A stretch of 64,000 bases of DNA from Halorhabdus sp. CBA1104 (GTDB lineage Archaea > Halobacteriota > Halobacteria > Halobacteriales > Haloarculaceae), in assembly GCF_009690625.1 (NCBI RefSeq), contig NZ_CP033878.1, positions 620,001 through 684,000 on the forward strand. The letters are read 5' to 3'. Shown here piece by piece: positions 1 to 64,000 of this stretch; the first letter of the stretch is position 1, and every line of letters starts with the position of its first letter. The translations under genes and the position numbers were made by a program. The notes beneath the pieces are model-generated. The model was not told the origin of the DNA. It made no database searches and saw only the letters and a list, made by a program, of their open reading frames with translations.

Positions 1-111
1 GATCTATACGGCGGGGACGTCTGGTTCGAAGACAACGATCCGCGGGGTGCGATCGCCGTCCTCGAATTTCAGCGAGGCGACACAGAGCAGGCGTTCTCAT
101 CAGCCGAGTAG
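1..111 (+). CDS. C-terminal end of a sensor histidine kinase (partial)
   Basis: The window opens inside a gene. Its last 36 residues read DLYGGDVWFEDNDPRGAI and end shortly after. A GG turn, a short strand, an N-x-P-x-G turn and a final hydrophobic strand are the usual end of the HATPase_c domain of two-component sensor kinases. Only this tail is present, so input domains, membrane segments and the phospho-accepting histidine lie outside. The stop is followed 79 bases later by the next gene on the same strand. The assignment rests on the fold signature alone. Confidence 0.5.
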   Translation, partial: DLYGGDVWFEDNDPRGAIAVLEFQRGDTEQAFSSAE

Positions 112-189
112 CGTGGGCAAGTGGCTTCGTTCCATTCCGGGACAAGCCAACAGGGAAAGGCCTATTCACCAACCAGCACAAGCCGAGCC

Positions 190-1500
190 ATGATCGGCGT
201 CGTCGGGGGCGGAATCGCCGGACTGGCGGCCGCCCACCGCCTCCAGGAGCAGGGTCGAGCCGTTCGTGTCTTCGAGGCGAACACGGACCTCGGTGGTCTC
301 GCAGCGACCTACGAGACCGCCGGCGATCCAATCGAGCAGTTCTACCACCATCTCTCGAAATCCGAAGAGACGATCGTCGAGTGGATCGACGAACTGGGCC
401 TGGACTCGGCTCTGGAGTGGCGCTACGGCAGCGACGCCTACTACGTCGACGGTGTTGTCCATCCGATGGACAAGCCCTGGGAGATTCTGGCCTATCCACA
501 CCTCTCGATCTACGACAAGTTCCGGCTGGGCATGCTCGTCCTCGATGTCGACGTTCGCGGCGGGATCCCCTCTTTTGACACCTACGAGCGCTTGGAGGAC
601 TTCGAGGACGTTCCGGTCAAGGAGTTTATCCTCGATCACACCTCCCGTGGCTGTTTCGAGCGCTTCTTCAAACCGCTCTTGGAGGCCAAATTCGGTGACC
701 GGTGGACGGACGTCAGTGCGGCCTGGTTGCTCGGTCGTGTGAAGTTCCGTGGCGAGCGGGACATCCTCAAGGGAGAACTGCTTGGCTACCTCGACGGTGG
801 GTTCGGCCGGGTGATCGACGCGCTGATCGAATCCGTCGGTCGTGAGAACATCGTCATGGGCGCTCGCGTAACTGACGTGGGGATCGACGACGGGAGGGTC
901 GACTCGCTGACGGTCGAAACTGGCCAGACCCAGACCCACGACGTCGATAGCGTCGTCGTCGCGACGATGCCGGACGTCCTCGAGCAACTGACTGGCTACG
1001 AGTGTGCGATCGATTTCCAGGGGACGGTCTGTTCGGTCATCAGCATGGAGGCGTCGCTGACGGATACCTACTGGCTCAACATCGCCGACGAGGCACCGTT
1101 CGGCGCACTGATCGAACACACCAATTACGTCCCGCCCGAGCGATACGGGGGGGAACACCTCTTGTACGCCGTCAAGTACGTCCAGGATCTGGAGGACGAC
1201 CTCTGGCAGCAGGACGACGAGGGCGTCGAGGAAACCTGGCTCTCCGGGATCGAGGACCTGTTCCCGGAATTCGACCGCGAGACGGTCAATTGGATCGAAA
1301 CGGCACGGAATCCGAAGACGGCACCCGTCTACGAGCGCGGCTATCTCGATATGGTGGTGCCCTACGATCTGGGTGAAGACGTGGCCGCGGGCGTCTACTA
1401 TGCCGGGATGGCTTCCCAGGCCCAGTATCCGGAACGCTCGCTCAACGGCGCGATCGTCGCGGGCGAGCGGTGTGCTGACCTAATCCAGGAATCACAGTAG
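190..1500 (+). CDS. NAD(P)/FAD-dependent amine-oxidase-family oxidoreductase
   Basis: A 436-residue protein of the flavin amine oxidase / protoporphyrinogen oxidase-like superfamily. The N-terminus has the dinucleotide-binding fold GVVGGGIAGLAAAHRL, then an acidic residue ending strand 2 (VFEA) and a GGLA turn, as in FAD-binding Rossmann domains. The C-terminus has a second FAD contact around YYAGMASQAQYPERSLNGA, followed by a helix. The frame is open 23 codons further upstream, but the ATG at 190 sits directly before the nucleotide-binding strand and is the better start. No neighbour tells its substrate. Haloarchaeal relatives often sit in polysaccharide or carotenoid clusters, but nothing here supports either. 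Confidence 0.8.
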   Translation: MIGVVGGGIAGLAAAHRLQEQGRAVRVFEANTDLGGLAATYETAGDPIEQFYHHLSKSEETIVEWIDELGLDSALEWRYGSDAYYVDGVVHPMDKPWEILAYPHLSIYDKFRLGMLVLDVDVRGGIPSFDTYERLEDFEDVPVKEFILDHTSRGCFERFFKPLLEAKFGDRWTDVSAAWLLGRVKFRGERDILKGELLGYLDGGFGRVIDALIESVGRENIVMGARVTDVGIDDGRVDSLTVETGQTQTHDVDSVVVATMPDVLEQLTGYECAIDFQGTVCSVISMEASLTDTYWLNIADEAPFGALIEHTNYVPPERYGGEHLLYAVKYVQDLEDDLWQQDDEGVEETWLSGIEDLFPEFDRETVNWIETARNPKTAPVYERGYLDMVVPYDLGEDVAAGVYYAGMASQAQYPERSLNGAIVAGERCADLIQESQ

Positions 1501-1696
1501 TTCCCTTTGCGTTGAGTTGTGAGTCGACTACTCGCCACCGCAATCTTCTGGATTCGCCGACTGGTTACTTGATCATAGCCTGTCATAGAATAATACACAG
1601 CTATCGTAGAGATGCTCACTGTATGTGCGTATTGCTCATTGAAGCTTTGATCAAGCACCGGAATGTTCAACAAGTCGTGTGTTATTCTATACTGAC

Positions 1697-1912
1697 ATGG
1701 CTTCCCCAGAATCCGCGACTGAACAACTAGCGTCATCACTTCACCGCGGGCTCTTAGGGCTGTTTCTCGGAATAGTTGGTTTAATTGCTCTCCAATTAGC
1801 AGGGAGACTTCTGGTAGGGGAGTACCTGATCGGTATTATCGGTGTGATCGTTACACTTGGGACAGGCTACTGGATACTCTCGCTCTTTATCGAAGGCCTG
1901 CAGGAAAGATAA
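1697..1912 (+). CDS. small two-helix membrane protein, unknown function
   Basis: A 71-residue protein. A short polar N-terminus (MASPESATEQLASSLHRG) is followed by two hydrophobic segments, about residues 18-36 and 41-63, and a short charged tail. The ATG at 1697 is preferred to one six codons upstream because it begins the polar N-terminus. No family was recognised. The upstream region (1501-1690) is AT-richer than neighbouring coding DNA and may hold its promoter. Confidence 0.5.
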   Translation: MASPESATEQLASSLHRGLLGLFLGIVGLIALQLAGRLLVGEYLIGIIGVIVTLGTGYWILSLFIEGLQER

Positions 1913-1982
1913 GCCGGTAGTCTGTTCAACTGTACTGAGCGACTCACGAACTCCGTGGGAATCTTTCTCTGACACGCTCTGA

Positions 1983-2254
1983 TTATTGTTCACGACTATA
2001 GACGACAACCAATACAATCAAAACGAGATAGAGACAGGCGCGTTGCGAACGGCGATCCATCCTGGCGACTGCGCTGTGATTCCAAGCCACATCTCCGCGA
2101 TTCCGTATCCGAGAAGCGTCACGACGGCAGTCAACCAACCGATTGGGGGTTCGATCGATCCGCTGGCTGGCTGTTGGATGACACGCCGGGGATGATAACA
2201 CAATAGAACAAAACGGTTGCGCCTTGCAAATATGCCCAATGGGATCGTCTTCAT
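1983..2254 (-). CDS. small membrane protein, apparently frameshifted
   Basis: From the ATG at 2254 the minus strand encodes a polar N-terminus and one hydrophobic segment (GWLTAVVTLLGYGIAEMWLG), then meets a stop near 2018. In another frame the same strand continues into a second hydrophobic segment (LYLVLIVLVVVYSREQ) that stops at 1983. The span is 272 bases, one short of a whole number of codons. Adding one base near the GCGCC around 2040 would give a two-helix protein of about 90 residues. No family was recognised. It may be a real gene with a sequence error, a decayed gene, or chance. Confidence 0.35.
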
Positions 2255-2414
2255 ACCTGGATATTGGCGTTTTCACAGCGGCAACACAGCGCCGGAGGCT
2301 CGTTATCGACTACATAGAGGTTCTGGTTGCCGCTGATACCGTTTTCGTCGTCTCTCTTATGGGCGGCGAAGCGCTTGCAGGCTTCCTCTGAGAGACGACT
2401 GGGTTTTCGACATG

Positions 2415-2431
2415 TGCATACGTTGTATGCA
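2415..2431. promoter_or_regulatory. perfect palindrome upstream of the VOC gene
   Basis: TGCATAC and GTATGCA flank a 3-base centre, a perfect 7-base dyad 88 bases before the VOC gene start. Its size and symmetry fit a dimeric regulator site. No regulator gene is adjacent, so the role is inference. Confidence 0.3.
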
Positions 2432-2518
2432 GACTCACAAGGGTTTTCTCCGATCGAGATTGCCACCGATCTCTCGCTGACACAAACGCTTTTCGGCGCT
2501 GTCGCCGTCCACGAACCC

Positions 2519-2869
2519 ATGCCAGGGATAGTGTTCTTCGGCTCCGAGCAGTACGAATCGATCGCGTCGTTCTACGTCGAGGCCGTCGGCGCGACGGTCT
2601 GGCTCGAACAGTCTGCGTGTACAATTCTTCGGTACGACTCCTTTCTGTTCGGGTTTTGCGACCGCGAGACGGCCGAGACCGATGGCGTGTTGACCTTCGT
2701 CACCGAGACGCGGGACGGTGTCGACACTTACTACGAGCGACTCGCCGACCGGGCTCGTGGCCCACCGACGGTAAACGAGGAGTACGACATTTACCAGTTC
2801 TTCGCCGAGGACCCCGAGGGACGGACTATGGAGTTCCAGACGTTCCGCCACGATACGGACCCGGTATAG
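2519..2869 (+). CDS. VOC (glyoxalase/bleomycin-resistance) superfamily protein
   Basis: A 116-residue protein with the paired beta-alpha-beta-beta-beta pattern of the vicinal oxygen chelate fold. It opens MPGIVFFGSEQYESIASFYV, where the helix after strand 1 is typical, and closes with YDIYQFFAEDPEGRTMEFQTF, where the DPEGR turn and the ME strand are the hallmark C-terminal metal-site strand. A frame open 64 codons further upstream lacks domain character, so the ATG at 2519 is chosen. Substrate cannot be predicted. It is a lone gene facing a convergent neighbour. Confidence 0.72.
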   Translation: MPGIVFFGSEQYESIASFYVEAVGATVWLEQSACTILRYDSFLFGFCDRETAETDGVLTFVTETRDGVDTYYERLADRARGPPTVNEEYDIYQFFAEDPEGRTMEFQTFRHDTDPV

Positions 2870-2891
2870 CTGGGGTCACCCGACCGGCCAC

Positions 2892-3497
2892 TCAGGATTC
2901 GATCTCGCTGTCGACGGAAGTCGGGTCGACGCCTGGGGCTTTTTCGACGTCGACTTCCTCGGGTTCTTCCCCGCCACCGATCACGACCTCGCCGTCGTCG
3001 GTCTCGACGTACACGTCGTCGGCAAAGCCACCGATCGCGTGTGGGTGGTCGGGATCGTCGAGTTTTTCCGGCGTCGAGGGGGCGTCGGGTAATCCGCCCG
3101 CGGGCGCAAAGTCGCCGAGGGGATCGTCGATCGAGATGCCGTGGGCGTCGAAGAAGTCGGCGTAGCGGTCGTAGTGGGCTTCGATCTCGTCGACGGGGAA
3201 CTCCATCATTTCGGTCCAGCCGTGGTTGTAGAAGTCGAAGTTGGCCTGGGCGTGGGTGATTTCGCGGGCCTCGGCCTCCGGATACCCCTCTCTCAGCGCG
3301 ACGACGTAGGTGTCCATCGTCGCGTCGAACAGCGCTTCGAGGCGCTCGCGACGTTCTTCGCGGCGGTCCTCGTCGGCCCAGTCTAAGAAGAAATCGGTAT
3401 GAATATCGACGAGACGGTCGGCCACCATGTCGCCGACGACTGGTGCCGTCAGGCTTTGCTTTGCCGCCCAGTGTTTGACACTTTGCTTGATCTTCAT
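2892..3497 (-). CDS. uncharacterised haloarchaeal acidic protein (DUF6149-like)
   Basis: A 201-residue protein starting MKIKQSVKHWAAKQ. The first 110 residues are helical and charged with many conserved-looking aromatics (DFFLDWADEDRREER; FDFYNHGWTEMMEFP). The last 80 are acidic, proline- and glycine-rich and probably disordered. Size and opening fit my recollection of the haloarchaeal family DUF6149, but that label is from memory. A longer open frame upstream is not protein-like, and the ATG at 3497 is a good start. No function is known to me. Confidence 0.65.
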   Translation of the reverse strand: MKIKQSVKHWAAKQSLTAPVVGDMVADRLVDIHTDFFLDWADEDRREERRERLEALFDATMDTYVVALREGYPEAEAREITHAQANFDFYNHGWTEMMEFPVDEIEAHYDRYADFFDAHGISIDDPLGDFAPAGGLPDAPSTPEKLDDPDHPHAIGGFADDVYVETDDGEVVIGGGEEPEEVDVEKAPGVDPTSVDSEIES

Positions 3498-3704
3498 GTG
3501 CCTGACTCTTGGCTGGCCAGGTACATCAACGTCCGGGAGTCGGTAGCTCGCCGCCCGTCGACTGCCGAGCACGCCAGCCCCTCTGTGGGTGATCGCCCGC
3601 ATTGTCGGTCCGTGGCAGATCCGGGCAGACGATCGGGAACCAGCTACTACTGCCGATTGCAGCGATAGCAATCCACATTAGGCCCCGGTTCCAATACCGC
3701 GAGC

Positions 3705-4961
3705 ATGACCACGGCCCACGTAATCCTCGGCGATGGCATCGCGGGTAGTTCTGCCGCGGAGACGATCCGCGAGGCTGCTCCCGACGCCGACGTGACTGTC
3801 ATTACCGAGGAAGGCGAACCCCTCTACAATCGGATCCTCATCAAGGAGTTCGCCAAGGGGAAACTCCCGGAGGCCCCCATCGCGATCCACGAGGAAGAGT
3901 GGTACGACGAACGCGACATCGACCTCCGACTCAACACGCGCGTCACGAGCGTCGACACCGATAGCCAGACCGTCGAGACCGACGACGGGGAGACAATCGC
4001 CTACGACAAACTCCTCGTGGCGACCGGTGGCACGCCGATCGGACTGCCCGTCGAAAATAGCGACGCCGACGGGATCCATCACTTTTGGACCTTCGAGGAC
4101 GCGCGTCGCATCCGCCAGCACGCAAGCGAGGCCGAAACTGGCGTCGTCGTCGGGGCCGGACTGCTCGGGATCGACCTCGCGGCGATCTGTGGCGCTCAGG
4201 GCGTCGACGCCGAGTATCTCATGCGGGGCAACCGCTGGTGGCGGTACGCGCTCACGCTCGACGGTGCCGAGATGATCCACGAGGCCCTTCGAGACTTAGG
4301 CGTGACGCCGGTCTTCGAGAGCGGCATCGAACGCTTCGAAGTCGACGACGACGGACACGTCTCCGGGGCAATCGACTCCAACGGCGAGTTCCACGACGCG
4401 GAGTTTGCGGCCGTTGCCGTCGGACTCGATTACAACACCGAGTTTCTCCAGGAGACGCCCGTCGAACTGGACGACGGGATCGTCGTCGACGAGCACATGC
4501 GAACGAACGTCGAGAACGTCTATGCAGCCGGCGATCTCACACGGTACTTCGACGTCATTCTCGACGAGCGCGCGCAGAATGGCTCCTGGGGCAGCGCTAA
4601 AGAGCAGGGTGCCGTCGCCGGCCAGAACATGGTCGCCGACGAGCCTGCAGCGACGTTCCGGTACGTGCCGACGTACTCGATCACGCACTTTGAGTTCCCC
4701 TTTCTCTCCTTTGGGCACCCGACGCTTGGCGACCAGTCCGCCCAGCGCACGTACAGCGACGAGGAGTGGCGCCGACTCACGTTCAAAGACGGGCGGCTGA
4801 TCGGTGGCGTCCTGGTCGGCGATCTCTCTCAACAGAGTGCATTCAAACGCATCATCCGTCAGGAACGGCCCGTCGGCGACCAGACGGACCTGCTTCTCGA
4901 ACCCGAGGTCGATCTGGACGCTCTGGCTGCCCCTGCGGTCGAACAGTCGGTCGTCGATTGA
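3705..4961 (+). CDS. NAD(P)H/FAD-dependent reductase, nitrite/rubredoxin reductase type
   Basis: A 418-residue pyridine-nucleotide-disulphide oxidoreductase family protein. FAD binding: residues 4-20 HVILGDGIAGSSAAETI. Early motif EPLYNRILIKEFAKGK is characteristic of NirB-like and rubredoxin reductase-like flavoproteins. Second Rossmann motif, for NAD(P): GVVVGAGLLGIDLAAI near residue 150. The FAD-ribityl contact is VYAAGDLTRYFD near 270. There is no redox-active CxxC, so it is not a disulphide reductase. It presumably passes electrons from NAD(P)H to a small carrier. No rubredoxin or ferredoxin gene is adjacent, so the partner is unknown. Confidence 0.82.
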   Translation: MTTAHVILGDGIAGSSAAETIREAAPDADVTVITEEGEPLYNRILIKEFAKGKLPEAPIAIHEEEWYDERDIDLRLNTRVTSVDTDSQTVETDDGETIAYDKLLVATGGTPIGLPVENSDADGIHHFWTFEDARRIRQHASEAETGVVVGAGLLGIDLAAICGAQGVDAEYLMRGNRWWRYALTLDGAEMIHEALRDLGVTPVFESGIERFEVDDDGHVSGAIDSNGEFHDAEFAAVAVGLDYNTEFLQETPVELDDGIVVDEHMRTNVENVYAAGDLTRYFDVILDERAQNGSWGSAKEQGAVAGQNMVADEPAATFRYVPTYSITHFEFPFLSFGHPTLGDQSAQRTYSDEEWRRLTFKDGRLIGGVLVGDLSQQSAFKRIIRQERPVGDQTDLLLEPEVDLDALAAPAVEQSVVD

Positions 4962-5040
4962 CCCCTCCAGTCGGGCGTATCGACACCGTTTTGCACACCA
5001 GTCCGCTGGTTGGGGTATGCACGGCGATTCGGGCGGCGAG

Positions 5041-5433
5041 ATGACTCTCGCCTTCGATCTGGACGCGTTGCAGCGATTCGCCCACCCCGACGCTGTTTTC
5101 AACGACGCTCGGACGTGGAGCGAGTACGTCGGCATCGTCTCCGAGGAGCCAACCTACGTCGTCACGAATTTCGCCCGTAAACATCGGGTCCGTCAGGACT
5201 TTTTCTCCGGGCCGCGCGGGCGCAAAGACAGTCTCGAGTCGGTCAAAGGCCAGTTCGAAACCCCGCGGTACGTCTACGTCGGGACCGACGAGGACGCAAA
5301 GGCACTGGCCAACGAGCAGGGGTGGGAGTATCTCGACGTCGAAGACGCCGCCGAGGCTGCCGAGTGGGAGCTTGGCGAGCCGGAATCGCCGGCCCAGGCC
5401 GAGCAAGACGAGACGCGCGAGGACTGGCCCTGA
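5041..5433 (+). CDS. haloarchaeal protein of unknown function (DUF7124-like)
   Basis: A 130-residue acidic protein beginning MTLAFDLDALQRFAHPDAVF. It contains a compact alpha/beta stretch with YVGIVSEEPTYVVTNFARKH and FETPRYVYVGTDEDAKALA, then an acidic tail probably disordered. An in-frame ATG at 5017 would add eight residues of no character. The opening matches a haloarchaea-only family I recall as DUF7124; the number is uncertain. It sits between a flavin reductase and another haloarchaeal orphan on the same strand without tight coupling. Confidence 0.65.
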   Translation: MTLAFDLDALQRFAHPDAVFNDARTWSEYVGIVSEEPTYVVTNFARKHRVRQDFFSGPRGRKDSLESVKGQFETPRYVYVGTDEDAKALANEQGWEYLDVEDAAEAAEWELGEPESPAQAEQDETREDWP

Positions 5434-5500
5434 ACCACCGGTCTCGGGTGGCCTTGCACCCTTCGAGCCGTTTAACCCCGCTGGCGAGCAACATCCGGCG

Positions 5501-6031
5501 ATGACATCGCCTCGCGTTCCCGGTGCGGGTGACCGTTTCGAACTCCCTTGTGGCGAGTCCGTCGGCCTGTCGACACTCGACATGGGCATGCGGGAGTTCG
5601 ACTGTGACTGTGGTGACACCCACGCCGTGGTCATGGATGTCCACCCGCCCGGTCGCTTCCTCCCGGAGTTTCTCGTCGACGTGCTCAGAGAGACCGTCGA
5701 GACGACAGACGAAGCCGACCAGCTGGGCACCGTCCACCTCATGGGCATCGTCTTAGAGGAGTTTCCCGACGCCGTCCTCGCCAAAGACGTCGAAGACGAC
5801 GGTGACATTGGCTGCGGACTGGTGTGGGTCACTGACTTTGACTCCCGGCGACTCCACGAAATCGTCGTCGAGCTCGTCGTCGAACTGATGGAACACGCCG
5901 TCAGCCACGCCGACGACGAGGCCGCGATCGACGCCTTCGAAACCGAAATGGCCGAGTTCGACGTAGGCGAATTCGTCGAGACCTACCGCCACCAGCGGGA
6001 CTTCGAAGGCGAGTACGACTCGGCAGCGTGA
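5501..6031 (+). CDS. DUF5815 family protein
   Basis: A 176-residue protein strongly resembling the haloarchaeal family DUF5815: near residue 24 it reads MGMREFDCDCGDTHAVVMDV, a CDC-x-C-like metal or structural motif, and later WVTDFDSRRLHEIVVELVVE followed by LMEHAVSHADD. The frame is open 43 codons upstream of the ATG at 5501, but that part is low-complexity and unlike the family. The family function is not known. The paired cysteines and histidines suggest metal binding, which is inference. Confidence 0.75.
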   Translation: MTSPRVPGAGDRFELPCGESVGLSTLDMGMREFDCDCGDTHAVVMDVHPPGRFLPEFLVDVLRETVETTDEADQLGTVHLMGIVLEEFPDAVLAKDVEDDGDIGCGLVWVTDFDSRRLHEIVVELVVELMEHAVSHADDEAAIDAFETEMAEFDVGEFVETYRHQRDFEGEYDSAA

Positions 6032-6140
6032 CTTGGTGTGTGACAGTATCACGATCCGTCCCGTTTGTGTGACACCTAATTCCGTCCGTGTCCGGCGTTC
6101 CGGGTTGAACGGTCGTCAGACGCCAGTCTGACGGTGTTTA

Positions 6141-6395
6141 ATGGGGTATGAGGCTGTATGTCATACCATGCTACATCACGGCGACTTCGAGACGATTCGA
6201 GCCGTGATCCGCGAGGCCGATCGCGACGGTCCCCTCACCGCCCGGGAGATACTCGACTTGCTCGAAGACCACGGCGAATCCTTCGACAGTGCCCATCAGG
6301 TGGCGACTGTTCTGGGCCGACACGCCGAGACGGGCGAGATCGAAGTCATTCGGGGCCAGCCGTACCGTTATCGCTTCGACGAGCGGGGTCGGTGA
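6141..6395 (+). CDS. small predicted winged-helix protein
   Basis: An 84-residue protein; an internal ATG at 6168 (MLHHGDFETIRAVIREAD) is an equally good start. The layout is helix (DFETIRAVIREAD), helix-turn-helix (LTAREILDLLEDHGESFDS then AHQVATVLGRHAETG) and a short wing (EIEVIRGQPYRYRF). That is the winged-helix plan common in small archaeal DNA-binding proteins. No partner domain is present, and neither target nor ligand can be inferred. It precedes the Agl23-like gene by 60 bases on the same strand. Confidence 0.6.
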   Translation: MGYEAVCHTMLHHGDFETIRAVIREADRDGPLTAREILDLLEDHGESFDSAHQVATVLGRHAETGEIEVIRGQPYRYRFDERGR

Positions 6396-6455
6396 GGGGG
6401 ACCGCTGGCGGTGTCCGCTCGATCGCCGACCGGAACACGTTTTTAGCCCTCATTC

Positions 6456-8174
6456 GTGGCCGAAGCCGTGCAGCGTCTCCATGATCGTCCCTGGCTCAGG
6501 GATCCGCGTCGAGCACTCGCCCTCGTCGTCGTGGTCGCGCTCACCGTCAGGCTGGCTGGACTCGGCGTTCGCGTCGCCCACTGGGACGAGGGGCGGGTCG
6601 GTTACTGGATTCTCCGGACTGCCGCGAGCGGGCACTGGGAGTATCGCCCGATCATCCACGGGCCGTTCGTCCAGCACGTCACGCGGTGGGTGATCGCGGT
6701 CGCTGGCGCGTCGGATTTCGTCATGCGGCTCCCGGTCGCCATCCTTGGGAGCCTCTTCCCGCTGTCGGCACTGCTCTTTCGAACGCGTCTGCAGGATACT
6801 GAAACAATCGCGCTCGGTGTCGTGTTGGCTCTCAACCCCCTCCTGCTGTATTACTCGCGGTTCATGCGGAGCGATCTACCCCTGGCTGTCTTCGCGTTCG
6901 TTACCTTCGGCGCGCTCGTGGCCGCGATCGATACTGATCGACGGCGCTACCTGCACTTGGCGGCCATCGCCTTCGCGCTGGCGTTGACCACCAAGGAGAA
7001 CGCGATTCTCTATCCCGTCTCCTGGCTGGGTGCGATCGTGATGGTCGGTGTCGGCGCTGCTGTGGCCGCTCGTCGCCACGGCCGTGATCCGATCGATCCC
7101 GTTCGGTCGGGGCTCGCTGCCGCGATGGGACGCGTGCGATCGTGGGGGCGGACGCTACTCCTCATCCCGCTTGAGATGCTCCCCGTTCTCGTGTTTTTCT
7201 ATGCGCCACGGTCGCCGGACCCCGACGCTGGATTGTGGAGCGCCCTCGCCGACCCGTCGCTCCTCCCGCGGGTTGTGTGGGACGCGACCGTCGGCTCGGC
7301 GGGTGCCTTCGCCGACCTCTGGCTCGCGCCGGATATGCACGCCCATCCGTACGCTCCTTATCTGGCGCACTTCGGGGCCGTCCTCGCCCTCGCCGCCGCG
7401 GCGACGGTCGTTTTCGCGGTGGTTGCGATTCGCTGGCACCCGCGCCCGCTCGTGGCTTTCTGTGGCTGGTGGGCGCTGTCGGCGGTCGTCGGCTACCCCT
7501 ATGTCGCTGACATCAAGGCCCCGTGGCTCGCCGTCCACGTCGTCGTCGCGCTGGCGATCCCGGCGGCGATCGGACTCGTTGCCGTCTTCGATCGGCTCCC
7601 AACGGTGGGTCTCGACGGCCACACTGTCGCGACTGTTGGGCTCGCAGCGCTGTTGGTCAGCTCGGGGGCGTTCGTCGTCGGCTCCAGTGCCCTCATCACC
7701 TACCAGCAACCGCCACACGGACTCAATGTCGTCGCACAAGGTGGCCAGCCGGGCGGCGACCTCCGGCCGATCGTCGAGGATCTCCAGACGGCCGCGGCCA
7801 CCAACGAGGGGGCCGACGTGCTATACTACGGTGATATCGCCGTCGCCAACGAGTCTCATAACGACCAGCCGCCGGCCGCGAGCAACTGGTACGATCGCCT
7901 CCCGCTGCCGTGGTACACCGAGGCGACCGGTGCGACCGTGACCAGCGCGGCCGATATCGATTCGCTGCCGGCCGATCCACCGCCGGTCGTGATCGCCGAT
8001 AGTACCCAGCGCGATGTGCTCCACGCCCGGCTTCCGGGGTACAGCGTCCGTGAGGAAGCCGTCTTGCTGCGTCCCGGTCCCGTGACGATCGGTGCGTTCG
8101 GCTTCGAGTATGAACTCGGCGGCCAGACGTACGTGTTCTTCGTCGACCGGGCTGCACTGGCGACCGGCGGGTAA
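6456..8174 (+). CDS. flippase activity-associated protein, Agl23 type
   Basis: A 572-residue polytopic membrane protein starting at GTG 6456, with the first hydrophobic segment at about residues 20-37. The first extracytoplasmic loop has the Asp-Glu pair HWDEGRVGYWI seen in GT39/GT-C type glycosyltransferases. Roughly ten further membrane segments follow to about residue 420, then a soluble C-terminal domain of about 150 residues. These traits match the archaeal family named flippase activity-associated protein Agl23 (TIGR03663), implicated in moving or modifying dolichol-linked glycans. No other glycosylation gene is adjacent. Specificity is unknown. Confidence 0.75.
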   Translation: MAEAVQRLHDRPWLRDPRRALALVVVVALTVRLAGLGVRVAHWDEGRVGYWILRTAASGHWEYRPIIHGPFVQHVTRWVIAVAGASDFVMRLPVAILGSLFPLSALLFRTRLQDTETIALGVVLALNPLLLYYSRFMRSDLPLAVFAFVTFGALVAAIDTDRRRYLHLAAIAFALALTTKENAILYPVSWLGAIVMVGVGAAVAARRHGRDPIDPVRSGLAAAMGRVRSWGRTLLLIPLEMLPVLVFFYAPRSPDPDAGLWSALADPSLLPRVVWDATVGSAGAFADLWLAPDMHAHPYAPYLAHFGAVLALAAAATVVFAVVAIRWHPRPLVAFCGWWALSAVVGYPYVADIKAPWLAVHVVVALAIPAAIGLVAVFDRLPTVGLDGHTVATVGLAALLVSSGAFVVGSSALITYQQPPHGLNVVAQGGQPGGDLRPIVEDLQTAAATNEGADVLYYGDIAVANESHNDQPPAASNWYDRLPLPWYTEATGATVTSAADIDSLPADPPPVVIADSTQRDVLHARLPGYSVREEAVLLRPGPVTIGAFGFEYELGGQTYVFFVDRAALATGG

Positions 8175-8228
8175 GCACCGAATACGATTTTCGAAATTCA
8201 CTTGCGAGTATCGTAACCCTTCGCCGGA

Positions 8229-8235
8229 TTTATTA
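8229..8235 (+). promoter_or_regulatory. TATA box of carB, probably leaderless transcript
   Basis: TTTATTA lies 25 bases before the carB ATG, the spacing of an archaeal TATA box to a start site at or just before the start codon. This predicts a leaderless or nearly leaderless mRNA. Confidence 0.5.
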
Positions 8236-8259
8236 CGACGAACGAACTCCAGATGCACA

Positions 8260-11499
<3,240 letters not shown>

Positions 11500-11500
11500 G

Positions 11501-12127
11501 ATGAGTACCGACCGAACCGAGAAAGCGCTGCGCTCGTTTCTCGGCGACGACGAGCAACTGCGCGAAACCTGGGTCGTCGACGGAATCACTCGCGGTCTCT
11601 CGCTTTCAGTCCCGACACTGGGCGGCGCGGAGACGCTGGGGATGACAGATCAGCGATTGCTCTGGCTCGACGAGGAACTCGAAACCGTCGCTCTCGAGCA
11701 GGTCCAGGATCTCGAATCGACGTCGATGCAGCCGTCCGGGGCTGGACTGCTAGCTGGTCTTGGCGGTCTGGCGCTGGTATTTGGCTTGCTGGTGACTCCC
11801 ATCCTCTGGCTCTTCGTCGACGTGTCGGCCCAGGTGGCGCTGTCTCCGATCGTCATTGGCGCGGTGCTGTTTGCCGCCGGCCTGGCCGGGTCGCGGCTGC
11901 GTGACGACAGTGACGATCAGCCGGCCCAACACTACCTCCAGATCAGAACGAGCGAGGCGACCGTCCAGGTGTTCGCTGACGACGCGGACGTCGACGACAT
12001 TCGTGAGACAATTGCGGCAACCACCGAGGAGACGACTACTGACGGGATGACCGCCGAGGGGGACGCCACCGAGGAACAAGTCAGTGAGGGGACGACCACT
12101 GACGAGGAAGTCAGCGAGCAGACCTAG
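11501..12127 (+). CDS. membrane protein with PH-like N-terminal domain, unknown function
   Basis: A 208-residue protein starting one base after the carB stop, so probably co-transcribed. Residues 1-70 resemble a small PH/GRAM-like beta domain (GMTDQRLLWLDEELETVALEQV, the usual form of bacterial PH-like domains). Two hydrophobic segments follow, about residues 85-107 and 110-128, then a short soluble part and a low-complexity tail of repeated T-T-D-E and E-V-S-E motifs. No enzyme motif is seen. Coupling to carB looks positional rather than functional. Confidence 0.6.
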   Translation: MSTDRTEKALRSFLGDDEQLRETWVVDGITRGLSLSVPTLGGAETLGMTDQRLLWLDEELETVALEQVQDLESTSMQPSGAGLLAGLGGLALVFGLLVTPILWLFVDVSAQVALSPIVIGAVLFAAGLAGSRLRDDSDDQPAQHYLQIRTSEATVQVFADDADVDDIRETIAATTEETTTDGMTAEGDATEEQVSEGTTTDEEVSEQT

Positions 12128-12192
12128 ACGAGGCCAACCGTCGCATCGAACGGATCGGCAAACACTTTCCCCCGGCCCTCCGTAGGGCGGGT

Positions 12193-13089
12193 ATGAGCGA
12201 CGTGGACCTGACGGCAGAGAAGTACGAGAAACACCGGGAAGCCGGGAAGATTCTCGCCGAAGTTCGTGACGAAGCAGCCGAGCGCGTCGAGGTCGGTGTC
12301 AGCCACCTCGAAGTCGCCCAGTGGGCCGAAGATCGGATCCGCGAACTCGGCGGGGAACCGGCGTTTCCGGTCAATATCAGCGTCGACGAGGAGGCTGCCC
12401 ATGCGACGCCAAGCGTTGATGACGAGGCGACGTTCGGTGAAGAACTGATCAACCTCGATATCGGTGTCAGTGTGGACGGTTGGCTGGCCGATACGGCCGT
12501 GACGGTCGACCTCGCCGGCCGGGACGAACTCGCCGAGGCCCCCGCAGAGGCCCTCGATGCAGCCCTCGATATCGTCCAAGCGGGCGTCGAAACCGGCGAG
12601 ATCGGGGCCGTCGTCGAGGAAACGATCGAGGGCTACGGCTTCAACCCAGTGGTCAACCTCACGGGCCACGGTCTCGGCCAGTACGAGCAACACACCACAC
12701 CGAACATCCCCAACCGGGCGGTCGACCAGAGTGTCTCCCTGGAAGCTGGTGACGTGGTGGCGATCGAACCGTTCGCCACCGACGGCCCTGGAAAGGTTCG
12801 GGAAGGCAGCGACGAGGAGATCTTCGCGCTCGAACGCGAAGGCAACGTTCGAGACCGGCGGGCCAGACAGGCCTTAGAACAGATCGCCGAGGAGTTCAAG
12901 ACTCTCCCCTTTGCGACGCGCTGGCTCGACGTCAAGCGGCCCAAGATGGCGCTCCGACGGCTGAAACAGCAAGACATCATCCACGGCTATCCCGTCCTGA
13001 AAGAAGACGACGGCCACTACGTCAGCCAGAAAGAACACACCCTCATCGTCACCGAGGATGGGTGTGACGTGACGACGCGTAGCCGATAA
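12193..13089 (+). CDS. map: type II methionine aminopeptidase
   Basis: A 298-residue dinuclear metallopeptidase that removes the initiator methionine from new proteins. The pita-bread fold ligands are visible: Asp in the LDIGVSVDGWLADTAVTVD stretch (two Asp), His in GHGLGQYEQH, Glu in AIEPFATDGPG and Glu in SQKEHTLIV. The extra helical insertion before the last ligand (WLDVKRPKMALRRLKQQD) is the mark of type II enzymes, as in archaea and eukaryotes. The ATG at 12193 gives the usual archaeal length of about 295. Confidence 0.95.
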   Translation: MSDVDLTAEKYEKHREAGKILAEVRDEAAERVEVGVSHLEVAQWAEDRIRELGGEPAFPVNISVDEEAAHATPSVDDEATFGEELINLDIGVSVDGWLADTAVTVDLAGRDELAEAPAEALDAALDIVQAGVETGEIGAVVEETIEGYGFNPVVNLTGHGLGQYEQHTTPNIPNRAVDQSVSLEAGDVVAIEPFATDGPGKVREGSDEEIFALEREGNVRDRRARQALEQIAEEFKTLPFATRWLDVKRPKMALRRLKQQDIIHGYPVLKEDDGHYVSQKEHTLIVTEDGCDVTTRSR

Positions 13090-13140
13090 CGCGGTGGATA
13101 CTCGTCGTTTGTCCAAGATACGGCGATCGAACGTTGCCGG

Positions 13141-13911
13141 TCACGTACCTCGCTCAGTGTGGCCGTCTTGGAACCACGGGACTGTCACGTTTGCCAGCCG
13201 CTGGTGGGCGACCGCATAGGCCGTTCCTGACGGTCGATCGCCTGGCTGCCCGGTGTAGCTGCCAAACTGTGTGTGATTGATGCCCGGAATGGTTTCTACA
13301 GTTGCGGTGGTGGGTAAATTCGCTATGCTCTGCTCGTAGGTCGTCCAGTCGAGCACCCTGTCCGCTTCGCCCGCGACGCTCAACACACGCAGATCGGTCG
13401 CCGCGATCGACTGGTCACAGTAGGAACCGAACAGCACGACCCCCGAGACGCGTTCCGGATTGCGCTTGGCGTATCGACAGGCCATCGCCCCGCCCAGCGA
13501 GTGGCCGCCGACGTACCACTGTTCGATGTCCTCGTCCATTATGCCGGTAGCTGCGCCCTGTTCGAGAATCGCCAGGTTCAACGGCAGTTTGACGACAACG
13601 ACTGTAACGTTCGCTTCCGTGACCAGCGGTGACAGTGACGAGAGGTACGCATCCGGATGGACGCGCGCCCCTGGGTAAAACACCAGTCCAGCTTTTGTGG
13701 TTGCGTTTGCGGGTTCGAGAATGTAGTCACCGTCGACGGTGTGGGAGTCGATGGCGTCGTTGTCCTGTATTGCCCTGACGCTCTCGGGACTCCCGTGAAA
13801 TGGCGTCGTAAAGTACAGTGTGATCCCGACGACTGCGACCATCGCGACGACGACTGCCCAGACGACTAGTCGCTCCCGATTCCGTCTCAGCCACGTCCGA
13901 ACGCGTCCCAT
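13141..13911 (-). CDS. membrane-anchored alpha/beta hydrolase
   Basis: A 256-residue protein. Basic N-terminus MGRVRTWLRRNRERLVVW, one membrane segment at about residues 16-36, then an extracellular alpha/beta hydrolase domain. The nucleophile elbow is VGGHSLGGAMACRYAKR (Ser in GHSLG), the acid is likely Asp in AGEADRVLDW, and the histidine is in PGINHTQFGSYTG. The last motif resembles families annotated alpha/beta hydrolase in haloarchaea. An upstream extension in the same frame is not protein-like. It ends convergently with map. Substrate unknown. Confidence 0.78.
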   Translation of the reverse strand: MGRVRTWLRRNRERLVVWAVVVAMVAVVGITLYFTTPFHGSPESVRAIQDNDAIDSHTVDGDYILEPANATTKAGLVFYPGARVHPDAYLSSLSPLVTEANVTVVVVKLPLNLAILEQGAATGIMDEDIEQWYVGGHSLGGAMACRYAKRNPERVSGVVLFGSYCDQSIAATDLRVLSVAGEADRVLDWTTYEQSIANLPTTATVETIPGINHTQFGSYTGQPGDRPSGTAYAVAHQRLANVTVPWFQDGHTERGT

Positions 13912-14137
13912 TGTTCGACACTGGTATCGAGACCCTCCTAACAGTATCGCCGACGAGTGTCGGGTGGGCGGTCCCCACATTGGCTCTCGGGACAGTCCAT
14001 GGTTTCGGTCCACACGGAGACTCCCTCCGGCCGCTTGCCCTCGCGTGGGCGACGGACACCGTTCGTCCCGAAAACTCGTGCCCGTCAGGAACGCTCGGTC
14101 CGAGAACTCCGCCCGCGTGGGGCGGTTGATCCGGGGC

Positions 14138-17100
14138 TTACTCCTCAGTCGACACAGCTTCTGCCCTCGGTGTGTCGTCCACGCTCGCGTGGTCGGGGCC
14201 AAAGTACTTCGTCCAGATGACGAGCAGACTTGGCAAGATGAGGACGCTCGCGAGGAACGCGTAGATGATCGTCAGACCGGTGATGATGCCGAACTGCTGG
14301 AGTGGTGGCAGGATCGCGAACGCGAGCACGCCAAAGCCACCGACCGTCGTGGCGGCGCTGCCTAACAGCGCACCGCCAGTGCCGGTGACGGCGGTCTCCA
14401 TGGCGTCCCACATCGTCTCGGCGCGTTCGAGTTCCTGGTTGTACCGCTCGCTGAGGTGGATGCTGTAGGCCACCCCGAGCCCGACGGTCAGGCTCGTGAT
14501 CATCCCCGTGAGAATGTTGAACGGGATATCGAGCAGGTACATCGTCCCCAGGATCCAGCTGACGCTCATCACGACCGGGAGCAGTGTGAAGGCACCCAGC
14601 GAGGCACTTCCCTCCGTGATGCGGTACGTGAACATCAGGAAGGCGAAGACGGCAACGAGGGTGATGAGCAGACTCTCGATGACCGTCTGGAGGAGCTGAT
14701 CTTGAACGATCTTGAACAAGATCGTTTGGCCCGTCGCAGTGGTAGTGAGGCGCTCACTGTCGACTGTCTCCGCGATGTCTCGCATCTGAGTCGTCACTGC
14801 ACTGCCTGAGGTGCCACCTTCCACGGAGATGACCATCCGCACTGCCTCGTAGCCGCTGTCCGTCCGGTGGATGACGCCAGCAGCGGGTTCCGGTGCGATC
14901 GCGAACAGGTCGTCGAACACCGCGTTCACATTCTGATCGGGCACACCGTCACCGTTCGTATCGGCTTGTCTGAAGGTGGCGTTGAACGTCTCGTTGTCGG
15001 CCGCGACCGACTGCATGACCGACAGCGGACTCCGAATATCTGGCTCCCCATCTGAGAGCACCTGGACGTTCGGTGCTACCGAATCGTTGCCAGCAGCCAG
15101 GCGTGCATCGTGTACTTCCCCGATCGCCTCGCTCGTGGCGACCGGCCCTTCGATCAGGATCTGTGCCTGGGAGTCTTGGCGCAAGAAGTTCTGGTTTACG
15201 TACTCGAGGTTCTCTTTTGCGGAGTACTCGCCGGGCTTGAACGGCTCTGGGAGATTTTTCGACCAGTCTGGCGGATCCTCGGCCAGGAAACTCTCCTGAT
15301 CGAAGCTCGTATCGACTTGTGACCCACCGACGGCACCGGCCGCACTGAGCAGGACCGCACCGATGAGCAGGAGGTACGGTGCCTTGCGTGCCGCCGTCGC
15401 ACCGATGCTGAGCACGGAACTGAACCGTCCACCACCGGTTCCAAAGGCGGGCTTTTTGCGGTCGAACCCGCGGCCTTCGAGGAACTCGTCGATTTCGACT
15501 TTCAGTGCGGGGATCAAGATCCCGAACACGAGCAGTGCGGCCACGATCCCGACCGAACTCACGATACCGAAGTCCTGAATCGGCGGCACCGGACTCGTGA
15601 GATTCGAGAGGAAGCCAATGGCTGTCGTCGCTGTTACCCAGACCAGCGCGACACCGACCCCAGCTAGCCCGACGCCCATCGCGCCACGCACACTACTGGC
15701 GGTGTGGTCGTTGTGGCGCTCCTCACGGTGGCGCATGAAGGTATGGATCGCGTAGTCGATGCTCAGCCCGATCAACAGCACCGGGACGGCGATGAACATC
15801 TGATTGAACGGAATATCGGCCCAGCCCATGAACCCGAAGGTCATGATGAGGACAGCACCGATCCCGACGACTCCGAGGAGAATGTCCAGGACGTCCCGAT
15901 AGGCGACAATCAGGGCTAGGACGACGAACAACAGTGCAAGTGGCCCCACGATGGCCAGAGAGTCTGTCATCGACCGGTTGATCTCGTCGGATATCTTCCC
16001 CGTGCCGAAGACGATCGCGTCGTCGTTTTCGGTGGCCGCCTCCGAAAGGACTGTCTCCATCGCGAGTTGAGAGTCCATCAGTCGATCACTGACAGCACCG
16101 GCCGAGCGCTCTCCACCGGAGGTCTGGGTGATAAGCCACATCGTGGCGTTTGCGTTCGGACTCCCGGGCTCGTACCCGGTCGGCATGAACGCGAACGCCT
16201 GCCCGCTCCCACCGTTTTGGCTCAGAATTTGACCGAGGACGGCGTCGATTTCGGACTCGTTCATCGAAGCGAGTTGCTCACGCTGGGCGGACAACGACGC
16301 GGCACTCGCGTTCTCCAGCTGTGACTGTCGTGTCTGGAGCTCTGCACCGACTGACTTGAGCCGTTGTGCCTTCGATTCGAGGTCGTCGGTCCGGTCTGTG
16401 AGTGCCGTCCGATTGCGCTGTAGTTGCTGGTATTCCGAGCGCAAGACACCCTGGGTTCCAAGCGTGTAGGCTGCTTTACGCTGGGACTCGTTCGTTGCGG
16501 CCCGGAGTTGCTGAACCGATCGATTGAACGTCGAAAAGTGCTCCTCGTCCAGCGTCACCGTCGAGTTCGCATCGACCTGCTCGAACAGCGTTCGTGCGTC
16601 CGCCGCGGGCCTGCGCTGGATTGTCTGGAGGGCGCGTTGGAGTCTCTTTGCTGTCTCGTTGAGTCGGACAGCGCGTTGTTCGAGCTGTGTGGCCCGTTTT
16701 GCGATCGCTGTCCGCTCGCGCGTGACTGTCCTGTTCAGTCGCTCGAATTCGGCTGCGGTCGTCCGTAACTGCTGGCCAATCTCCGCTCGGATGCCGGCCG
16801 TCGCGACGATGTTGGGAATACCGACAATCGCATTTTGCTCGGCCAACGTCCCGTTGACTGTCTCGTTTTCGCGGAGTTCGGCCTGCATTGCCAGCATCTC
16901 CGTCAGTGAATCCTTATCGAGGACGTTCTCGTCCCGGATGATTGCCTGTACTGACGTCGTATTCGACTCTCCTGCGGAGAAATTCGTCTCTATGTAATCT
17001 AGCTTCGCTGACTCCGTTGTTTGGCCCTGAAACTGATCCAACGACGACGATTGTGATACCTGTGTTGCGCCGGCACCGACGGCGACCGTCAACACCAACA

Positions 17101-17182
17101 GCACCACGATCGCGACCTTGCTGTGCTCGATTACTTGCTCGAACAGTCGGTCACTGAGTCCCACTGTCTGGCCTCCGTACAC
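14138..17182 (-). CDS. MMPL/RND-superfamily exporter
   Basis: A 1014-residue transporter starting at GTG 17182 (GTG at 17164 is an alternative). Two repeats each have one membrane helix, a large outer loop and a group of five helices. Repeat 1 has a helix near residues 22-42, a loop to about 410 rich in heptad-like coiled coil (NRTVTRERTAIAKRATQLEQ), then helices to about 560. Repeat 2 starts near residue 605. Conserved Asp and Gly in membrane helices (GLSIDYAIHTFMRHREE; GLGVAYSIHLSERY) are typical of MMPL proteins that export lipids or hydrophobic compounds. Divergent from the TetR gene and sharing operators with it and with the squalene-synthase operon. Confidence 0.88.
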   Translation of the reverse strand: MYGGQTVGLSDRLFEQVIEHSKVAIVVLLVLTVAVGAGATQVSQSSSLDQFQGQTTESAKLDYIETNFSAGESNTTSVQAIIRDENVLDKDSLTEMLAMQAELRENETVNGTLAEQNAIVGIPNIVATAGIRAEIGQQLRTTAAEFERLNRTVTRERTAIAKRATQLEQRAVRLNETAKRLQRALQTIQRRPAADARTLFEQVDANSTVTLDEEHFSTFNRSVQQLRAATNESQRKAAYTLGTQGVLRSEYQQLQRNRTALTDRTDDLESKAQRLKSVGAELQTRQSQLENASAASLSAQREQLASMNESEIDAVLGQILSQNGGSGQAFAFMPTGYEPGSPNANATMWLITQTSGGERSAGAVSDRLMDSQLAMETVLSEAATENDDAIVFGTGKISDEINRSMTDSLAIVGPLALLFVVLALIVAYRDVLDILLGVVGIGAVLIMTFGFMGWADIPFNQMFIAVPVLLIGLSIDYAIHTFMRHREERHNDHTASSVRGAMGVGLAGVGVALVWVTATTAIGFLSNLTSPVPPIQDFGIVSSVGIVAALLVFGILIPALKVEIDEFLEGRGFDRKKPAFGTGGGRFSSVLSIGATAARKAPYLLLIGAVLLSAAGAVGGSQVDTSFDQESFLAEDPPDWSKNLPEPFKPGEYSAKENLEYVNQNFLRQDSQAQILIEGPVATSEAIGEVHDARLAAGNDSVAPNVQVLSDGEPDIRSPLSVMQSVAADNETFNATFRQADTNGDGVPDQNVNAVFDDLFAIAPEPAAGVIHRTDSGYEAVRMVISVEGGTSGSAVTTQMRDIAETVDSERLTTTATGQTILFKIVQDQLLQTVIESLLITLVAVFAFLMFTYRITEGSASLGAFTLLPVVMSVSWILGTMYLLDIPFNILTGMITSLTVGLGVAYSIHLSERYNQELERAETMWDAMETAVTGTGGALLGSAATTVGGFGVLAFAILPPLQQFGIITGLTIIYAFLASVLILPSLLVIWTKYFGPDHASVDDTPRAEAVSTEE

Positions 17183-17210
17183 TGTCTGCAGTCATTGTCT
17201 GTTCTCGGAC

Positions 17211-17228
17211 TGACTAAACATTTAGTCA
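17211..17228. promoter_or_regulatory. operator O1 for the MMPL promoter
   Basis: TGACTAAACATTTAGTCA has perfect 8-base arms around a 2-base centre. It lies 29 bases before the GTG start of the exporter and just downstream (on the minus strand) of an AT-rich TATA-like stretch at 17230-17237, where a repressor would block initiation. Core ACTAAACATTTAGT aligns with three other sites in this locus. Confidence 0.6.
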
Positions 17229-17229
17229 G

Positions 17230-17237
17230 CATATATG
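17230..17237 (-). promoter_or_regulatory. TATA-like box P1 of the MMPL gene
   Basis: CATATATG on the minus strand, abutting operator O1. It is about 50 bases before the GTG at 17182, so the transcript would have a short leader. Confidence 0.4.
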
Positions 17238-17433
17238 TGACGGTCTCGGAAGCCGTGACGACATTGCATGTGCGAACAGTTCAATCAGTACTCTATCACC
17301 ACAGTATAGTCGTCCAGCGTCTCTATCGCGTCTGTTTTCGTTTCGTCTGTCCCCGGTTCCTGCCCGGGCTCGTGGTCGTCTCTGTCGTTGGGTTTCCGGC
17401 CCAAGTTCTTTCGGGCTACACCGTTCATTACCT

Positions 17434-17458
17434 ACTGAACAGTTAGTTAGTATATTCG
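17434..17458 (-). promoter_or_regulatory. second TATA-operator pair (O2) upstream of the MMPL gene
   Basis: ACTGAACAGTTAGT at 17434-17447 matches the O4 core at 12 of 14 positions. It is followed by an AT-rich TATA-like stretch (minus-strand GAATATACTAAC, 17446-17457). The order TATA then operator, read toward the exporter, repeats that of O1 and suggests a second, upstream repressible promoter. Confidence 0.45.
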
Positions 17459-17588
17459 TTGTCGGCAACGCTGCCGGGATGTGTACCCGAGGATAGGGAG
17501 CGTACTTGGTGCGCCAACCGTGAATATGGGTTCGAGGAGGGAAACGTTCAGACACAGGATCGAAGTGTGGTAGCACTTAGCTAGTGGG

Positions 17589-17606
17589 GTGGGGGGACAT
17601 CCCCAC
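17589..17606. other. GC-rich hairpin in the MMPL-TetR intergenic region
   Basis: GTGGGG and CCCCAC flank the loop ggacat, in a run unusually rich in G on one side and C on the other. The 758-base gap between the exporter and the TetR gene (17183-17940) otherwise holds only the operators and promoters listed. No convincing gene was found in it. Confidence 0.3.
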
Positions 17607-17767
17607 GCTCTGTGCACCCCCACTCGTGACAAGCCCAACAGCAGTGCAGGTCGTGACCGGCCGACAGAACGTGATCCCGTCGGTGAGGGGCGGGAGGGGG
17701 TTCATGCCGACAGTGACTGTGTAACGAGCGCGAGAATCACTTGCTGACTGTGTTTCCCTCCGTAACT

Positions 17768-17787
17768 TACTGACTGGTTGGTCAGTA
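17768..17787. promoter_or_regulatory. operator O3 upstream of the TetR gene
   Basis: TACTGACTGGTTGGTCAGTA has perfect 7-base arms. Its core ACTGACTGGTTGGT equals the O4 core with A-to-G changes only. It lies about 150 bases before the TetR start. That is far for a simple autorepression site, so it may serve a long leader or cooperative binding. Confidence 0.5.
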
Positions 17788-17940
17788 TCAACTTTTTGGT
17801 TCAGTTTCGGGTACGACGACTGGGAAGACTGCTACTTTCGGGTCGACTGATGAGTCCCTCACGGCAGACTCCCAGCGTGGCGCGATACTTATCAAGCAGT
17901 CAAAACAATTAATTGCGTGATCTCGCTATCTCTCTGTAGG

Positions 17941-18552
17941 ATGGAACATTCTCCGCAAGCCCCCACAGATGGCCACGACGAAATCATGGGTGCGACCTAT
18001 CGAGCGTTGTGTGAGTACGGGTATGCGGATCTGACGATCAAACGGATCGCCGAGGAATACGGCAAAACCACTGCGGCGATCCACTATCACTACGACACGA
18101 AAGACGATCTCCTGTTGGCGTTTCTCGATCACATACTCGGCGAATACGTGAGTACGCTCCACGAGGTACAGGCGACCGATCCCAAGGAACGCCTCGAATT
18201 ACTCGTCGACAAATTACTCATGGACCCGCGGGACCACCACGATCTTCTCGTCGCGCTCGCCGAAATGCGCAATCAGACCCTCCACAAGGAATCGTTCAGT
18301 CTCCGGTTCACGGAGACTGATCAATATATCAGCTATCTCCTCGAGACGGTCATCGAGCAGGGTATCTCTGCGGGAGTCTTTCGCGACGTTGAGCCGGCAC
18401 ACGTCGCTCAGACCCTTCTCATGATCGTCAACGGCGCACGTGCGCGCTCGATCTACTTAGACGAAGACAGCATCGTAGCCGATGCGAGACAGGCCGTTGA
18501 CGAGTATCTCTCGGCACAACTATTCGTCGAGAGTCCTTCGAATAGCCACTAG
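17941..18552 (+). CDS. TetR/AcrR-family transcriptional repressor
   Basis: A 203-residue regulator. The N-terminal HTH runs about residues 12-58: EIMGATYRALCEYGYADLTIKR is helix 1-2 and IAEEYGKTTAAIHYHYDTKDDL is the recognition helix with the typical YHYF-like end and K-x-x-L. The rest is a helical ligand-binding domain of variable sequence. An upstream in-frame GTG would add eight residues before the ATG at 17941, which fits the family better. Its neighbours, the exporter and a squalene-synthase-type gene, share palindromes suited to a TetR dimer, so a lipid or isoprenoid ligand is a reasonable guess. Confidence 0.85.
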   Translation: MEHSPQAPTDGHDEIMGATYRALCEYGYADLTIKRIAEEYGKTTAAIHYHYDTKDDLLLAFLDHILGEYVSTLHEVQATDPKERLELLVDKLLMDPRDHHDLLVALAEMRNQTLHKESFSLRFTETDQYISYLLETVIEQGISAGVFRDVEPAHVAQTLLMIVNGARARSIYLDEDSIVADARQAVDEYLSAQLFVESPSNSH

Positions 18553-18728
18553 ACCCACTCGGCCCAGCTGTCAACTCCTCGCCTGTCGGTGGATGTCTTT
18601 CTCCCGATCGGGAGGCCGGGTACAGACAGTGAGACACGAACGCTCGCGTTGTCCAGCGAGCTGTCGCAGTTAGAATACCTGGCCCGTTGCCCAGTATCGC
18701 CTCGTGTATGCTGTCAATCTCCGCAACG

Positions 18729-18755
18729 CTTAAATATTTACTAACTAGTTAGTAA
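18729..18755 (+). promoter_or_regulatory. TATA box and operator O4 of the squalene-synthase operon
   Basis: CTTAAATATT (18729-18738) is a good TATA box. Immediately after it TTACTAACTAGTTAGTAA (18738-18755) is a perfect 18-base palindrome, the best of the four related sites in this locus. The first gene starts 26 bases later at 18781, so repressor binding would cover the initiation region. Confidence 0.65.
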
Positions 18756-18780
18756 CTGCTATGCGAGGGATGCAGCACAA

Positions 18781-19029
18781 ATGAGTCTGTCACGGGGCAG
18801 CCTCGTGAGTTCGGCCCGAGCCTGGAACCAGGGTGGGCGTCTGTACGTCGCTGTCGGTCTGGCTACTGCTATCCTGTCACTCGTTTCCGTTCCATTGCTC
18901 GGCCTGATTGCCGTCTACTGTGGGTACAAACTGTACACTACCCAGCGAAGAACCGCCCTCGCCCTACTGGTCTCGGGGCTGGGCGGCTTTGGATTCCTGT
19001 GGTGGGTCGTTTACCTCAGTACTCTGTGA
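18781..19029 (+). CDS. small membrane protein, first gene of the squalene-synthase operon
   Basis: An 82-residue protein with two hydrophobic segments (about residues 22-46 and 58-79) joined by a short basic loop YKLYTTQRRTA. It ends 8 bases before the squalene-synthase-type gene, and both follow the O4 promoter, so they are probably one transcript. No family was recognised. It may anchor or assist the enzyme or the exporter, but that is speculation. Confidence 0.6.
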   Translation: MSLSRGSLVSSARAWNQGGRLYVAVGLATAILSLVSVPLLGLIAVYCGYKLYTTQRRTALALLVSGLGGFGFLWWVVYLSTL

Positions 19030-19037
19030 TCACACCA

Positions 19038-20090
19038 ATGGTAGTTGCTTCCTCCCCCGAACCGGACCTCTCGTGGTGTCACGACGCCCTACAGGGAGTC
19101 TCCCGGACATTTGCTCTGACAGTTGACGTCTTAGCGGAGCCGATGTCGTCACAGATCTGTGTGGGGTATCTCTTGTGTCGCGTGGCCGATACTGTCGAAG
19201 ACGCCGATCACATTCCGCCTGCCAGGCAAGCGTCTCTCCTGAGAACGTACGGAGCTGCGCTCGATCCGGCCAGTGACGAGACGATACTGGCGTTCCGAGA
19301 CGCTGTCGACAAGTGGCTGCCGGCCCCGGCCGATCGCGGTCCTGACTGGACCGTCGTCGCGCGTTCCCCGACAATCCAGGCGACGTTCGCTACTCAGCCA
19401 GCATCCGTCAAGCGAGCGGTTGTCCCGCCTGTCCGGGAAATGGTCGACGGGATGGCAACGTTCGTGCAACGATATGAGGCTTCCGGCGGACTTCGTCTCG
19501 TCGATCGTGCTGAGCTCGAGGAGTATTGCTATTATGCTGCGGGGACTGTCGGCAAGCTCATCACCAACTTACTGACGCGAGACGGAATCGAACAGACTCC
19601 TGCTCGGACGTTGGACGAGACAGCGATCGATTTCGGACTCCTCTTGCAACTGGTGAACGTCGCGAAAGACGTCTACGACGATTACACGACAGAGAACAAC
19701 GTCTACTTGCCCGCCGAGTGGCTCGCAGCTGCGGGGATCGAGCAAGAGACGATGCTCGAGGCGACCAACCGGAAAGCAGCTGCCCAAGTCGTCGAACGGA
19801 CTGCCGCCCACGCGTCGACATTTCTCGACGATGCTGCAGACTATATCGACGCAATGCCACTCACTCACGGTAACACGATCGCTGCGTGGTCGGTCCCATA
19901 TCTGTTGAGCGTGGGGACCCTTCGCGAGTTGCGGGACCGTCCCGAGGACGCATTGACCGATGGCGGAGTGAAGATCTCTCGCCAGGAAGTGGTGGCGATC
20001 GTGGACGCAGCGACCGAGGCTGGGCGGGATTCGATCCCCGATCTTCGTCGCACTATTGCCGAAACGCCGTACCACCTCGCTGTTGACTGA
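19038..20090 (+). CDS. squalene/phytoene synthase family protein, probably squalene synthase
   Basis: A 350-residue head-to-head prenyl synthase. The first Asp-rich motif is RVADTVEDAD (residues 48-57) and the second is NVAKDVYDDY near 215. Between them, VSRTFALTVDVL and EYCYYAAGTVGKLITNLL resemble the substrate-binding and YCxYVAGLVG motifs of squalene synthases more than those of phytoene synthases. Squalene is a known haloarchaeal neutral lipid. The ATG at 19038 follows the preceding gene closely; 13 in-frame upstream codons overlap that gene and are rejected. The shared operator with an MMPL exporter suggests a regulated isoprenoid-lipid function. Confidence 0.82.
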   Translation: MVVASSPEPDLSWCHDALQGVSRTFALTVDVLAEPMSSQICVGYLLCRVADTVEDADHIPPARQASLLRTYGAALDPASDETILAFRDAVDKWLPAPADRGPDWTVVARSPTIQATFATQPASVKRAVVPPVREMVDGMATFVQRYEASGGLRLVDRAELEEYCYYAAGTVGKLITNLLTRDGIEQTPARTLDETAIDFGLLLQLVNVAKDVYDDYTTENNVYLPAEWLAAAGIEQETMLEATNRKAAAQVVERTAAHASTFLDDAADYIDAMPLTHGNTIAAWSVPYLLSVGTLRELRDRPEDALTDGGVKISRQEVVAIVDAATEAGRDSIPDLRRTIAETPYHLAVD

Positions 20091-20393
20091 CACTCATCTC
20101 AGTGCCAAAGAGCACCAAACTTGCTCCTCCGTGGCGTGTCTCTGATAAAACGGCTACCACGACGTGCCGTTCTATGGGTGACGAACGCTCTCTGGACTCT
20201 TCGCTGTCCCAACTCCGGGTAGGACGGGAATACAGCGGTAAACGGTCCGATCTCCGTTTGTGCTGTGGGGGGTCGGTCGTCGATTTGGCCTCGGTCTCGA
20301 CGTCGAGTGCATCGAGGCTCGTGTACCGCTGGACGCGAACGACGACACAAGTAGTACGCCCGTGCTTGGATTCTCTCTCACCCGTCTCGTCCC
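20091..20393. other. intergenic region without a recognisable gene
   Basis: About 300 bases between the convergent squalene-synthase-type and psiE genes. Open frames here are short, lack good starts and show no family features. No clear hairpin terminator was seen. Confidence 0.4.
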
Positions 20394-20912
20394 CTAGTCG
20401 GATAGTAGCGTGGAACCGTTCCCGTAGACTCGTTCGGCAAATAGTAGCCCGACTAGCGCGAAGATAATGATCGCATACGAACCAGCGGCGAAGACGGCAT
20501 CTTCGAGTGTGGGATACTCGCTCGTTCGGAAAATGATAACTTTCCTGACCATCGCGATGACGCCGGTGTAAATAACGAGCTGGACGATGCGTCGCGTGTC
20601 GTTCTCCTCGACGTATGCAAGCACCGTTTGGTACACTTCGACGATGATCAACAGGAGCAGGCCAGTGTCGATGAACCCAATGACGACGAGTGGATCGGTG
20701 ATGCTCCCCGATTGTACGGCTCCGAATATTTGGAGTATCAGATCGACAACCCCTATCGCGAAGAGGCCGGCAAAAACAGTTGCGGCGGCCAGTTCGACCC
20801 CATGGACGAACCGCCCCATTGCGTTCGAGTACCGTTCTGCCAACGACGTCGAGAGTCCGGGTTCAACACTGTCCGAAGAGCGTTCCGTGGGGGGCTGGTC
20901 AGCACTGCTCAT
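20394..20912 (-). CDS. PsiE family membrane protein
   Basis: A 172-residue protein with a polar 45-residue N-terminus followed by four hydrophobic helices. The last two are linked by VIAMVRKVIIFRTSEYPTLE, the basic signature of the phosphate-starvation-inducible PsiE family (PF06146). The E. coli member responds to phosphate limitation but its biochemical role is not established. No phosphate genes are nearby. Confidence 0.75.
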   Translation of the reverse strand: MSSADQPPTERSSDSVEPGLSTSLAERYSNAMGRFVHGVELAAATVFAGLFAIGVVDLILQIFGAVQSGSITDPLVVIGFIDTGLLLLIIVEVYQTVLAYVEENDTRRIVQLVIYTGVIAMVRKVIIFRTSEYPTLEDAVFAAGSYAIIIFALVGLLFAERVYGNGSTLLSD

Positions 20913-21122
20913 CTATGTCGACGGCACGTTCCCGTCGGGCAGTCGGCTGTTCATTCACTGAACTGTAAGAGCGCCAGACACATATACAGTTGGCCGTCGC
21001 GACAGCACCGTCGTCGGGTACACCCTCGATACGATAGCTGCGGGCAGCAAAAGCGTGTCCCTCCGGAGACCATCCCATTGTAGCCGACATATTCTCCTAG
21101 CGTGTGCTGATTTCACCACAGT

Positions 21123-21230
21123 TCAGACGAGTCGTTCGATAAACGAATTCACCGTTTGGACCTCGTCGTCGTTGATGGCGTGTCCGAGTCCGTCGTAGCG
21201 TCTGTACCCCACGTCTCCATCGGTTCGACG
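21123..21230 (-). pseudogene. C-terminal remnant of an alpha/beta hydrolase (carboxylesterase type)
   Basis: The minus strand ends a short frame with DVGYRRYDGLGHAINDDEV, then a helix and stop. This is the last strand, catalytic-histidine loop (GLGHAI) and final helix of phospholipase/carboxylesterase proteins (PF02230). Nothing upstream in any minus frame resembles the rest of the enzyme, including the GHSQGG nucleophile region. This is a truncated gene next to an accessory stretch. Confidence 0.55.
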
Positions 21231-21278
21231 GCTGTCTCTCTCAGTTATTAATGCCGCCGGGACAAAAGAGGGTTCACA

Positions 21279-22355
21279 GTGTTGTACGATCATGTCTCCG
21301 GCCTCGAACTGGAAATACAGGCCTACGAGCTCGAACAACGCGAGCGGGACACGTCCAGTGGCTTTACCCGAGCGACGACCATCGTCTCGTTACACGGCAA
21401 CGGCGAAACCGGGCGTGGCGAGGACGTCACATACGACAACGACGCACACGAAGCCCTACGCGCTTCTGTAGCGGACTTCCCTATTACGGGAGAATACACC
21501 CTCGACGCGTTCTCGGACCAGGTATCTGAGATCGATTTATTCCACGGCACCGAACCGAGCCAGTCAATCTTCCGTAATTATCGACAGTGGGCCTTGGAGA
21601 GCGCCGCGCTCGATCTCGCATTGAAGCAGGCCGACACGGACCTCGCCGACTGTCTCGGCCGCACGTACGATCCAGTTCGATTCGTCGTAAGTACACGTCT
21701 GGAGGACCCGCCGACCGGCGACGTCGTGCTCGAGTGGCTCGACCGGAATCCCGAGTTGGAGTTCAAACTCGATCCGACATCGGAGTGGACAACAGCAGTC
21801 ATCGAGCGCTTCGCGGCAACCGACGCTGTCCGAACACTCGACCTCAAAGGACAGTACCACGGGACGGCGGTCGATCAGCCTGCCGACCCGGAGCTGTACG
21901 AGCGAATCATCGAGGGCTTTCCCGAAGCACTCATCGAAGATCCGGAACTGAACGAGGTGACGCGACCACTGTTCGAGGGACACGAGGCACGCGTAACGTG
22001 GGACTACCCGATTCGAGGCGTCGAAACCGTCGAAGACCTCCCTTGGGACCCGGAGTGGCTCAACATCAAGCCATCCCGATTCGGCTCGATACAGTCGCTC
22101 TTTGACACTATCGACTACTGCCACAACCAGGAAATTCAGATGTTCGGCGGCGGACAGTTCGAACTCGACGTCGGCCGCGAACACATCCACGCGTTTGCCT
22201 CGCTCTTCTATCCCGACGCACCAAACGACGTGGCTCCGAAAGCCTACAACGACCCCGACCCGAGCGGTGAGCTGCCGACGAGCCCGCTCGCCCCGCCAGA
22301 AACACCCGTGGGCCTGTCGTGGGGGACGGACGAATCGCAGGTATCGGAACGGTAG
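21279..22355 (+). CDS. enolase-superfamily protein
   Basis: A 358-residue protein beginning at GTG 21279 (the next codon, TTG, is also possible). The C-terminal barrel has the expected acidic metal ligands in order: Asp in TLDLKGQYHG, Glu in ALIEDPELN and Asp in VTWDYPIRG. It then has NIKPSRFGSIQ and MFGGGQFELDVG, where superfamily members carry their end-of-barrel catalytic residues. An N-terminal capping domain precedes it. Substrate is unknown; dipeptide epimerase, muconate cycloisomerase and dehydratase types are all possible. It lies between a truncated esterase and tRNA-derived repeats, so it could be horizontally acquired. Confidence 0.7.
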   Translation: MLYDHVSGLELEIQAYELEQRERDTSSGFTRATTIVSLHGNGETGRGEDVTYDNDAHEALRASVADFPITGEYTLDAFSDQVSEIDLFHGTEPSQSIFRNYRQWALESAALDLALKQADTDLADCLGRTYDPVRFVVSTRLEDPPTGDVVLEWLDRNPELEFKLDPTSEWTTAVIERFAATDAVRTLDLKGQYHGTAVDQPADPELYERIIEGFPEALIEDPELNEVTRPLFEGHEARVTWDYPIRGVETVEDLPWDPEWLNIKPSRFGSIQSLFDTIDYCHNQEIQMFGGGQFELDVGREHIHAFASLFYPDAPNDVAPKAYNDPDPSGELPTSPLAPPETPVGLSWGTDESQVSER

Positions 22356-22623
22356 AATGTGGCCCCGTCCACGCTGTACGCAGTCACTGCCCGACGAACG
22401 TCATCAGCACGGATTTGAGAGCGGTAACAAGAGGACACTGAATCGAGACAAGCGGGAGACGCCCGTCACCCACCGATTGACTTTCTGAATTGCCACCTGC
22501 TTGGTTGTACGCGACTCCCGGTGGAAATCACCCGTCGTTCGACTATCGAACGAGAGCAACTGCGCTGCGTTCGATTGGCGGTTTATTGCGCCGCTATCGG
22601 GCGATTACACCCCTCGGAAATAT

Positions 22624-22646
22624 GGGCGCTGCAGGATTCGAACCCC
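22624..22646 (-). repeat. partial tRNA 3'-end copy 1 (divergent)
   Basis: GGGCGCTGCAGGATTCGAAC (plus strand) is a T-arm plus acceptor 3' half reading on the minus strand. The acceptor part equals that of tRNA-Arg at 23042, but the T-arm differs, so this copy may come from another tRNA or have diverged. No 5' half of a tRNA is nearby. Confidence 0.45.
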
Positions 22647-22796
22647 ACTCGTTCCCGTTCGCTCGCTACCTCACGGCTCCTCCGTTCGGCTTTTCGAGGT
22701 CGCTTTGCGACCTCGCACTGCTCGTTCACCTCCCACTCCCTGCCTCAAATCCTCGGCTGACGCTCCTCACCGCTCACTATCGTTCGCGCAGAATTT

Positions 22797-22819
22797 ACGG
22801 GCGCTGAGGGATTTGAACC
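22797..22819 (-). repeat. partial tRNA-Arg 3'-end copy 2
   Basis: Identical over 23 bases to the 3' end of the intact tRNA-Arg (plus-strand 23041-23063). An inverted T-arm-like copy follows at about 22861-22872, so a stem could form. Confidence 0.6.
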
Positions 22820-22920
22820 AAATGGAGACGGTCGCTCACTTCGTTCGCGCTGCGACTCCCCGGGTTCAAATGCCTCAGATGGCGCATTTGCTGCTCACAG
22901 TTTGTTCGCAGCAAAATGCG

Positions 22921-22943
22921 ACGGGCGCTGAGGGATTTGAACC
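22921..22943 (-). repeat. partial tRNA-Arg 3'-end copy 3
   Basis: Again identical over 23 bases to the tRNA-Arg 3' end and placed exactly 120 bases before it. An inverted copy GGGTTCAAATCC lies at 22982-22993. Copies 2 and 3 are 124 bases apart. This regular ladder looks like repeated attachment-site or recombination scars at a tRNA gene. Confidence 0.6.
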
Positions 22944-23041
22944 GAACCCAGACGTGCTTGCTCCGCTGCGCGCGACTGGCAGGGTTCAAATCCGCAGTGC
23001 CGGTTCGCTCGACGGTTCGCATCGCTCACCGTCTCACTGCA

Positions 23042-23116
23042 CGGGCGCTGAGGGATTTGAACCCACGACAGCTTGGTCCGAAGCCAAGTACTCTGTCCAG
23101 GCTGAGCTAAGCGCCC
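23042..23116 (-). tRNA. tRNA-Arg (anticodon TCG)
   Basis: On the minus strand the cloverleaf is complete. The acceptor GGGCGCT pairs with AGCGCCC with a G discriminator, the D arm starts TAGCTC, and the anticodon stem CTTGG/CCAAG encloses loop CTTCGGA (anticodon TCG, codon CGA). The variable loop is CTGTC. The T stem GTGGG/CCCTC contains one mismatch (T-T), unusual for an intact gene. It would fit replacement of the 3' half by an integrating element. No CCA is encoded. Confidence 0.88.
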
Positions 23117-23211
23117 TCCCGGTTACATCCACACAGTAGGTACCCACTGTAAAAAATGTCTCTATCCAGTTCGACGGTATGTTTTTCCATACCGCACCCC
23201 CAGATACAGGC

Positions 23212-23619
23212 ATGCCAACTGACGACCAACTGCAAGAATTACTCGATACGACAACTACTATCGCCGTCGTCGGGTGTTCCTCGACGCCCGGCAAGGATGC
23301 CCACGAGGTCCCGAAATATCTCCTCGCTGCTGGCTACGACGTCATCCCGATCAATCCCTTCGCCGAGGAGATATTCGACCGCGACGCGTACGATTCACTC
23401 GCCGACGTCCCCGACAAAATTGACCTCGTGAACGTCTTTCGCCCGAGCGACGAAGTACCCGAAATCGTCGACGCAGCACTGGATCGCGAAGACGAGCCAG
23501 CAATCTGGCTCCAGCTTGGCATTACCCACGATGGGGCTGTTTCGCGTGCCGAAGACGCCGGTCGGCGGGTCGTCCAAGACCACTGTTTGAAGGTCCAACA
23601 CCAGCGACTGCTCGCCTGA
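23212..23619 (+). CDS. CoA-binding domain protein (YccU type)
   Basis: A 135-residue single-domain Rossmann protein: TTTIAVVGCSSTPGKDAHEV near residue 15 is the nucleotide-binding loop, and YDVIPINPFAEEIFDRDAY, VDLVNVFRPSDEVPEIV and AIWLQLGITHDGA follow in the order of the CoA_binding_2 family (PF13380). The length equals that family's usual 135-140. The biological role is unclear; CoA binding is inferred from family structures. Confidence 0.85.
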   Translation: MPTDDQLQELLDTTTTIAVVGCSSTPGKDAHEVPKYLLAAGYDVIPINPFAEEIFDRDAYDSLADVPDKIDLVNVFRPSDEVPEIVDAALDREDEPAIWLQLGITHDGAVSRAEDAGRRVVQDHCLKVQHQRLLA

Positions 23620-23628
23620 GGCGACGTA

Positions 23629-23931
23629 TTATTCGGCTGTTTCCTCGTCTCCCTCGTCGATCGCTTCGGCCTCGGGCACCGTGTCGGCGTCTTCGATGTG
23701 GGCATCCGCGACGATTGCGTCGACGTCGAGGCCCTGTTGCTCGGCCAGCGCTTCCAACAACGCTCGTTGCTCGGCGAGATCCTGTTCCATCTCGTCGACC
23801 TGTGTGCTCGTCGTTTCGAGCTCTTCTCGGAGGGATTGGATCTGCCCCCGGAGATCGTTCATCTTCTCGTAGAGGTCCTCTGCCATGCCGGTGACTTTCT
23901 GGAGCTTCTTTGCGGTGTCGCCAAATCCCAT
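23629..23931 (-). CDS. DUF5798-like coiled-coil protein
   Basis: A 100-residue protein starting MGFGDTAKKLQKVTGMAEDL. Residues 15-70 form a continuous heptad coiled coil (DLRGQIQSLREELETTSTQV). The remainder is acidic and probably disordered. The N-terminal signature matches my memory of the haloarchaeal family DUF5798. It ends 9 bases from the stop of the convergent CoA-binding gene. Function unknown. Confidence 0.7.
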   Translation of the reverse strand: MGFGDTAKKLQKVTGMAEDLYEKMNDLRGQIQSLREELETTSTQVDEMEQDLAEQRALLEALAEQQGLDVDAIVADAHIEDADTVPEAEAIDEGDEETAE

Positions 23932-24015
23932 GCCCCTGGGTTGTCACTGCCGGGTTGTGCGCTTTTCGGTCCGCGGAACGTCGCCATTAAGGGGGCGTCG
24001 ATCACACGCTCAGGC

Positions 24016-24399
24016 ATGGAGCGAACCAGTCTGGTCCCGCTCGTGGGTGTACTCGCGTGTCTGGCTTTCCTCTCGACACTGGCAGTCCCGTTTCAGTCTG
24101 CCGGGGCCGGCCTCTACTACGAGACGGGCGCGGTGAATCCACTCCTCGGTGGCTTGCTGGCCTTGATTGCGGTGATCGTCTTTGCTGCTGGCCGCCAAGG
24201 ACGGACAGATCCTGCTCTCGCAGCCGGAGTCACGCTGGCACTCGGGCTGTTGGCGGCTGGGATGGCGGTCGCCTGGGCGCTGACGGCCAGAACTGATGTG
24301 CTATCGATCACCCGGTACCATCGTCACGCCCTCGTTGTGACGGCCAGTACAGTGCCACTCGTTGCGGCCTGGTATGCGCGAGAACTTCGCGTCTGGTGA
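24016..24399 (+). CDS. four-helix membrane protein, haloarchaeal (unknown function)
   Basis: A 127-residue protein with four hydrophobic segments at about residues 6-24, 36-56, 67-89 and 100-120 and short loops, including YYETGAVNPLLGG after helix 1. It fits a haloarchaeal membrane family (possibly the one called DUF7548, from memory). The ATG at 24016 is chosen; a much longer open frame upstream is antisense to the coiled-coil gene. It ends about 85 bases before the SRP RNA. Confidence 0.55.
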   Translation: MERTSLVPLVGVLACLAFLSTLAVPFQSAGAGLYYETGAVNPLLGGLLALIAVIVFAAGRQGRTDPALAAGVTLALGLLAAGMAVAWALTARTDVLSITRYHRHALVVTASTVPLVAAWYARELRVW

Positions 24400-24448
24400 G
24401 TGGTCACCACTTTCGTCGTGGCCGAAACACAGTTCCGAGCCGAAAGGC

Positions 24449-24457
24449 CCTTATGGA
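24449..24457 (+). promoter_or_regulatory. TATA-like box of the SRP RNA gene
   Basis: CCTTATGG-like sequence centred about 30 bases before the RNA 5' end, the usual archaeal spacing. Confidence 0.35.
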
Positions 24458-24483
24458 CAACCGGAGTACGATCAAACCGGACT

Positions 24484-24783
24484 AGGCCGGGCGGTTAGGC
24501 CCCGCTCGTCACCCGCGCTATGGTCTTCAGCGGGGGCCAAATCCCGGGGGCGTCCGGACAGACGGACGCGGGCCCCGTTAGCCAACGTCGAAGCCTCGTC
24601 CTACGGGGGTAGCGGTCGACACTGAATCGCCTGCAGGGGCGTGCCGGTGTCGTTAACCGAGGGCACTCCGCCAGGCGCGGAAGCGAGCAGCGGACCCTCG
24701 GACACCTGCCGCTCGCAGGGTCGCGGGGTGGAGGAGGCACGCGGGACTCCCCACGTCCGAACGCCGGGCCATCCCGGCTGTCC
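24484..24783 (+). ncRNA. ffs: signal recognition particle 7S RNA
   Basis: About 300 bases of very GC-rich non-coding DNA. The 5' end GGCCGGGCGGTTAGGCCCCG and the 3' end GGGCCATCCCGGCTGTCC pair to form helix 5/1 of archaeal 7S RNA. The SRP54-binding helix 8 is recognised by CAGGCGCGGAAGCGAGCAGC near 24674, with a GGAA tetraloop and the AGCA side of the asymmetric loop. A long antisense open frame over it is an artefact of composition. The ends are approximate. Confidence 0.9.
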
Positions 24784-24847
24784 ACATTCATCCGGAATTA
24801 TACGTCTCGTAGTACTATTTCACGGCGTCTCCGACAGCGACTGCTGG

Positions 24848-26665
24848 TCAGGGATCGTCCTGGTATCGGTCCGATGGAATCGACCGGCGTCGTCCACGAC
24901 CGAACAGACGCTTCCAGAACGCTCGCTCGTGTGGCCGTTCGGCGAGTGCGACCGAGCACTCGACATCGTTGACGACCTGCAGGTGCAACGAGCCAGTGAC
25001 CAGCCGAGCCAGCAGCCCGCGCTCGGTCGCGCCGAGCATGACCAGCGTGTGATCCTCGGCTTCCCGTTCGATCGTTCGCTCGACGTCCCCGGCGACGACC
25101 AGTTGATCGGCGGCTTCGAGATCGTGCTCGGCGGCCCACTCGGCAAGGAAACGCTCTCCCGCATCACAGTGGCGTTGGTCGTCGACGACGTGCAGTAACG
25201 TGACTTTGGCGTCGCTTGCCGCCTGGAGTATCTTGGCGATTTCGGCCGACAGCGACGAGTCTGGACCGCCTGCAGTCGGCACCAACACTCGCGAACAGTC
25301 CAGGCCGCGATCTTTCAGGATCAAGAAATCACAGGGCAGTCTGTTCGTCAGTTCGTGTACCGGCTTTTCGGCCCGGGCACTGTCCCAGAGTTTGTCCTCG
25401 CCCCAACCGAGTACAACCAGGTCGGGGCGGGTTCGCCGTGCCCGATCGAACACTTCCTCTAGAGAACGCGTCGAGACGATCGTCGACGTCTCGAAGCCGA
25501 CGTCGTACTGCTCGCCGACACGTCGGACGTCTTCTAGTAGCCGATCGGACTCTTCGAGGATGCGATCGTGGCGTTCTTCGTCGCTGCTGACGTGGCCGGG
25601 GGTCTGGACGACGTGAACCGCATGCACTGTCCCCTTCTCACGAGCGGCGGCGAACGTGCATGCCAAGCGCACGAGCTTCGTTTCCGTTCGTGGATTCGTG
25701 ATCGGGACCAGAACACGGTGGGAATCCGGATCGCGGACGATGTCTTCGACTGTGTCGACGATCGGCACGTACGATCGGCCTGCGAGGTTCCCCAGTACCC
25801 ACTCCCGGATCGAGAGCCTGCGGACGTGTTCGAAACGGTCGACTTCGAGGCGTCGCTCGCTCGTCTGATAGTAGTTGACGATCGTCACGAGCACGATCCC
25901 GCCGACCGTGTTGCCGATTGCAACCGGAACGACGAACTCCGTCATCGCGACGACAACGCTCAAATCACCCGCCAGAACCGTGTAGATCGACTCGGTGAAC
26001 GAAACGACGACGTGAAACAGGTTCCCCAGCGGGATCGCCAGGAACGCCAGGTAGACGATGACGAGTCTGGAGACGGTGTCCCGGACAGCAAAGTCGAGCC
26101 AGACGACGCCAGCGACGATGAACCCGGCGAAGGCACCCTTGAAGAACAACGAGACGATCGGCGTCTCGACGCCCTTGTGGGCCAGATCGACCGCGACCGC
26201 TGCGGCTTCGGGGCTGAAAACGCCCCCGTAGGCGAGGACGACTGCACCGGCCGCGCCGCCGGCGAAGTTACCGATCAGGACGATCAGCCAGTGGCGCAAC
26301 AGTGTCGGGATCGAAACCAGGCGTTCGAGCGTCAGTGCTACCGGCGGGAGCGTATTTTCGGTATATAACTGGTAGCCACCGATGATGATGTAAATGAACC
26401 CGAGCGGGTAGAGCATCACCGCCGCGATACCGCCGTCCGTCCGCGGGTACAGCGACGCGTACAGCAAGAACGTGACCGTGATCGCGAACCCGGCCGCCAG
26501 CGCGCTGAAAAACAATTCCCGCACCCCGGAGGTCACCTCGTGATCGGCGTCGGCGACGATCCGCTGGAATACTTCGTCGGTAGAGAACCGATCCGGGATC
26601 ACCTCACCCTGCGTCGGCACGTCGGTGTCTGCCGGTTCGCTGGGTACTCGATCGGGTTCGGCCAT
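24848..26665 (-). CDS. formate/nitrite-type channel fused to two universal stress domains
   Basis: A 605-residue fusion. Residues 40-290 are an FNT-family (PF01226) channel with six hydrophobic helices, including GNFAGGAAGAVVLAY and the second half-helix region AIPLGNLFHVVVSF. Two UspA domains follow: one starts HRVLVPITNPRTETK near 325 and has DLVVLGWGEDKLW, the other starts SRVLVPTAGGPDSS near 455 and has HTLVMLGATERGLLARLVTGSL, a G-x2-G-x9-G-S type ATP loop. The start at 26665 is chosen over one five codons earlier. The channel may carry formate, nitrite or another small anion; the Usp tail may sense nucleotide. Confidence 0.82.
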   Translation of the reverse strand: MAEPDRVPSEPADTDVPTQGEVIPDRFSTDEVFQRIVADADHEVTSGVRELFFSALAAGFAITVTFLLYASLYPRTDGGIAAVMLYPLGFIYIIIGGYQLYTENTLPPVALTLERLVSIPTLLRHWLIVLIGNFAGGAAGAVVLAYGGVFSPEAAAVAVDLAHKGVETPIVSLFFKGAFAGFIVAGVVWLDFAVRDTVSRLVIVYLAFLAIPLGNLFHVVVSFTESIYTVLAGDLSVVVAMTEFVVPVAIGNTVGGIVLVTIVNYYQTSERRLEVDRFEHVRRLSIREWVLGNLAGRSYVPIVDTVEDIVRDPDSHRVLVPITNPRTETKLVRLACTFAAAREKGTVHAVHVVQTPGHVSSDEERHDRILEESDRLLEDVRRVGEQYDVGFETSTIVSTRSLEEVFDRARRTRPDLVVLGWGEDKLWDSARAEKPVHELTNRLPCDFLILKDRGLDCSRVLVPTAGGPDSSLSAEIAKILQAASDAKVTLLHVVDDQRHCDAGERFLAEWAAEHDLEAADQLVVAGDVERTIEREAEDHTLVMLGATERGLLARLVTGSLHLQVVNDVECSVALAERPHERAFWKRLFGRGRRRSIPSDRYQDDP

Positions 26666-26752
26666 GTCAGATCCCGGCACGGCAGCCCCAAGTAAGTTCG
26701 CTCTCGGCGGGCACGTCGACAGCGGCGTCCAGTTGCCAGCCAGCGTGGGGTT

Positions 26753-27658
26753 TCAGCTCTCGAGTTCCCCGATGGCGGCTCCGTCTGCTACCTCCAGTTC
26801 GCCCCCGATCGTACGGTTCGGATACGGGATGTCGATTCCCGCTTCGTCGAATCGCTCCTTGACAGCCTGGACGTACTCACCGCGGGTTTGAACGAAATCG
26901 CCGCGGCTCGGATCCGAAATCCAGATGCGCGATTGCAGGCCCACCGAGGAGTCGCCGAGTTCGACGAGACGCACCGACGGTGCGGGATCGTCGAGGATTT
27001 CGTCGTGGGCCTGTGCTTCCTCGACGATGATTTCCGTCGCTTTGTCGATATCGTCGTCGTAGCCGATCCCAAAGACGAACTTCAGACGGAGTTGCTCTTT
27101 GGCGACCGGATTCTTGATGACGCCGTCGGTCAGGGTGGAGTTTGGGACCGTCAGGAGTTCGTTGTCGAAGGTCCGCACGCGCGTCACGCGGAGGCTGATA
27201 TCCTCGACGACGCCGCTGCGGTCGTCCCATTCGATCCAGTCGCCGATGCGGAACGGTTGGTCCGTGAAGATGAACACGCCGGCGACGAAGTTCGCGATCA
27301 CGTCTTGCATAGCGAACCCGATCGCAAGCGTCGCGGCCGCGGCGATCGTCGCCAGCGCGGTGAGGATGTTCCCGAACCCCGCAAAGGCAAACGCGACCGC
27401 AATGGCGACGAACACGACCAGAGCACCGGTAAGCTTCTTGATCGGCGTTCGCGCGTGAACGTCCAGATCCCGGGCCTTCAACACACGGTTTACCAGTGGG
27501 ACGACAGTCATCCGACCGAGGAGGTAGACGCCGACCGAGACTAGGACGAACGTGATCATCGCCCCGAGCACGTCGGCATAGGGTACGTTCGCGCCCTCCA
27601 ACAAGCGCGCGATGAGCCCGGAATCAGCCTGTAACACGACAGAGTCGAGGAGTGTCAT
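26753..27658 (-). CDS. MscS-family mechanosensitive channel
   Basis: A 301-residue protein. Three hydrophobic segments lie at about residues 25-50, 73-93 and 97-120; the third is glycine/alanine-rich pore helix AAAATLAIGFAMQDVIANFV. The conserved beta domain follows (PFRIGDWIEWDDRSGVVEDI and VPNSTLTDGVIKN), then an alpha/beta C-terminal domain. It overlaps the yhbY stop by 4 bases, so the two are translationally coupled. Such channels release solute on hypo-osmotic shock, plausible for a halophile. Confidence 0.9.
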   Translation of the reverse strand: MTLLDSVVLQADSGLIARLLEGANVPYADVLGAMITFVLVSVGVYLLGRMTVVPLVNRVLKARDLDVHARTPIKKLTGALVVFVAIAVAFAFAGFGNILTALATIAAAATLAIGFAMQDVIANFVAGVFIFTDQPFRIGDWIEWDDRSGVVEDISLRVTRVRTFDNELLTVPNSTLTDGVIKNPVAKEQLRLKFVFGIGYDDDIDKATEIIVEEAQAHDEILDDPAPSVRLVELGDSSVGLQSRIWISDPSRGDFVQTRGEYVQAVKERFDEAGIDIPYPNRTIGGELEVADGAAIGELES

Positions 27659-27903
27659 CCTTGTAGTACCGCCATGTGGCCTCGTGTCTCGACAACGGTG
27701 CCCTCAACGTGGTCGGCGAGTTCGGTCGCGAGTGCTTCGACGTCACCCTCTCCACGGGCGGCTCGAAGGAATTTGACTTTCACCAGGTCCCGGTCCGTGA
27801 GTTGGTCGTCGAGTTCGTCGGCGACGGCATCCACGCCGTGTTTGCCGACCCAGAGAGTTACATCGAGTTCGTGCATCGCGTTGCTCGGAGTTACGTCACT
27901 CAT
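27655..27903 (-). CDS. YhbY/CRS1 family RNA-binding protein
   Basis: An 82-residue single CRM domain. HELDVTLWVGKHGVDAVADE resembles the domain start, LVKVKFLRAARG is the central strand region, and VETRGHMAVLQG is the last strand, where the G-x-x-G-like loop sits. The domain binds structured RNA, with known members associated with ribosome precursors. It lies between rnp4 and mscS on the same strand and overlaps the latter by 4 bases. Confidence 0.82.
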   Translation of the reverse strand: MSDVTPSNAMHELDVTLWVGKHGVDAVADELDDQLTDRDLVKVKFLRAARGEGDVEALATELADHVEGTVVETRGHMAVLQG

Positions 27904-27975
27904 GTCACCGATGTTCGGACTGAACGCGTTTTAAGCTTAGCCAACTGCGAGTCCTCCCGCGGGAGCCAGTATCGT

Positions 27976-28272
27976 TCACTGGCTGTCAGCGTACGGGTAT
28001 CGGGCCTGGCTACCACACTCACACGTCACGACGACGTGGCCAGATTGTGTCCGAACCCGGGCGTTTCGGCCCGGACGCAAATAGGCATCACAGCGATCAC
28101 AGACGAACCGCTCGAACGACGCCGGCAGAGACAGCCGGTGGCGTTCCGCGACCCGACGTGCTCGACGAACGCACTCTCGTGCGCGGTCGGGGTGGTCCGT
28201 TCGGGCCGCCTCGCGGGCTTGCTCGGCCAGCACCTCGATCCGCTCGGCGGCGATCGTTGCGTCGTCACTCAT
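27976..28272 (-). CDS. rnp4: ribonuclease P protein component 4
   Basis: A 98-residue protein, homologue of eukaryotic Rpp21. The N-terminal helices (AAERIEVLAEQAREAART and HPDRARECVRRARRVAERH) bind partner Rpp29. The C-terminal zinc ribbon has cysteines in FVCDRCDAYLRPG and TCECGSQARYP. It helps the RNA catalyse 5' maturation of tRNA. The ATG three codons inside the longest frame (MSDDATIAAE) gives the standard start. The rnp4-yhbY pairing is common in haloarchaea. Confidence 0.88.
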   Translation of the reverse strand: MSDDATIAAERIEVLAEQAREAARTDHPDRARECVRRARRVAERHRLSLPASFERFVCDRCDAYLRPGRNARVRTQSGHVVVTCECGSQARYPYADSQ

Positions 28273-28367
28273 CACGGCCACGTAGCGTCGTCGCCGGGTT
28301 AGGGGTATCGGTCGACGCCGGGCGTATCACAACGCATTAATCGATCCTCGGCCAAATTCGGTCCAAT

Positions 28368-29486
28368 ATGGCACTGCCGTCTGTCGGCGCGTTCACGGAT
28401 ACGTACTTGCCGACGGTCAACGGCGTCACCTACACCGTTCAGGCCTGGCGGGACCGCTGGCGGGACCGAGGCGGTGATATGGCGATCGTCTACCCGGATG
28501 CCGACGACTACGAGCCGGACGACCGCGAGTACCCCGTCCGGAGTCTGCCGTTTCCCTTCTACGAGGGCTTTCGGATGGGCGTCCCGCGTGTCCCCGAGGC
28601 GATCGGGGACGTGGACCTCGTCCACGCCCACACGCCGTTCGGGCTCGGTATGAGCGCGATGCGGGTCGCCCGCTCACGGGATCTCCCCCTGCTCGCGTCC
28701 TATCACACGCCGACCAGCGAGTACGCGGCCTACGTCTCACTTGGCGATCGTGTCGAACGGACGGTCAGACGGACCGCCACGAGCTACGAGCGGTGGTTCT
28801 TCGACCGTGCCGACGTCGTGATCGCGCCGAGTGACCGTGCCCGCGACCACATTGTCGAGACGGTCGATGTCTCGACGCCGGTCGAAGTCGTGCCCAACGG
28901 CGTCGACGTACAGCGATTGCAGCCGGTCGCCGGTGACGACTTTCGGACACGATACGACCTCCCGACCGACCGTCCGCTCGTCGGATACACGGGTCGTCAC
29001 GGCTACGAAAAGTGTCTCTCGGATATTATTTCTGCCACTGACGGCATGAACGTAACTGTCGTTTTCGGTGGTGACGGCCCGGCCCGTGACGACATCGAGG
29101 CCCGGGCCGAGGCTGCAAACGTCGACGTCCGCTTCCTTGGCTTTCTGCCACGTGAGGAGTTGCCCGCTTTCTACTCGGCACTGGACGCCTTTGCGTTCCC
29201 GAGCCCTGTCGAAACGCAAGGTCTCGTCGCGTTAGAAGCCAACGCCTGCGGGACGCCGGTTGCCGGCGTCGACAGTGGGGCGCTGGCAGACACTATCGAG
29301 GATGGCGTCAATGGCTACTCGTATTCCCAAGGCGATATCACCGGCTTCCGCGCAGCGATCAACCGCGTGCTCGCCGAACAGGACACGCTCGCTGAACAAT
29401 GCCTCAGCCGACGCGAGACCATCAGCATTGATCACGCCGTAGATCGCTTGACAGACGTCTACGAAAGTGTCCTCGAAGACGACTAG
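28368..29486 (+). CDS. GT4-family glycosyltransferase
   Basis: A 372-residue two-Rossmann GT-B enzyme. The N-terminal domain has GAFTDTYLPTVNGVTYTVQA and VDLVHAHTPFGLGMSAMRV. The C-terminal domain starts near residue 195 with LVGYTGRHGYEKCLSDII (where most relatives read G-R-L-x-x-E-K) and has the donor-site FPSPVETQGLVALEANACG (E-x7-E motif). Relatives transfer hexoses to lipids or polysaccharides. It is monocistronic with no glycan genes adjacent, so acceptor and donor are unknown. Confidence 0.85.
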   Translation: MALPSVGAFTDTYLPTVNGVTYTVQAWRDRWRDRGGDMAIVYPDADDYEPDDREYPVRSLPFPFYEGFRMGVPRVPEAIGDVDLVHAHTPFGLGMSAMRVARSRDLPLLASYHTPTSEYAAYVSLGDRVERTVRRTATSYERWFFDRADVVIAPSDRARDHIVETVDVSTPVEVVPNGVDVQRLQPVAGDDFRTRYDLPTDRPLVGYTGRHGYEKCLSDIISATDGMNVTVVFGGDGPARDDIEARAEAANVDVRFLGFLPREELPAFYSALDAFAFPSPVETQGLVALEANACGTPVAGVDSGALADTIEDGVNGYSYSQGDITGFRAAINRVLAEQDTLAEQCLSRRETISIDHAVDRLTDVYESVLEDD

Positions 29487-29548
29487 CGCTTTCAAAGGCC
29501 GTCCGCCGAGGCTCGGCCTCTCCTTACTTGGCTGGGACTGTTGTTCGC

Positions 29549-29595
29549 TCACAACACTACGCCAGCGCGCTCCCAGCCCGGATGATCGTCCGCTC
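29549..29595. repeat. 47-base direct repeat, outer copy of the gatA 3' end
   Basis: Identical to 29678-29724, which encodes the last residues of GatA and its stop. This outer copy lies in the intergenic region and codes for nothing, so it is a partial duplication of the gatA end. Confidence 0.75.
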
Positions 29596-29639
29596 ACGCG
29601 ACCACCTTTTTCCGCTCGGGTCCGCACGGCGGACCTCTC

Positions 29640-29672
29640 ACGCAAAAACGTGGGCGAAAAAAAACCGCACCA
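29640..29672 (-). terminator. probable oligo-T terminator of gatCA
   Basis: Read on the minus strand just after the gatA stop, the DNA has a T8 run (plus-strand A run 29657-29664) and then a T5 run (29644-29648), flanked by G/C-rich sequence. Oligo-T tracts are the known archaeal intrinsic terminators. Confidence 0.55.
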
Positions 29673-29677
29673 ACCGT

Positions 29678-29724
29678 TCACAACACTACGCCAGCGCGCT
29701 CCCAGCCCGGATGATCGTCCGCTC
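29678..29724. repeat. 47-base direct repeat, gatA copy
   Basis: The genuine gatA 3' end, covering roughly the last 12 codons and the stop; matches 29549-29595 exactly. Confidence 0.75.
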
Positions 29725-30990
29725 GCCGAATGCCGGACCGATCACCTGTACTCCGACTGGCAGTCCGTCGTCTGTCTCGCCGGCCGGCACGGAGATCGCT
29801 GGGAGGTTTGCGAGGTTGACTGGCGTCGTGTTGGCGTCTGCGAGGTACATTTTGAGGGGATCGTCAAGACTCTCGCCCCGTTCCATCGGCGGGACTGGCA
29901 TCGTCGGACTGGCCAGGACGTCCGCCTCCGAAAGGGCCGAATCAAAGTCTTCTTTCACCCAGGCGCGGGCGTCCTGGGCTTTCTTGTAGTACTTATCGTG
30001 ATACCCCGCCGAGAGTGCGTACGTCCCCAGGAGGATCCGCCGCTTGACTTCTTCACCGAACCCGTCCTCACGGGCCGTCGCGAAGGTCTCGTTCCAGTTG
30101 CCGTCGTAGCCGCCCGAACGGCCGTATCGAACGCCGTCGAACCGTGCCAGGTTCGAGGAGGCCTCACTCATCGCAATGACGTAGTAGGCTTCGACAGCGT
30201 GCTCGACGGAGGGAAGATCGACCTCGTGGTAGCTCGCGCCTTTCGCTTCTAACTCGTCGATGGCGTCCCAGAAGGTCTCGACGACTGCCTCGTCGGCACC
30301 GTCGAGTAGCTCCGTGGGAATCCCGATCTCTACTCCCTCGACGTCGCCGTCGGCTGCGTCGGCGAAGGCGTAGTCCCGGCGGCCGTCGGGGTCTGGGCCG
30401 CCGATCTCGTCGGTCGCGTCACGGGTCGTCGCGTCGTGTGGGTCCGGTCCGGCGATGACTTCCAGTAGCTCGGCCGCGTCCTCGACGGTCGGCGCGATCG
30501 GGCCGATCTGTTCTAAGGAGTTGGCGTAGGCGATCAGGCCGTACCGAGAAACGAGTCCGTAGGTCGGCTTGATCCCGACGACGCCACAGAAGGCGGCCGG
30601 ACATCGCACCGAGCCGCCAGTGTCACTGCCCAGCGCGAGATCGGCCTCACCTGCGGCGACGGCCGCAGCCGATCCACCCGAAGAGCCGCCAGGGACGTGC
30701 CCCTCGGCAGCGGGATTTTCTGTCGGACCGAAGTTCGAGGTCTCCGTGGTCGTCCCCATCCCGAACTCGTCCATGTTGGCCTTGCCGGGAATCGTCGCCC
30801 CGGCTGCCTTCAGGCGCTCGACGACCGTCGCATCGTAGGGCGGTACGTAGTCTTCGAGCATCGCAGAGCCAGCCGTCGTCCGGACACCTTCCGTCGAGAT
30901 GTTGTCCTTGACGGCGACGGTTCGACCCGCGAGGGGGCCGTCGTCTGCACCCTCGATCGTCTCCTCGGTGATGTAGGCGTTGTTGCTCAT
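29686..30990 (-). CDS. gatA: Asp/Glu-tRNA(Asn/Gln) amidotransferase subunit A
   Basis: A 434-residue amidase that frees ammonia from glutamine for transamidation of misacylated tRNA. The Ser-cisSer-Lys triad region is clear: Lys in TVAVKDNISTEG near residue 28, then GGSSGGSAAAVAAGE and GSDTGGSVRCPAAFCG near 100-130. The C-terminus EFGER-type strand (GPAFGERTIIRAGSALA) ends the protein. It overlaps gatC by 4 bases. gatB is not in the window, which is usual for archaea where it is unlinked. Confidence 0.95.
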   Translation of the reverse strand: MSNNAYITEETIEGADDGPLAGRTVAVKDNISTEGVRTTAGSAMLEDYVPPYDATVVERLKAAGATIPGKANMDEFGMGTTTETSNFGPTENPAAEGHVPGGSSGGSAAAVAAGEADLALGSDTGGSVRCPAAFCGVVGIKPTYGLVSRYGLIAYANSLEQIGPIAPTVEDAAELLEVIAGPDPHDATTRDATDEIGGPDPDGRRDYAFADAADGDVEGVEIGIPTELLDGADEAVVETFWDAIDELEAKGASYHEVDLPSVEHAVEAYYVIAMSEASSNLARFDGVRYGRSGGYDGNWNETFATAREDGFGEEVKRRILLGTYALSAGYHDKYYKKAQDARAWVKEDFDSALSEADVLASPTMPVPPMERGESLDDPLKMYLADANTTPVNLANLPAISVPAGETDDGLPVGVQVIGPAFGERTIIRAGSALA

Positions 30991-31265
30991 GAGACGTTTG
31001 GCCCTTTGAAGAAGCCGTCTTCGCTGTCAGGTGCGTTTTCCAGCGCTGCATCGCGGTCGAGACTCTCGGTTACTTCGTCGGGACGCATGACGTTGGTCAG
31101 CTCCGCGCTCGGTTCGACTTCGGGGACGTCATCGAGCGTCTCGAAGTACGAGAGAATGTCTGCAAATTGCTCGGTGAATCGCTCGCGCTCCTCCGGGTCC
31201 AGATTCACCCGCGCGAGATCCGCGACGTGCTCGACCTCCTCGGGATCGACGACCGATTCGCTCAT
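30987..31265 (-). CDS. gatC: Asp/Glu-tRNA(Asn/Gln) amidotransferase subunit C
   Basis: A 92-residue belt subunit of GatCAB. Typical features are the start VEHVADLARVNLDPEERERF, the helix FTEQFADILSYFETLDDV and the extended C-terminal arm with MRPDEVTESLDRDAAL that wraps around GatA. The stop overlaps the gatA start, giving coupled, stoichiometric translation. Divergent from tfb. Confidence 0.92.
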   Translation of the reverse strand: MSESVVDPEEVEHVADLARVNLDPEERERFTEQFADILSYFETLDDVPEVEPSAELTNVMRPDEVTESLDRDAALENAPDSEDGFFKGPNVS

Positions 31266-31367
31266 ATCCTCTCGCTGGGTGGGACCGCCACTAAGGGTTT
31301 CGAAACGGTGGATCCCGAATACGACACCGACTATCCGGCGATGGCTGCCGGTTTTGGCCGACCAAAG

Positions 31368-31376
31368 AATTTAAGT
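31368..31376 (+). promoter_or_regulatory. TATA box of tfb
   Basis: AATTTAAG preceded by a purine-rich BRE-like stretch (CCAAAG). It sits about 70 bases before the tfb ATG, so this mRNA should have a leader of roughly 45 bases. Confidence 0.45.
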
Positions 31377-31445
31377 TCTCCCCGAAAAAACACAAAGACG
31401 AGCGAAACCGTTCTTCGGGCCTCCCGCCCGTTACGTACTCGACCA

Positions 31446-32417
31446 ATGTCAGATACGACCCTCAGAAGTTACGAGCAAGCGAATCAGCAAGAGACTACCG
31501 AGGACGAACAGGAGACCGAACACGTCTGTCCGGAGTGTGGCGGTTCACTCCGATCGGACTCCGAACGCGGTGAGACGGTGTGTAGCGAGTGTGGACTGGT
31601 CGTCGAGGAAGACGAGATCGACCCCGGCCCGGAGTGGCGCGCTTTCGACGCCAAAGAGAAAGACGAGAAGTCCCGTGTCGGCGCGCCGACGACGAACATG
31701 ATGCACGATAAGGGCCTCTCGACGAATATCGGCTGGCAAGACAAAGACGCCTACGGCAACTCGCTGTCCAGCCGTCAACGCGAGAAGATGCAGCGCCTCC
31801 GGACCTGGAACGAACGCTTCCGCACCAGGGACTCCAAAGAACGCAACCTCAAGCAGGCTCTTGGCGAAATCGACCGCATGGCGAGCGCACTCGGCCTCCC
31901 CGAGAACGTCCGCGAAACCGCTTCTGTCATCTATCGCCGGGCCTTGGACGAAGACCTCCTGCCCGGTCGCTCCATCGAAGGTGTCGCTACGTCCTCGCTG
32001 TATGCCGCTGCCCGCCAGGCGGGCAACCCGCGAAGTCTCGACGAGATCAACAACGTCTCCCGCGTCGAGAAAGACGAGACGGCCCGAACGTATCGGTACG
32101 TCGTTCGGGAACTCGGCTTGGAGGTCCAACCGGCCGATCCCGCAAGTTACGTCCCCCGGTTTGCCTCCGACCTCGGGCTCACCGAGGAAGCCGAGCGCCA
32201 CGCCCGTGACCTCCTGGAGAACGCCAAACAGGAAGGCGTCCACTCCGGAAAGAGCCCCGTCGGACTGGCCGCTGCGGCCATCTACGCCGCTTCACTGCTG
32301 GCCAACGAGAAGGTAACTCAAAACGAAGTCAGCGAAGTCGCGAACATCTCCGAGGTCACGATCCGCAACCGCTATCACGAACTGCTCGAAGCCAAGGAAG
32401 GCATCAGGGCGAGCTGA
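31446..32417 (+). CDS. tfb: transcription initiation factor IIB (TFB)
   Basis: A 323-residue basal factor that bridges TBP-DNA and RNA polymerase. The zinc ribbon is at about residues 24-45: HVCPECGGSLRSDSERG then TVCSECGLVVEEDEID. The B-finger/linker follows (GPEWRAFDAKEKDEKSRVG). Two cyclin-like repeats are seen, ASALGLPENVRETASVIYRR and ASDLGLTEEAERHARDLL. Haloarchaea carry several TFB paralogues with partly distinct regulons; which one this is cannot be told. A longer upstream frame is rejected because the ATG at 31446 precedes the ribbon at the normal distance. Confidence 0.95.
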   Translation: MSDTTLRSYEQANQQETTEDEQETEHVCPECGGSLRSDSERGETVCSECGLVVEEDEIDPGPEWRAFDAKEKDEKSRVGAPTTNMMHDKGLSTNIGWQDKDAYGNSLSSRQREKMQRLRTWNERFRTRDSKERNLKQALGEIDRMASALGLPENVRETASVIYRRALDEDLLPGRSIEGVATSSLYAAARQAGNPRSLDEINNVSRVEKDETARTYRYVVRELGLEVQPADPASYVPRFASDLGLTEEAERHARDLLENAKQEGVHSGKSPVGLAAAAIYAASLLANEKVTQNEVSEVANISEVTIRNRYHELLEAKEGIRAS

Positions 32418-32491
32418 ACGCGTCGACGAACGTCCGCTCTTCTGAGGCCCACTTCGGCAGGTTCAACTCGGTTGCCCTCTCGGCCGTATCC

Positions 32492-32965
32492 ATGGAAACG
32501 ACCCGCCATTTCGTCGCGACAGTCTACGTCGTCCACGACGGTGAGACGGCCCTTCACGAACACGAGAAATTAGAGATGTGGCTCCCGCCTGGCGGGCACA
32601 TCGATCGAGACGAACTCCCTCACGTCGCTGCCAGTCGCGAGGTACACGAGGAGATCGGCCTCGAACCGGATCTCATCGCCCCCCAAGGAGACCTCGAATC
32701 AGCCACGGCCGAAAGCATCCCCCAGCCACAGCACTTCCTGCTCGAGGACATCAACGTCCACGATGGCGAAGTCGGTCACCAGCACATCGACTTCATCTTC
32801 TACGGTGAACTGAAGAACCGTGCTATCGACCCTGCAGATGGCGAAGCGCCGGTCGAGGCCTGGAAGTGGTTCTCGCCGTCTGATCTCGAGGCCGCGAGCG
32901 ACAGGCTGGCGGATGACGTCCTAGAGATCGGCAAACAGGCGATCGAAACAGTCGACAATCAGTAA
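32492..32965 (+). CDS. Nudix hydrolase
   Basis: A 157-residue protein. The Nudix box runs from GGHIDRDELPHVAASREVHE into EIG, fitting G-x5-E-x7-R-E-U-x-E-E-x-G exactly. Preceding strands are TRHFVATVYVVHDGETALHE, and the later part has HLDF-like HQHIDFIFYGELKN. Relatives hydrolyse nucleoside diphosphate derivatives; the substrate is not predictable. It stands between tfb and the convergent methionine synthase operon. Confidence 0.88.
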   Translation: METTRHFVATVYVVHDGETALHEHEKLEMWLPPGGHIDRDELPHVAASREVHEEIGLEPDLIAPQGDLESATAESIPQPQHFLLEDINVHDGEVGHQHIDFIFYGELKNRAIDPADGEAPVEAWKWFSPSDLEAASDRLADDVLEIGKQAIETVDNQ

Positions 32966-32992
32966 GGGCAGGACGGACAACACTACGCAGCG

Positions 32993-34048
32993 TCAGTTCT
33001 CGGCAGCAGGAACCTCAATCTCACCAGCGTCCAGTTCGGCCTCGACCTCGCGGGCGGCCTCGGCGAGGTTAGCCATCTTCTCGTAGGCGACCTCACGGGG
33101 AAGGAGCTTGACGCCACAGTCCGGCGAGACCGTCAGGCGCTCGGGTGGCACGATCTCCAGGCCTTTCTTGATGTTCTCTTTGATCTGTGCGACGGACTCG
33201 ACGTCGGTGTCGTGGACGTCGAGGACGCCCAGCGCGAGATCTTTCGTGAATTCGGGCTCTTTGAACACGTCGATCTGCTCGAAGTCGCCGTTGGCGAGTT
33301 CGAGGTCGAACTCCTCGACGGGGTATTCGAGCATCTCGGGGTAGATCCGCGAGTAATCGCCATAGCAGACGTGCAGACCGAGGCGAACGTCTTCGGGCAC
33401 GTCGTCGGCGATCCGTTCGAGGGCCTCGCCGACGATGGCGTGGTCGTCGGGCGTCGTCGCCAGTGCCGGCTCGTCGATCTGGATGTACTTCGCGCCGGCC
33501 TCGACGAGTTTTTCGATTTCTTCGTTGACAAGATCGGCCAGGGCGTACGTGAGTTCCGCCTCGGAGTCATAAACTTCGTTGAAACTCCAGGATGCCAGTG
33601 TGTACGGCCCGGTGATCGGGACCTTCACCGGCGCGTCGGCGACCTCGGTAGTGAACTCGTACTCATCGACCAGCCACGGCTGGTCGTACTCGACGTTCTC
33701 GACGACGCTTGGCTTGTCGAAGTAATTGTGGCCCCAGACCTTGACGCGGCCGTTGAACTCGTAGCCAGGAATGCGCTCGGCGAAGAATTCGACCATCTCG
33801 TTGCGCCGCATCTCGCCGTCAGTGACGACATCGAGACCCGCGCGCTCGTGCTCGTCAGTGATGATCCGAGCGGCATCGTCTTTCGACTCTTCCCACTCCT
33901 CGGCGTCGAAATCAGCGTCCTCGTCCTCGAAGAGTTCGCGGGCGCGGTCGTGCCACTTTGGCTTCGGGTACGAGCCAACGACTGTCGTCAGCAGGAAGTG
34001 GTCGTTCTCGTGGTCGTCCGGTCGGAATTGCTCGCGTGTGTTGCTCAT
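32993..34048 (-). CDS. methionine synthase, MetE catalytic-domain type
   Basis: A 351-residue cobalamin-independent-type methionine synthase core. All four zinc ligands of MetE are in place: His and Cys in LGLHVCYGDYSR, Glu in FDLELANGDFE and Cys in SPDCGVKLLPRE. The substrate loop at the start is LLTTVVGSYPKPKWHDRA. It corresponds to the C-terminal half of bacterial MetE. Such short archaeal enzymes are thought to take methyl groups from donors other than methyl-tetrahydropteroyl-polyglutamate. Its start overlaps the stop of its upstream paralogue by 4 bases. Confidence 0.88.
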   Translation of the reverse strand: MSNTREQFRPDDHENDHFLLTTVVGSYPKPKWHDRARELFEDEDADFDAEEWEESKDDAARIITDEHERAGLDVVTDGEMRRNEMVEFFAERIPGYEFNGRVKVWGHNYFDKPSVVENVEYDQPWLVDEYEFTTEVADAPVKVPITGPYTLASWSFNEVYDSEAELTYALADLVNEEIEKLVEAGAKYIQIDEPALATTPDDHAIVGEALERIADDVPEDVRLGLHVCYGDYSRIYPEMLEYPVEEFDLELANGDFEQIDVFKEPEFTKDLALGVLDVHDTDVESVAQIKENIKKGLEIVPPERLTVSPDCGVKLLPREVAYEKMANLAEAAREVEAELDAGEIEVPAAEN

Positions 34049-35037
34049 AGGGACACCTCCTCGTTTGCCGCCGAGGCAAGCGCGTCGAGTTTGGCCTCGG
34101 CCTTGTTGACTGGCAGGTAGAACAGTTCGGTGTTTGGCGTCGCGTAGATCGTTTCGAAGTCGTTGACCGTCTCTGTGCCGAACCACTCGATGCGCTCACG
34201 GATCTCTTCGGGCGTCTCCAGCAGTGTGTTCTGGCCGTCGACCAGTCCGAGGGCCACACTCTCTGTCGTCCCGTACTCGTTGACGTTGTAGATCGTCTGT
34301 TCGTGATCGCTAACCAGGTCGTACCCCAGGGCGTCGACGTCGGCGTCGAGCAGATGGGCGTGAACCTTCTCCTCTAGGGCACCCCAGTAGGTGTGGACGA
34401 CGACTTCGGCGTCGATCGCGTCTGCGACGGTGTCGATGGCGTTGCTCGCCCGCTCGTCGTCGCCATCGCCCGGCGGGTCGGTCACGAGCGACGGTTCGAG
34501 GAGGAACAACGTCTCCACGTCGGGGAACTGTTCGAGTTCGCCCGCGAGGAACTGCGCGACGCCGTTGAGCAGCGCCGCGTCGTCACCGTAGTACTCGTCC
34601 GAAGCGAGTTCTGCAAGCGAGTACGGCCCCGGCAAGACTGCCTGGAGTCCCTCGTCGACGAGTTGGGCAGCCCCATCGAGTTCGCCGGCGACGTCGCCGT
34701 CCGGTGTCAATTCGCCCTCGATCACCGGATCGCGATAGAAATTGTTGTTGTCGTAATATCGCACGATGCCACGAGTATCGACGTTGTCGTGGACTGCGAG
34801 CGGGTGGGCGAGCATGTCGTCCCAGCGCAACTGTCCCTCGACGATCCGGTCGAGACCAGCCGTCTGCTGGCGATCGACTACTTCCTCGCGGGCGCGATCG
34901 TACGCTCCGGTGATCGCGTTGTTCTCGTCCCCGCCGATGAGATCACTCTTCTGGTGGCCTTTCAGGTCTGCCAGATCGTCCTTCGCCCAGTCTGGCAGCG
35001 GATACAACCCCGGTGTGGTCGCTACTATCTCTGTCAT
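34045..35037 (-). CDS. MetE-like paralogue lacking zinc ligands
   Basis: A 330-residue TIM-barrel protein of the MetE superfamily, first gene of the operon with the catalytic core. The fold landmarks are present (start VATTPGLYPLPDWAKDDLAD; AVLPGPYSLAELASDEY). The catalytic sites are changed: HVC becomes HTYWG, the ligand Glu position reads GYDLVSD and the last Cys becomes TPNTELFYLP. It therefore resembles the non-catalytic N-terminal barrel of full-length MetE, here as a separate chain. A role in binding the methyl donor or in forming a heterodimer is the likely inference. Confidence 0.8.
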   Translation of the reverse strand: MTEIVATTPGLYPLPDWAKDDLADLKGHQKSDLIGGDENNAITGAYDRAREEVVDRQQTAGLDRIVEGQLRWDDMLAHPLAVHDNVDTRGIVRYYDNNNFYRDPVIEGELTPDGDVAGELDGAAQLVDEGLQAVLPGPYSLAELASDEYYGDDAALLNGVAQFLAGELEQFPDVETLFLLEPSLVTDPPGDGDDERASNAIDTVADAIDAEVVVHTYWGALEEKVHAHLLDADVDALGYDLVSDHEQTIYNVNEYGTTESVALGLVDGQNTLLETPEEIRERIEWFGTETVNDFETIYATPNTELFYLPVNKAEAKLDALASAANEEVSL

Positions 35038-35061
35038 TACATCCGGCTATGGAATGAGGGC

Positions 35062-35072
35062 CTTTAATATTT
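35062..35072 (-). promoter_or_regulatory. TATA box of the methionine synthase operon
   Basis: Minus-strand AATATTAAAGG lies about 28-35 bases before the ATG at 35037, predicting a leaderless or very short-leader mRNA. Confidence 0.5.
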
Positions 35073-35180
35073 CTCATTCAAATTAATGCGCTTGGGTTAT
35101 AAAGTACCGCCGACCAGTTCGTGTCGGTCAGAAATAAATCGGTACTTTCATGATAGACCTCGCCGAGCGTTTGTCTAACT

Positions 35181-35357
35181 GTGGTAAACGCGACCGTCGG
35201 ACGAGCGTATCAGACGTACTGCCCGAAGTGTGGCGCTGCGGGGGCGGATACAGGTGACGACGACACCTATTCGTTTATGTGCACCAACAAATCGTGTCGA
35301 CACACGTGGGCCGTGAGTTCGGACTCACGCACTGCTACGGGAGTTAGACACGAGTGA
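35181..35357 (+). CDS. tiny TFIIS/RpoM-like zinc ribbon protein
   Basis: A 58-residue frame opening at GTG 35181. It contains QTYCPKCGAAGADTGDDDTY and MCTNKSCRHTWAVSS. Two CxxC-type knuckles are spaced as in the C-terminal zinc ribbon of TFS/TFIIS and RNA polymerase subunits Rpb9/RpoM, with the terminal C-x-H-x-W variant. The Asp-Glu pair of the TFIIS cleavage loop is replaced by an Asp run (GDDDT), which may or may not act. The start is non-ATG and the gene is short. The adjacent upstream region 35125-35150 is AT-rich and could be its promoter. Confidence 0.55.
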   Translation: MVNATVGRAYQTYCPKCGAAGADTGDDDTYSFMCTNKSCRHTWAVSSDSRTATGVRHE

Positions 35358-35481
35358 CACGGGGCAGCGTCACTGCCAGTCGCTTCTCGGGAGGGGATTC
35401 CCGGTCCGTGGTGATAGGGGAAGTACGTTCGTCGATCGCTCGCCGACTACAGTGACTAAGGCGGTCGGGAAAAGGACTACC

Positions 35482-35495
35482 GGTCCGGGCGGACC
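35482..35495. promoter_or_regulatory. GGTCC dyad next to the DtxR-family gene promoter
   Basis: GGTCCGGGCGGACC, 5-base perfect arms, immediately before the AT-rich GAATATTTC at 35499-35507, which looks like the TATA box of the regulator gene. Possible autoregulatory site; inference only. Confidence 0.3.
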
Positions 35496-35534
35496 CGTGA
35501 ATATTTCATTGGTTGGCCGTTAGACGAGCCTATC

Positions 35535-35984
35535 ATGAGCCACCACGAAGACTCCGCCGTCAGCGAGAGTGTCGAGATGTATCTCAAGGAGATATACATC
35601 CTCTCGCGGGACGGCGATCCCGCCAGGACGGGCGCGATCGCCGAGCGGCTGGCTGTCTCCCCGCCCAGCGTCACGCAGATGCTGTCTCGACTTCAAGAGG
35701 ACGGACTTCTCGACTACGAGAAGCGACGCGGAGCCATCTTGACCGACGAAGGCGAGCGCCAAGCGGCGGATTTACTGGCCAAACACTGTCTCATCGAGCG
35801 GTTCCTCGTCGACGGGCTGGACGTCACTGAGGGGTTTCACGAGGAAGCCTGTGAACTCGAACACGCACTGAGTGACGACGTTGCTGCCCGGCTGACCAGA
35901 TACGTCGACCGCTGTGAGGAATGCCCGGACTGTTATGACGCCGACGCAAAGCACTGTCGGCATCTGGATGCCAGTGCAGACTAA
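35535..35984 (+). CDS. DtxR-family metal-dependent transcriptional regulator
   Basis: A 149-residue regulator. Residues 8-70 form the DtxR wHTH (SVEMYLKEIYILSRDGDPAR; LAVSPPSVTQMLSRLQEDGL). The dimerisation/metal domain has LLAKHCLIERFLVDGLDVTE and EEACELEHALSDDVAARLTR, where the Cys/Glu/His ligands of the primary metal site lie (C-x2-E-x-E-H). No SH3-like domain follows. Instead the end is cysteine-rich: YVDRCEECPDCYDADAKHC. Iron or manganese responsive repressors of this type are common in haloarchaea. The target genes are not evident here. Confidence 0.88.
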   Translation: MSHHEDSAVSESVEMYLKEIYILSRDGDPARTGAIAERLAVSPPSVTQMLSRLQEDGLLDYEKRRGAILTDEGERQAADLLAKHCLIERFLVDGLDVTEGFHEEACELEHALSDDVAARLTRYVDRCEECPDCYDADAKHCRHLDASAD

Positions 35985-36047
35985 TCGCACTCGCGTCGCA
36001 ACTGTTTTACCCGGCCTCGAGAAGCAATCGAGGGCGACGACGGCCTC

Positions 36048-37430
36048 TCAGATGATCGGTTCGACGATGTTGACGCCCGCATCGAGGAGTGTCTCTACCC
36101 GATCGGCGCTGTCGGCCTCGGCGTAAATCCGGAGTTTCGGTTCGGTGCCGCTGGGACGTGCGAGTAGCCAGGACCCGTCTTCTAAGAGGATCTTGAACCC
36201 GTCGGCGTCGTTGACGTCCTCGACCGCGACGCCTGCGACCGTCTCGGGCAGCGCTTGTTCGATCTCGCCGACGACCCGATCTTTCTCCGAATCCGGGCAG
36301 TCAAGATTCCGGCGATCCTGGTGGATTTCGCCGTGTTCGGCCAGCAGCGCCTCGATCCGGTCGTCGAGCGAGCACTCGGCGGTCGCGACCGACGCGAGCA
36401 GTGCCATGAGAACGCCGTCCTTCTCCCGGACGTGCCCACGGATCGAGAACCCGCCACTTTCCTCCCCGCCCATCAGTGCGTCACGCTCTCTCATCGCTTG
36501 GGCGACCCACTTGAACCCGACTGGGACTTCCTGGACAGTCTGGCCGTGGGCCTCGGCGATACGGTCGATGAGGAACGTCGTCGAGACCGTCCGAACCGCT
36601 GGGCCGGCGTCGTCTTCCAGCATGTACTCGTACAAGGCGGCGAAGAACAGATTTTCGTCGAGGAACCCACGCTCCGGTGTCACGACGGCGATCCGGTCGG
36701 CGTCGCCGTCGTTGGCCACGCCCAGGTCGGCGTCGTGCTCACGGACGGCTTCGAGCAGTCCTTCGAGGTTCTGGGCCGACGGCTCGGGCGGAGTCCCACC
36801 AAAGTCCGGGTCGCGCTCACAGCGGCGGCGGTGGACGGTCGCTCCGGCACGTTCGAGCAACTCGTCAGTGACCCCTCGACCACTGCCGTGCATGGCATCG
36901 TAGACGACTGTGAGATCGGACAGTTCCGGTTCCAGCAGGTCCAGAGCGTGTTCGTAGTAGGCTGCGGTGAAGTCGACCTCTTCGATGTCGCCATGGTCGG
37001 CTTCGGGCAGTGGGTCGGGCTCGCGCAGCCGTGCTTCGAGTCCTTCGGTCACTGCGGGGAGTGCGGGCGAACCATTCTCGGGAATGTACTTCACACCGTT
37101 GTATTCTGGCGGGTTGTGCGAGGCAGTAATAGCCATCGCGCCGGCCAGATCACGGTCGACGATCGTCCAGGCCGTGATCGGAGTCGGGCAGTCTCGTTTG
37201 GCGACCAGTACGTCGAAGCCGTTGGCTGCGAGGACTTCGGCAACGTCTTCAGCAAAGCCTGGCGAGGAATCGCGGGCGTCGTATCCGACTGCGATGGTAT
37301 CGCCGGCCCGGTCTGTCTCTTCGCGGAGATAGTCCGCGACGGCCTGTGCCACCATCTTGATCCGCGGTGTCGTGAACGTATCGAGGGTATCTCGCCACCC
37401 ATCGGTTCCGAATTCGATCGGCGTATCCAT
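36048..37430 (-). CDS. phosphoglucomutase/phosphomannomutase family protein
   Basis: A 460-residue alpha-D-phosphohexomutase. The start MDTPIEFGTDGWRDTLDTF is the family N-terminus. The phosphoserine loop is MAITASHNPPEYNGVKY, the metal loop GVANDGDADRIAVV, the sugar-binding loop GGEESGGFSIRGHV and the phosphate-binding loop LARPSGTEPKLRIY. All four active-site elements are intact. Whether it acts on glucose, mannose or glucosamine phosphates cannot be read from sequence. Nine extra upstream codons are rejected because the ATG at 37430 begins the conserved region. Confidence 0.92.
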   Translation of the reverse strand: MDTPIEFGTDGWRDTLDTFTTPRIKMVAQAVADYLREETDRAGDTIAVGYDARDSSPGFAEDVAEVLAANGFDVLVAKRDCPTPITAWTIVDRDLAGAMAITASHNPPEYNGVKYIPENGSPALPAVTEGLEARLREPDPLPEADHGDIEEVDFTAAYYEHALDLLEPELSDLTVVYDAMHGSGRGVTDELLERAGATVHRRRCERDPDFGGTPPEPSAQNLEGLLEAVREHDADLGVANDGDADRIAVVTPERGFLDENLFFAALYEYMLEDDAGPAVRTVSTTFLIDRIAEAHGQTVQEVPVGFKWVAQAMRERDALMGGEESGGFSIRGHVREKDGVLMALLASVATAECSLDDRIEALLAEHGEIHQDRRNLDCPDSEKDRVVGEIEQALPETVAGVAVEDVNDADGFKILLEDGSWLLARPSGTEPKLRIYAEADSADRVETLLDAGVNIVEPII

Positions 37431-37516
37431 GTGTGTCCGTGCCGATCGAACCCTCAAAAACGCGCCGATCCGTCCCGCCCGCGTTCGCCCGATTCGATCG
37501 GGTTTACCGCACTCGA

Positions 37517-38284
37517 TCAGGTGTTGGTCTGGCCGCCGTCGACGACTAGCGATTCTCCGTTGACGTAGTCGCTCATATCACTGGCGAGGAACAGCGCGGC
37601 GTTTCCGATATCGTCAGGCTGGCCAAAGCGCCGAAGTGGTACCTGCTGGCGGAACGCCTCTTCGCCCTCGCCGCCGATGATCGGCACGTCGTCAGTCACC
37701 ATCTCGGTCTCGATGACGCCCGGGTGGATGGCATTGACGCGGACGCCCTCCGGACCGTACTTATCCGCGAGCGAATAGGTCATGAGTCGGACAGCCCCTT
37801 TCGAGGAGCAGTACGTGACGAAATCGCCCGATCCTTCCAGTCCAGCCACACTCGAGAGGTTGATCAGGCTGCCGCCGCCGGACTCGACCATCTGCTCGAT
37901 GGCGACCTGGGCGCCAAAGAAGGTCCCTTTGACGTTGATGTCCATTAGCTGATCGTACTCGTCTTCCGTGACCTCGGTGAACTCCTCGCCACGGAAAATC
38001 CCGGCATTGTTGACCCACACGTCAATCCCCCCGAGTTCCTTGGCTGCCTCACCAACAGCCTCCAGATCAGCCTTCTTCGAGACGTCACACTCGACGTACG
38101 TCGCCTCGACGTCGTATTCGTCAGCGACCATCTCGTGGGTCGGTGTGCCGCCCTGCCGGGGCGCTTCCTGAATATCTGCGTTGACGATGGACGCCCCCTC
38201 CGAGGCGAACGTCTCACAGATGTTCCGGCCGATACCACTCGAACCACCAGTTACGACAGCAACGTCGTTTTCGAGCAAAGACAT
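37517..38284 (-). CDS. SDR family oxidoreductase
   Basis: A 255-residue classical short-chain dehydrogenase. The cofactor loop is VVTGGSSGIGRNIC, the N-N-A-G motif VNNAGIF, the catalytic Ser in LINLSSVAG and Tyr-Lys in VTYCSSKGAVR. The C-terminal IHPGVIETEM and DMSDYVNGESLVVDGGQTNT are typical of FabG-like and glucose-1-dehydrogenase-like enzymes. The basic or acidic end of strand 2 (NADIQEAPRQGG) suggests NAD rather than NADP, tentatively. Substrate unknown. Confidence 0.88.
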   Translation of the reverse strand: MSLLENDVAVVTGGSSGIGRNICETFASEGASIVNADIQEAPRQGGTPTHEMVADEYDVEATYVECDVSKKADLEAVGEAAKELGGIDVWVNNAGIFRGEEFTEVTEDEYDQLMDINVKGTFFGAQVAIEQMVESGGGSLINLSSVAGLEGSGDFVTYCSSKGAVRLMTYSLADKYGPEGVRVNAIHPGVIETEMVTDDVPIIGGEGEEAFRQQVPLRRFGQPDDIGNAALFLASDMSDYVNGESLVVDGGQTNT

Positions 38285-38434
38285 GATACGTCGATACGAA
38301 CCTCGTCCGAAGGTGGCAAATACTTTTGGGGTATTGTGGCCCCAAGAGCCCCTCTACCGGCAGGTTTTGTCGCAATAGTGAAAATATAATGAATATTTGT
38401 ATTATTCACTGGCCGCGAGTTGCACATCTCCCGT

Positions 38435-39442
38435 TCACGCTGTCTCGTCGTCGCTGGCAAGCCGATCGACTTCTTGATCGGCTTTCCACTCGCCGAGTTG
38501 CCGTGGATCGACGTGGACGAATGCCTCGTCGACCTGATCGAGAGCTTCGACTGTCTCGACGACGGCCGTTTCGATGTCGTGGGCCTCTCGAAGCGTACGA
38601 TCGCCCTCGACTTCGATGTGGAGGCTGACGTCGATCTCGGGGCCGACGTAGTGGGCAATGACGTCGTGAGCGCCCTCGACGTCCGGGTGTTCGAGCGCTC
38701 GCTGGACGATCTCGGCCCGCAATTCCTCGGGCGGGGCCGCCCCAACGAGATAATTGACGTTATCCCGGACGACCTCGACGCCCGTGTGGACGATACCGAT
38801 TGCGACGATCATCGCCGCCAGCGGGTCAAGCATCGGTGCACCCAACCCGGCACCGACGACCCCGGCGAGTGCAGCACCGGCCGTCCAGACGTCGTTGCGG
38901 TTGTCGAGCGCAGTCGCGACGAGGGCGGGCGATTGCCACTCTCTTCCGACCGCCAGACAGTATCGATAGAGCCCCAGTTTCACCAGCACCGAGACCAGCA
39001 GGACGGCGATGGCCAACGGGCTCTGTACCGGCTCGATCGGTCCGCCCAGCAACGCCGTGCCGGATTGGTAGATGACTACCGCAGCCGCAATGAAGATGCC
39101 AACGGCGACGAACAACGAGACGAACGGCTCGATCCGTTCGTGGCCGTGCGGGTGCTCGAAGTCAGGCGGCCGGGTCGTCAGATACAGCCCCGCCAAAATC
39201 ACCATCGAGTACACGGTGTCTGCCAGGCTGTTGATGGCTTCGGATTCGACTGCCAGACTCCCCGTCTGGAGGGCAACGGCTCCTTTGGCGACAACCAGTG
39301 CCAAGTTCCCGACGAACAGTACCAGCCCCACCCGACGAAGCGTGTGGCGGCGACTCATCGGTTCCCCGTTGCACAGCGCCAGTAATGGACCTTCCTGTTC
39401 GGCGTGTTCACGTGCGTTCCCTACGATGTGGTAGTCACTCAA
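38435..39442 (-). CDS. cation diffusion facilitator transporter
   Basis: A 335-residue CDF-family metal/proton antiporter. Six membrane helices lie between residues 35 and 215. Metal-site signatures are ESEAINSLADTVYS in TM2, DNRNDVWTAG in TM5 and the loop FEHPHGHERIEP. The cytoplasmic C-terminal domain (SLHIEVEGDRTLREAHDIE) has the ferredoxin-like fold. Zinc, iron or manganese are all possible. The ATG overlaps the HIT gene stop by 4 bases, so it is the second gene of that operon. Confidence 0.9.
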   Translation of the reverse strand: MSDYHIVGNAREHAEQEGPLLALCNGEPMSRRHTLRRVGLVLFVGNLALVVAKGAVALQTGSLAVESEAINSLADTVYSMVILAGLYLTTRPPDFEHPHGHERIEPFVSLFVAVGIFIAAAVVIYQSGTALLGGPIEPVQSPLAIAVLLVSVLVKLGLYRYCLAVGREWQSPALVATALDNRNDVWTAGAALAGVVGAGLGAPMLDPLAAMIVAIGIVHTGVEVVRDNVNYLVGAAPPEELRAEIVQRALEHPDVEGAHDVIAHYVGPEIDVSLHIEVEGDRTLREAHDIETAVVETVEALDQVDEAFVHVDPRQLGEWKADQEVDRLASDDETA

Positions 39443-39978
39443 AACTCGACGGCCGTGTCGTCCCCAGCGACGGTGGCCCCATCCTGGGCAGCGAATGCGT
39501 CGTGGAGGCGGTCGTACGTCTCGGCGATGGCCTCGACGATCACCTTCGTCTCCGAAATGACTGCCATGAAATTGTTGTCACCCGCCCAGCGTGGGACCAC
39601 GTGCGTGTGTAGGTGGTCGTCGATCGACCCACCGGCCGCACTCCCGCCGAGATTCAGGCCGACATTGAAACCATCCGGATCGAGACCTGCTTCCATCGCA
39701 GCGATCGTCCGCTGTTTGAGGCGCGCGTGATCGAGCAGTGCCGCGTCGCTCAAGTCACCGTACTCACCCGTATGCGTTCGTGGAATGACCATTGCGTGGC
39801 CGGGATTGTAGGGGTAGTTGTTCAACAGCACGTAAGCGTGTTCGCTCTCGGCGAGGAGGTACTCCTCGCGGTGTGTGTCACGCTCGGGGAGTTCACAGAA
39901 CACACACTCGTCGATGTCCGGATTTTTCTCGTCCCGCTCGACCCACTCGATGCGCCACGGCGCGAACACCTGGTCCAT
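39439..39978 (-). CDS. HIT family nucleotide hydrolase/transferase
   Basis: A 179-residue histidine-triad protein. A zinc site is built from C-x2-C in DECVFCELPERDTHREE. Nucleotide-binding strands are YVLLNNYPYNPGHAMVIPRT. The triad is DDHLHTHVVPRW (H-x-H-x-H). This zinc-plus-HIT plan is that of Ap4A phosphorylase/hydrolase-like members. It is transcribed with a CDF transporter, a pairing of no obvious logic. Confidence 0.9.
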   Translation of the reverse strand: MDQVFAPWRIEWVERDEKNPDIDECVFCELPERDTHREEYLLAESEHAYVLLNNYPYNPGHAMVIPRTHTGEYGDLSDAALLDHARLKQRTIAAMEAGLDPDGFNVGLNLGGSAAGGSIDDHLHTHVVPRWAGDNNFMAVISETKVIVEAIAETYDRLHDAFAAQDGATVAGDDTAVEF

Positions 39979-40035
39979 ACGTGCACACGCCCCCGGGGGA
40001 GTTAATCGGTTCCGCTCTCCCCTCGGCGTGAGTTG

Positions 40036-40047
40036 GCGTATTTATAT
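40036..40047 (-). promoter_or_regulatory. TATA box of the HIT-CDF operon
   Basis: Minus-strand GATATAAATACG, a strong TATA box about 60 bases before the HIT start codon, so a leader of about 35 bases is expected. A long palindrome lies just upstream. Confidence 0.5.
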
Positions 40048-40052
40048 CTATC

Positions 40053-40076
40053 GGCCGTTTGCCGGGGGAAACGGCC
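40053..40076. promoter_or_regulatory. 8-base-arm palindrome upstream of the HIT-CDF promoter
   Basis: GGCCGTTT and AAACGGCC flank the loop gccggggg, a perfect inverted repeat just upstream of the TATA box of the HIT-CDF operon. It may be an activator or repressor site, or a terminator-like hairpin for readthrough. Confidence 0.35.
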
Positions 40077-40215
40077 ATTTTCACGTTCGAAACGCCAGCG
40101 GTGAACTGTCTCGATCGGATTCTTCAGTTTTACTGGAGTTTGCCTTCTGTCCTGCGATGAACGGTCCGAACGGACTACCGTTGTTATCTCTTGCTCTCCC
40201 CTCTCGAGAGGTGAG

Positions 40216-40416
40216 ATGGCCAGCACAGATCACGCGACCGATTCCATGATGGAGTACTGCCCGAGTTGTGGGACCGACCAGCCACACGCGGTGTCACTGA
40301 CGCTCGTGACCGAGAGCGACGACCGGACGAACGCCGCCTTCTCACGTGAGCCGTATCGCGTGAGGCAGTGTCGGGTCTGTGGCCGAGAAACACGACGGCG
40401 CATGAACGACGCCTGA
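40216..40416 (+). CDS. small zinc-ribbon protein (DUF7835-like)
   Basis: A 66-residue protein with two CxxC knuckles, MMEYCPSCGTDQPHAVSLTL and YRVRQCRVCGRETRRRMND, separated by about 35 residues of probable beta hairpin. This is the plan of haloarchaeal putative zinc beta-ribbon proteins (a family I recall as DUF7835). It may bind nucleic acid or protein; no context clue. Confidence 0.65.
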   Translation: MASTDHATDSMMEYCPSCGTDQPHAVSLTLVTESDDRTNAAFSREPYRVRQCRVCGRETRRRMNDA

Positions 40417-40596
40417 GGCTATCCCTGACGGCCCCAACGCGGCTCACTGGTACCGAACCGCGCTTGTCTACCAGTCACTCTCGTTCCACTGTATCCGAGC
40501 ACTTTTCGCAATCTTTCCCCGCTGTGCAGTCCACGCTGCCTGGTGCCAACCGCTCACGCCTACTGCTGTACGCAATCCCTTTTCGATACCCAGCGA

Positions 40597-41183
40597 CTAC
40601 TGCGTCTCGTCGCTCAGATCGTCGCTCGGAAAGACTCGATACGTCCGGCCCTGCCGCTCCCGAAACAATAGTCCACGCTCTTCGAGTGCGCTCACTGTTT
40701 GACTGACTTTACTCTTCGAGAAATCAGACCGGTCGCGAAGTTCGATCTGTGTGATTCCGGGCGAGTCAACGACGGGTTCGAGCACGCGGCGTTCGTCGTC
40801 CGGCAACAGATCGAGCACGCGCGCTTGTGGATCTGATTCTGGCGTGGGTGTCCCCCACCTGTCGACTCGTCGTCCTGCGCGGGAGCCGTCTCGGACGATG
40901 CTGCATCTGGCATTGGTGTTTGAGGGGGATCGGCCTCGTCCGTGAGGTCTGTTCGAACCAGCAGATAGAGGCCACCGATGATGCCGACGACCAGTAGCGT
41001 CCCGAGGACGTACCACAACGGATCGGGGCCGTGCATCGTCTCCATTGTCCCGTCCATCATCGAGCCCATCGACTCCTCGAGGCTGCGACGCTGTTGATAG
41101 GCCTGCCAGCTGACTGCACCGCCAACGATACTGACGAATCCAACGAGCACGACGACCACGGTATCTGCACGCCGCCGATTCAT
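40597..41183 (-). CDS. membrane-tethered winged-helix regulator, one-base frameshift
   Basis: The minus strand encodes MNRRRADTVVVVLVGFVSIV (TM1), a short outer loop rich in Met (SLEESMGSMMDGTMETMHG), TM2 (WYVLGTLLVVGIIGGLYLLV) and a linker. The frame then breaks at a C5 tract (40852-40856). In the next frame a winged helix follows: VLDLLPDDERRVLEPVVDSP, ITQIELRDRSDFSKSKVSQT and LEERGLLFRERQGRTYRVF. One extra C restores a 195-residue protein; the total span is one base short of a multiple of three. The two membrane helices with a Met-rich loop suggest a metal-sensing one-component regulator. Divergent from the Met/His-rich protein run. Confidence 0.7.
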
Positions 41184-41415
41184 GTGGTTCCCTCCAGTTG
41201 CCCGGGATTGCGGCTCATGGTTGTTGTTGAGCGCCAGGCAGGGTGTCGATTACGGTTTGTCTCCCCGAAGGACTCGAATTCGGCAGCGATGAACACTCTC
41301 TCTTTTGAGAAACGATTAGCGAGCGGTATACACAGTCTCGAACGATCTCAGTCGCGGATTCACACCCAGAATGATAACCCCTGGGCTGTCCTCAGGGTTC
41401 TTGAGGAGAAACACA

Positions 41416-41730
41416 TTGACCAACGTCAAACTCAGCCGCTGGCTGCTCGTGGCGATCGCGATCGTCGGACTCGCAGTTGCGCTCCCGATGGTCAGCGCAC
41501 ACGGGAACGAAACGACCGCTGGCGACGCAGCGCCACCCAACGAAACTGCAGATGAGTGGGGTCCCTGGATGGATGACCACATGACCCAGCACATGGGGGC
41601 GGGCGCAGCCGAATGGATGGAGTCCCAAATGGACGGGACCGTCGACGAGATGGCCGAGGCCGACCATGATCGCGGGCCGGTCGAGCACGACCACTCCGCT
41701 GTCGGCATGGGCGGGCAAAGTCACTGCTGA
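41416..41730 (+). CDS. secreted Met/His-rich small protein
   Basis: A 104-residue protein starting at TTG 41416 behind a good Shine-Dalgarno sequence (GAGGAG, 41403-41408); an in-frame ATG at 41371 is an alternative. The signal peptide is KLSRWLLVAIAIVGLAVALP then VSAHG. The mature part has a dense run of metal-liking residues, WMDDHMTQHMGAGAAEWMES and HDRGPVEHDHSAVGMGGQSH, ending in Cys. Methionine/histidine clusters of this kind bind copper(I) or silver in CopC/CusF/PcoE-type proteins. No homologue was recognised by family. Confidence 0.65.
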   Translation: MTNVKLSRWLLVAIAIVGLAVALPMVSAHGNETTAGDAAPPNETADEWGPWMDDHMTQHMGAGAAEWMESQMDGTVDEMAEADHDRGPVEHDHSAVGMGGQSHC

Positions 41731-41803
41731 CGGCCCTGCCCTTTCGATGACAACGCCACACGCCCGTTCCGGGCTCGAAAACACATACGCACACAATCTA
41801 CCA

Positions 41804-41947
41804 ATGTCACAGACCGGTATCACAACGATCGGTGTACAGTTCGACAACGGTGTCGCTGCAGTCACGATGGGACTCCAGAACGAACGGTTCGAGCACGCCA
41901 TCGCGACGATTGCAGACGAGTTTGGAGCGACCTCGGAGGGTGAGTGA
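41804..41947 (+). CDS. 47-residue protein of unknown function
   Basis: A short frame MSQTGITTIGVQFDNGVAAV then TMGLQNERFEHAIATIADEF and an acidic end. The pattern is a beta hairpin followed by a helix. Its stop overlaps the GTG alternative start of the next gene, so the two are likely co-transcribed. Sequence composition is coding-like. No family recognised. Confidence 0.45.
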   Translation: MSQTGITTIGVQFDNGVAAVTMGLQNERFEHAIATIADEFGATSEGE

Positions 41948-41949
41948 CG

Positions 41950-42303
41950 ATGCCTTCGTCGGATCGACTCGACGCCACGACCGTCGCCCTCTTGATTCTG
42001 GGCGCACTCGTCGTCGTCCCCACGCTCACGATGGGGGGCGGATTCGGTGGGATGGCGGGTCACGGCGGAATGATGGACGGGTACGCCTCGACCGGCGGGT
42101 GGTGGGCGCTCGTTGGGATGTTTGTTCGGCTTGCCGTCCTCCTCGCGGTGCTCGGTGGTGGGTATGTCTTCTTCCACCGGATGACGGAATCACAGGCCTC
42201 TCGGAATCCTCCGATGGAGGAGTTGCGTATGGCGTATGCCCGCGGGGAGATCTCCGAGGACGCATTCGAGGAGCGTCGGACCAAGCTAGAACGTTCGGAG
42301 TGA
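41950..42303 (+). CDS. SHOCT-domain membrane protein
   Basis: A 117-residue protein. TM1 (VALLILGALVVVPTLTMG), an outer loop rich in Gly, Met and His (GGFGGMAGHGGMMDGYAST), TM2 (ALVGMFVRLAVLLAVLGGGY), and a C-terminal SHOCT motif (PPMEELRMAYARGEISEDAF). SHOCT stretches are short helical modules found in many bacterial and archaeal membrane proteins. GTG 41944 is an alternative start. The loop resembles the Met-rich segments of its neighbours. Confidence 0.7.
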   Translation: MPSSDRLDATTVALLILGALVVVPTLTMGGGFGGMAGHGGMMDGYASTGGWWALVGMFVRLAVLLAVLGGGYVFFHRMTESQASRNPPMEELRMAYARGEISEDAFEERRTKLERSE

Positions 42304-42424
42304 TCACCGCTTTCACCAACGCTGATGGTTCCCTACCGACTCCTTTCGAATCCGAAATCTGGCACCCTCTCAGCCGTTGGTTGGTAATGGAAGTGTACAA
42401 AAACCACAAGACCGTATTAGACAT

Positions 42425-42664
42425 ATGACCGAAGACACTCTTTCCACCCAGGAGACGTGCGGACCGTGCACAACGCACCGGGAGAGACACGAAGGCATCG
42501 AGGACGAATATCCCGCCGTCGAATTCCGGCCGGGCGACAGCCGGATGGATCTTGTGGCGCTTATCGCGAACGCAGCCCAGCAATCGATAGAACCCTTGAA
42601 TCAACTTCGTAGCATCGTCCGCGGAGCACAGAACCGCATTCACTCGACTCATGAGCTACAGTAG
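42425..42664 (+). CDS. 79-residue CxxC protein of unknown function
   Basis: Sequence MTEDTLSTQETCGPCTTHRE has a single C-x2-C, followed by a polar stretch and a helix LVALIANAAQQSIEPLNQLR. The end overlaps the cupredoxin-SHOCT gene by 14 bases. A thioredoxin-like or copper-binding role would fit the pair of cysteines but cannot be supported. No family recognised. Confidence 0.5.
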   Translation: MTEDTLSTQETCGPCTTHRERHEGIEDEYPAVEFRPGDSRMDLVALIANAAQQSIEPLNQLRSIVRGAQNRIHSTHELQ

Positions 42665-43403
42665 ACGCCAGTTTCTAGGAGCGCTGGGGGCCGGGACGGT
42701 CGGGGCTGGGGGATTCACCCAGTCAGTTGCTGCCCAGGAGACGCCCGTCGTCACGATGGGGAACAACTACTTCGATCCGATCGGCCTCCACGTCGAACCG
42801 GGGACGACTGTCCGCTTCGAACTGGCGGCCGGTGCCCATTCCGCTACGGCCTACGAAAGCCGGATCCCATCCGAAGCCAACACGTTCGATAGCGGAGTCA
42901 TCTCCGCCGGCGGGTTCGAGTACACGTTCGAACAACCGGGCACGTACGACTACTACTGCATCCCGCACACGTCGGCCGGGATGGTCGGTCGTATCGTCGT
43001 TGCCAGCCCTGGCGGCCCGGCCGAATCGAGTCCGATTCCGGACGGTGACGTGCCCGAAAGCAACGATATCGTCGAACAAGGTACCATCGTGCATGGTTCA
43101 ACCACTGGTAGTGACCGAGGCAGCGATGGCGGCATGATGGGGCCTGGGATGGGGTCTGGCCCTGGCATGATGAACGGTCGAAACGGTGGATGGGGTAGCG
43201 GAGTGCCATTCATCGGCGGGGCACTCGGGATGGCGGGACTGGTTGGCGGTGCCCTCTATTGGGCACTGGGTCGAGGCGACAGGCCGCCCGAGCGTGACGA
43301 TTCCGCGATGGAAGCCCTCCAACGCCGGTACGCACGAGGTGAAATCGACGACGCGGAGTTCCAGCGACGCCGTGAACAACTACTGACGAACCACGAGGAT
43401 TGA
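42651..43403 (+). CDS. Tat-exported blue-copper protein with membrane anchor and SHOCT tail
   Basis: A 250-residue protein. Tat signal SYSRRQFLGALGAGTVGAGG. Residues 32-115 form a plastocyanin/halocyanin-type domain with type 1 copper ligands: His in AAGAHSATAYES, then Cys, His and Met in YDYYCIPHTSAGMVG. A Gly/Met-rich linker (GGMMGPGMGSGPGMMNG) is followed by a TM helix (VPFIGGALGMAGLVGGALYW) and a SHOCT motif (AMEALQRRYARGEIDDAEF). Copper domains fused to SHOCT are unusual. The outer domain probably carries electrons or holds copper; the inner SHOCT segment could contact partners. Confidence 0.8.
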   Translation: MSYSRRQFLGALGAGTVGAGGFTQSVAAQETPVVTMGNNYFDPIGLHVEPGTTVRFELAAGAHSATAYESRIPSEANTFDSGVISAGGFEYTFEQPGTYDYYCIPHTSAGMVGRIVVASPGGPAESSPIPDGDVPESNDIVEQGTIVHGSTTGSDRGSDGGMMGPGMGSGPGMMNGRNGGWGSGVPFIGGALGMAGLVGGALYWALGRGDRPPERDDSAMEALQRRYARGEIDDAEFQRRREQLLTNHED

Positions 43404-43494
43404 AACCCGCCGTCCCCTTTTCCGTGTAGCTGTTTTTTACGCTCGTTTATGTGTGAGGAAGCAACCAGCCACAGAAGTATAGACTTCGATACAG

Positions 43495-43568
43495 AGCCAG
43501 GGGTGGGATTTGAACCCACGAATTCTCGATTACAAGTCGAGTGCTTGCACCGCCCAAGCTCCCCTGGC
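43495..43568 (-). tRNA. tRNA-Thr (anticodon TGT)
   Basis: The minus strand folds into a complete cloverleaf. The acceptor GCCAGGG pairs with CCCTGGC, the discriminator is T, the D arm is GCTT/AAGC, and the anticodon stem CTCGA/TCGAG encloses loop CTTGTAA (anticodon TGT, codon ACA). The T stem GTGGG/CCCAC is perfect. There is no intron and no encoded CCA. Confidence 0.95.
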
Positions 43569-43579
43569 GCAGTCGGTGC

Positions 43580-44041
43580 TTATTCGTCCCCCTTTGAGTG
43601 GCTATCGTTTTCGATCGACTTTTCGACGCTCATCCGGTGGGGGTCGTACCCGCGGTCGCGATAGAACGACCGGGCGTCGTCGTTGGCCGCGAGCACGTCG
43701 AGTGTGATGACGTCGACTTCTGCGTCCCGTAGTGCCGTTTCTGCGGCGTCGAGCAAAACCGTGCCGATTCCCTCCCGCCGGCGATCGGGGACGACATAGA
43801 GGTTCTCGACGAGTCCTCGTGACACTGATCGACTGAGCGAGCCTGACTCGACCGTGAACATGACGAACCCGAGCAATCGATCACTCTCGCGGGCAACCCT
43901 GAGACGATCGCTGACGATGTGGCGACTGATCGCCGAACGAATCTGTCCGCGGTTGGCCTCGGCTTCGAGATGCGAGCCGTACGCACGCTGATCGGCTGCG
44001 AGGGATACCCACATGTCCGCGAGTTCGTCGGCAGCGTCCAT
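43580..44041 (-). CDS. GNAT-family N-acetyltransferase
   Basis: A 153-residue protein. The acetyl-CoA loop is VVPDRRREGIGTVLLDAAET (R-R-E-G-I-G), preceded by LGFVMFTVESG and followed by VDVITLDVLAANDDARSFYR and a Y-R-D-R-G end, the classic GNAT order. The ATG at 44041 is preferred to one seven codons upstream, as it begins the first helix. Substrate unknown; the position next to tRNA-Thr carries no functional hint. Confidence 0.82.
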   Translation of the reverse strand: MDAADELADMWVSLAADQRAYGSHLEAEANRGQIRSAISRHIVSDRLRVARESDRLLGFVMFTVESGSLSRSVSRGLVENLYVVPDRRREGIGTVLLDAAETALRDAEVDVITLDVLAANDDARSFYRDRGYDPHRMSVEKSIENDSHSKGDE

Positions 44042-44103
44042 CGTGGGTGATTCGACGAACACGACCCGTGATTGGGGCCACGCCAGTAAGGGGATTGTGC
44101 TCG

Positions 44104-44655
44104 TTAGATATCCCGACAGTCACTACAGAGCAACTGCCCGTTAAACGAGGCGAGGTCGCTGGTGAGTGCGCCACACCGCTCACAGATCCCCTGGTTTGAG
44201 TACCGTTCGTCGGTATCCGGGTTCTGCTCAGTCCGTGCCGGTTCGACGGTCTCGGCCCGTTGGTCGTCCGGATCGCGACCCAGCGCGGTAGCTCTGACGA
44301 GATCGCCCTCGGTCACAACACCGATGACGCCGTCGCGGTCGTCGGTGACGACCAGCAACGATTCGTCGATCGAGACGAGTCGATCCGCCGCGACTGCGAT
44401 CGACTGGTCGGCCCCGACACGTTCGACCTCTGGAACCATCGCCTCGTCGACTGTCTCGCCGTCGTCACCTTCCAAGACGTGATCGAGCACTCCACCGACT
44501 TCCAGTATCCCGACGGGTTCGTTGCCTCGCAATACAACTCCCCCGCTGACACCTTCCTCTCGGAGGAGTTGCCCTGCATCGAGGACGGTATCGGATTCGC
44601 TGACACCGACGTAATCCCGGGTCATTACTTCTCTGATCGTGCTCCCGGCGCTCAT
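44104..44655 (-). CDS. CBS-pair protein with C-terminal zinc ribbon
   Basis: A 183-residue protein. Two CBS domains at about 8-60 (IREVMTRDYVGVSESDTVL; GVVLRGNEPVGILEVGGVL) and 70-122 (VDEAMVPEVERVGADQSIA; LLVVTDDRDGVIGVVTEGDL). A two-CxxC ribbon follows (GICERCGALTSDLASFNGQL, then LCSDC). CBS pairs bind adenine nucleotides, and the ribbon may contact a protein or nucleic acid. The family is common in haloarchaea without known targets. Confidence 0.82.
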   Translation of the reverse strand: MSAGSTIREVMTRDYVGVSESDTVLDAGQLLREEGVSGGVVLRGNEPVGILEVGGVLDHVLEGDDGETVDEAMVPEVERVGADQSIAVAADRLVSIDESLLVVTDDRDGVIGVVTEGDLVRATALGRDPDDQRAETVEPARTEQNPDTDERYSNQGICERCGALTSDLASFNGQLLCSDCRDI

Positions 44656-44661
44656 ACCCAT

Positions 44662-44903
44662 CTGTTGGCCGCGTTCGTTCTAAAAGATACCTCCACCACG
44701 CTTATGCCTGCCGCCGTGTTATGTTCACAATTACCATAATACCACCACATTTGCGACGGTGGCGACGTGACTGCTCTTTGGCTATCTTTTGTGCGCAGTC
44801 GCGCTCGGAGCACAAGTCTCGTTCCGGCCTGCACAACCGATCGGAGCTGTACAGCGATCCGGTAGATACCGGCAGCTGGTACTTGCGGTCCCGTCGATCG
44901 TGG
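44662..44903. other. intergenic region without a supported gene
   Basis: About 240 bases upstream of the CBS gene. It holds AT-rich promoter-like DNA near 44720-44750 (TTACCATAATACC). A hydrophobic stretch in one plus frame lacks a start codon and is not called. Confidence 0.35.
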
Positions 44904-45200
44904 TCACGCCGATTCGCGTTCTAGGGGCCAGTAGCCCGCTCCCCGCATCGCGTCGCCAACCGCGGTGTGAAATTCCGGGAACGTCTCGAAGGTAGTCGCC
45001 TCGACGTGTGCAAAGATGTCCGCGACGCTGATGACAGTCTCGTCATCGAGACGAACCGGATGGTCGCCGTACTCATCCTCGAAGGACGCGGCTTCGACTG
45101 GGAAGTCCTCGGCGTCGAGTTTCTTTGCGAGGATCGCCTGCCCGTACTTGCGACGTCCCTCACTCCCTTTTTCGCCGTCGGGATCGTGGGGCCAGTCCAT
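44904..45200 (-). CDS. DUF5785-like protein
   Basis: A 98-residue protein: MDWPHDPDGEKGSEGRRKYG at the start, DFPVEAASFEDEYGDHPVRL and FAHVEATTFETFPEFHTAVG later. The start and length match my memory of the haloarchaeal family DUF5785, which has no assigned function. The divergent neighbour is a large disordered-arm protein. Confidence in the gene is high, in the label moderate. Confidence 0.72.
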   Translation of the reverse strand: MDWPHDPDGEKGSEGRRKYGQAILAKKLDAEDFPVEAASFEDEYGDHPVRLDDETVISVADIFAHVEATTFETFPEFHTAVGDAMRGAGYWPLERESA

Positions 45201-45366
45201 ACACAGAGTGGGACGGTCGCCGGCAAAAAGCTATCCCAGCCAGCAGGGTCGGCTGGTTGCGGACAATTTCTAGCGCACAACAAGAATTAAATGGGAGTTG
45301 TGCTACGATCCAACTAGTTGCTCGAAGCGGTTTCCCGGCACTCCGGGGTCGCTTCGAGGTGATAGC

Positions 45367-47010
45367 ATGCCTGACGATACCGGAGACAACGGCGACAAGA
45401 CAGACCGTGGGGGCGACGAATCGACGGGTGGGCCGTCGGACTCCCACAATCGGCACGAACAGCACGGTGGACACCGGGAGCAACCCGAGCAGGGTAGGCA
45501 CGGTCAGGGGCAACCCGGCGAACAGCCCGGTCGAGACCGGCCCCAGAACCAACCGCCGCGTGATCAGCCCCAGGGCCAACCCCCACAGGGTGGTCACAGC
45601 CAGGGCCAGCCAAACCAGGGTCGGCAACCGCAGGGTCAGGGTGGCCAGCCACAAGGCGCTCGGCAACCGCAGGGCCGGCCGTCTCAGGCCCAACCCGAGC
45701 AGGGCCGGGACCCACGGAACCAGCCACAGGGCGGACGACAACCACAGCAAGGCGGCCAACCGCGCCAGGGTGGTCAGCCACAGGGCGGGCGACAACCCCA
45801 GCAAGGTGGGCAACCACAACGTGGCCGCCAGCAGGGTGGCCAACCGCGCCAGAATCAGGCCCAGGGCCAACCACGAGGGCAACCCCAGCAAGGGCAACGA
45901 GGGCCACCGCCAGGGCGTGGCGGCCAGCCCGGGGGACCGCCCCAGGGTGGGGGCGGGTCCTGGCTTCCCAGTGGCTTTCAGTGGACGCCCCTGACGATCC
46001 TCGCCATTCTGGTCATCGTCGGTGGCGCGGCTGCGGCTGGCGTCTTCGTCGCCACTGGCGGTGACGTGCCGTTCCTCTCTGATGGCGCGGACAGTAGTTC
46101 GCCGGCTCTGGACACCGTTCCCGAGGACGTCGACATGGTGATGTACATGGACTCGGGGATCGTCGACGATCAAACTACGGAGACGATGGTTGATGGAGCA
46201 CTCGAGATGAGTGCCCAGAATCCCTACTACTCGGGGCCGACCTCTTACAGCGACATGCTCGAACAGGTCAAATCCGAGTCACCGCTCGATGTCGACGGCT
46301 TCCACTCGGCGACGATGTTCGCCCGCTATCCCGATACTCAAACCGGGATGGCCCAATACGTCGGGTTCATCGTCAAGACCGATTGGTCCGAGACCGATCT
46401 CATCAGTACGATCGAAGAGACTGCCGGGACGGGCACACTCGAAGAACAGAGCTACGCCGAGACGACCGTCTACGTCCAGTCCCAGAGTTACGGCCCGGAC
46501 ACCTGGGTGGCCGCGATGGGTGACGGGACGTTCGTGATCGGCTACGAAGGGACAGTCAAAGACGCGATCGACGTCGAAAATGGCGATGCCGAGGCCTTCA
46601 GCGGCGATCTTCGCCAGTCCTTCGAGAACTTGCGTGACGGATACGTCAAGTTCTCCAGCACGATGCCAGCCCAGGCAACCCAGCAGGCCAGTCAGATGCC
46701 CCAAGGTGCCCAGATCGTCCGGAACGTCGAAACCATGTCCGGCGTCTACTACACGAGCGGAAGCGATGTCGGCGTCGAAATGCAGGTCACAGCCACAGAC
46801 CAGAGCAGTGCCGAGACGGTCACTGAAGCCGTCAAGGGATTGAAGTCGCTCGCGACGATGGGATCACAGAGCAGTGAGATTTCGGAGTTGGTCGACCAAC
46901 TGGAAGTTACCCAGGACCAGCGTCGTGCCTCGATGAGTTTCCAGTATCCGGCTAGTGATCTCGTCGACGTTATGCAACGACTCGCCGGGACCAGCGGCCT
47001 GATGGGCTGA
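45367..47010 (+). CDS. membrane protein with a Q/G/P-rich disordered cytoplasmic arm
   Basis: A 547-residue protein in three parts. Residues 1-196 are almost only Gln, Gly, Pro and Arg in imperfect short repeats (for example QGGRQPQQGGQPRQGGQP) and must be disordered. A membrane helix follows at about 204-226 (LTILAILVIVGGAAAAGVFV). The remaining 320 residues are an outer domain with alternating acidic helices and strands (TVPEDVDMVMYMDSGIVDD; FIVKTDWSETDLISTIEETA). No family was recognised, though the outer part has the style of haloarchaeal surface proteins. The downstream ABC transporter starts 52 bases later. Confidence 0.75.
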   Translation: MPDDTGDNGDKTDRGGDESTGGPSDSHNRHEQHGGHREQPEQGRHGQGQPGEQPGRDRPQNQPPRDQPQGQPPQGGHSQGQPNQGRQPQGQGGQPQGARQPQGRPSQAQPEQGRDPRNQPQGGRQPQQGGQPRQGGQPQGGRQPQQGGQPQRGRQQGGQPRQNQAQGQPRGQPQQGQRGPPPGRGGQPGGPPQGGGGSWLPSGFQWTPLTILAILVIVGGAAAAGVFVATGGDVPFLSDGADSSSPALDTVPEDVDMVMYMDSGIVDDQTTETMVDGALEMSAQNPYYSGPTSYSDMLEQVKSESPLDVDGFHSATMFARYPDTQTGMAQYVGFIVKTDWSETDLISTIEETAGTGTLEEQSYAETTVYVQSQSYGPDTWVAAMGDGTFVIGYEGTVKDAIDVENGDAEAFSGDLRQSFENLRDGYVKFSSTMPAQATQQASQMPQGAQIVRNVETMSGVYYTSGSDVGVEMQVTATDQSSAETVTEAVKGLKSLATMGSQSSEISELVDQLEVTQDQRRASMSFQYPASDLVDVMQRLAGTSGLMG

Positions 47011-47062
47011 TCGACTCCGATAGCTTCAACAGCGGCTCTCTCGACGCACTCATTGCCTCCCA

Positions 47063-48136
47063 ATGCGCCTTCGCCCACTTCTCAGAAAGGAACTCGTCTG
47101 GAGTAAGCGCAATCTCGCGGCGCTGATTGTCCTCCTTCTCGTCGTGCCGGCGGTGTTCGCCGGCGCAAGCGTCGCCTTCCAGACGGTCGTGCCGACCGAC
47201 ATGCCTGTCGGTGTCGTCGGTGCCGGCCAAGACGTCTCGGATGCCGACCTGTCGGTGGTCGAAGGCGCAGTGACGTTTTTCTCCGATCCCGTCAGATACG
47301 AGTCGACCGAACACGCACTCGAAGATCTCCGCCGCGAGTCAGTCTATGCCGTCATCGAAATTCCAGCGGATGTCGCCGCCCAATCAGACGGGCGCTTGGA
47401 GCTTGTCCTGTACGTCGACGGGAGTCTGGTGCCGTTCAGAGAGACCTCCAAAGCGATCACGAGCATTGCAAACGCCCGTCTGTCCGCCACCCTCCCCGTC
47501 GACGTTCGCGTTACGCGGACCGTCCTCGAGCCGACACATACACTTCCCGAGTTTCTCATGCCGCTCTTGTTGTTCGGTGTGATTACGTTGTTCGCGTTCA
47601 CGTATGTCCCTTACAACCTGGCAGCCGAACGGACCGCCCTCGATCGGATCCGTACCGAGTCCTCACTCGAAGCCCTGGCCGTGAGCAAACTCGTCTTCTT
47701 TACGATACTCATGGCGATTCCGGTCGGGGTCTTCTGGCTGGTCGCCCGCCAGTTCGAGTACAGCCTCGATATCCTGGCTCCGGGAGCCGTTGCCGGATTG
47801 CTCGTGTCGTTTCTCCTCATGGCAATCGTCGCAATGACGATCATGTTTCTCTCGCGGTTCAGCACGACGGGGCGATTCCTGAACGTCCTCGTCCTGTTCG
47901 GGCTGTTCGCACTCGGCGGGCTCATCTATCCCGTCGGGTTCTTCTCCCCGCTCCGGCGGGCCATTGCACGGCTCGTGCCCGTCCACTACGGGATGATCGT
48001 CGTCCGCAGCGCCATGCTCAAATCGGTCGACATCCTGCTGTTTGACGACTGGTTGCTCGGTCTACTCGTCGTAACCGTTGTGGCCGGTGTGGCACTGGAA
48101 CTGTCGATTATCACCTACAGGCGGTGGCTTTCATGA
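47063..48136 (+). CDS. ABC-2 type transporter permease
   Basis: A 357-residue permease. TM1 is LAALIVLLLVVPAVFAGASV, a large outer domain covers residues 40-160, then five helices from 165 on (PLLLFGVITLFAFTYVPYNL; FFTILMAIPVGVFWLVARQF; AGLLVSFLLMAIVAMTIMFL). The coupling segment AAERTALDRIRTESSLEALA is typical of ABC-2 exporters. Its stop overlaps the ATPase start by 4 bases. Substrate unknown; the disordered-arm protein upstream may be cargo or partner. Confidence 0.82.
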   Translation: MRLRPLLRKELVWSKRNLAALIVLLLVVPAVFAGASVAFQTVVPTDMPVGVVGAGQDVSDADLSVVEGAVTFFSDPVRYESTEHALEDLRRESVYAVIEIPADVAAQSDGRLELVLYVDGSLVPFRETSKAITSIANARLSATLPVDVRVTRTVLEPTHTLPEFLMPLLLFGVITLFAFTYVPYNLAAERTALDRIRTESSLEALAVSKLVFFTILMAIPVGVFWLVARQFEYSLDILAPGAVAGLLVSFLLMAIVAMTIMFLSRFSTTGRFLNVLVLFGLFALGGLIYPVGFFSPLRRAIARLVPVHYGMIVVRSAMLKSVDILLFDDWLLGLLVVTVVAGVALELSIITYRRWLS

Positions 48137-48840
48137 CAGCACAGACACCCCAGACCCTGACTGTACAGAATCTGCGCCGCGAGTACGGCCCGATCGTCGC
48201 TCTCGACGGCGTTTCTCTCGCTGTCGAGCCAGGCACCCTCCACTGTCTGGTCGGCCCCAACGGGTCGGGCAAAACGACGCTGTTTCGAATCTTGCTCGGG
48301 CTTGTCCAGCCGACCGACGGCGTTGTCACGCGGCCCGAGGCGACCGTCGGGGTTGGATTTCAACGACCTAGTTGGTACCCCGACCTCACGGTTGCGGAGA
48401 ACGTACGCGTGTTTGGGCGGCTGATGGACGTGCCGGCTGATGGGTGGCAAGCGTACGTCCTCGACGTACTGGGCCTCGATCGTGTCCGTCACCGTCGTGC
48501 CGGTGCGTTGTCCGGTGGCTACGGGAAGAAACTCGACCTGGCTCTCGCCGTACTCAAACGACCCCGATTTCTATTGCTCGACGAACCACTGGCTGACCTC
48601 GACGATGTCGCCGAATCACAGTTTCTCGACTTCTTGGCGTCGTATGCCGAGGCCGGCAACGCTGTGTTCGTCTCGACTCACCGGATCGCGGACTTTGCTA
48701 CAGTTCTCGATCGGTTGACTGTTCTCGAACGGGGCCATGTCATCTTCGATGCAACCAGCGAAGAACTCGCAACAGACGACCGATCGATGACCGAAGTGTA
48801 TGCCGAGTTGATTCGCCCAGGCGAGCCGGGCTCGTCGTAG
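48133..48840 (+). CDS. ABC transporter ATPase
   Basis: A 235-residue nucleotide-binding subunit. Walker A GPNGSGKTTLFR near residue 41, signature ALSGGYGKKLDLALAVL near 132, Walker B RFLLLDEPLADLDD near 152, and the switch histidine in VFVSTHR near 178. The Q-loop is GVGFQRPSWYP. The ATG at 48133 overlaps the permease stop; an upstream GTG is less likely. With the permease it forms a complete two-gene exporter. Confidence 0.92.
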   Translation: MTAQTPQTLTVQNLRREYGPIVALDGVSLAVEPGTLHCLVGPNGSGKTTLFRILLGLVQPTDGVVTRPEATVGVGFQRPSWYPDLTVAENVRVFGRLMDVPADGWQAYVLDVLGLDRVRHRRAGALSGGYGKKLDLALAVLKRPRFLLLDEPLADLDDVAESQFLDFLASYAEAGNAVFVSTHRIADFATVLDRLTVLERGHVIFDATSEELATDDRSMTEVYAELIRPGEPGSS

Positions 48841-48978
48841 TCGACGGGCGGCTCGAACCTTGAGCCCCGTACATTATATCTCACTAACAAGACGATACTT
48901 TTTTCCGATTCTGTTCGAATAGGTAGGATGTATCGCGCAGCGACTACCACTATATCGGTACGGAGGGGAAAGATAGTA

Positions 48979-49128
48979 ATGGACTCATCAGACAGCGCGT
49001 CGGAACCGGACGGTCCCCGAATCGACGCGGAACACACTGGCGAGCAGTATTATATCATCTACGATCGAGCGAACTTCGATGCGTGGATTCAGTCGAATTA
49101 CCACGTCGACCGGACAGCGTGGCGTTAA
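48979..49128 (+). CDS. 49-residue haloarchaeal protein (DUF7331-like)
   Basis: A short acidic protein, DSSDSASEPDGPRIDAEHTG then QYYIIYDRANFDAWIQSNYH. The tyrosine-rich strand YYIIYDR with following helix matches a small haloarchaeal family I recall as DUF7331. The ATG at 48979 is chosen; 17 upstream codons lack character. The C-terminus lies in a tandemly duplicated 33-base unit. Confidence 0.6.
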   Translation: MDSSDSASEPDGPRIDAEHTGEQYYIIYDRANFDAWIQSNYHVDRTAWR

Positions 49129-49159
49129 TTTCACCACGTCGACCGGACAGCGTGGCGTT
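49100..49159. repeat. tandem 33-base duplication at the gene end
   Basis: The 27 bases from 49100 to 49126 recur exactly at 49133-49159, with a period of 33. The first copy encodes the last eight residues and abuts the stop of the 49-residue protein. The second copy is in the same frame just after the stop. Confidence 0.75.
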
Positions 49160-49231
49160 GCTTTTGTGGCTCAGCGTGACTGACCGATCCAGAGCACAAC
49201 CGCCTTCTGAAAGCGGTCCGCATGCACGGAT

Positions 49232-49795
49232 ATGCGCTCGGCCGTTCGTCGACACGTCGGTGGATTGGCTACGCTGCTGTCAGTTGTCTCGTTAGCAGTT
49301 ATCTTCGGGGTCGTGGGTGGGGTTGTCCCGTCATCACTTCTGCCTCGTGCACCCGAAGCGTTGATTACTGCCATCCCGCACCTCAACGCGGCAATCAGCG
49401 CGCTTGCACTTTTGGCTATCGTGGCCGGCGTTCGAGCGATTCACCGTCAGGACGTCCAGACTCACCGCCGACTGATGGGGACCGCGTTTGCGCTATTTGT
49501 CGCTTTCCTCTCGCTGTATCTCTATCGCCTCACCCTCGAAGGGACGACTCATTTTGGTGGTCCCGCTGCCATCGAGCCTCTCTATCTCCTCGTTCTCGCG
49601 ATCCACATCTCGCTGGCTATTCTCTGTCTCCCCCTGCTCTATTATGTCCTGTTGCTGGCGTATGCCTACGAGCCGGACGAGTTGCCGTCGACACCCCATC
49701 CACGGGTCGGGCGGATTGCTGCCGGGCTATGGGCGATTTCGTTCGCGCTCGGGATCGTCGTCTACCTGCTGTTGTACGTCGTGTTCCCGGCCTGA
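49232..49795 (+). CDS. DUF420 family membrane protein
   Basis: A 187-residue protein with five hydrophobic helices. The family marks are IPHLNAAISALALLAIVAGV, the basic loop IHRQDVQTHRRLMGTAFALF and LAIHISLAILCLPLLYYVLL. His residues in helices 2 and 4 (PHLN; AIHISLA) could bind heme. DUF420 proteins are often found beside haem-copper oxidase genes, but none are here. Function not established. Confidence 0.82.
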   Translation: MRSAVRRHVGGLATLLSVVSLAVIFGVVGGVVPSSLLPRAPEALITAIPHLNAAISALALLAIVAGVRAIHRQDVQTHRRLMGTAFALFVAFLSLYLYRLTLEGTTHFGGPAAIEPLYLLVLAIHISLAILCLPLLYYVLLLAYAYEPDELPSTPHPRVGRIAAGLWAISFALGIVVYLLLYVVFPA

Positions 49796-49820
49796 ACCGG
49801 AACCCACCAAAATCACACTT

Positions 49821-51248
49821 TCAGTCGTCGGCAACGCCCGGGTCACCGATCTCCGGTGAGGTAATCTCCCGGTCGGTCGTCTCCCCGTCGATGTCGTAGG
49901 GATACTCGCCGGTGACACAGCCCAGACAGAGGTCGTGCCGGGCAGTATCCAACGTTTCGGCGATGGCGTCGATCGAGAGATACGAGAGCGTGTCCGCGCC
50001 GATCTCCTCGCGGATGTCTGCGACGTCGCGATCGGCGGCGATCAACTCCTCGCGTGAGGCCATATCGATGCCCATGTAACAGGGTGCGACGATCGGCGGC
50101 GCACCGATCCGCATGTGGATCTCCTCGGCTCCGGCGTCCCGGAGGAGTTCGATCAACTGGTTCGAGGTCGTCCCGCGGACGATCGAGTCGTCGATCAGCG
50201 TGACGCGTTTGCCCTCGATCGTGTTCTTGATCGGATTGAGCTTCAGCCGGACAGCCTGCTCGCGCTTGTCCTGGGTTGGCATGATGAACGTGCGCCCGAC
50301 GTACCGGTTTTTCATCAGGCCTTCGGCGAATTCGACGTCCTCGGCGGCCGCGGCGTACCCGGAAGCGAACGCACGCCCCGAGTCCGGCACTGGGAGTACG
50401 ACATCGCTATCGATGCCCGACTCTGCGTACAGTTGCCGACCGAGTTCCCGCCGGACGTCGTAGACGAGTTGGTCGTCGATGATCGAGTCCGGTCGGGCGA
50501 AGTAAACGTACTCGAAAAAGCAGTGGGCCGTCCGGTCGGTCTCGACGAGCTGGTAGGTGTCGTAACCCTCGCCGTCGGGCTGCAAGACGACGAGTTCTCC
50601 CGGGCGAACGTCCCGAATCACGTCGCCACCGAGCGTGTCGATGGCGACCGATTCCGAGGCGAGAATATATCCATCGTCGAGTTCGCCGATACAGAGCGGG
50701 CGATTGCCCTGTGGATCTCGCAGACCCAGGACGGTATCGTCGTGGGTGATCGTCAGTGAGTACGAGCCGTGGATCCGTTCGACCGTCCGCTTGACCGCCC
50801 GGACGAGATCCGATTCGAGCAGATTCCGCGCCAGGTCGTGGGCGATGACTTCGGTGTCGCCGTCCGACGTGAACGCGTGGCCGAGTTCGGCTAGCTCGTC
50901 TCGGACAGCCTCGGTGTTGACGAGGTTGCCGTTGTGACTCAGCCCGAGTGACCCGCTTTTAAACGAGACGGTAAACGGCTGGGCGCAGTCTTTGTTGACG
51001 CTTCCGGCTGTCGGATATCGGACGTGACCGATGCCGACCGACCCAGCAAGCCCCGCCAGGTCCCCTTCGTCGAAAGCGTCGCCGACCAGCCCCATCTCCA
51101 CGTGGCTGTGCTGTTGGAAGCCGTCGTGGGTGACGATACCGGCCGATTCCTGGCCGCGGTGCTGGAGGGCGTACAACGAATAGTAAAGCGGACGAGCGGC
51201 CTCGCGGTCGGCGAGTGAGACGCCGACGACGCCGCACTTCTCGTCCAT
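49821..51248 (-). CDS. purF: amidophosphoribosyltransferase
   Basis: A 475-residue first enzyme of purine synthesis. It makes phosphoribosylamine from PRPP and glutamine. The N-terminal glutaminase nucleophile is Cys5 in MDEKCGVVGVS, which needs removal of four residues. The glutaminase domain has RYPTAGSVNKDCAQPF. The PRPP loop is RVTLIDDSIVRGTTSNQL near 350. Cysteines in HDLCLGCVTGEYP near the end are typical of the Fe-S-type (B. subtilis) enzymes. The ATG at 51248 is right because the upstream frame overlaps L37e. It is the last of the LSm-L37e-purF run. Confidence 0.95.
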   Translation of the reverse strand: MDEKCGVVGVSLADREAARPLYYSLYALQHRGQESAGIVTHDGFQQHSHVEMGLVGDAFDEGDLAGLAGSVGIGHVRYPTAGSVNKDCAQPFTVSFKSGSLGLSHNGNLVNTEAVRDELAELGHAFTSDGDTEVIAHDLARNLLESDLVRAVKRTVERIHGSYSLTITHDDTVLGLRDPQGNRPLCIGELDDGYILASESVAIDTLGGDVIRDVRPGELVVLQPDGEGYDTYQLVETDRTAHCFFEYVYFARPDSIIDDQLVYDVRRELGRQLYAESGIDSDVVLPVPDSGRAFASGYAAAAEDVEFAEGLMKNRYVGRTFIMPTQDKREQAVRLKLNPIKNTIEGKRVTLIDDSIVRGTTSNQLIELLRDAGAEEIHMRIGAPPIVAPCYMGIDMASREELIAADRDVADIREEIGADTLSYLSIDAIAETLDTARHDLCLGCVTGEYPYDIDGETTDREITSPEIGDPGVADD

Positions 51249-51253
51249 GCGCC

Positions 51254-51426
51254 TTATTCGCCGGCCTTCTGTTGCCAGGCGTAGTCGCGTCGCTTGGCCG
51301 ACTTGCCAAAGCCACACGAGGCACAGACGCCTTTCTTGACGTGGTAGGACTTCTCGCCGCAGCGTCGACAATTCACGTGTGTCGTCTTGTTCTTCTTCCC
51401 TTGGCTGGGGTTCCTTTCCCGGTCAT
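51254..51426 (-). CDS. rpl37e: ribosomal protein L37e, one-base frameshift
   Basis: The ATG at 51426 overlaps the LSm stop by 4 bases and gives MTGKGTP. The frame then ends early. In the next frame the rest of L37e is clear: [20 protein letters not shown], then [20 protein letters not shown] to the stop at 51254, with the four zinc-ribbon cysteines. The span is 173 bases, one short of the 174 needed for the usual 57 residues. Inserting one base near 51406 would give the family sequence [10 protein letters not shown]37e is a large-subunit protein, so a sequence error is most likely. Confidence 0.88.
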
Positions 51427-51608
51427 GGTTGTATCGTGACGACGTTGTCGCCGCGTATAATCGTTGTGTCTTCGCCCGCTTGCAAGACCAGATTCATGTG
51501 TTGGTCGTAGCCGACGAGATCGCCGATGCGTTCAGTGTCGTCCTTGAGGGCGACGGTCACCTCGCTATCGAGGGCCGCTTCCAGGACATCCAACGGTCGA
51601 TCGCTCAT
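51423..51608 (-). CDS. LSm (Sm-like) RNA-binding protein
   Basis: A 61-residue archaeal Sm protein: Sm1 motif [20 protein letters not shown] with the D-x-H/N turn, then Sm2 motif [13 protein letters not shown] with the I-R-G-D/N loop. It forms a seven-membered ring that binds U-rich RNA. The start MSDRPLDVL at 51608 is preferred over a slightly longer frame. Heads a conserved archaeal cluster with L37e and purF. Confidence 0.93.
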
Positions 51609-51714
51609 ACGGCAGCCAGGGAGCGACTGCGGCATAAACCTACCGGATCACTGATCTTTCGACCGCCCGCTATCGAAACGAGGATGCCGATTCGACGGTC
51701 CAGCGTCGAGGGGG

Positions 51715-52785
51715 CTACGCGTCGGCGTCGAGGTCGACAGCGAACGGGGCGTACTGCTCTGCTTCGATCGCGAATGCACCGAGGGCCGTGGCCGCCGCGT
51801 CTAAGTCGTCGGTGTCGATCACTTCGACCGGCGTGTGCATGTACCGATTGGGCAGTCCCAGATTCAGCGAGGGGATGCCGCCGCGCTGGGTGTAAAAGGC
51901 GTCGGCGTCGGTGCCCGTTCGGATGCCCGTCGCCTGGAGTTGGACGTCGACATCTTCGGCGTCAGCGACTTCCCGGAGCGCCTCGACCAGTTGTGGGTGA
52001 TTGGCGCTCCCGCGGGCGACGACTGGCCCCGCCCCGAGTTCGACGCCCGTCGATCGCTTGCCGGGGACGTCCGGTGTATCGGTGGCGTGGGTGACGTCCA
52101 CGGCGATGATCGCGTCCGGGTCCAGGTCGAACCCGACCATCCGCGCCCCGCGGAGGCCCAGTTCTTCTTGGACAGTGCTGACGGCGTAGACGGTCGCGTC
52201 CGCGTCGGCCTCGCTCGCCTGACGCAACGCCTCCGCTGCGGTCCAGATCCCGACCCGGTTGTCCATCCCGCGGGCTGCAAGCCGTGTGTCGGCCAGCGAT
52301 CGGAGCCCCGAGGAAAACGTGATCGGATCGCCGATTTCGACCCGATCCTGGGCTTCTTCCTCGCTCTCGACGCCGATGTCGACGTACTGTTCCGGGACGT
52401 CCGCTACTTCGTCGTCACCCTCACGCAAGTGGATCGCTACCTGTCCAACGACGCCCGCGACCGGCCCCTCGTCGGCGTGGATGGTGACGTGTTGGCCCCG
52501 CGTGACTGTCCGATCGGAGCCGCCGATCCGGGCGAGTCGGAGGAGGCCGTCGTCGGTGATCTCCCGGACCATGAACCCGATCTCGTCGCCGTGCCCGGCG
52601 ATCGCGATTTCGGCGTCGCCGTCTCCCTCGTGGACGGCGACGGCGTTGCCGTACTCGTCGGTGCGGACCTCGTCGGCGAACGCCGAGACGTACTCGACCC
52701 AGACGCGCTGGCCGGGCTGTTCGAAGCCGGACGGACTCGACGTTTCGAGCAACGATTCGAGAAACGCTCGCTGTGAATCGTCCAT
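51715..52785 (-). CDS. M42-family metallopeptidase
   Basis: A 356-residue cocatalytic zinc peptidase or endoglucanase-family aminopeptidase. The metal-site motifs are AIAGHGDEIGFMVREI (His/Asp), RGMDNRVGIWTAAEAL (Asp), VSTVQEELGLRGARM (Glu-Glu) and AVDVTHATDTPDVP (Asp). The final His lies in GIPSLNLGLPNRYMHTPVEV. Archaeal members (TET) form dodecamers that digest peptides. It is divergent to the small membrane protein at 52919. Confidence 0.9.
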   Translation of the reverse strand: MDDSQRAFLESLLETSSPSGFEQPGQRVWVEYVSAFADEVRTDEYGNAVAVHEGDGDAEIAIAGHGDEIGFMVREITDDGLLRLARIGGSDRTVTRGQHVTIHADEGPVAGVVGQVAIHLREGDDEVADVPEQYVDIGVESEEEAQDRVEIGDPITFSSGLRSLADTRLAARGMDNRVGIWTAAEALRQASEADADATVYAVSTVQEELGLRGARMVGFDLDPDAIIAVDVTHATDTPDVPGKRSTGVELGAGPVVARGSANHPQLVEALREVADAEDVDVQLQATGIRTGTDADAFYTQRGGIPSLNLGLPNRYMHTPVEVIDTDDLDAAATALGAFAIEAEQYAPFAVDLDADA

Positions 52786-52918
52786 ACAGCCCTTGGGACC
52801 GGCTCCGGCTTGAACACCACGACTCGCTTCTCAGACGCGCGGGCAGAGCCGCTTTCGTCCCCTCCGACACGTTGCAACGGGCGGAACCTCTATACAGCCG
52901 CCGATCGTCGTTTCAGTC

Positions 52919-53182
52919 ATGGCACAGTTCACGTTCCTCGAACTCCACTTCGAGGAAGATTCGATCCCTGGGTTGGACGGTCTCGGGAGCGCGACGAGCG
53001 ACGACTCGAGCGACGAATCGGGCAGTGAGGCAGACGCCAGCGGGCGTCCCATTCTGCAGATCGCCGTTGGAATCGGTCTCGCCGTCGCGGCGGTCGCGAT
53101 CGTCCGGCAACTCCTGGCTGAAGACACGAGCCCCGTGGAGGGAGCGGACGCCCTCGAAGCGGGAGAGCAACTCGACGAGTGA
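52919..53182 (+). CDS. haloarchaeal small membrane protein
   Basis: An 87-residue protein. Acidic N-terminal part MAQFTFLELHFEEDSIPGLD followed by a serine/aspartate-rich stretch, then one membrane helix at about residues 42-60 (ILQIAVGIGLAVAAVAIVRQ) and an acidic tail. The opening is well conserved among haloarchaea in my recollection. Function unknown. Precedes the zinc protease gene by 46 bases on the same strand. Confidence 0.65.
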   Translation: MAQFTFLELHFEEDSIPGLDGLGSATSDDSSDESGSEADASGRPILQIAVGIGLAVAAVAIVRQLLAEDTSPVEGADALEAGEQLDE

Positions 53183-53228
53183 CACGCCGGAGGCGAACGT
53201 CTAACCGCACGGAGTACCAGCCACAGGT

Positions 53229-54185
53229 ATGGATGCGTATCGGAGCCTGCAAGCGGTCGCCGCTGCCGACGACGATGGCGTCGTCGACTGGGATGCCGTC
53301 GTCGAGGCTGCCACGAACGGGACTGATCCAGGATCGCTGTCCCTCTCGTCGGCCGACCAGGCGGCCTATGCCGACGACGTCGCCGATGCCAGAGATGCGA
53401 TCGCCACGGCGATCGACCGTGACGTCGCGGTCCCGGAGACGATCCAGATTTTCAACCGCCACCACTGGATCGATGCCAATGCCGACACCTTCCGGCGGAT
53501 TACCGCCCCGCTCGCGGAGCGAACGGCACCCTCTCCGCGAGCGGCCACCGTCCTCAACACTGGGACCATGTCGGTCCTGCTTGGCTTTCTGGCCCGGAAC
53601 GTCATCGGCCAGTACGACCCGCTGTTGCTTTCGGGCTCGGAGGCCGACGAGCACGCGCTGTATTTCGTCCATCCGAATATCACGCAGACTGCCGCCGATC
53701 TCGACGTCTCACTGGACCGCTTTCGGCGCTGGATCGCCTTCCACGAGGTCGCTCACGCGGCCGAGTTTGGCGCGGCCCCCTGGCTCTCGACGTATCTGGA
53801 AACGCGGATGACGACTGCAATCGAGAAACTCACCGAGGGCAGTGTCGATCGGGACGCGTACACGGAACTCAACATGGCGATGACCGCCGTGGAAGGCTAC
53901 GCCGAGCTGGTGATGGATCGGGCCTTCGACGAACCGGTCGCCGACCTGCGGGCGAAACTCGACGAGCGTCGTGGGGGCGGCGGGCCGGTAAAGCGCCTGC
54001 TCACGTACGTCTTCGGCCTCGGGATGAAGCGTCGTCAGTACGAGCGTGGGAAACAATTCTTCGATGTTGTCGCCGACGAGCGTGGTCTGGTCGGTGCGAG
54101 TGCCGTCTGGGACAGGCCCGAGAATCTGCCCACCGAGACCGAACTCGGCCGGCCCCAAGAGTGGCTGACCCGGGTCGATCCGTAG
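53229..54185 (+). CDS. zinc-dependent metalloprotease-like protein
   Basis: A 318-residue protein. The H-E-x-x-H metal helix is IAFHEVAHAAEFGAAPW near residue 175. Earlier parts include QIFNRHHWIDANADTFRRIT, VLNTGTMSVLLGFLARNVIG and LLLSGSEADEHALYFVHPNI. This set matches the family annotated as zinc-dependent metalloprotease or coenzyme-F420-biosynthesis-associated protein (DUF2342, PF10103) in actinobacteria and haloarchaea. Catalysis has not been shown for it to my knowledge. Confidence 0.8.
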   Translation: MDAYRSLQAVAAADDDGVVDWDAVVEAATNGTDPGSLSLSSADQAAYADDVADARDAIATAIDRDVAVPETIQIFNRHHWIDANADTFRRITAPLAERTAPSPRAATVLNTGTMSVLLGFLARNVIGQYDPLLLSGSEADEHALYFVHPNITQTAADLDVSLDRFRRWIAFHEVAHAAEFGAAPWLSTYLETRMTTAIEKLTEGSVDRDAYTELNMAMTAVEGYAELVMDRAFDEPVADLRAKLDERRGGGGPVKRLLTYVFGLGMKRRQYERGKQFFDVVADERGLVGASAVWDRPENLPTETELGRPQEWLTRVDP

Positions 54186-54220
54186 TCTCTCTGTCGGTTC
54201 GACGCTGCTAGGGTGGCCCG

Positions 54221-54766
54221 TCAGTAAAATCCGCGGTCGACGCTCTCGTCGATCAGATCGTCGAGTTCGGTCTCGAGTAGTGCTTCGGCCTCTTCGAAGG
54301 TGCTCGTCAGGTCGTCCATCACGTCGGGCCGGTCCCGGGGCTCGAACTCCATGGGGCCGTAGGCTGGGCTGTCCATAGCGTCCATCATATCTTCGAACAG
54401 CGCGTCGGGCGTCGTCGGGGCCTCGGCGTGGGTCTTGAGGACTTCTTCGACTCGGTTGGCCATCTGTTCGGCCTCGCGCTCGTCTTCGGCGGGTTGTTGG
54501 ACGCCGAACAGGCCGGTGCCGTCTTCCGGGAAGAGTGGCTCGATGTCGTCCTCGAGCTTGCGGGCAACCTGCGTACCGACCCCCTGGACCTCGAAGGGGT
54601 TTTTCGCGTAGGTCTTGAGTTGGTAGACACCGACCGACGGGTGGCCGAGATAGAGGTCCTCGCCGATTCCGTTCGCGCGGTCGCCCCCGACGGCTCGCCA
54701 GCCATCCGGGTCGGTGTCGTTCTCTACGACGTCCTCGAGGATATCCTGCCAGTCACGAACGCGCAT
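54221..54766 (-). CDS. uncharacterised haloarchaeal protein
   Basis: A 181-residue acidic protein. It has a compact start (MRVRDWQDILEDVVENDTDP), a central beta part (DLYLGHPSVGVYQLKTYAKN, TQVARKLEDDIEPLF) and a mostly helical C-terminal half (REAEQMANRVEEVLKTHAEA). The sequence looks like a well-conserved haloarchaeal family, but I do not recognise it. It ends convergently with the zinc-protease-like gene and is divergent from tenA. Confidence 0.6.
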   Translation of the reverse strand: MRVRDWQDILEDVVENDTDPDGWRAVGGDRANGIGEDLYLGHPSVGVYQLKTYAKNPFEVQGVGTQVARKLEDDIEPLFPEDGTGLFGVQQPAEDEREAEQMANRVEEVLKTHAEAPTTPDALFEDMMDAMDSPAYGPMEFEPRDRPDVMDDLTSTFEEAEALLETELDDLIDESVDRGFY

Positions 54767-54861
54767 GCGAGAGCGTAGTCGACCGGTCAGAATGAACGTG
54801 ACGGTCCGCGGTCGCGCTGTTTCACGAAGGATATAATGCTGTAGTATTAGCCAATTATAAA

Positions 54862-54869
54862 CCAGTCCA
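54862..54869 (+). promoter_or_regulatory. TATA box of the tenA-symporter operon
   Basis: AATTATAA lies about 17-25 bases before the tenA ATG, indicating a leaderless or near-leaderless mRNA. There is therefore no room for a TPP riboswitch in the leader. Confidence 0.45.
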
Positions 54870-54885
54870 GCACGACCCCTCTCAC

Positions 54886-55572
54886 ATGAGCTTTACCGAC
54901 GACCTCCAGCCAACCGCCGACGACTACTGGACGGCGATCGTCGAGCATCCGATGGTCGCCCAGTTGGGTGAGGGAACGCTCGATGAGGAGCCGTTCACGC
55001 ACTGGGTGCGCCAGGATTACGTCTACTTGATCGAGTACGGGCGCGTGTTCGCACTGGGGGCCGCAGCGGCCCCGTCGTTGGATCGGCTGGGGCGATTCGC
55101 GGAGCTACTCGATGCGACGATCAACACCGAGATGGACCTCCACCGAGAATACGCTGCCGAGTTCGGTATCAGCGAGGCCGAACTCGAAGCGACCGAGCCC
55201 TCGCCCACTACGCGTGGGTACACTGACTTTCTCGTGCGAACGGCGTCAGTGGGGACGTTCGGAGACACTGTCGCCGCGCTGTTGCCCTGTATGTGGGGGT
55301 TCAACGAGACGGCCAAACGCCTCGCGGCCCAGGGCCGCCCTGACGAGGCGCGATACGCGACCTGGATCGACACCTACGCTGGCGAGGAGTTCACGGAACT
55401 CACACAGTGGTGTCTCGATCTCATGGACGCGGTTGCGGCCGAGTCGACGGCCGCCCAGCGGGAACGGTACCGTGAGCTATTCGAGACCTCTGCCCGCTAC
55501 GAATACCGCTTTGGGACGCTGCCTGGCGACAGGAGGCGTGGTCGATATGATTCGGAAAGAACCTGCGGCTAA
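54886..55572 (+). CDS. tenA: TenA-family thiaminase II / aminopyrimidine aminohydrolase
   Basis: A 228-residue helical protein. Its numbering matches B. subtilis TenA closely: Asp44 and Tyr47 in RQDYVYLIEY, Tyr112, the nucleophile Cys135 in LLPCMWGF and Glu206 in YEYRFG. Position 139 is Phe rather than Tyr. It hydrolyses thiamine breakdown products to give the pyrimidine for salvage. The downstream symporter begins 25 bases later and probably brings in the precursor. Confidence 0.9.
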   Translation: MSFTDDLQPTADDYWTAIVEHPMVAQLGEGTLDEEPFTHWVRQDYVYLIEYGRVFALGAAAAPSLDRLGRFAELLDATINTEMDLHREYAAEFGISEAELEATEPSPTTRGYTDFLVRTASVGTFGDTVAALLPCMWGFNETAKRLAAQGRPDEARYATWIDTYAGEEFTELTQWCLDLMDAVAAESTAAQRERYRELFETSARYEYRFGTLPGDRRRGRYDSERTCG

Positions 55573-55596
55573 CACGTCCACTGGAGGTGACCGCTC

Positions 55597-57111
55597 GTGG
55601 TGAGTACTGGTCTCGCACTCGGCCTGACGGTCCTGACGCTGGTCGGGTTCGCCGGGCTGGGACTGTGGCACTCTCGGGGACGCGTCGGGTCGGTCGAGGA
55701 CCTGATCACGGCAAGGGATTCGGTCGGCGAGGGCCGAATGACGGCCACGCTGGTCGCCTCGGTGATGGGTGTCTGGATCCTGCTGTCGGCGCCCGAGGCC
55801 GGCGCGAGCTTCGGGATCGCGGCGGTCGTCGGCTATGCGATCGGTGAGGCCCTGCCCATGCTCGCGTACGCAAAGATCGGCCCCCGGCTCCGTGAGGTGA
55901 TCCCGGACGGCCACTCGCTGACCGAGTACGCCCACGCCCGGTACGGCGCGGCGATGTACGCCTTCGTGCTCGCGGTGAGTGCGCTGTACATGTTCGTCTT
56001 CCTCGCCGCCGAGTTGACGGGTATCTCCCGGGCGCTGGCGCTGATCGCGGCGGTTCCTCAGTGGCAGACGGCCGTCCTCGTCGGCGGGTTCGTCCTCCTG
56101 TACACCAGTTACGGTGGTCTCCGGGCGAGTATCTTCACCGATACGATCCAGGCACTCGTTGTCCTGCCGTTGCTCGTGGTTGCGGCCGTGGGCGCGATCC
56201 TCTCGCTTGGCGGGCCCAGCGCGGTCTACGACGGGATCGCCGCGACGAATCCGGCGTTGCTCGATCCGGGCTACTGGCCGGGACTGCAGTTCGGACTCGG
56301 CCTCTCGTTTGCCATCCTTGGTGCCGAGCTCATCAACCAGACCTGGTGGCAGCGCATCTACGCCGGTGTGGACAGCGAGACAGTCAGGCGTGGGTTCCGT
56401 TCGGCCTCGCTCCTCAACGGCGCGATCATGCTCGTGGCCGCCCTGTTCGGTGTCGTCGCCGCCGGCCACGCTAACATCGTGACCGACACCGCAAGCGCCG
56501 GCTACAACGCCGACGTGTCCTTCTTCGTGTTGCTCGGCGAAGCCTTCCCGGAGTGGCTTGTCCTGGCCGTGGTCTTGCTTGCGCTGTTGCTCGTGATGAG
56601 CTCCGTCGATACGCTGTTCAACGCCCTGTCGAGTCTCGTGACGGCTGACCTTCCCCGATTGCTTGACGAGCCCGCCGACCGGACGCTCCGGCTCGGTGCG
56701 CGGGCCTTTACCGTCGTCGTCGCCCTGGCGGCGATCTACGTGAGTCTGCGCGCCCGGAGCGTGTTGCGGCTGTTTTTCTTCGCCGATCTACTGGGTGCAG
56801 CCGTTGCGTTCCCGCTGATCTACGGACTGTACTCCCGGCGACTCACGGGGCTTGGCGCGCTGTTCAGCAGCCTCGCCGGTCTCGCGTTCGGGCTGGCGTA
56901 TTTCCCGGATCTGCGCGGCTACATCACTGCCATCCCGGTCGTTGGTGAGGCCCTGCCGGCCGCTGATCCACTCTATGTGACCTCCTTTGCCGGCGCGTTC
57001 CTGCTTTCGACCGTGCTGACGTTGGTTGCGGCTCGGCTCTCTCGCCCCACGTTCGATCACGAGCTGTTGGGCGGGACCGTTCGGCAACTCGACGAGGAAA
57101 CGGCCGATTGA
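55597..57111 (+). CDS. sodium:solute symporter family protein
   Basis: A 504-residue transporter of the SSS family starting at GTG 55597. About 13 hydrophobic helices are visible, including RMTATLVASVMGVWILLSAP (unwound TM1 region), the Trp-rich loop LINQTWWQRIYAGVDSETVR and VVLLALLLVMSSVDTLFNAL, which carries the sodium-site Ser of TM8. Its place directly after tenA suggests uptake of a thiamine precursor such as an aminopyrimidine. That rests on context alone. Confidence 0.85.
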   Translation: MVSTGLALGLTVLTLVGFAGLGLWHSRGRVGSVEDLITARDSVGEGRMTATLVASVMGVWILLSAPEAGASFGIAAVVGYAIGEALPMLAYAKIGPRLREVIPDGHSLTEYAHARYGAAMYAFVLAVSALYMFVFLAAELTGISRALALIAAVPQWQTAVLVGGFVLLYTSYGGLRASIFTDTIQALVVLPLLVVAAVGAILSLGGPSAVYDGIAATNPALLDPGYWPGLQFGLGLSFAILGAELINQTWWQRIYAGVDSETVRRGFRSASLLNGAIMLVAALFGVVAAGHANIVTDTASAGYNADVSFFVLLGEAFPEWLVLAVVLLALLLVMSSVDTLFNALSSLVTADLPRLLDEPADRTLRLGARAFTVVVALAAIYVSLRARSVLRLFFFADLLGAAVAFPLIYGLYSRRLTGLGALFSSLAGLAFGLAYFPDLRGYITAIPVVGEALPAADPLYVTSFAGAFLLSTVLTLVAARLSRPTFDHELLGGTVRQLDEETAD

Positions 57112-57161
57112 AGCCGGGGTCTGTCGACGATATGTGAACGGTTTTTCGACGACGTAGCCCC

Positions 57162-58037
57162 TCACTCGACGTTCACTGTGTACGCTCGGTATTCACCTGG
57201 CAGTTCCATTTCGATCTGTAACGCTCCGTCCGCGTACAGGAACGTCTCGAAGTGAACCTCCGCCGTTTCGTCCCCTGGTATTGCCTCGGTGATCGAGTGG
57301 GCCGAGTAGCTCGGTCCCGACTTGTTGATCGCGGCCCGAAACGTCCCGTCCCCGCCGTTGTTCACAACTTGGAACGTGATTTGTAACTTGTCGTTGACGC
57401 TGGCTCGTTCCGGCACGGAGATCGACTGCACGTCAAAATCGGGGCGCGCTCCGTGCAGTGTGGACACGATCTGATCTGACACTCTGTGCCGGAACTCGCC
57501 GTCCGATAGTGCGGGGTGTGCCACGCTGAGGGTCGCGTCAGTGACGGGCGTCACCCGATCCGAGACGGGGAACGCGATCCACCCCTTCGGGTCTTCGGCC
57601 GTGTACTGATTGCCACGATTGCCCTCGTCCGGCGCGAGACTGTGGGTACTGTGCCCTGCGATCGCGGTCGCACCGCTGATGGTCGATTCGCCGGCCTCGA
57701 TCGAGAACTCTGCCGGTCCTGGAGGCGCTGTCTCGAAGTCCGTTTCGAGTGTCACAAAGACGAACTGCCGATCGCCGAATCGAATCACACCCATCTGGTC
57801 TGCACTTTTCAGATAGAGGATCGACGATTGGACCCAAGCCCCTCCGACTGTGACAGCCTCGCCGCTGGGTGGATGGTTCGGATCGCTCTCGCTCGTTGCT
57901 CCATCGACCGTGCTCCCAGGTTCGGACCGTATCGTACTGTCTCGGGGCACCGATGTCGTGGAGGCAGACTCTTCGTTGCACCCCGCCAGCCCACCGACTG
58001 CCGCGAGTGCTGCCAACACCGACCGCCGTGTGTGCAT
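57162..58037 (-). CDS. Tat-type lipoprotein of unknown function
   Basis: A 291-residue secreted protein. The start MHTRRSVLAALAAVGGLAGC has a twin Arg and lipobox L-A-G-C, so it is lipid-anchored outside the cell. The mature part starts with a Ser/Thr-rich stretch and continues with all-beta sequence containing WVQSSILYLKSADQMGVIRF and LQITFQVVNNGGDGTFRAAI, a likely Ig-like domain. The ATG at 58037 gives the expected signal; a start seven codons upstream is not needed. Ligand and partner unknown. Confidence 0.75.
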   Translation of the reverse strand: MHTRRSVLAALAAVGGLAGCNEESASTTSVPRDSTIRSEPGSTVDGATSESDPNHPPSGEAVTVGGAWVQSSILYLKSADQMGVIRFGDRQFVFVTLETDFETAPPGPAEFSIEAGESTISGATAIAGHSTHSLAPDEGNRGNQYTAEDPKGWIAFPVSDRVTPVTDATLSVAHPALSDGEFRHRVSDQIVSTLHGARPDFDVQSISVPERASVNDKLQITFQVVNNGGDGTFRAAINKSGPSYSAHSITEAIPGDETAEVHFETFLYADGALQIEMELPGEYRAYTVNVE

Positions 58038-58258
58038 GCGTTGCGTAACGCCTGTCACTACGTGTATTTTTATGAAGCGACTGTTGGGACGGCACTCCCC
58101 TTACCGTTGCCGTCGTTCGGGCGACCGCTGCTCGTGCGGGCGATCGGTGGCCACATCTCCCCCGAGTGCCCCCGTATCGCGGCCGAAATCGTCTGGTAGG
58201 ACATTCGTCGCGGCGGTGCCGACTGTGCTCTGTTGGCTCGCCCTCGCTCTGTGACTAC

Positions 58259-58531
58259 TCACGCGTCCGCAACTGCGGCGGCGATCGCTTCCAGTTCCGC
58301 TTTTCTGAACGGCCCGTCCGCATCGCGCTCGTCGTCGAGCCCCTCGACACGTTGGGCGATCGCGGCTCGCATCGTTGCTTTCCCCGGGAGGCTCCCGTCT
58401 CCTACGTCGTGGCCGACAGCCGTGGAAATCGCCGCGAGGTCTTCCTTGGTGAAGCCGGTCGAGATCTCGCGCTCGAACCGACCGGTCGACTGGCGGATCT
58501 CGTTGCGGAGGTCGTCTACTGTCTGTGACAC
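58259..58531 (-). CDS. 90-residue protein with an internal duplication, unknown function
   Basis: From GTG 58531 the sequence reads VSQTVDDLRNEIRQSTGRFE and contains two similar helices, FTKEDLAAISTAVG and FRKAELEAIAAAVAD, separated by 37 residues. This resembles a small paired-helix domain. An upstream ATG would add five Gly/Cys residues of no likely use. No family recognised. Confidence 0.55.
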   Translation of the reverse strand: MSQTVDDLRNEIRQSTGRFEREISTGFTKEDLAAISTAVGHDVGDGSLPGKATMRAAIAQRVEGLDDERDADGPFRKAELEAIAAAVADA

Positions 58532-58665
58532 ACCCCCACCACACAACGCAGTCGCCTCAACGTTACGGTCGAGTGGACCTGGCCCGTCGAGAAAGCGCCG
58601 AATCGCCCGTCTACATTGTCACGACGGCGGGCTTTTAGGGGGACGGGGACGTACCATCGCTCGCT

Positions 58666-59139
58666 ATGGTCTCAGAAAGCGACACGGCACCGACGTTCAC
58701 GGCGACGTACAACGGTAGCGACCACGAGACGTTCGATCTCGAAGACCATCTCGGCGACGGCCCAGTCGTCCTCGCGTTCTTCCCGGGTGCGTTTACGCCC
58801 CCGTGCTCGAACGAGATGGTCGCCCTGCAGGACCACCTCGCGGATTTCGAGGCCGCCGGGGCGACGCTGTTCGGTATCAGTGCGGACTCGTCGTTCTCCC
58901 TGGGCGCGTTTGCCGAGGAGTACGATCTCGGGTTCGATCTCGTCAGCGACATGAGCGGTGAAGTGATCGAATCCTACGGGCTCTCGATCGATATTCCGGA
59001 TCTCGGCCTGTACGGCATCGCAAACCGTGCTGTCTACGTCCTCGACGACGAGGGGACAGTCACCCTCGCCTGGGAAGCCGAGGACCCGACTAACGAGCCC
59101 GACTACGAGGAACTACTGGCGGCCGTCAAGTCGGCTTGA
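58666..59139 (+). CDS. 1-Cys peroxiredoxin (AhpC/TSA, redoxin family)
   Basis: A 157-residue thioredoxin-fold peroxidase. The P-x3-T-x2-C active site is FFPGAFTPPCSNEM near residue 39-48. Only this one cysteine exists in the protein, so recycling must use an outside thiol. Later strands (FGISADSSFSLGAFAEEYDL; GIANRAVYVLDDEGTVTLAW) are as in the family. Reduces hydrogen peroxide or organic peroxides. Confidence 0.88.
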   Translation: MVSESDTAPTFTATYNGSDHETFDLEDHLGDGPVVLAFFPGAFTPPCSNEMVALQDHLADFEAAGATLFGISADSSFSLGAFAEEYDLGFDLVSDMSGEVIESYGLSIDIPDLGLYGIANRAVYVLDDEGTVTLAWEAEDPTNEPDYEELLAAVKSA

Positions 59140-59249
59140 GCGCAGACAGCGACCGATTACTGCCCCGAGACAAGGCGGTCTGACCTGTTATCCTTTCGGC
59201 ATGTCCGGGCCACCGACAGTGTTTTTCCCGCTCCGGACCTGTCACCGGT

Positions 59250-61958
59250 GTGCATCTGCGCGGCCCCGTCCTCGAAGTTGGTGAGTCACAAACCGTCAGT
59301 ACGCAGTACGGCGAGCGCGACCTCGCGGAAGTCTCGATTCGCCCGGACGAGGGGCGTACAGCAGCCGTCACGGTCACGCTGTGGGGAAAGTGGACGGAGA
59401 CAGCCGACGTGCTCGAACCCGGCATGGAACTGGCTGTCTACGACGCCGACGAGCGCGAGTATCGGGGAGAGAGGACCTACCAGACCGGCGAGGGGACAAT
59501 GGTCGTCGTCGAGCCCGAGTTCATCGTCGACGTGACCGACGTCCGCTCGTGGGTCCAGTGTCCGCGCATGTACTACCTGAACAAACTTTCTGGGACGCCG
59601 CTTGCCTATCCCGTCGTCAAGGGGACGATCGTCCACGAGGTCTTTGGCGACTTGCTCCGCGGGCGTGACGTCGAGACAGCCGTCGCCGAGCGGGTCGAAG
59701 AAGTCGGCCTCGAACTCGGCTTGCTGGGCCGAGATGCCGAGACCGTCCGCGAGGACACACGCGACCATGCTCGTGCGATCGAGGGGTGGCTCCAGCAGGG
59801 CCATCTCACCGACGGTGGCCAGCAGACTTTCGGCCCGGCCGAAAGCGAGTGGCGCTCGGAACAGACTCTCATCAGCGAGCGCTACGGCCTGAAAGGGCGG
59901 GCCGACGCCGTCCGGCGCGGGATGCCCGTCGAACTCAAGACCGGCAAGAACACGAACCGAGAACCCCGCTTCCAGGACAAGATTCAGGCCGCCGCCTACG
60001 CACTCGTCCTCGGGGAACACGGCGAGGAGCCGCCCAATACGGGGACGTTGCTCTACACGAAAAACGCGGCTGTCGACCGCAGCGAGGAAGGTGGCGATCT
60101 CTCGCCGGCCAAGGAGTTCTCGATCGGGTCGGGCCTGCTTGAGTTCGTCGTCCGGACGCGCAACGAGATCGCCGCGATGGAACACGGGATGGACGTCCCG
60201 ACTGGCTACGAGGCCGATGCCAAGTGTGAGTACTGCTTCGAGCAGGACACCTGTATGGCAGTTTCGGGACGCCTCGATCAGGAATCGAAGGCCGGCCAAA
60301 TTGGCAATGCGATCCCCGAGACCGAACGTACGTACTTCCGGCGGCAGTACCGTGCGATCGAGGCGGAACGCCGCGCTGCCCACCGTGAGTACGCCAAACT
60401 CTGGCGGCAGGACAAAGCGGAGCGGGCGGCCGCCGATCGCGCGCTGATCGACCTCGAACCCACCGGCCAGCGGGAACTCGATGGCGGCCGCTGGGAGTTG
60501 CGTGCAAAAGCCACGGGCGCGACCTCGAAGATCCGGGAGGGTGACGTGGTGCTGGCGAGCGACGGCGATCCAATCGGCGGCGACGCGGAACTGGCCCGGG
60601 TCCAACGACTGTCCGACGAAATCGTCGTCACGGCCGACGAGCCGGTCGAACTCCGGCGGCTCGATGTCTACCCGTCGGAACTGTCGACCGACCGGATGCT
60701 CACGGCCGTCCACGACGCCCTGCTCGGGCAGTCCGATGAGGAGAAAGCCGTCCTCTTTGGCCGCCAAGAACCCACGTTCCGCGACGTCGGAGAGACGTTC
60801 GTCGAGAACAATCCGGCCCAGGATCGGGCGGTCCGGCGAGCCGTCGGTGCCGAGGACTTCGCGTTGATCCACGGCCCGCCGGGGACGGGCAAGACCTACA
60901 CGCTCGCGACGCTCGTCGACGCCCTCGTCGAACGCGGCCAGCGCGTTCTCCTCTCGGCCTTTACCAATCGCGCCGTGGACAACGCCGTCGAGGCACTCCT
61001 CGAGCAAGGCGTCTCGAACGTGGTGCGGATGGGGACCGAAACCGGCGTCCGCGACGACCTCCAGCACGTCAGACTCGATCCCGCTGGCGATCCGGACGAG
61101 CGGGCAACCACGCTGACGGACGCGCCAGTCGTCGCCGCGACGACGGCGACCTGTGGCTCCCGAATCATGCGCGAACAGGACTTCGACGTGGCCGTCATCG
61201 ACGAGGCGGGCCAGTTGACCGAACCCGGCGCGCTGGCGGCTGTCGCCCGCGCCGACCGGTTCGTCCTCGTCGGCGACCACCAGCAACTGCCGCCGGTCGT
61301 CCGCAGCGAGGGCGACGTCACTGGAGACGCGGCCGACCTCTCTCAATCGCTGTTCGAACGCCTGATCGACGCCCATCCCGCGGCCGGTGTGCTGCTCGAT
61401 CGCCAGTACCGGATGGCCCAGCGCATCCAGGCCTACTCCTCGCGGGAGTTCTACGACGGCCAGTTGCGGCCCGCCAACGGTGCGATCGCCGGGCAATCAC
61501 TCGGCGACCTCGATGGGGCCGATCCGTCCGCGCTGCCCACCAGCCTCCGGGACCGAGTGGCGTTCATCGACCCGGACGGGCGCGCTGAGGGGAATACCAA
61601 CCCTACGGAAGCCCAAACCGTCGCCGAAACAGTCGACTCGTATCTGGCTGCCGGGCTCGATCCGACGGACGTGGGCGTCATCGCGCCCTACCGTGCCCAG
61701 GTGGCCGAGATTGGCCAGCGCGTGCCCGAAGGCGTCACCGTCGATACCGTCGATCGCTTCCAGGGATCCAGCAAAGAGGTGATCGTCGTCTCGTTCGTCG
61801 CGACCGGCAGCCTCGAAGGGCCGATTTTCGAGGACTATCGGCGGATCAACGTCGCCCTGACGCGGGCAAAGCGGGCGCTGGTACTGATCGGTGACGCCGA
61901 CGCCCTCTCGACGGACGAGCGGTACGGTCGGATGGTCGCGTGGGCACGTGGCGATTAA
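59250..61958 (+). CDS. Dna2-like protein: OB-like domain, Cas4-type nuclease and SF1 helicase
   Basis: A 902-residue protein starting at GTG 59250. Residues 10-90 resemble an OB fold (AAVTVTLWGKWTETADVLEP). The nuclease at about 95-350 has an Fe-S site formed by Cys in VQCPRMYYLNK and KCEYCFEQDTC, the RecB-family histidine in VKGTIVHEVFGD and the E-x-K motif in PVELKTGKNT. The SF1B helicase domain begins near 520: motif I HGPPGTGKTYTL, motif II VAVIDEAGQ, motif III LVGDHQQLPPVV, motif IV/V YRMAQRIQAYSS, motif VI NVALTRAKRALV. It matches eukaryotic Dna2 and archaeal orthologues that process flaps and breaks. Confidence 0.92.
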   Translation: MHLRGPVLEVGESQTVSTQYGERDLAEVSIRPDEGRTAAVTVTLWGKWTETADVLEPGMELAVYDADEREYRGERTYQTGEGTMVVVEPEFIVDVTDVRSWVQCPRMYYLNKLSGTPLAYPVVKGTIVHEVFGDLLRGRDVETAVAERVEEVGLELGLLGRDAETVREDTRDHARAIEGWLQQGHLTDGGQQTFGPAESEWRSEQTLISERYGLKGRADAVRRGMPVELKTGKNTNREPRFQDKIQAAAYALVLGEHGEEPPNTGTLLYTKNAAVDRSEEGGDLSPAKEFSIGSGLLEFVVRTRNEIAAMEHGMDVPTGYEADAKCEYCFEQDTCMAVSGRLDQESKAGQIGNAIPETERTYFRRQYRAIEAERRAAHREYAKLWRQDKAERAAADRALIDLEPTGQRELDGGRWELRAKATGATSKIREGDVVLASDGDPIGGDAELARVQRLSDEIVVTADEPVELRRLDVYPSELSTDRMLTAVHDALLGQSDEEKAVLFGRQEPTFRDVGETFVENNPAQDRAVRRAVGAEDFALIHGPPGTGKTYTLATLVDALVERGQRVLLSAFTNRAVDNAVEALLEQGVSNVVRMGTETGVRDDLQHVRLDPAGDPDERATTLTDAPVVAATTATCGSRIMREQDFDVAVIDEAGQLTEPGALAAVARADRFVLVGDHQQLPPVVRSEGDVTGDAADLSQSLFERLIDAHPAAGVLLDRQYRMAQRIQAYSSREFYDGQLRPANGAIAGQSLGDLDGADPSALPTSLRDRVAFIDPDGRAEGNTNPTEAQTVAETVDSYLAAGLDPTDVGVIAPYRAQVAEIGQRVPEGVTVDTVDRFQGSSKEVIVVSFVATGSLEGPIFEDYRRINVALTRAKRALVLIGDADALSTDERYGRMVAWARGD

Positions 61959-62028
61959 GTTGGCCACGCAGCGTTTCGTCCGCCACCCAGACCGACAGCG
62001 GCAAGGCTGACGACGGTCAACACAGCCC

Positions 62029-62712
62029 GTGACGGTCGAATCAGACGGGCCGACGGTTGCTGGCAAGTGTGTGCCCGAACCGGCAGCACTCTCGGCCGCG
62101 AGCGAGCGGGGGTTCGACGCCGTCGAACTGTATCTCGAACGCCCCCATCTCGACGCATTCGAGGAGACGCTGGCGGCCGTACGGGACTCGCCGGTGACTG
62201 CTGTCTCGGTCCATACACCCCACGTGGGACTCGACGAAACGGACTATTACCGACTGGCTGATCGTCTCGCGGTCGAACTGGCTGCCTATCTCGTGTTGCA
62301 CTCTAAGCGCGTCTTGCAGGTGTTTGTGCCGACAGTCGAGGAAATTGGCTTTTCGGCCCCACACGGCCACGAGAACAACACCGGCGCGAGCGCCCTGCAC
62401 CTTGAGGAGATGATCCTTTCCCCCGGCAACGAACTGGTGCTGGATACGGCCCATCTCTACATGGCCGAACGTGAGTACCAGCGCGCGCTCGATCGGCTCC
62501 TCTCGACCTATCCCGACCAGATCGGCGTCGTTCACTTGACCGACGGCACGCGCCGGAACGATGGACTCTCCTTTGGCGACGGTACGATTGATCTGGGCGA
62601 GACGATCCGGACGATTCAGGCGTCGGTGTTCGACGGCCCCATCGTTCTCGAAGTGATGCCCGACGAGCAGGCTGCCGCCAATCAGGTGTTTCAGGGCCAC
62701 TGGTCGGACTAG
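62029..62712 (+). CDS. sugar phosphate isomerase/epimerase family protein
   Basis: A 227-residue AP-endonuclease-2/xylose-isomerase-like TIM barrel (PF01261). Likely metal ligands appear in order: Glu (VELYLERPHLDAF), His (SVHTPHVGLD; LHSKRV), Asp-His (VLDTAHLYMAERE), His (VVHLTDG) and Glu (IVLEVMP). It starts at GTG 62029, is slightly short for the family and has no substrate hint. LarA-family gene follows 76 bases later. Confidence 0.72.
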   Translation: MTVESDGPTVAGKCVPEPAALSAASERGFDAVELYLERPHLDAFEETLAAVRDSPVTAVSVHTPHVGLDETDYYRLADRLAVELAAYLVLHSKRVLQVFVPTVEEIGFSAPHGHENNTGASALHLEEMILSPGNELVLDTAHLYMAEREYQRALDRLLSTYPDQIGVVHLTDGTRRNDGLSFGDGTIDLGETIRTIQASVFDGPIVLEVMPDEQAAANQVFQGHWSD

Positions 62713-62788
62713 CGGGCAGACACTACGAGGGACGGCCCCATCGGTGGGCAATTCCTATGAAGCTCGCCGACTATCTTCGACCGAACAG

Positions 62789-64000
62789 ATGCCATTCGAA
62801 GTCCCCCACGGAGACGACTACCTTGCGGTTGATCTCCCCGACTGTGACGTAACGATCGCTGAACTACCCGGCGGTGAACCCGTCGACGTCCGCGAGGCGG
62901 CCGAAGCCGCCGTGGCCGATCCACACGGGCCACCGCTCGCCGAACGCGCCGACCCGGACGACGAGGTGGCGATCGTCGTCACGGACGTGACCCGCGACGC
63001 GCCGGACGGCGTCATGGTGGACGTCCTCTTCGAGGAACTGCACGCGGCGGGTGTCGATCGCGACCAGGTGCGAATCGTCCTCGGCCTGGGGCTCCATCGC
63101 CCGATGGACCACGCGGAGATCGAAGCCGAACTCGGTGAGTACGCCGCACTCGCGGAGAACCACGATCCCGACGATACTGTCACCGTCGGGGAAGTCAACG
63201 ACGTCCCGATCGAGATCTACCGCCCCGTCGCCGAGGCCGATCTGGTACTCACGACGGGCCAGAGCGAACCCCACCAGTACGCGGGCTTTTCCGGCGGGGC
63301 CAAAACCGTTGTCATCGGCGCTGGCGGCGAATCGTTCATCAAGTACACGCACGGCCCGGAGATGCTCAGCCAGGACGACGTTAAACTGGGCAAGATCGAC
63401 GGCAACCCCTTCCGGGAAGCCGTCGAGGAGGCCGGCCAGATGCTCGGCCTCGATTTCTGTCTGAACGTCACGCCCGGGCCGGATGGCTTCCTGGACGCGG
63501 CAGCAGGTGACTCGGGTGCGGTCGTCCGCAACCTGGCCGAGACCGCCCGCGAAGCATTGGCCTTCGAGGTCGACGAGCAATACGATGTCGTCGTCTCCGG
63601 CGTCGGCGCGCCCAAGGACGCCCAACTGTACCAGACGACGCGGGGGATCACTTACGTCGTCCTCTCGGACGGTGCGCCAGTCAAGGAGGGCGGTCGCGTC
63701 GTCGTGCCCGCCGTACTCGACGAGGGCTATGGCGCGGGCCGCGGCGAGGAACGCTTCTACGAGTGGCTCTCGGGGGCCGAGGATGCCGAATCGTGCTACC
63801 AGGCCATGCTAGAGGGGTACGAACCCGGCGCTCAGCGTGGGTTCGTCACAGTCCGGTCGCTCCGCCATGGTGACGCCTACATCACGAACAGTGAGGACCC
63901 CGAACTCGTCGAGGACTGTCTCATGAACGCGGCAGCGACGGTCGAAGACGCGATCGAACCCGGGAGCGACGTGCTCGTCGTGCCCAAAGCGCCCAAAACG
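62789..64000 (+). CDS. LarA-family (nickel-dependent racemase-like) protein, partial
   Basis: At least 404 residues; the gene runs off the window still in frame. Family motifs: GLGLHRPMDHAEIEAELG, the conserved SEPHQYAGFSGGAKTVVIGA with the Lys that in lactate racemase carries the nickel-pincer cofactor, and IKYTHGPEM with a catalytic His. LarA needs LarB, LarC and LarE to build the cofactor; none is in the window, so the substrate and cofactor dependence are uncertain. Other members act on different 2-hydroxy acids. Confidence 0.82.
   Translation, partial: MPFEVPHGDDYLAVDLPDCDVTIAELPGGEPVDVREAAEAAVADPHGPPLAERADPDDEVAIVVTDVTRDAPDGVMVDVLFEELHAAGVDRDQVRIVLGLGLHRPMDHAEIEAELGEYAALAENHDPDDTVTVGEVNDVPIEIYRPVAEADLVLTTGQSEPHQYAGFSGGAKTVVIGAGGESFIKYTHGPEMLSQDDVKLGKIDGNPFREAVEEAGQMLGLDFCLNVTPGPDGFLDAAAGDSGAVVRNLAETAREALAFEVDEQYDVVVSGVGAPKDAQLYQTTRGITYVVLSDGAPVKEGGRVVVPAVLDEGYGAGRGEERFYEWLSGAEDAESCYQAMLEGYEPGAQRGFVTVRSLRHGDAYITNSEDPELVEDCLMNAAATVEDAIEPGSDVLVVPKAPKT

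Follow-up and report, generated by a model that had tools for sequence, protein, structure and literature searches.

A candidate extracytoplasmic Cu(I)/Ag(I)-type response locus of haloarchaea, probably impaired in Halorhabdus sp. CBA1104

The question raised by this locus of Halorhabdus sp. CBA1104 is whether a membrane-bound regulator with a Met-rich outer loop may read copper(I) or silver(I) outside the cell and signal directly to DNA, as the initial annotation proposed. The locus lies in a window of 64,000 nucleotides (positions 620,001–684,000 of NZ_CP033878.1; unprefixed coordinates are window positions) within a genome that consists of a single contig of 2,628,395 bases, and it is bounded by a DUF7835 gene (40216–40416) and a tRNA-Thr gene (43494–43568). 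The annotated divergent arrangement is confirmed in the sequence, with a regulator on the minus strand facing away from an operon on the plus strand that is headed by an exported Met/His protein, here termed SP_MH. With moderate confidence, we read the locus as a haloarchaeal gene set for an extracytoplasmic Cu(I)/Ag(I)-type response, decayed in this organism.

The regulator had been described as a two-helix membrane protein with a Met-rich outer loop and a winged helix; all of these parts are present, but they are split between two frames (40863–41183 versus 40606–40872). The N-terminal half (40863–41183, minus strand) matches positions 1–109 of profile A1 in one frame and contains two predicted membrane helices that flank a Met/His outer loop and are followed by a linker. 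The C-terminal half (40597–40872, minus strand; stop codon at 40597–40599) matches profile positions 107–195 in a different frame and carries a DUF7343/MarR_2 winged helix, with 39.9 bits for DUF7343 (cut-off 27.6) and 34.8 bits for MarR_2 (cut-off 27). Alignment with intact relatives places the break at a run of five Gs (40852–40856, minus strand; Cs on the plus strand); the minus-strand frame from 41183 passes the membrane segments and the Met-rich loop, runs into unrelated sequence and then stops. A profile search of the Halorhabdus sp. CBA1104 genome did not find a second full copy. In all 80 named relatives the regulator is in a single frame, as it is at each of the 18 loci of relatives that were read, and membrane helix and DNA-binding domain share one polypeptide in 80/80, which is not so for the window copy as sequenced. 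The membrane-bound one-component reading thus fits the intact relatives, but not the frameshifted window regulator. DUF7343/MarR_2 is present in 30/30 of the relatives' regulators scanned, whose domain scans did not find AsnC/Lrp or TRASH domains, and PDB matches to the winged helix are weak and fall on MarR proteins (E about 0.008). In the AlphaFold2 model of an intact relative, the hairpin of helices with its loop (42–54) reaches a pLDDT of about 70–85, and the winged helix remains below 60, too weak for a useful fold search. Over 30 sequences M43, M47 and H51 of the outer loop never vary, and M39 and M42 hardly do. The dN/dS of the window winged helix against intact relatives is 0.04–0.08, and such strong remaining constraint implies that the break is either recent or an assembly error. 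At L144 (about 6.1–6.7 kb; G091:C19:98098–98678) the regulator match ends after profile position 111 and abuts SP_MH; as its sequence reads, G091 is another lineage that carries a truncated regulator.

For the genes on the right, comparison with intact relatives gives the full operon order SP_MH, SHOCT-a, DUF302, SHOCT-b, thioredoxin and cupredoxin-SHOCT. Four or five small genes had been counted on this side of the locus; three are intact, but a 47-aa ORF and the ORF with CxxC are deletion remnants. The annotated signal-peptide protein with Met/His clusters is SP_MH itself (41416–41730, plus strand; 104 aa, TTG start). The Gly/Met/His-loop SHOCT protein is likewise borne out as the membrane protein SHOCT-b (41950–42303, plus strand; 117 aa), which scores 29.3 bits for PF09851 (cut-off 27) and is 59–69% identical to its relatives. 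The blue-copper protein with a Met-rich linker and a SHOCT tail corresponds to a Tat-exported cupredoxin with a membrane helix (42651–43403, plus strand; 250 aa), identified by PF00127 (Copper-bind, 43.4 bits, cut-off 21.2) and PF09851 (37.4 bits) and falling below the halocyanin cut-off (TIGR03102, 46.0 versus 93.8 bits). It is up to 79% identical to its relatives and evolves under a constraint like theirs (dN/dS 0.15–0.17), and the dN/dS of SP_MH and SHOCT-b points to slightly relaxed constraint. The CxxC protein exists as an ORF (42425–42664, plus strand), but as a thioredoxin gene that has lost its middle by internal deletion (79 aa versus 102 aa in relatives). The 47-aa ORF (41804–41947, plus strand) has no Pfam match and is the remnant of the DUF302 gene after an internal in-frame deletion of about 276 nt, which shortened the product from 139 to 47 residues and removed the entire domain (residues 35–98 in an intact relative). 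SHOCT-a is missing from the operon, and a search of the genome found no separate copy. With SHOCT-a missing and the DUF302 and thioredoxin genes cut, the locus reads as a decaying copy, and the frameshifted regulator together with the two remnants makes it probable that the window copy is impaired.

Whether the gene set is a coherent unit was examined in 116 genomes, comprising the organism's own and those of relatives, and at 80 regulator loci from named haloarchaea (Haloarcula, Halorubrum, Haloferax, Natronomonas, Halobellus, Natrinema and others). Of the 116 genomes, 40 have the regulator and 31 have SP_MH, all 31 among the 40, so that SP_MH occurs in none of the 76 genomes without the regulator (Fisher p = 2e-20, a value inflated by kinship among the genomes). 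At 71 of the 80 regulator loci SP_MH lies within 8 kb, and in 70 of these 71 the two genes are on the same strand, which makes the divergent arrangement of the window unusual. A minimal triad of regulator, SP_MH and SHOCT-a stands alone in other Halorhabdus chromosomes and is seen again in another genus of the same family with regulators that are 45–49% identical; adjacency of regulator and SP_MH also extends to distant families (regulators 45–55%), and in further families the regulator's neighbour is an exported protein that is either SP_MH-like or otherwise rich in Met or His. Haloferax species also carry intact triads, for example at L109, L115 and L120. In one genome (G068), SP_MH and regulator are both present on separate contigs. 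The initial annotation had named a lack of conserved synteny as grounds for giving it up; the set survives, in that regulator and SP_MH co-occur, adjoin and often stand amid metal-efflux genes.

A DNA target is suggested by the SP_MH promoter, where 23 de-duplicated loci share a conserved and nearly gap-free block of roughly 130 bases upstream of the gene. This block holds a conserved repeated element inside the interval (41184–41415) in which a test of regulator binding had been proposed. From its far end, where the palindrome CGAATTCG (41275–41282) is near-invariant over the 23 loci, it continues through ACG-centred repeats (41291–41349, plus strand) at −81, −62, −42 and −32 relative to ATAAC. 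The resulting spacing of 19, 20 and 10 bp puts the repeats on nearly one helix face, and we take them to be the candidate operator of the regulator. All four repeats are present at 17/23 loci, and the window keeps two, AACGATT at 41311 and GAACGATC at 41341, with the other two reading ACA. A search pattern of 39 bases and three repeats matches 29 of the 116 genomes, all 29 with the regulator (in the own genome at G000:C1:661311–661349, with one mismatch), and 34 of the 36 whole-genome matches immediately precede SP_MH, in most cases by exactly 66 bp; the reversed pattern gives no match in the 116 genomes. Across the 80 loci, a strict motif scan similarly places 70 of 75 hits upstream of SP_MH, and a loose whole-genome search with two mismatches is swamped by background. 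The repeat was not found in the regulator's own promoter. Downstream, the conserved leader block TTCACACCCA-N4-GATAAC (41359–41378, plus strand) is nearly invariant across families and is followed by a conserved Shine-Dalgarno-like GAGGAG (41403–41408, plus strand). A structured riboswitch in this leader is not supported, since RNAalifold returns no pairs over the 23 sequences, and a leader peptide was set aside on inspection of start and stop codons, which are not conserved. A full copy of the SP_MH promoter occurs at L136 of genome G004 (about 6201–6239, minus strand) with no recognisable SP_MH, some 370 bp before a 96-aa gene, DUF302 and two SHOCT genes, and may represent either a second target or a deletion remnant.

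The product under this promoter resembles a metal sponge. Its predicted signal peptide ends in Ser-Ala before an invariant His, the Ala-His pair being invariant at the predicted cleavage site, and mature SP_MH (from His29 in the window) should therefore begin with His. The C-terminal residue is Cys, the sole one of the protein, in 43 of 44 distinct proteins. SP_MH is rich in Met (9.9% versus 2.4%) and His (7.1% versus 2.0%), and averages 2.2 MxxH motifs per protein versus 0.53 in shuffles; the window protein keeps two, an excess that alone is not significant (p = 0.11). Its AlphaFold2 model shows three short helices that bear Met/His residues (pLDDT about 70–80), and Pfam, NCBIfam and PDB profile searches did not match it to any metal-binding family. 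Silver binding by SilE runs through MX2H/HX2M motifs (PMC5008109, PMC10080550), and with the motif definition of PMC10080550 SP_MH shows the traits of SilE/PcoE, being exported, Met/His-rich and furnished with MX2H or HX2M motifs. The likeness to these small sponges is one of composition and motif; SP_MH differs from them in its N-terminal His and invariant C-terminal Cys, and in its proposed control by a one-component regulator in place of a two-component system such as CusRS.

Metal genes surround the regulator at most loci. At least one recognised metal gene or cupredoxin is near 71 of the 80 loci, and none is near the other nine, some of which are stand-alone triads. A COG0701-type permease, ArsP_1 with a YHS tail, is near 58/80 loci, P1B ATPases of mixed subtypes are near 48/80 (with Cu-type motifs at 25/80), and other neighbours include HMA proteins, YHS, DUF411 and multicopper oxidase. 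The neighbouring permease of relatives (464 aa; ArsP_1 193.7 bits, C-terminal YHS domain) comes close to the SO_0444 family of Cu/Zn efflux permeases, but its score of 74.3 bits for NF033936 lies below the 300-bit cut-off, and membership was rejected. In the Halorhabdus sp. CBA1104 genome, a search run without a positive control gave no match to the permease, and a CopA-like ATPase elsewhere is 71% identical to the neighbouring ATPase of a relative. From ligands and neighbours we infer copper or silver as the metal. The candidate operator was also sought at permease, P1B and HMA genes and discounted there, as their upstream motifs differ. HMA65 genes (e.g. at L077, L079, L086 and L107) share a TTTGGATTCNAA-like upstream motif, and some permease genes are preceded by similar TTNGAATNCA-like sequences; a separate copper regulator probably binds at these motifs. 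Two further metal-related genes near the locus are a DtxR/MntR-like regulator, recognised by eye (35535–35984, plus strand), and a cation diffusion facilitator (PF01545; 38435–39442, minus strand).

Some copies of the locus appear to have moved between genomes. At ten loci the regulator is embedded in 11 to 19 kb that share 96–99.9% identity with Haloarcula japonica (99% or more at no fewer than seven of the loci), and the hosts come from at least seven genera (Haloarcula, Halorhabdus amylolytica, Halarchaeum, Halohasta, Halorientalis, Halorussus and Halosegnis). Such near-identity across genera implies recent horizontal transfer of a metal island (L044 1583–20597 and matching parts of L042, L043 and L045–L051), the ends of which lie beyond the stretches compared. 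The window copy, at about 57–79% protein identity, is outside this island; it adjoins the tRNA-Thr(TGT) gene (minus strand) and an acetyltransferase gene. In a relative from the same family (L030) both neighbours recur, with the tRNA gene at the same position. Triad or operon copies near tRNA genes are found at L035, L036 and L038 (tRNA-Pro) and at the window and L030 (tRNA-Thr), and these tRNA genes are possible integration sites.

Taken from the intact relatives, the proposed mechanism would start with a regulator in the membrane, the Met/His loop facing out and the MarR-like winged helix facing the cytoplasm. Metal on the outer loop would change how tightly the winged helix holds the in-phase ACG-centred repeats of the SP_MH promoter, most likely as relief of repression. 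The induced operon would supply SP_MH, which may soak up metal at the cell surface, along with SHOCT membrane proteins whose loops are rich in Met; its longer versions would add a DUF302 protein, a thioredoxin and a blue-copper protein. Efflux would be left to P1B ATPases, neighbouring or distant, and to the COG0701-type permease, under other promoters. Kinship among the 116 genomes, recent transfer of some loci, the 9/80 loci without a metal gene, the mixed ATPase subtypes and, in the window copy, the broken regulator, the two mutated repeats and the non-significant MxxH excess count against this reading, as does the chance that the element belongs to another regulator. The broader proposition, to which we give slightly less than an even chance, is that of a widespread system in which a kinase-free membrane MarR-like regulator reads surface Cu(I)/Ag(I) directly and controls an exported Met-rich sponge with N-terminal His and C-terminal Cys via a helically phased four-repeat operator.

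Three alternatives bear on different parts of this proposal. The window regulator might still be functional, its frameshift being a homopolymer assembly error or bypassed by slippage on the G run; this is a possibility that we take seriously without favouring it, as the break falls at five Gs, both halves are strongly constrained (winged helix dN/dS 0.04–0.08) and the relatives are intact in 80/80, but the same operon has two clear deletions, a missing gene and two mutated repeats, which together imply that decay is under way, and truncated or partial regulators occur in other genomes (G091). The conserved element might instead be the target of a different regulator, with the DUF7343 protein travelling with SP_MH and controlling something else. 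Neighbouring genes make element and regulator co-occur in any case, some copies are carried on shared islands, and the regulator's own promoter is without the repeat; the association nevertheless holds in stand-alone chromosomal triads and in G068, where the two genes are on different contigs, the element is in no regulator-less genome among the 116, and winged helix and element are both highly conserved, so that we regard this explanation as unlikely.

The pair may also be a real one-component pair that answers to a signal other than copper or silver, such as Zn, Hg, Cd, an oxidant or envelope stress via Met oxidation. Met-rich segments can serve as oxidant sensors, nine loci are without recognised metal genes, and at 26 loci the P1B ATPase has an unusual CPG motif. 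In this 639-aa ATPase of the metal island, found at L056 (2574–4493, minus strand) and 25 other loci, CPG stands before DKTGT in place of the usual CPC, CPH or SPC. The Cu-type P1B ATPases at 25 loci, HMA, DUF411, multicopper oxidase and cupredoxin neighbours, the conservation of His along with Met and the MxxH spacing as in SilE argue for the copper/silver reading, and make a different signal fairly unlikely.

The initial annotation knew of no described system of this make-up. None was found in limited full-text searches, and DUF7343 is without mention in the literature searched, but the kinds of component are known. The intact regulators resemble transmembrane transcription regulators (TTRs; Demey et al. 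2023, PMC10269533) such as archaeal ArnR in joining a DNA-binding domain and membrane helices in one protein without a kinase; they differ in that the winged helix is C-terminal to the two helices and in the Met/His outer loop with its tie to an exported Met/His protein, and copper and metals go unmentioned in the text of the TTR survey. Haloarchaeal Lrp-type copper regulation (copA-lrp-copZ, PMC10694973; VNG1179C of Halobacterium) shares the haloarchaeal copper/silver response, but relies on cytoplasmic regulators of the Lrp family, whereas the present membrane-bound regulator is of the DUF7343/MarR-like kind, and the ATPase genes lack its candidate operator. Silver RNA-seq in Haloferax reports induction of copA, petE, a SHOCT protein and a COG0701 permease (PMC10694973), with identifiers not matched to the SP_MH locus. 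The system seems to join two known kinds of component, a transmembrane one-component regulator and an exported protein like SilE, in a combination that appears to be undescribed.

Copper and silver regulation as we found it described in haloarchaea runs through Lrp-type regulators beside copA/copZ. If the present reading is true, a direct surface sensor with a candidate operator would form a second, extracytoplasmic branch of this regulation and would offer a simple model for a transcription factor that acts from the membrane. The named intact copies and a candidate operator at a fixed distance of about 66 bp before SP_MH make the proposal directly testable in a genetic model such as Haloferax, and the near-identical islands suggest recent transfer of metal resistance between haloarchaeal families.
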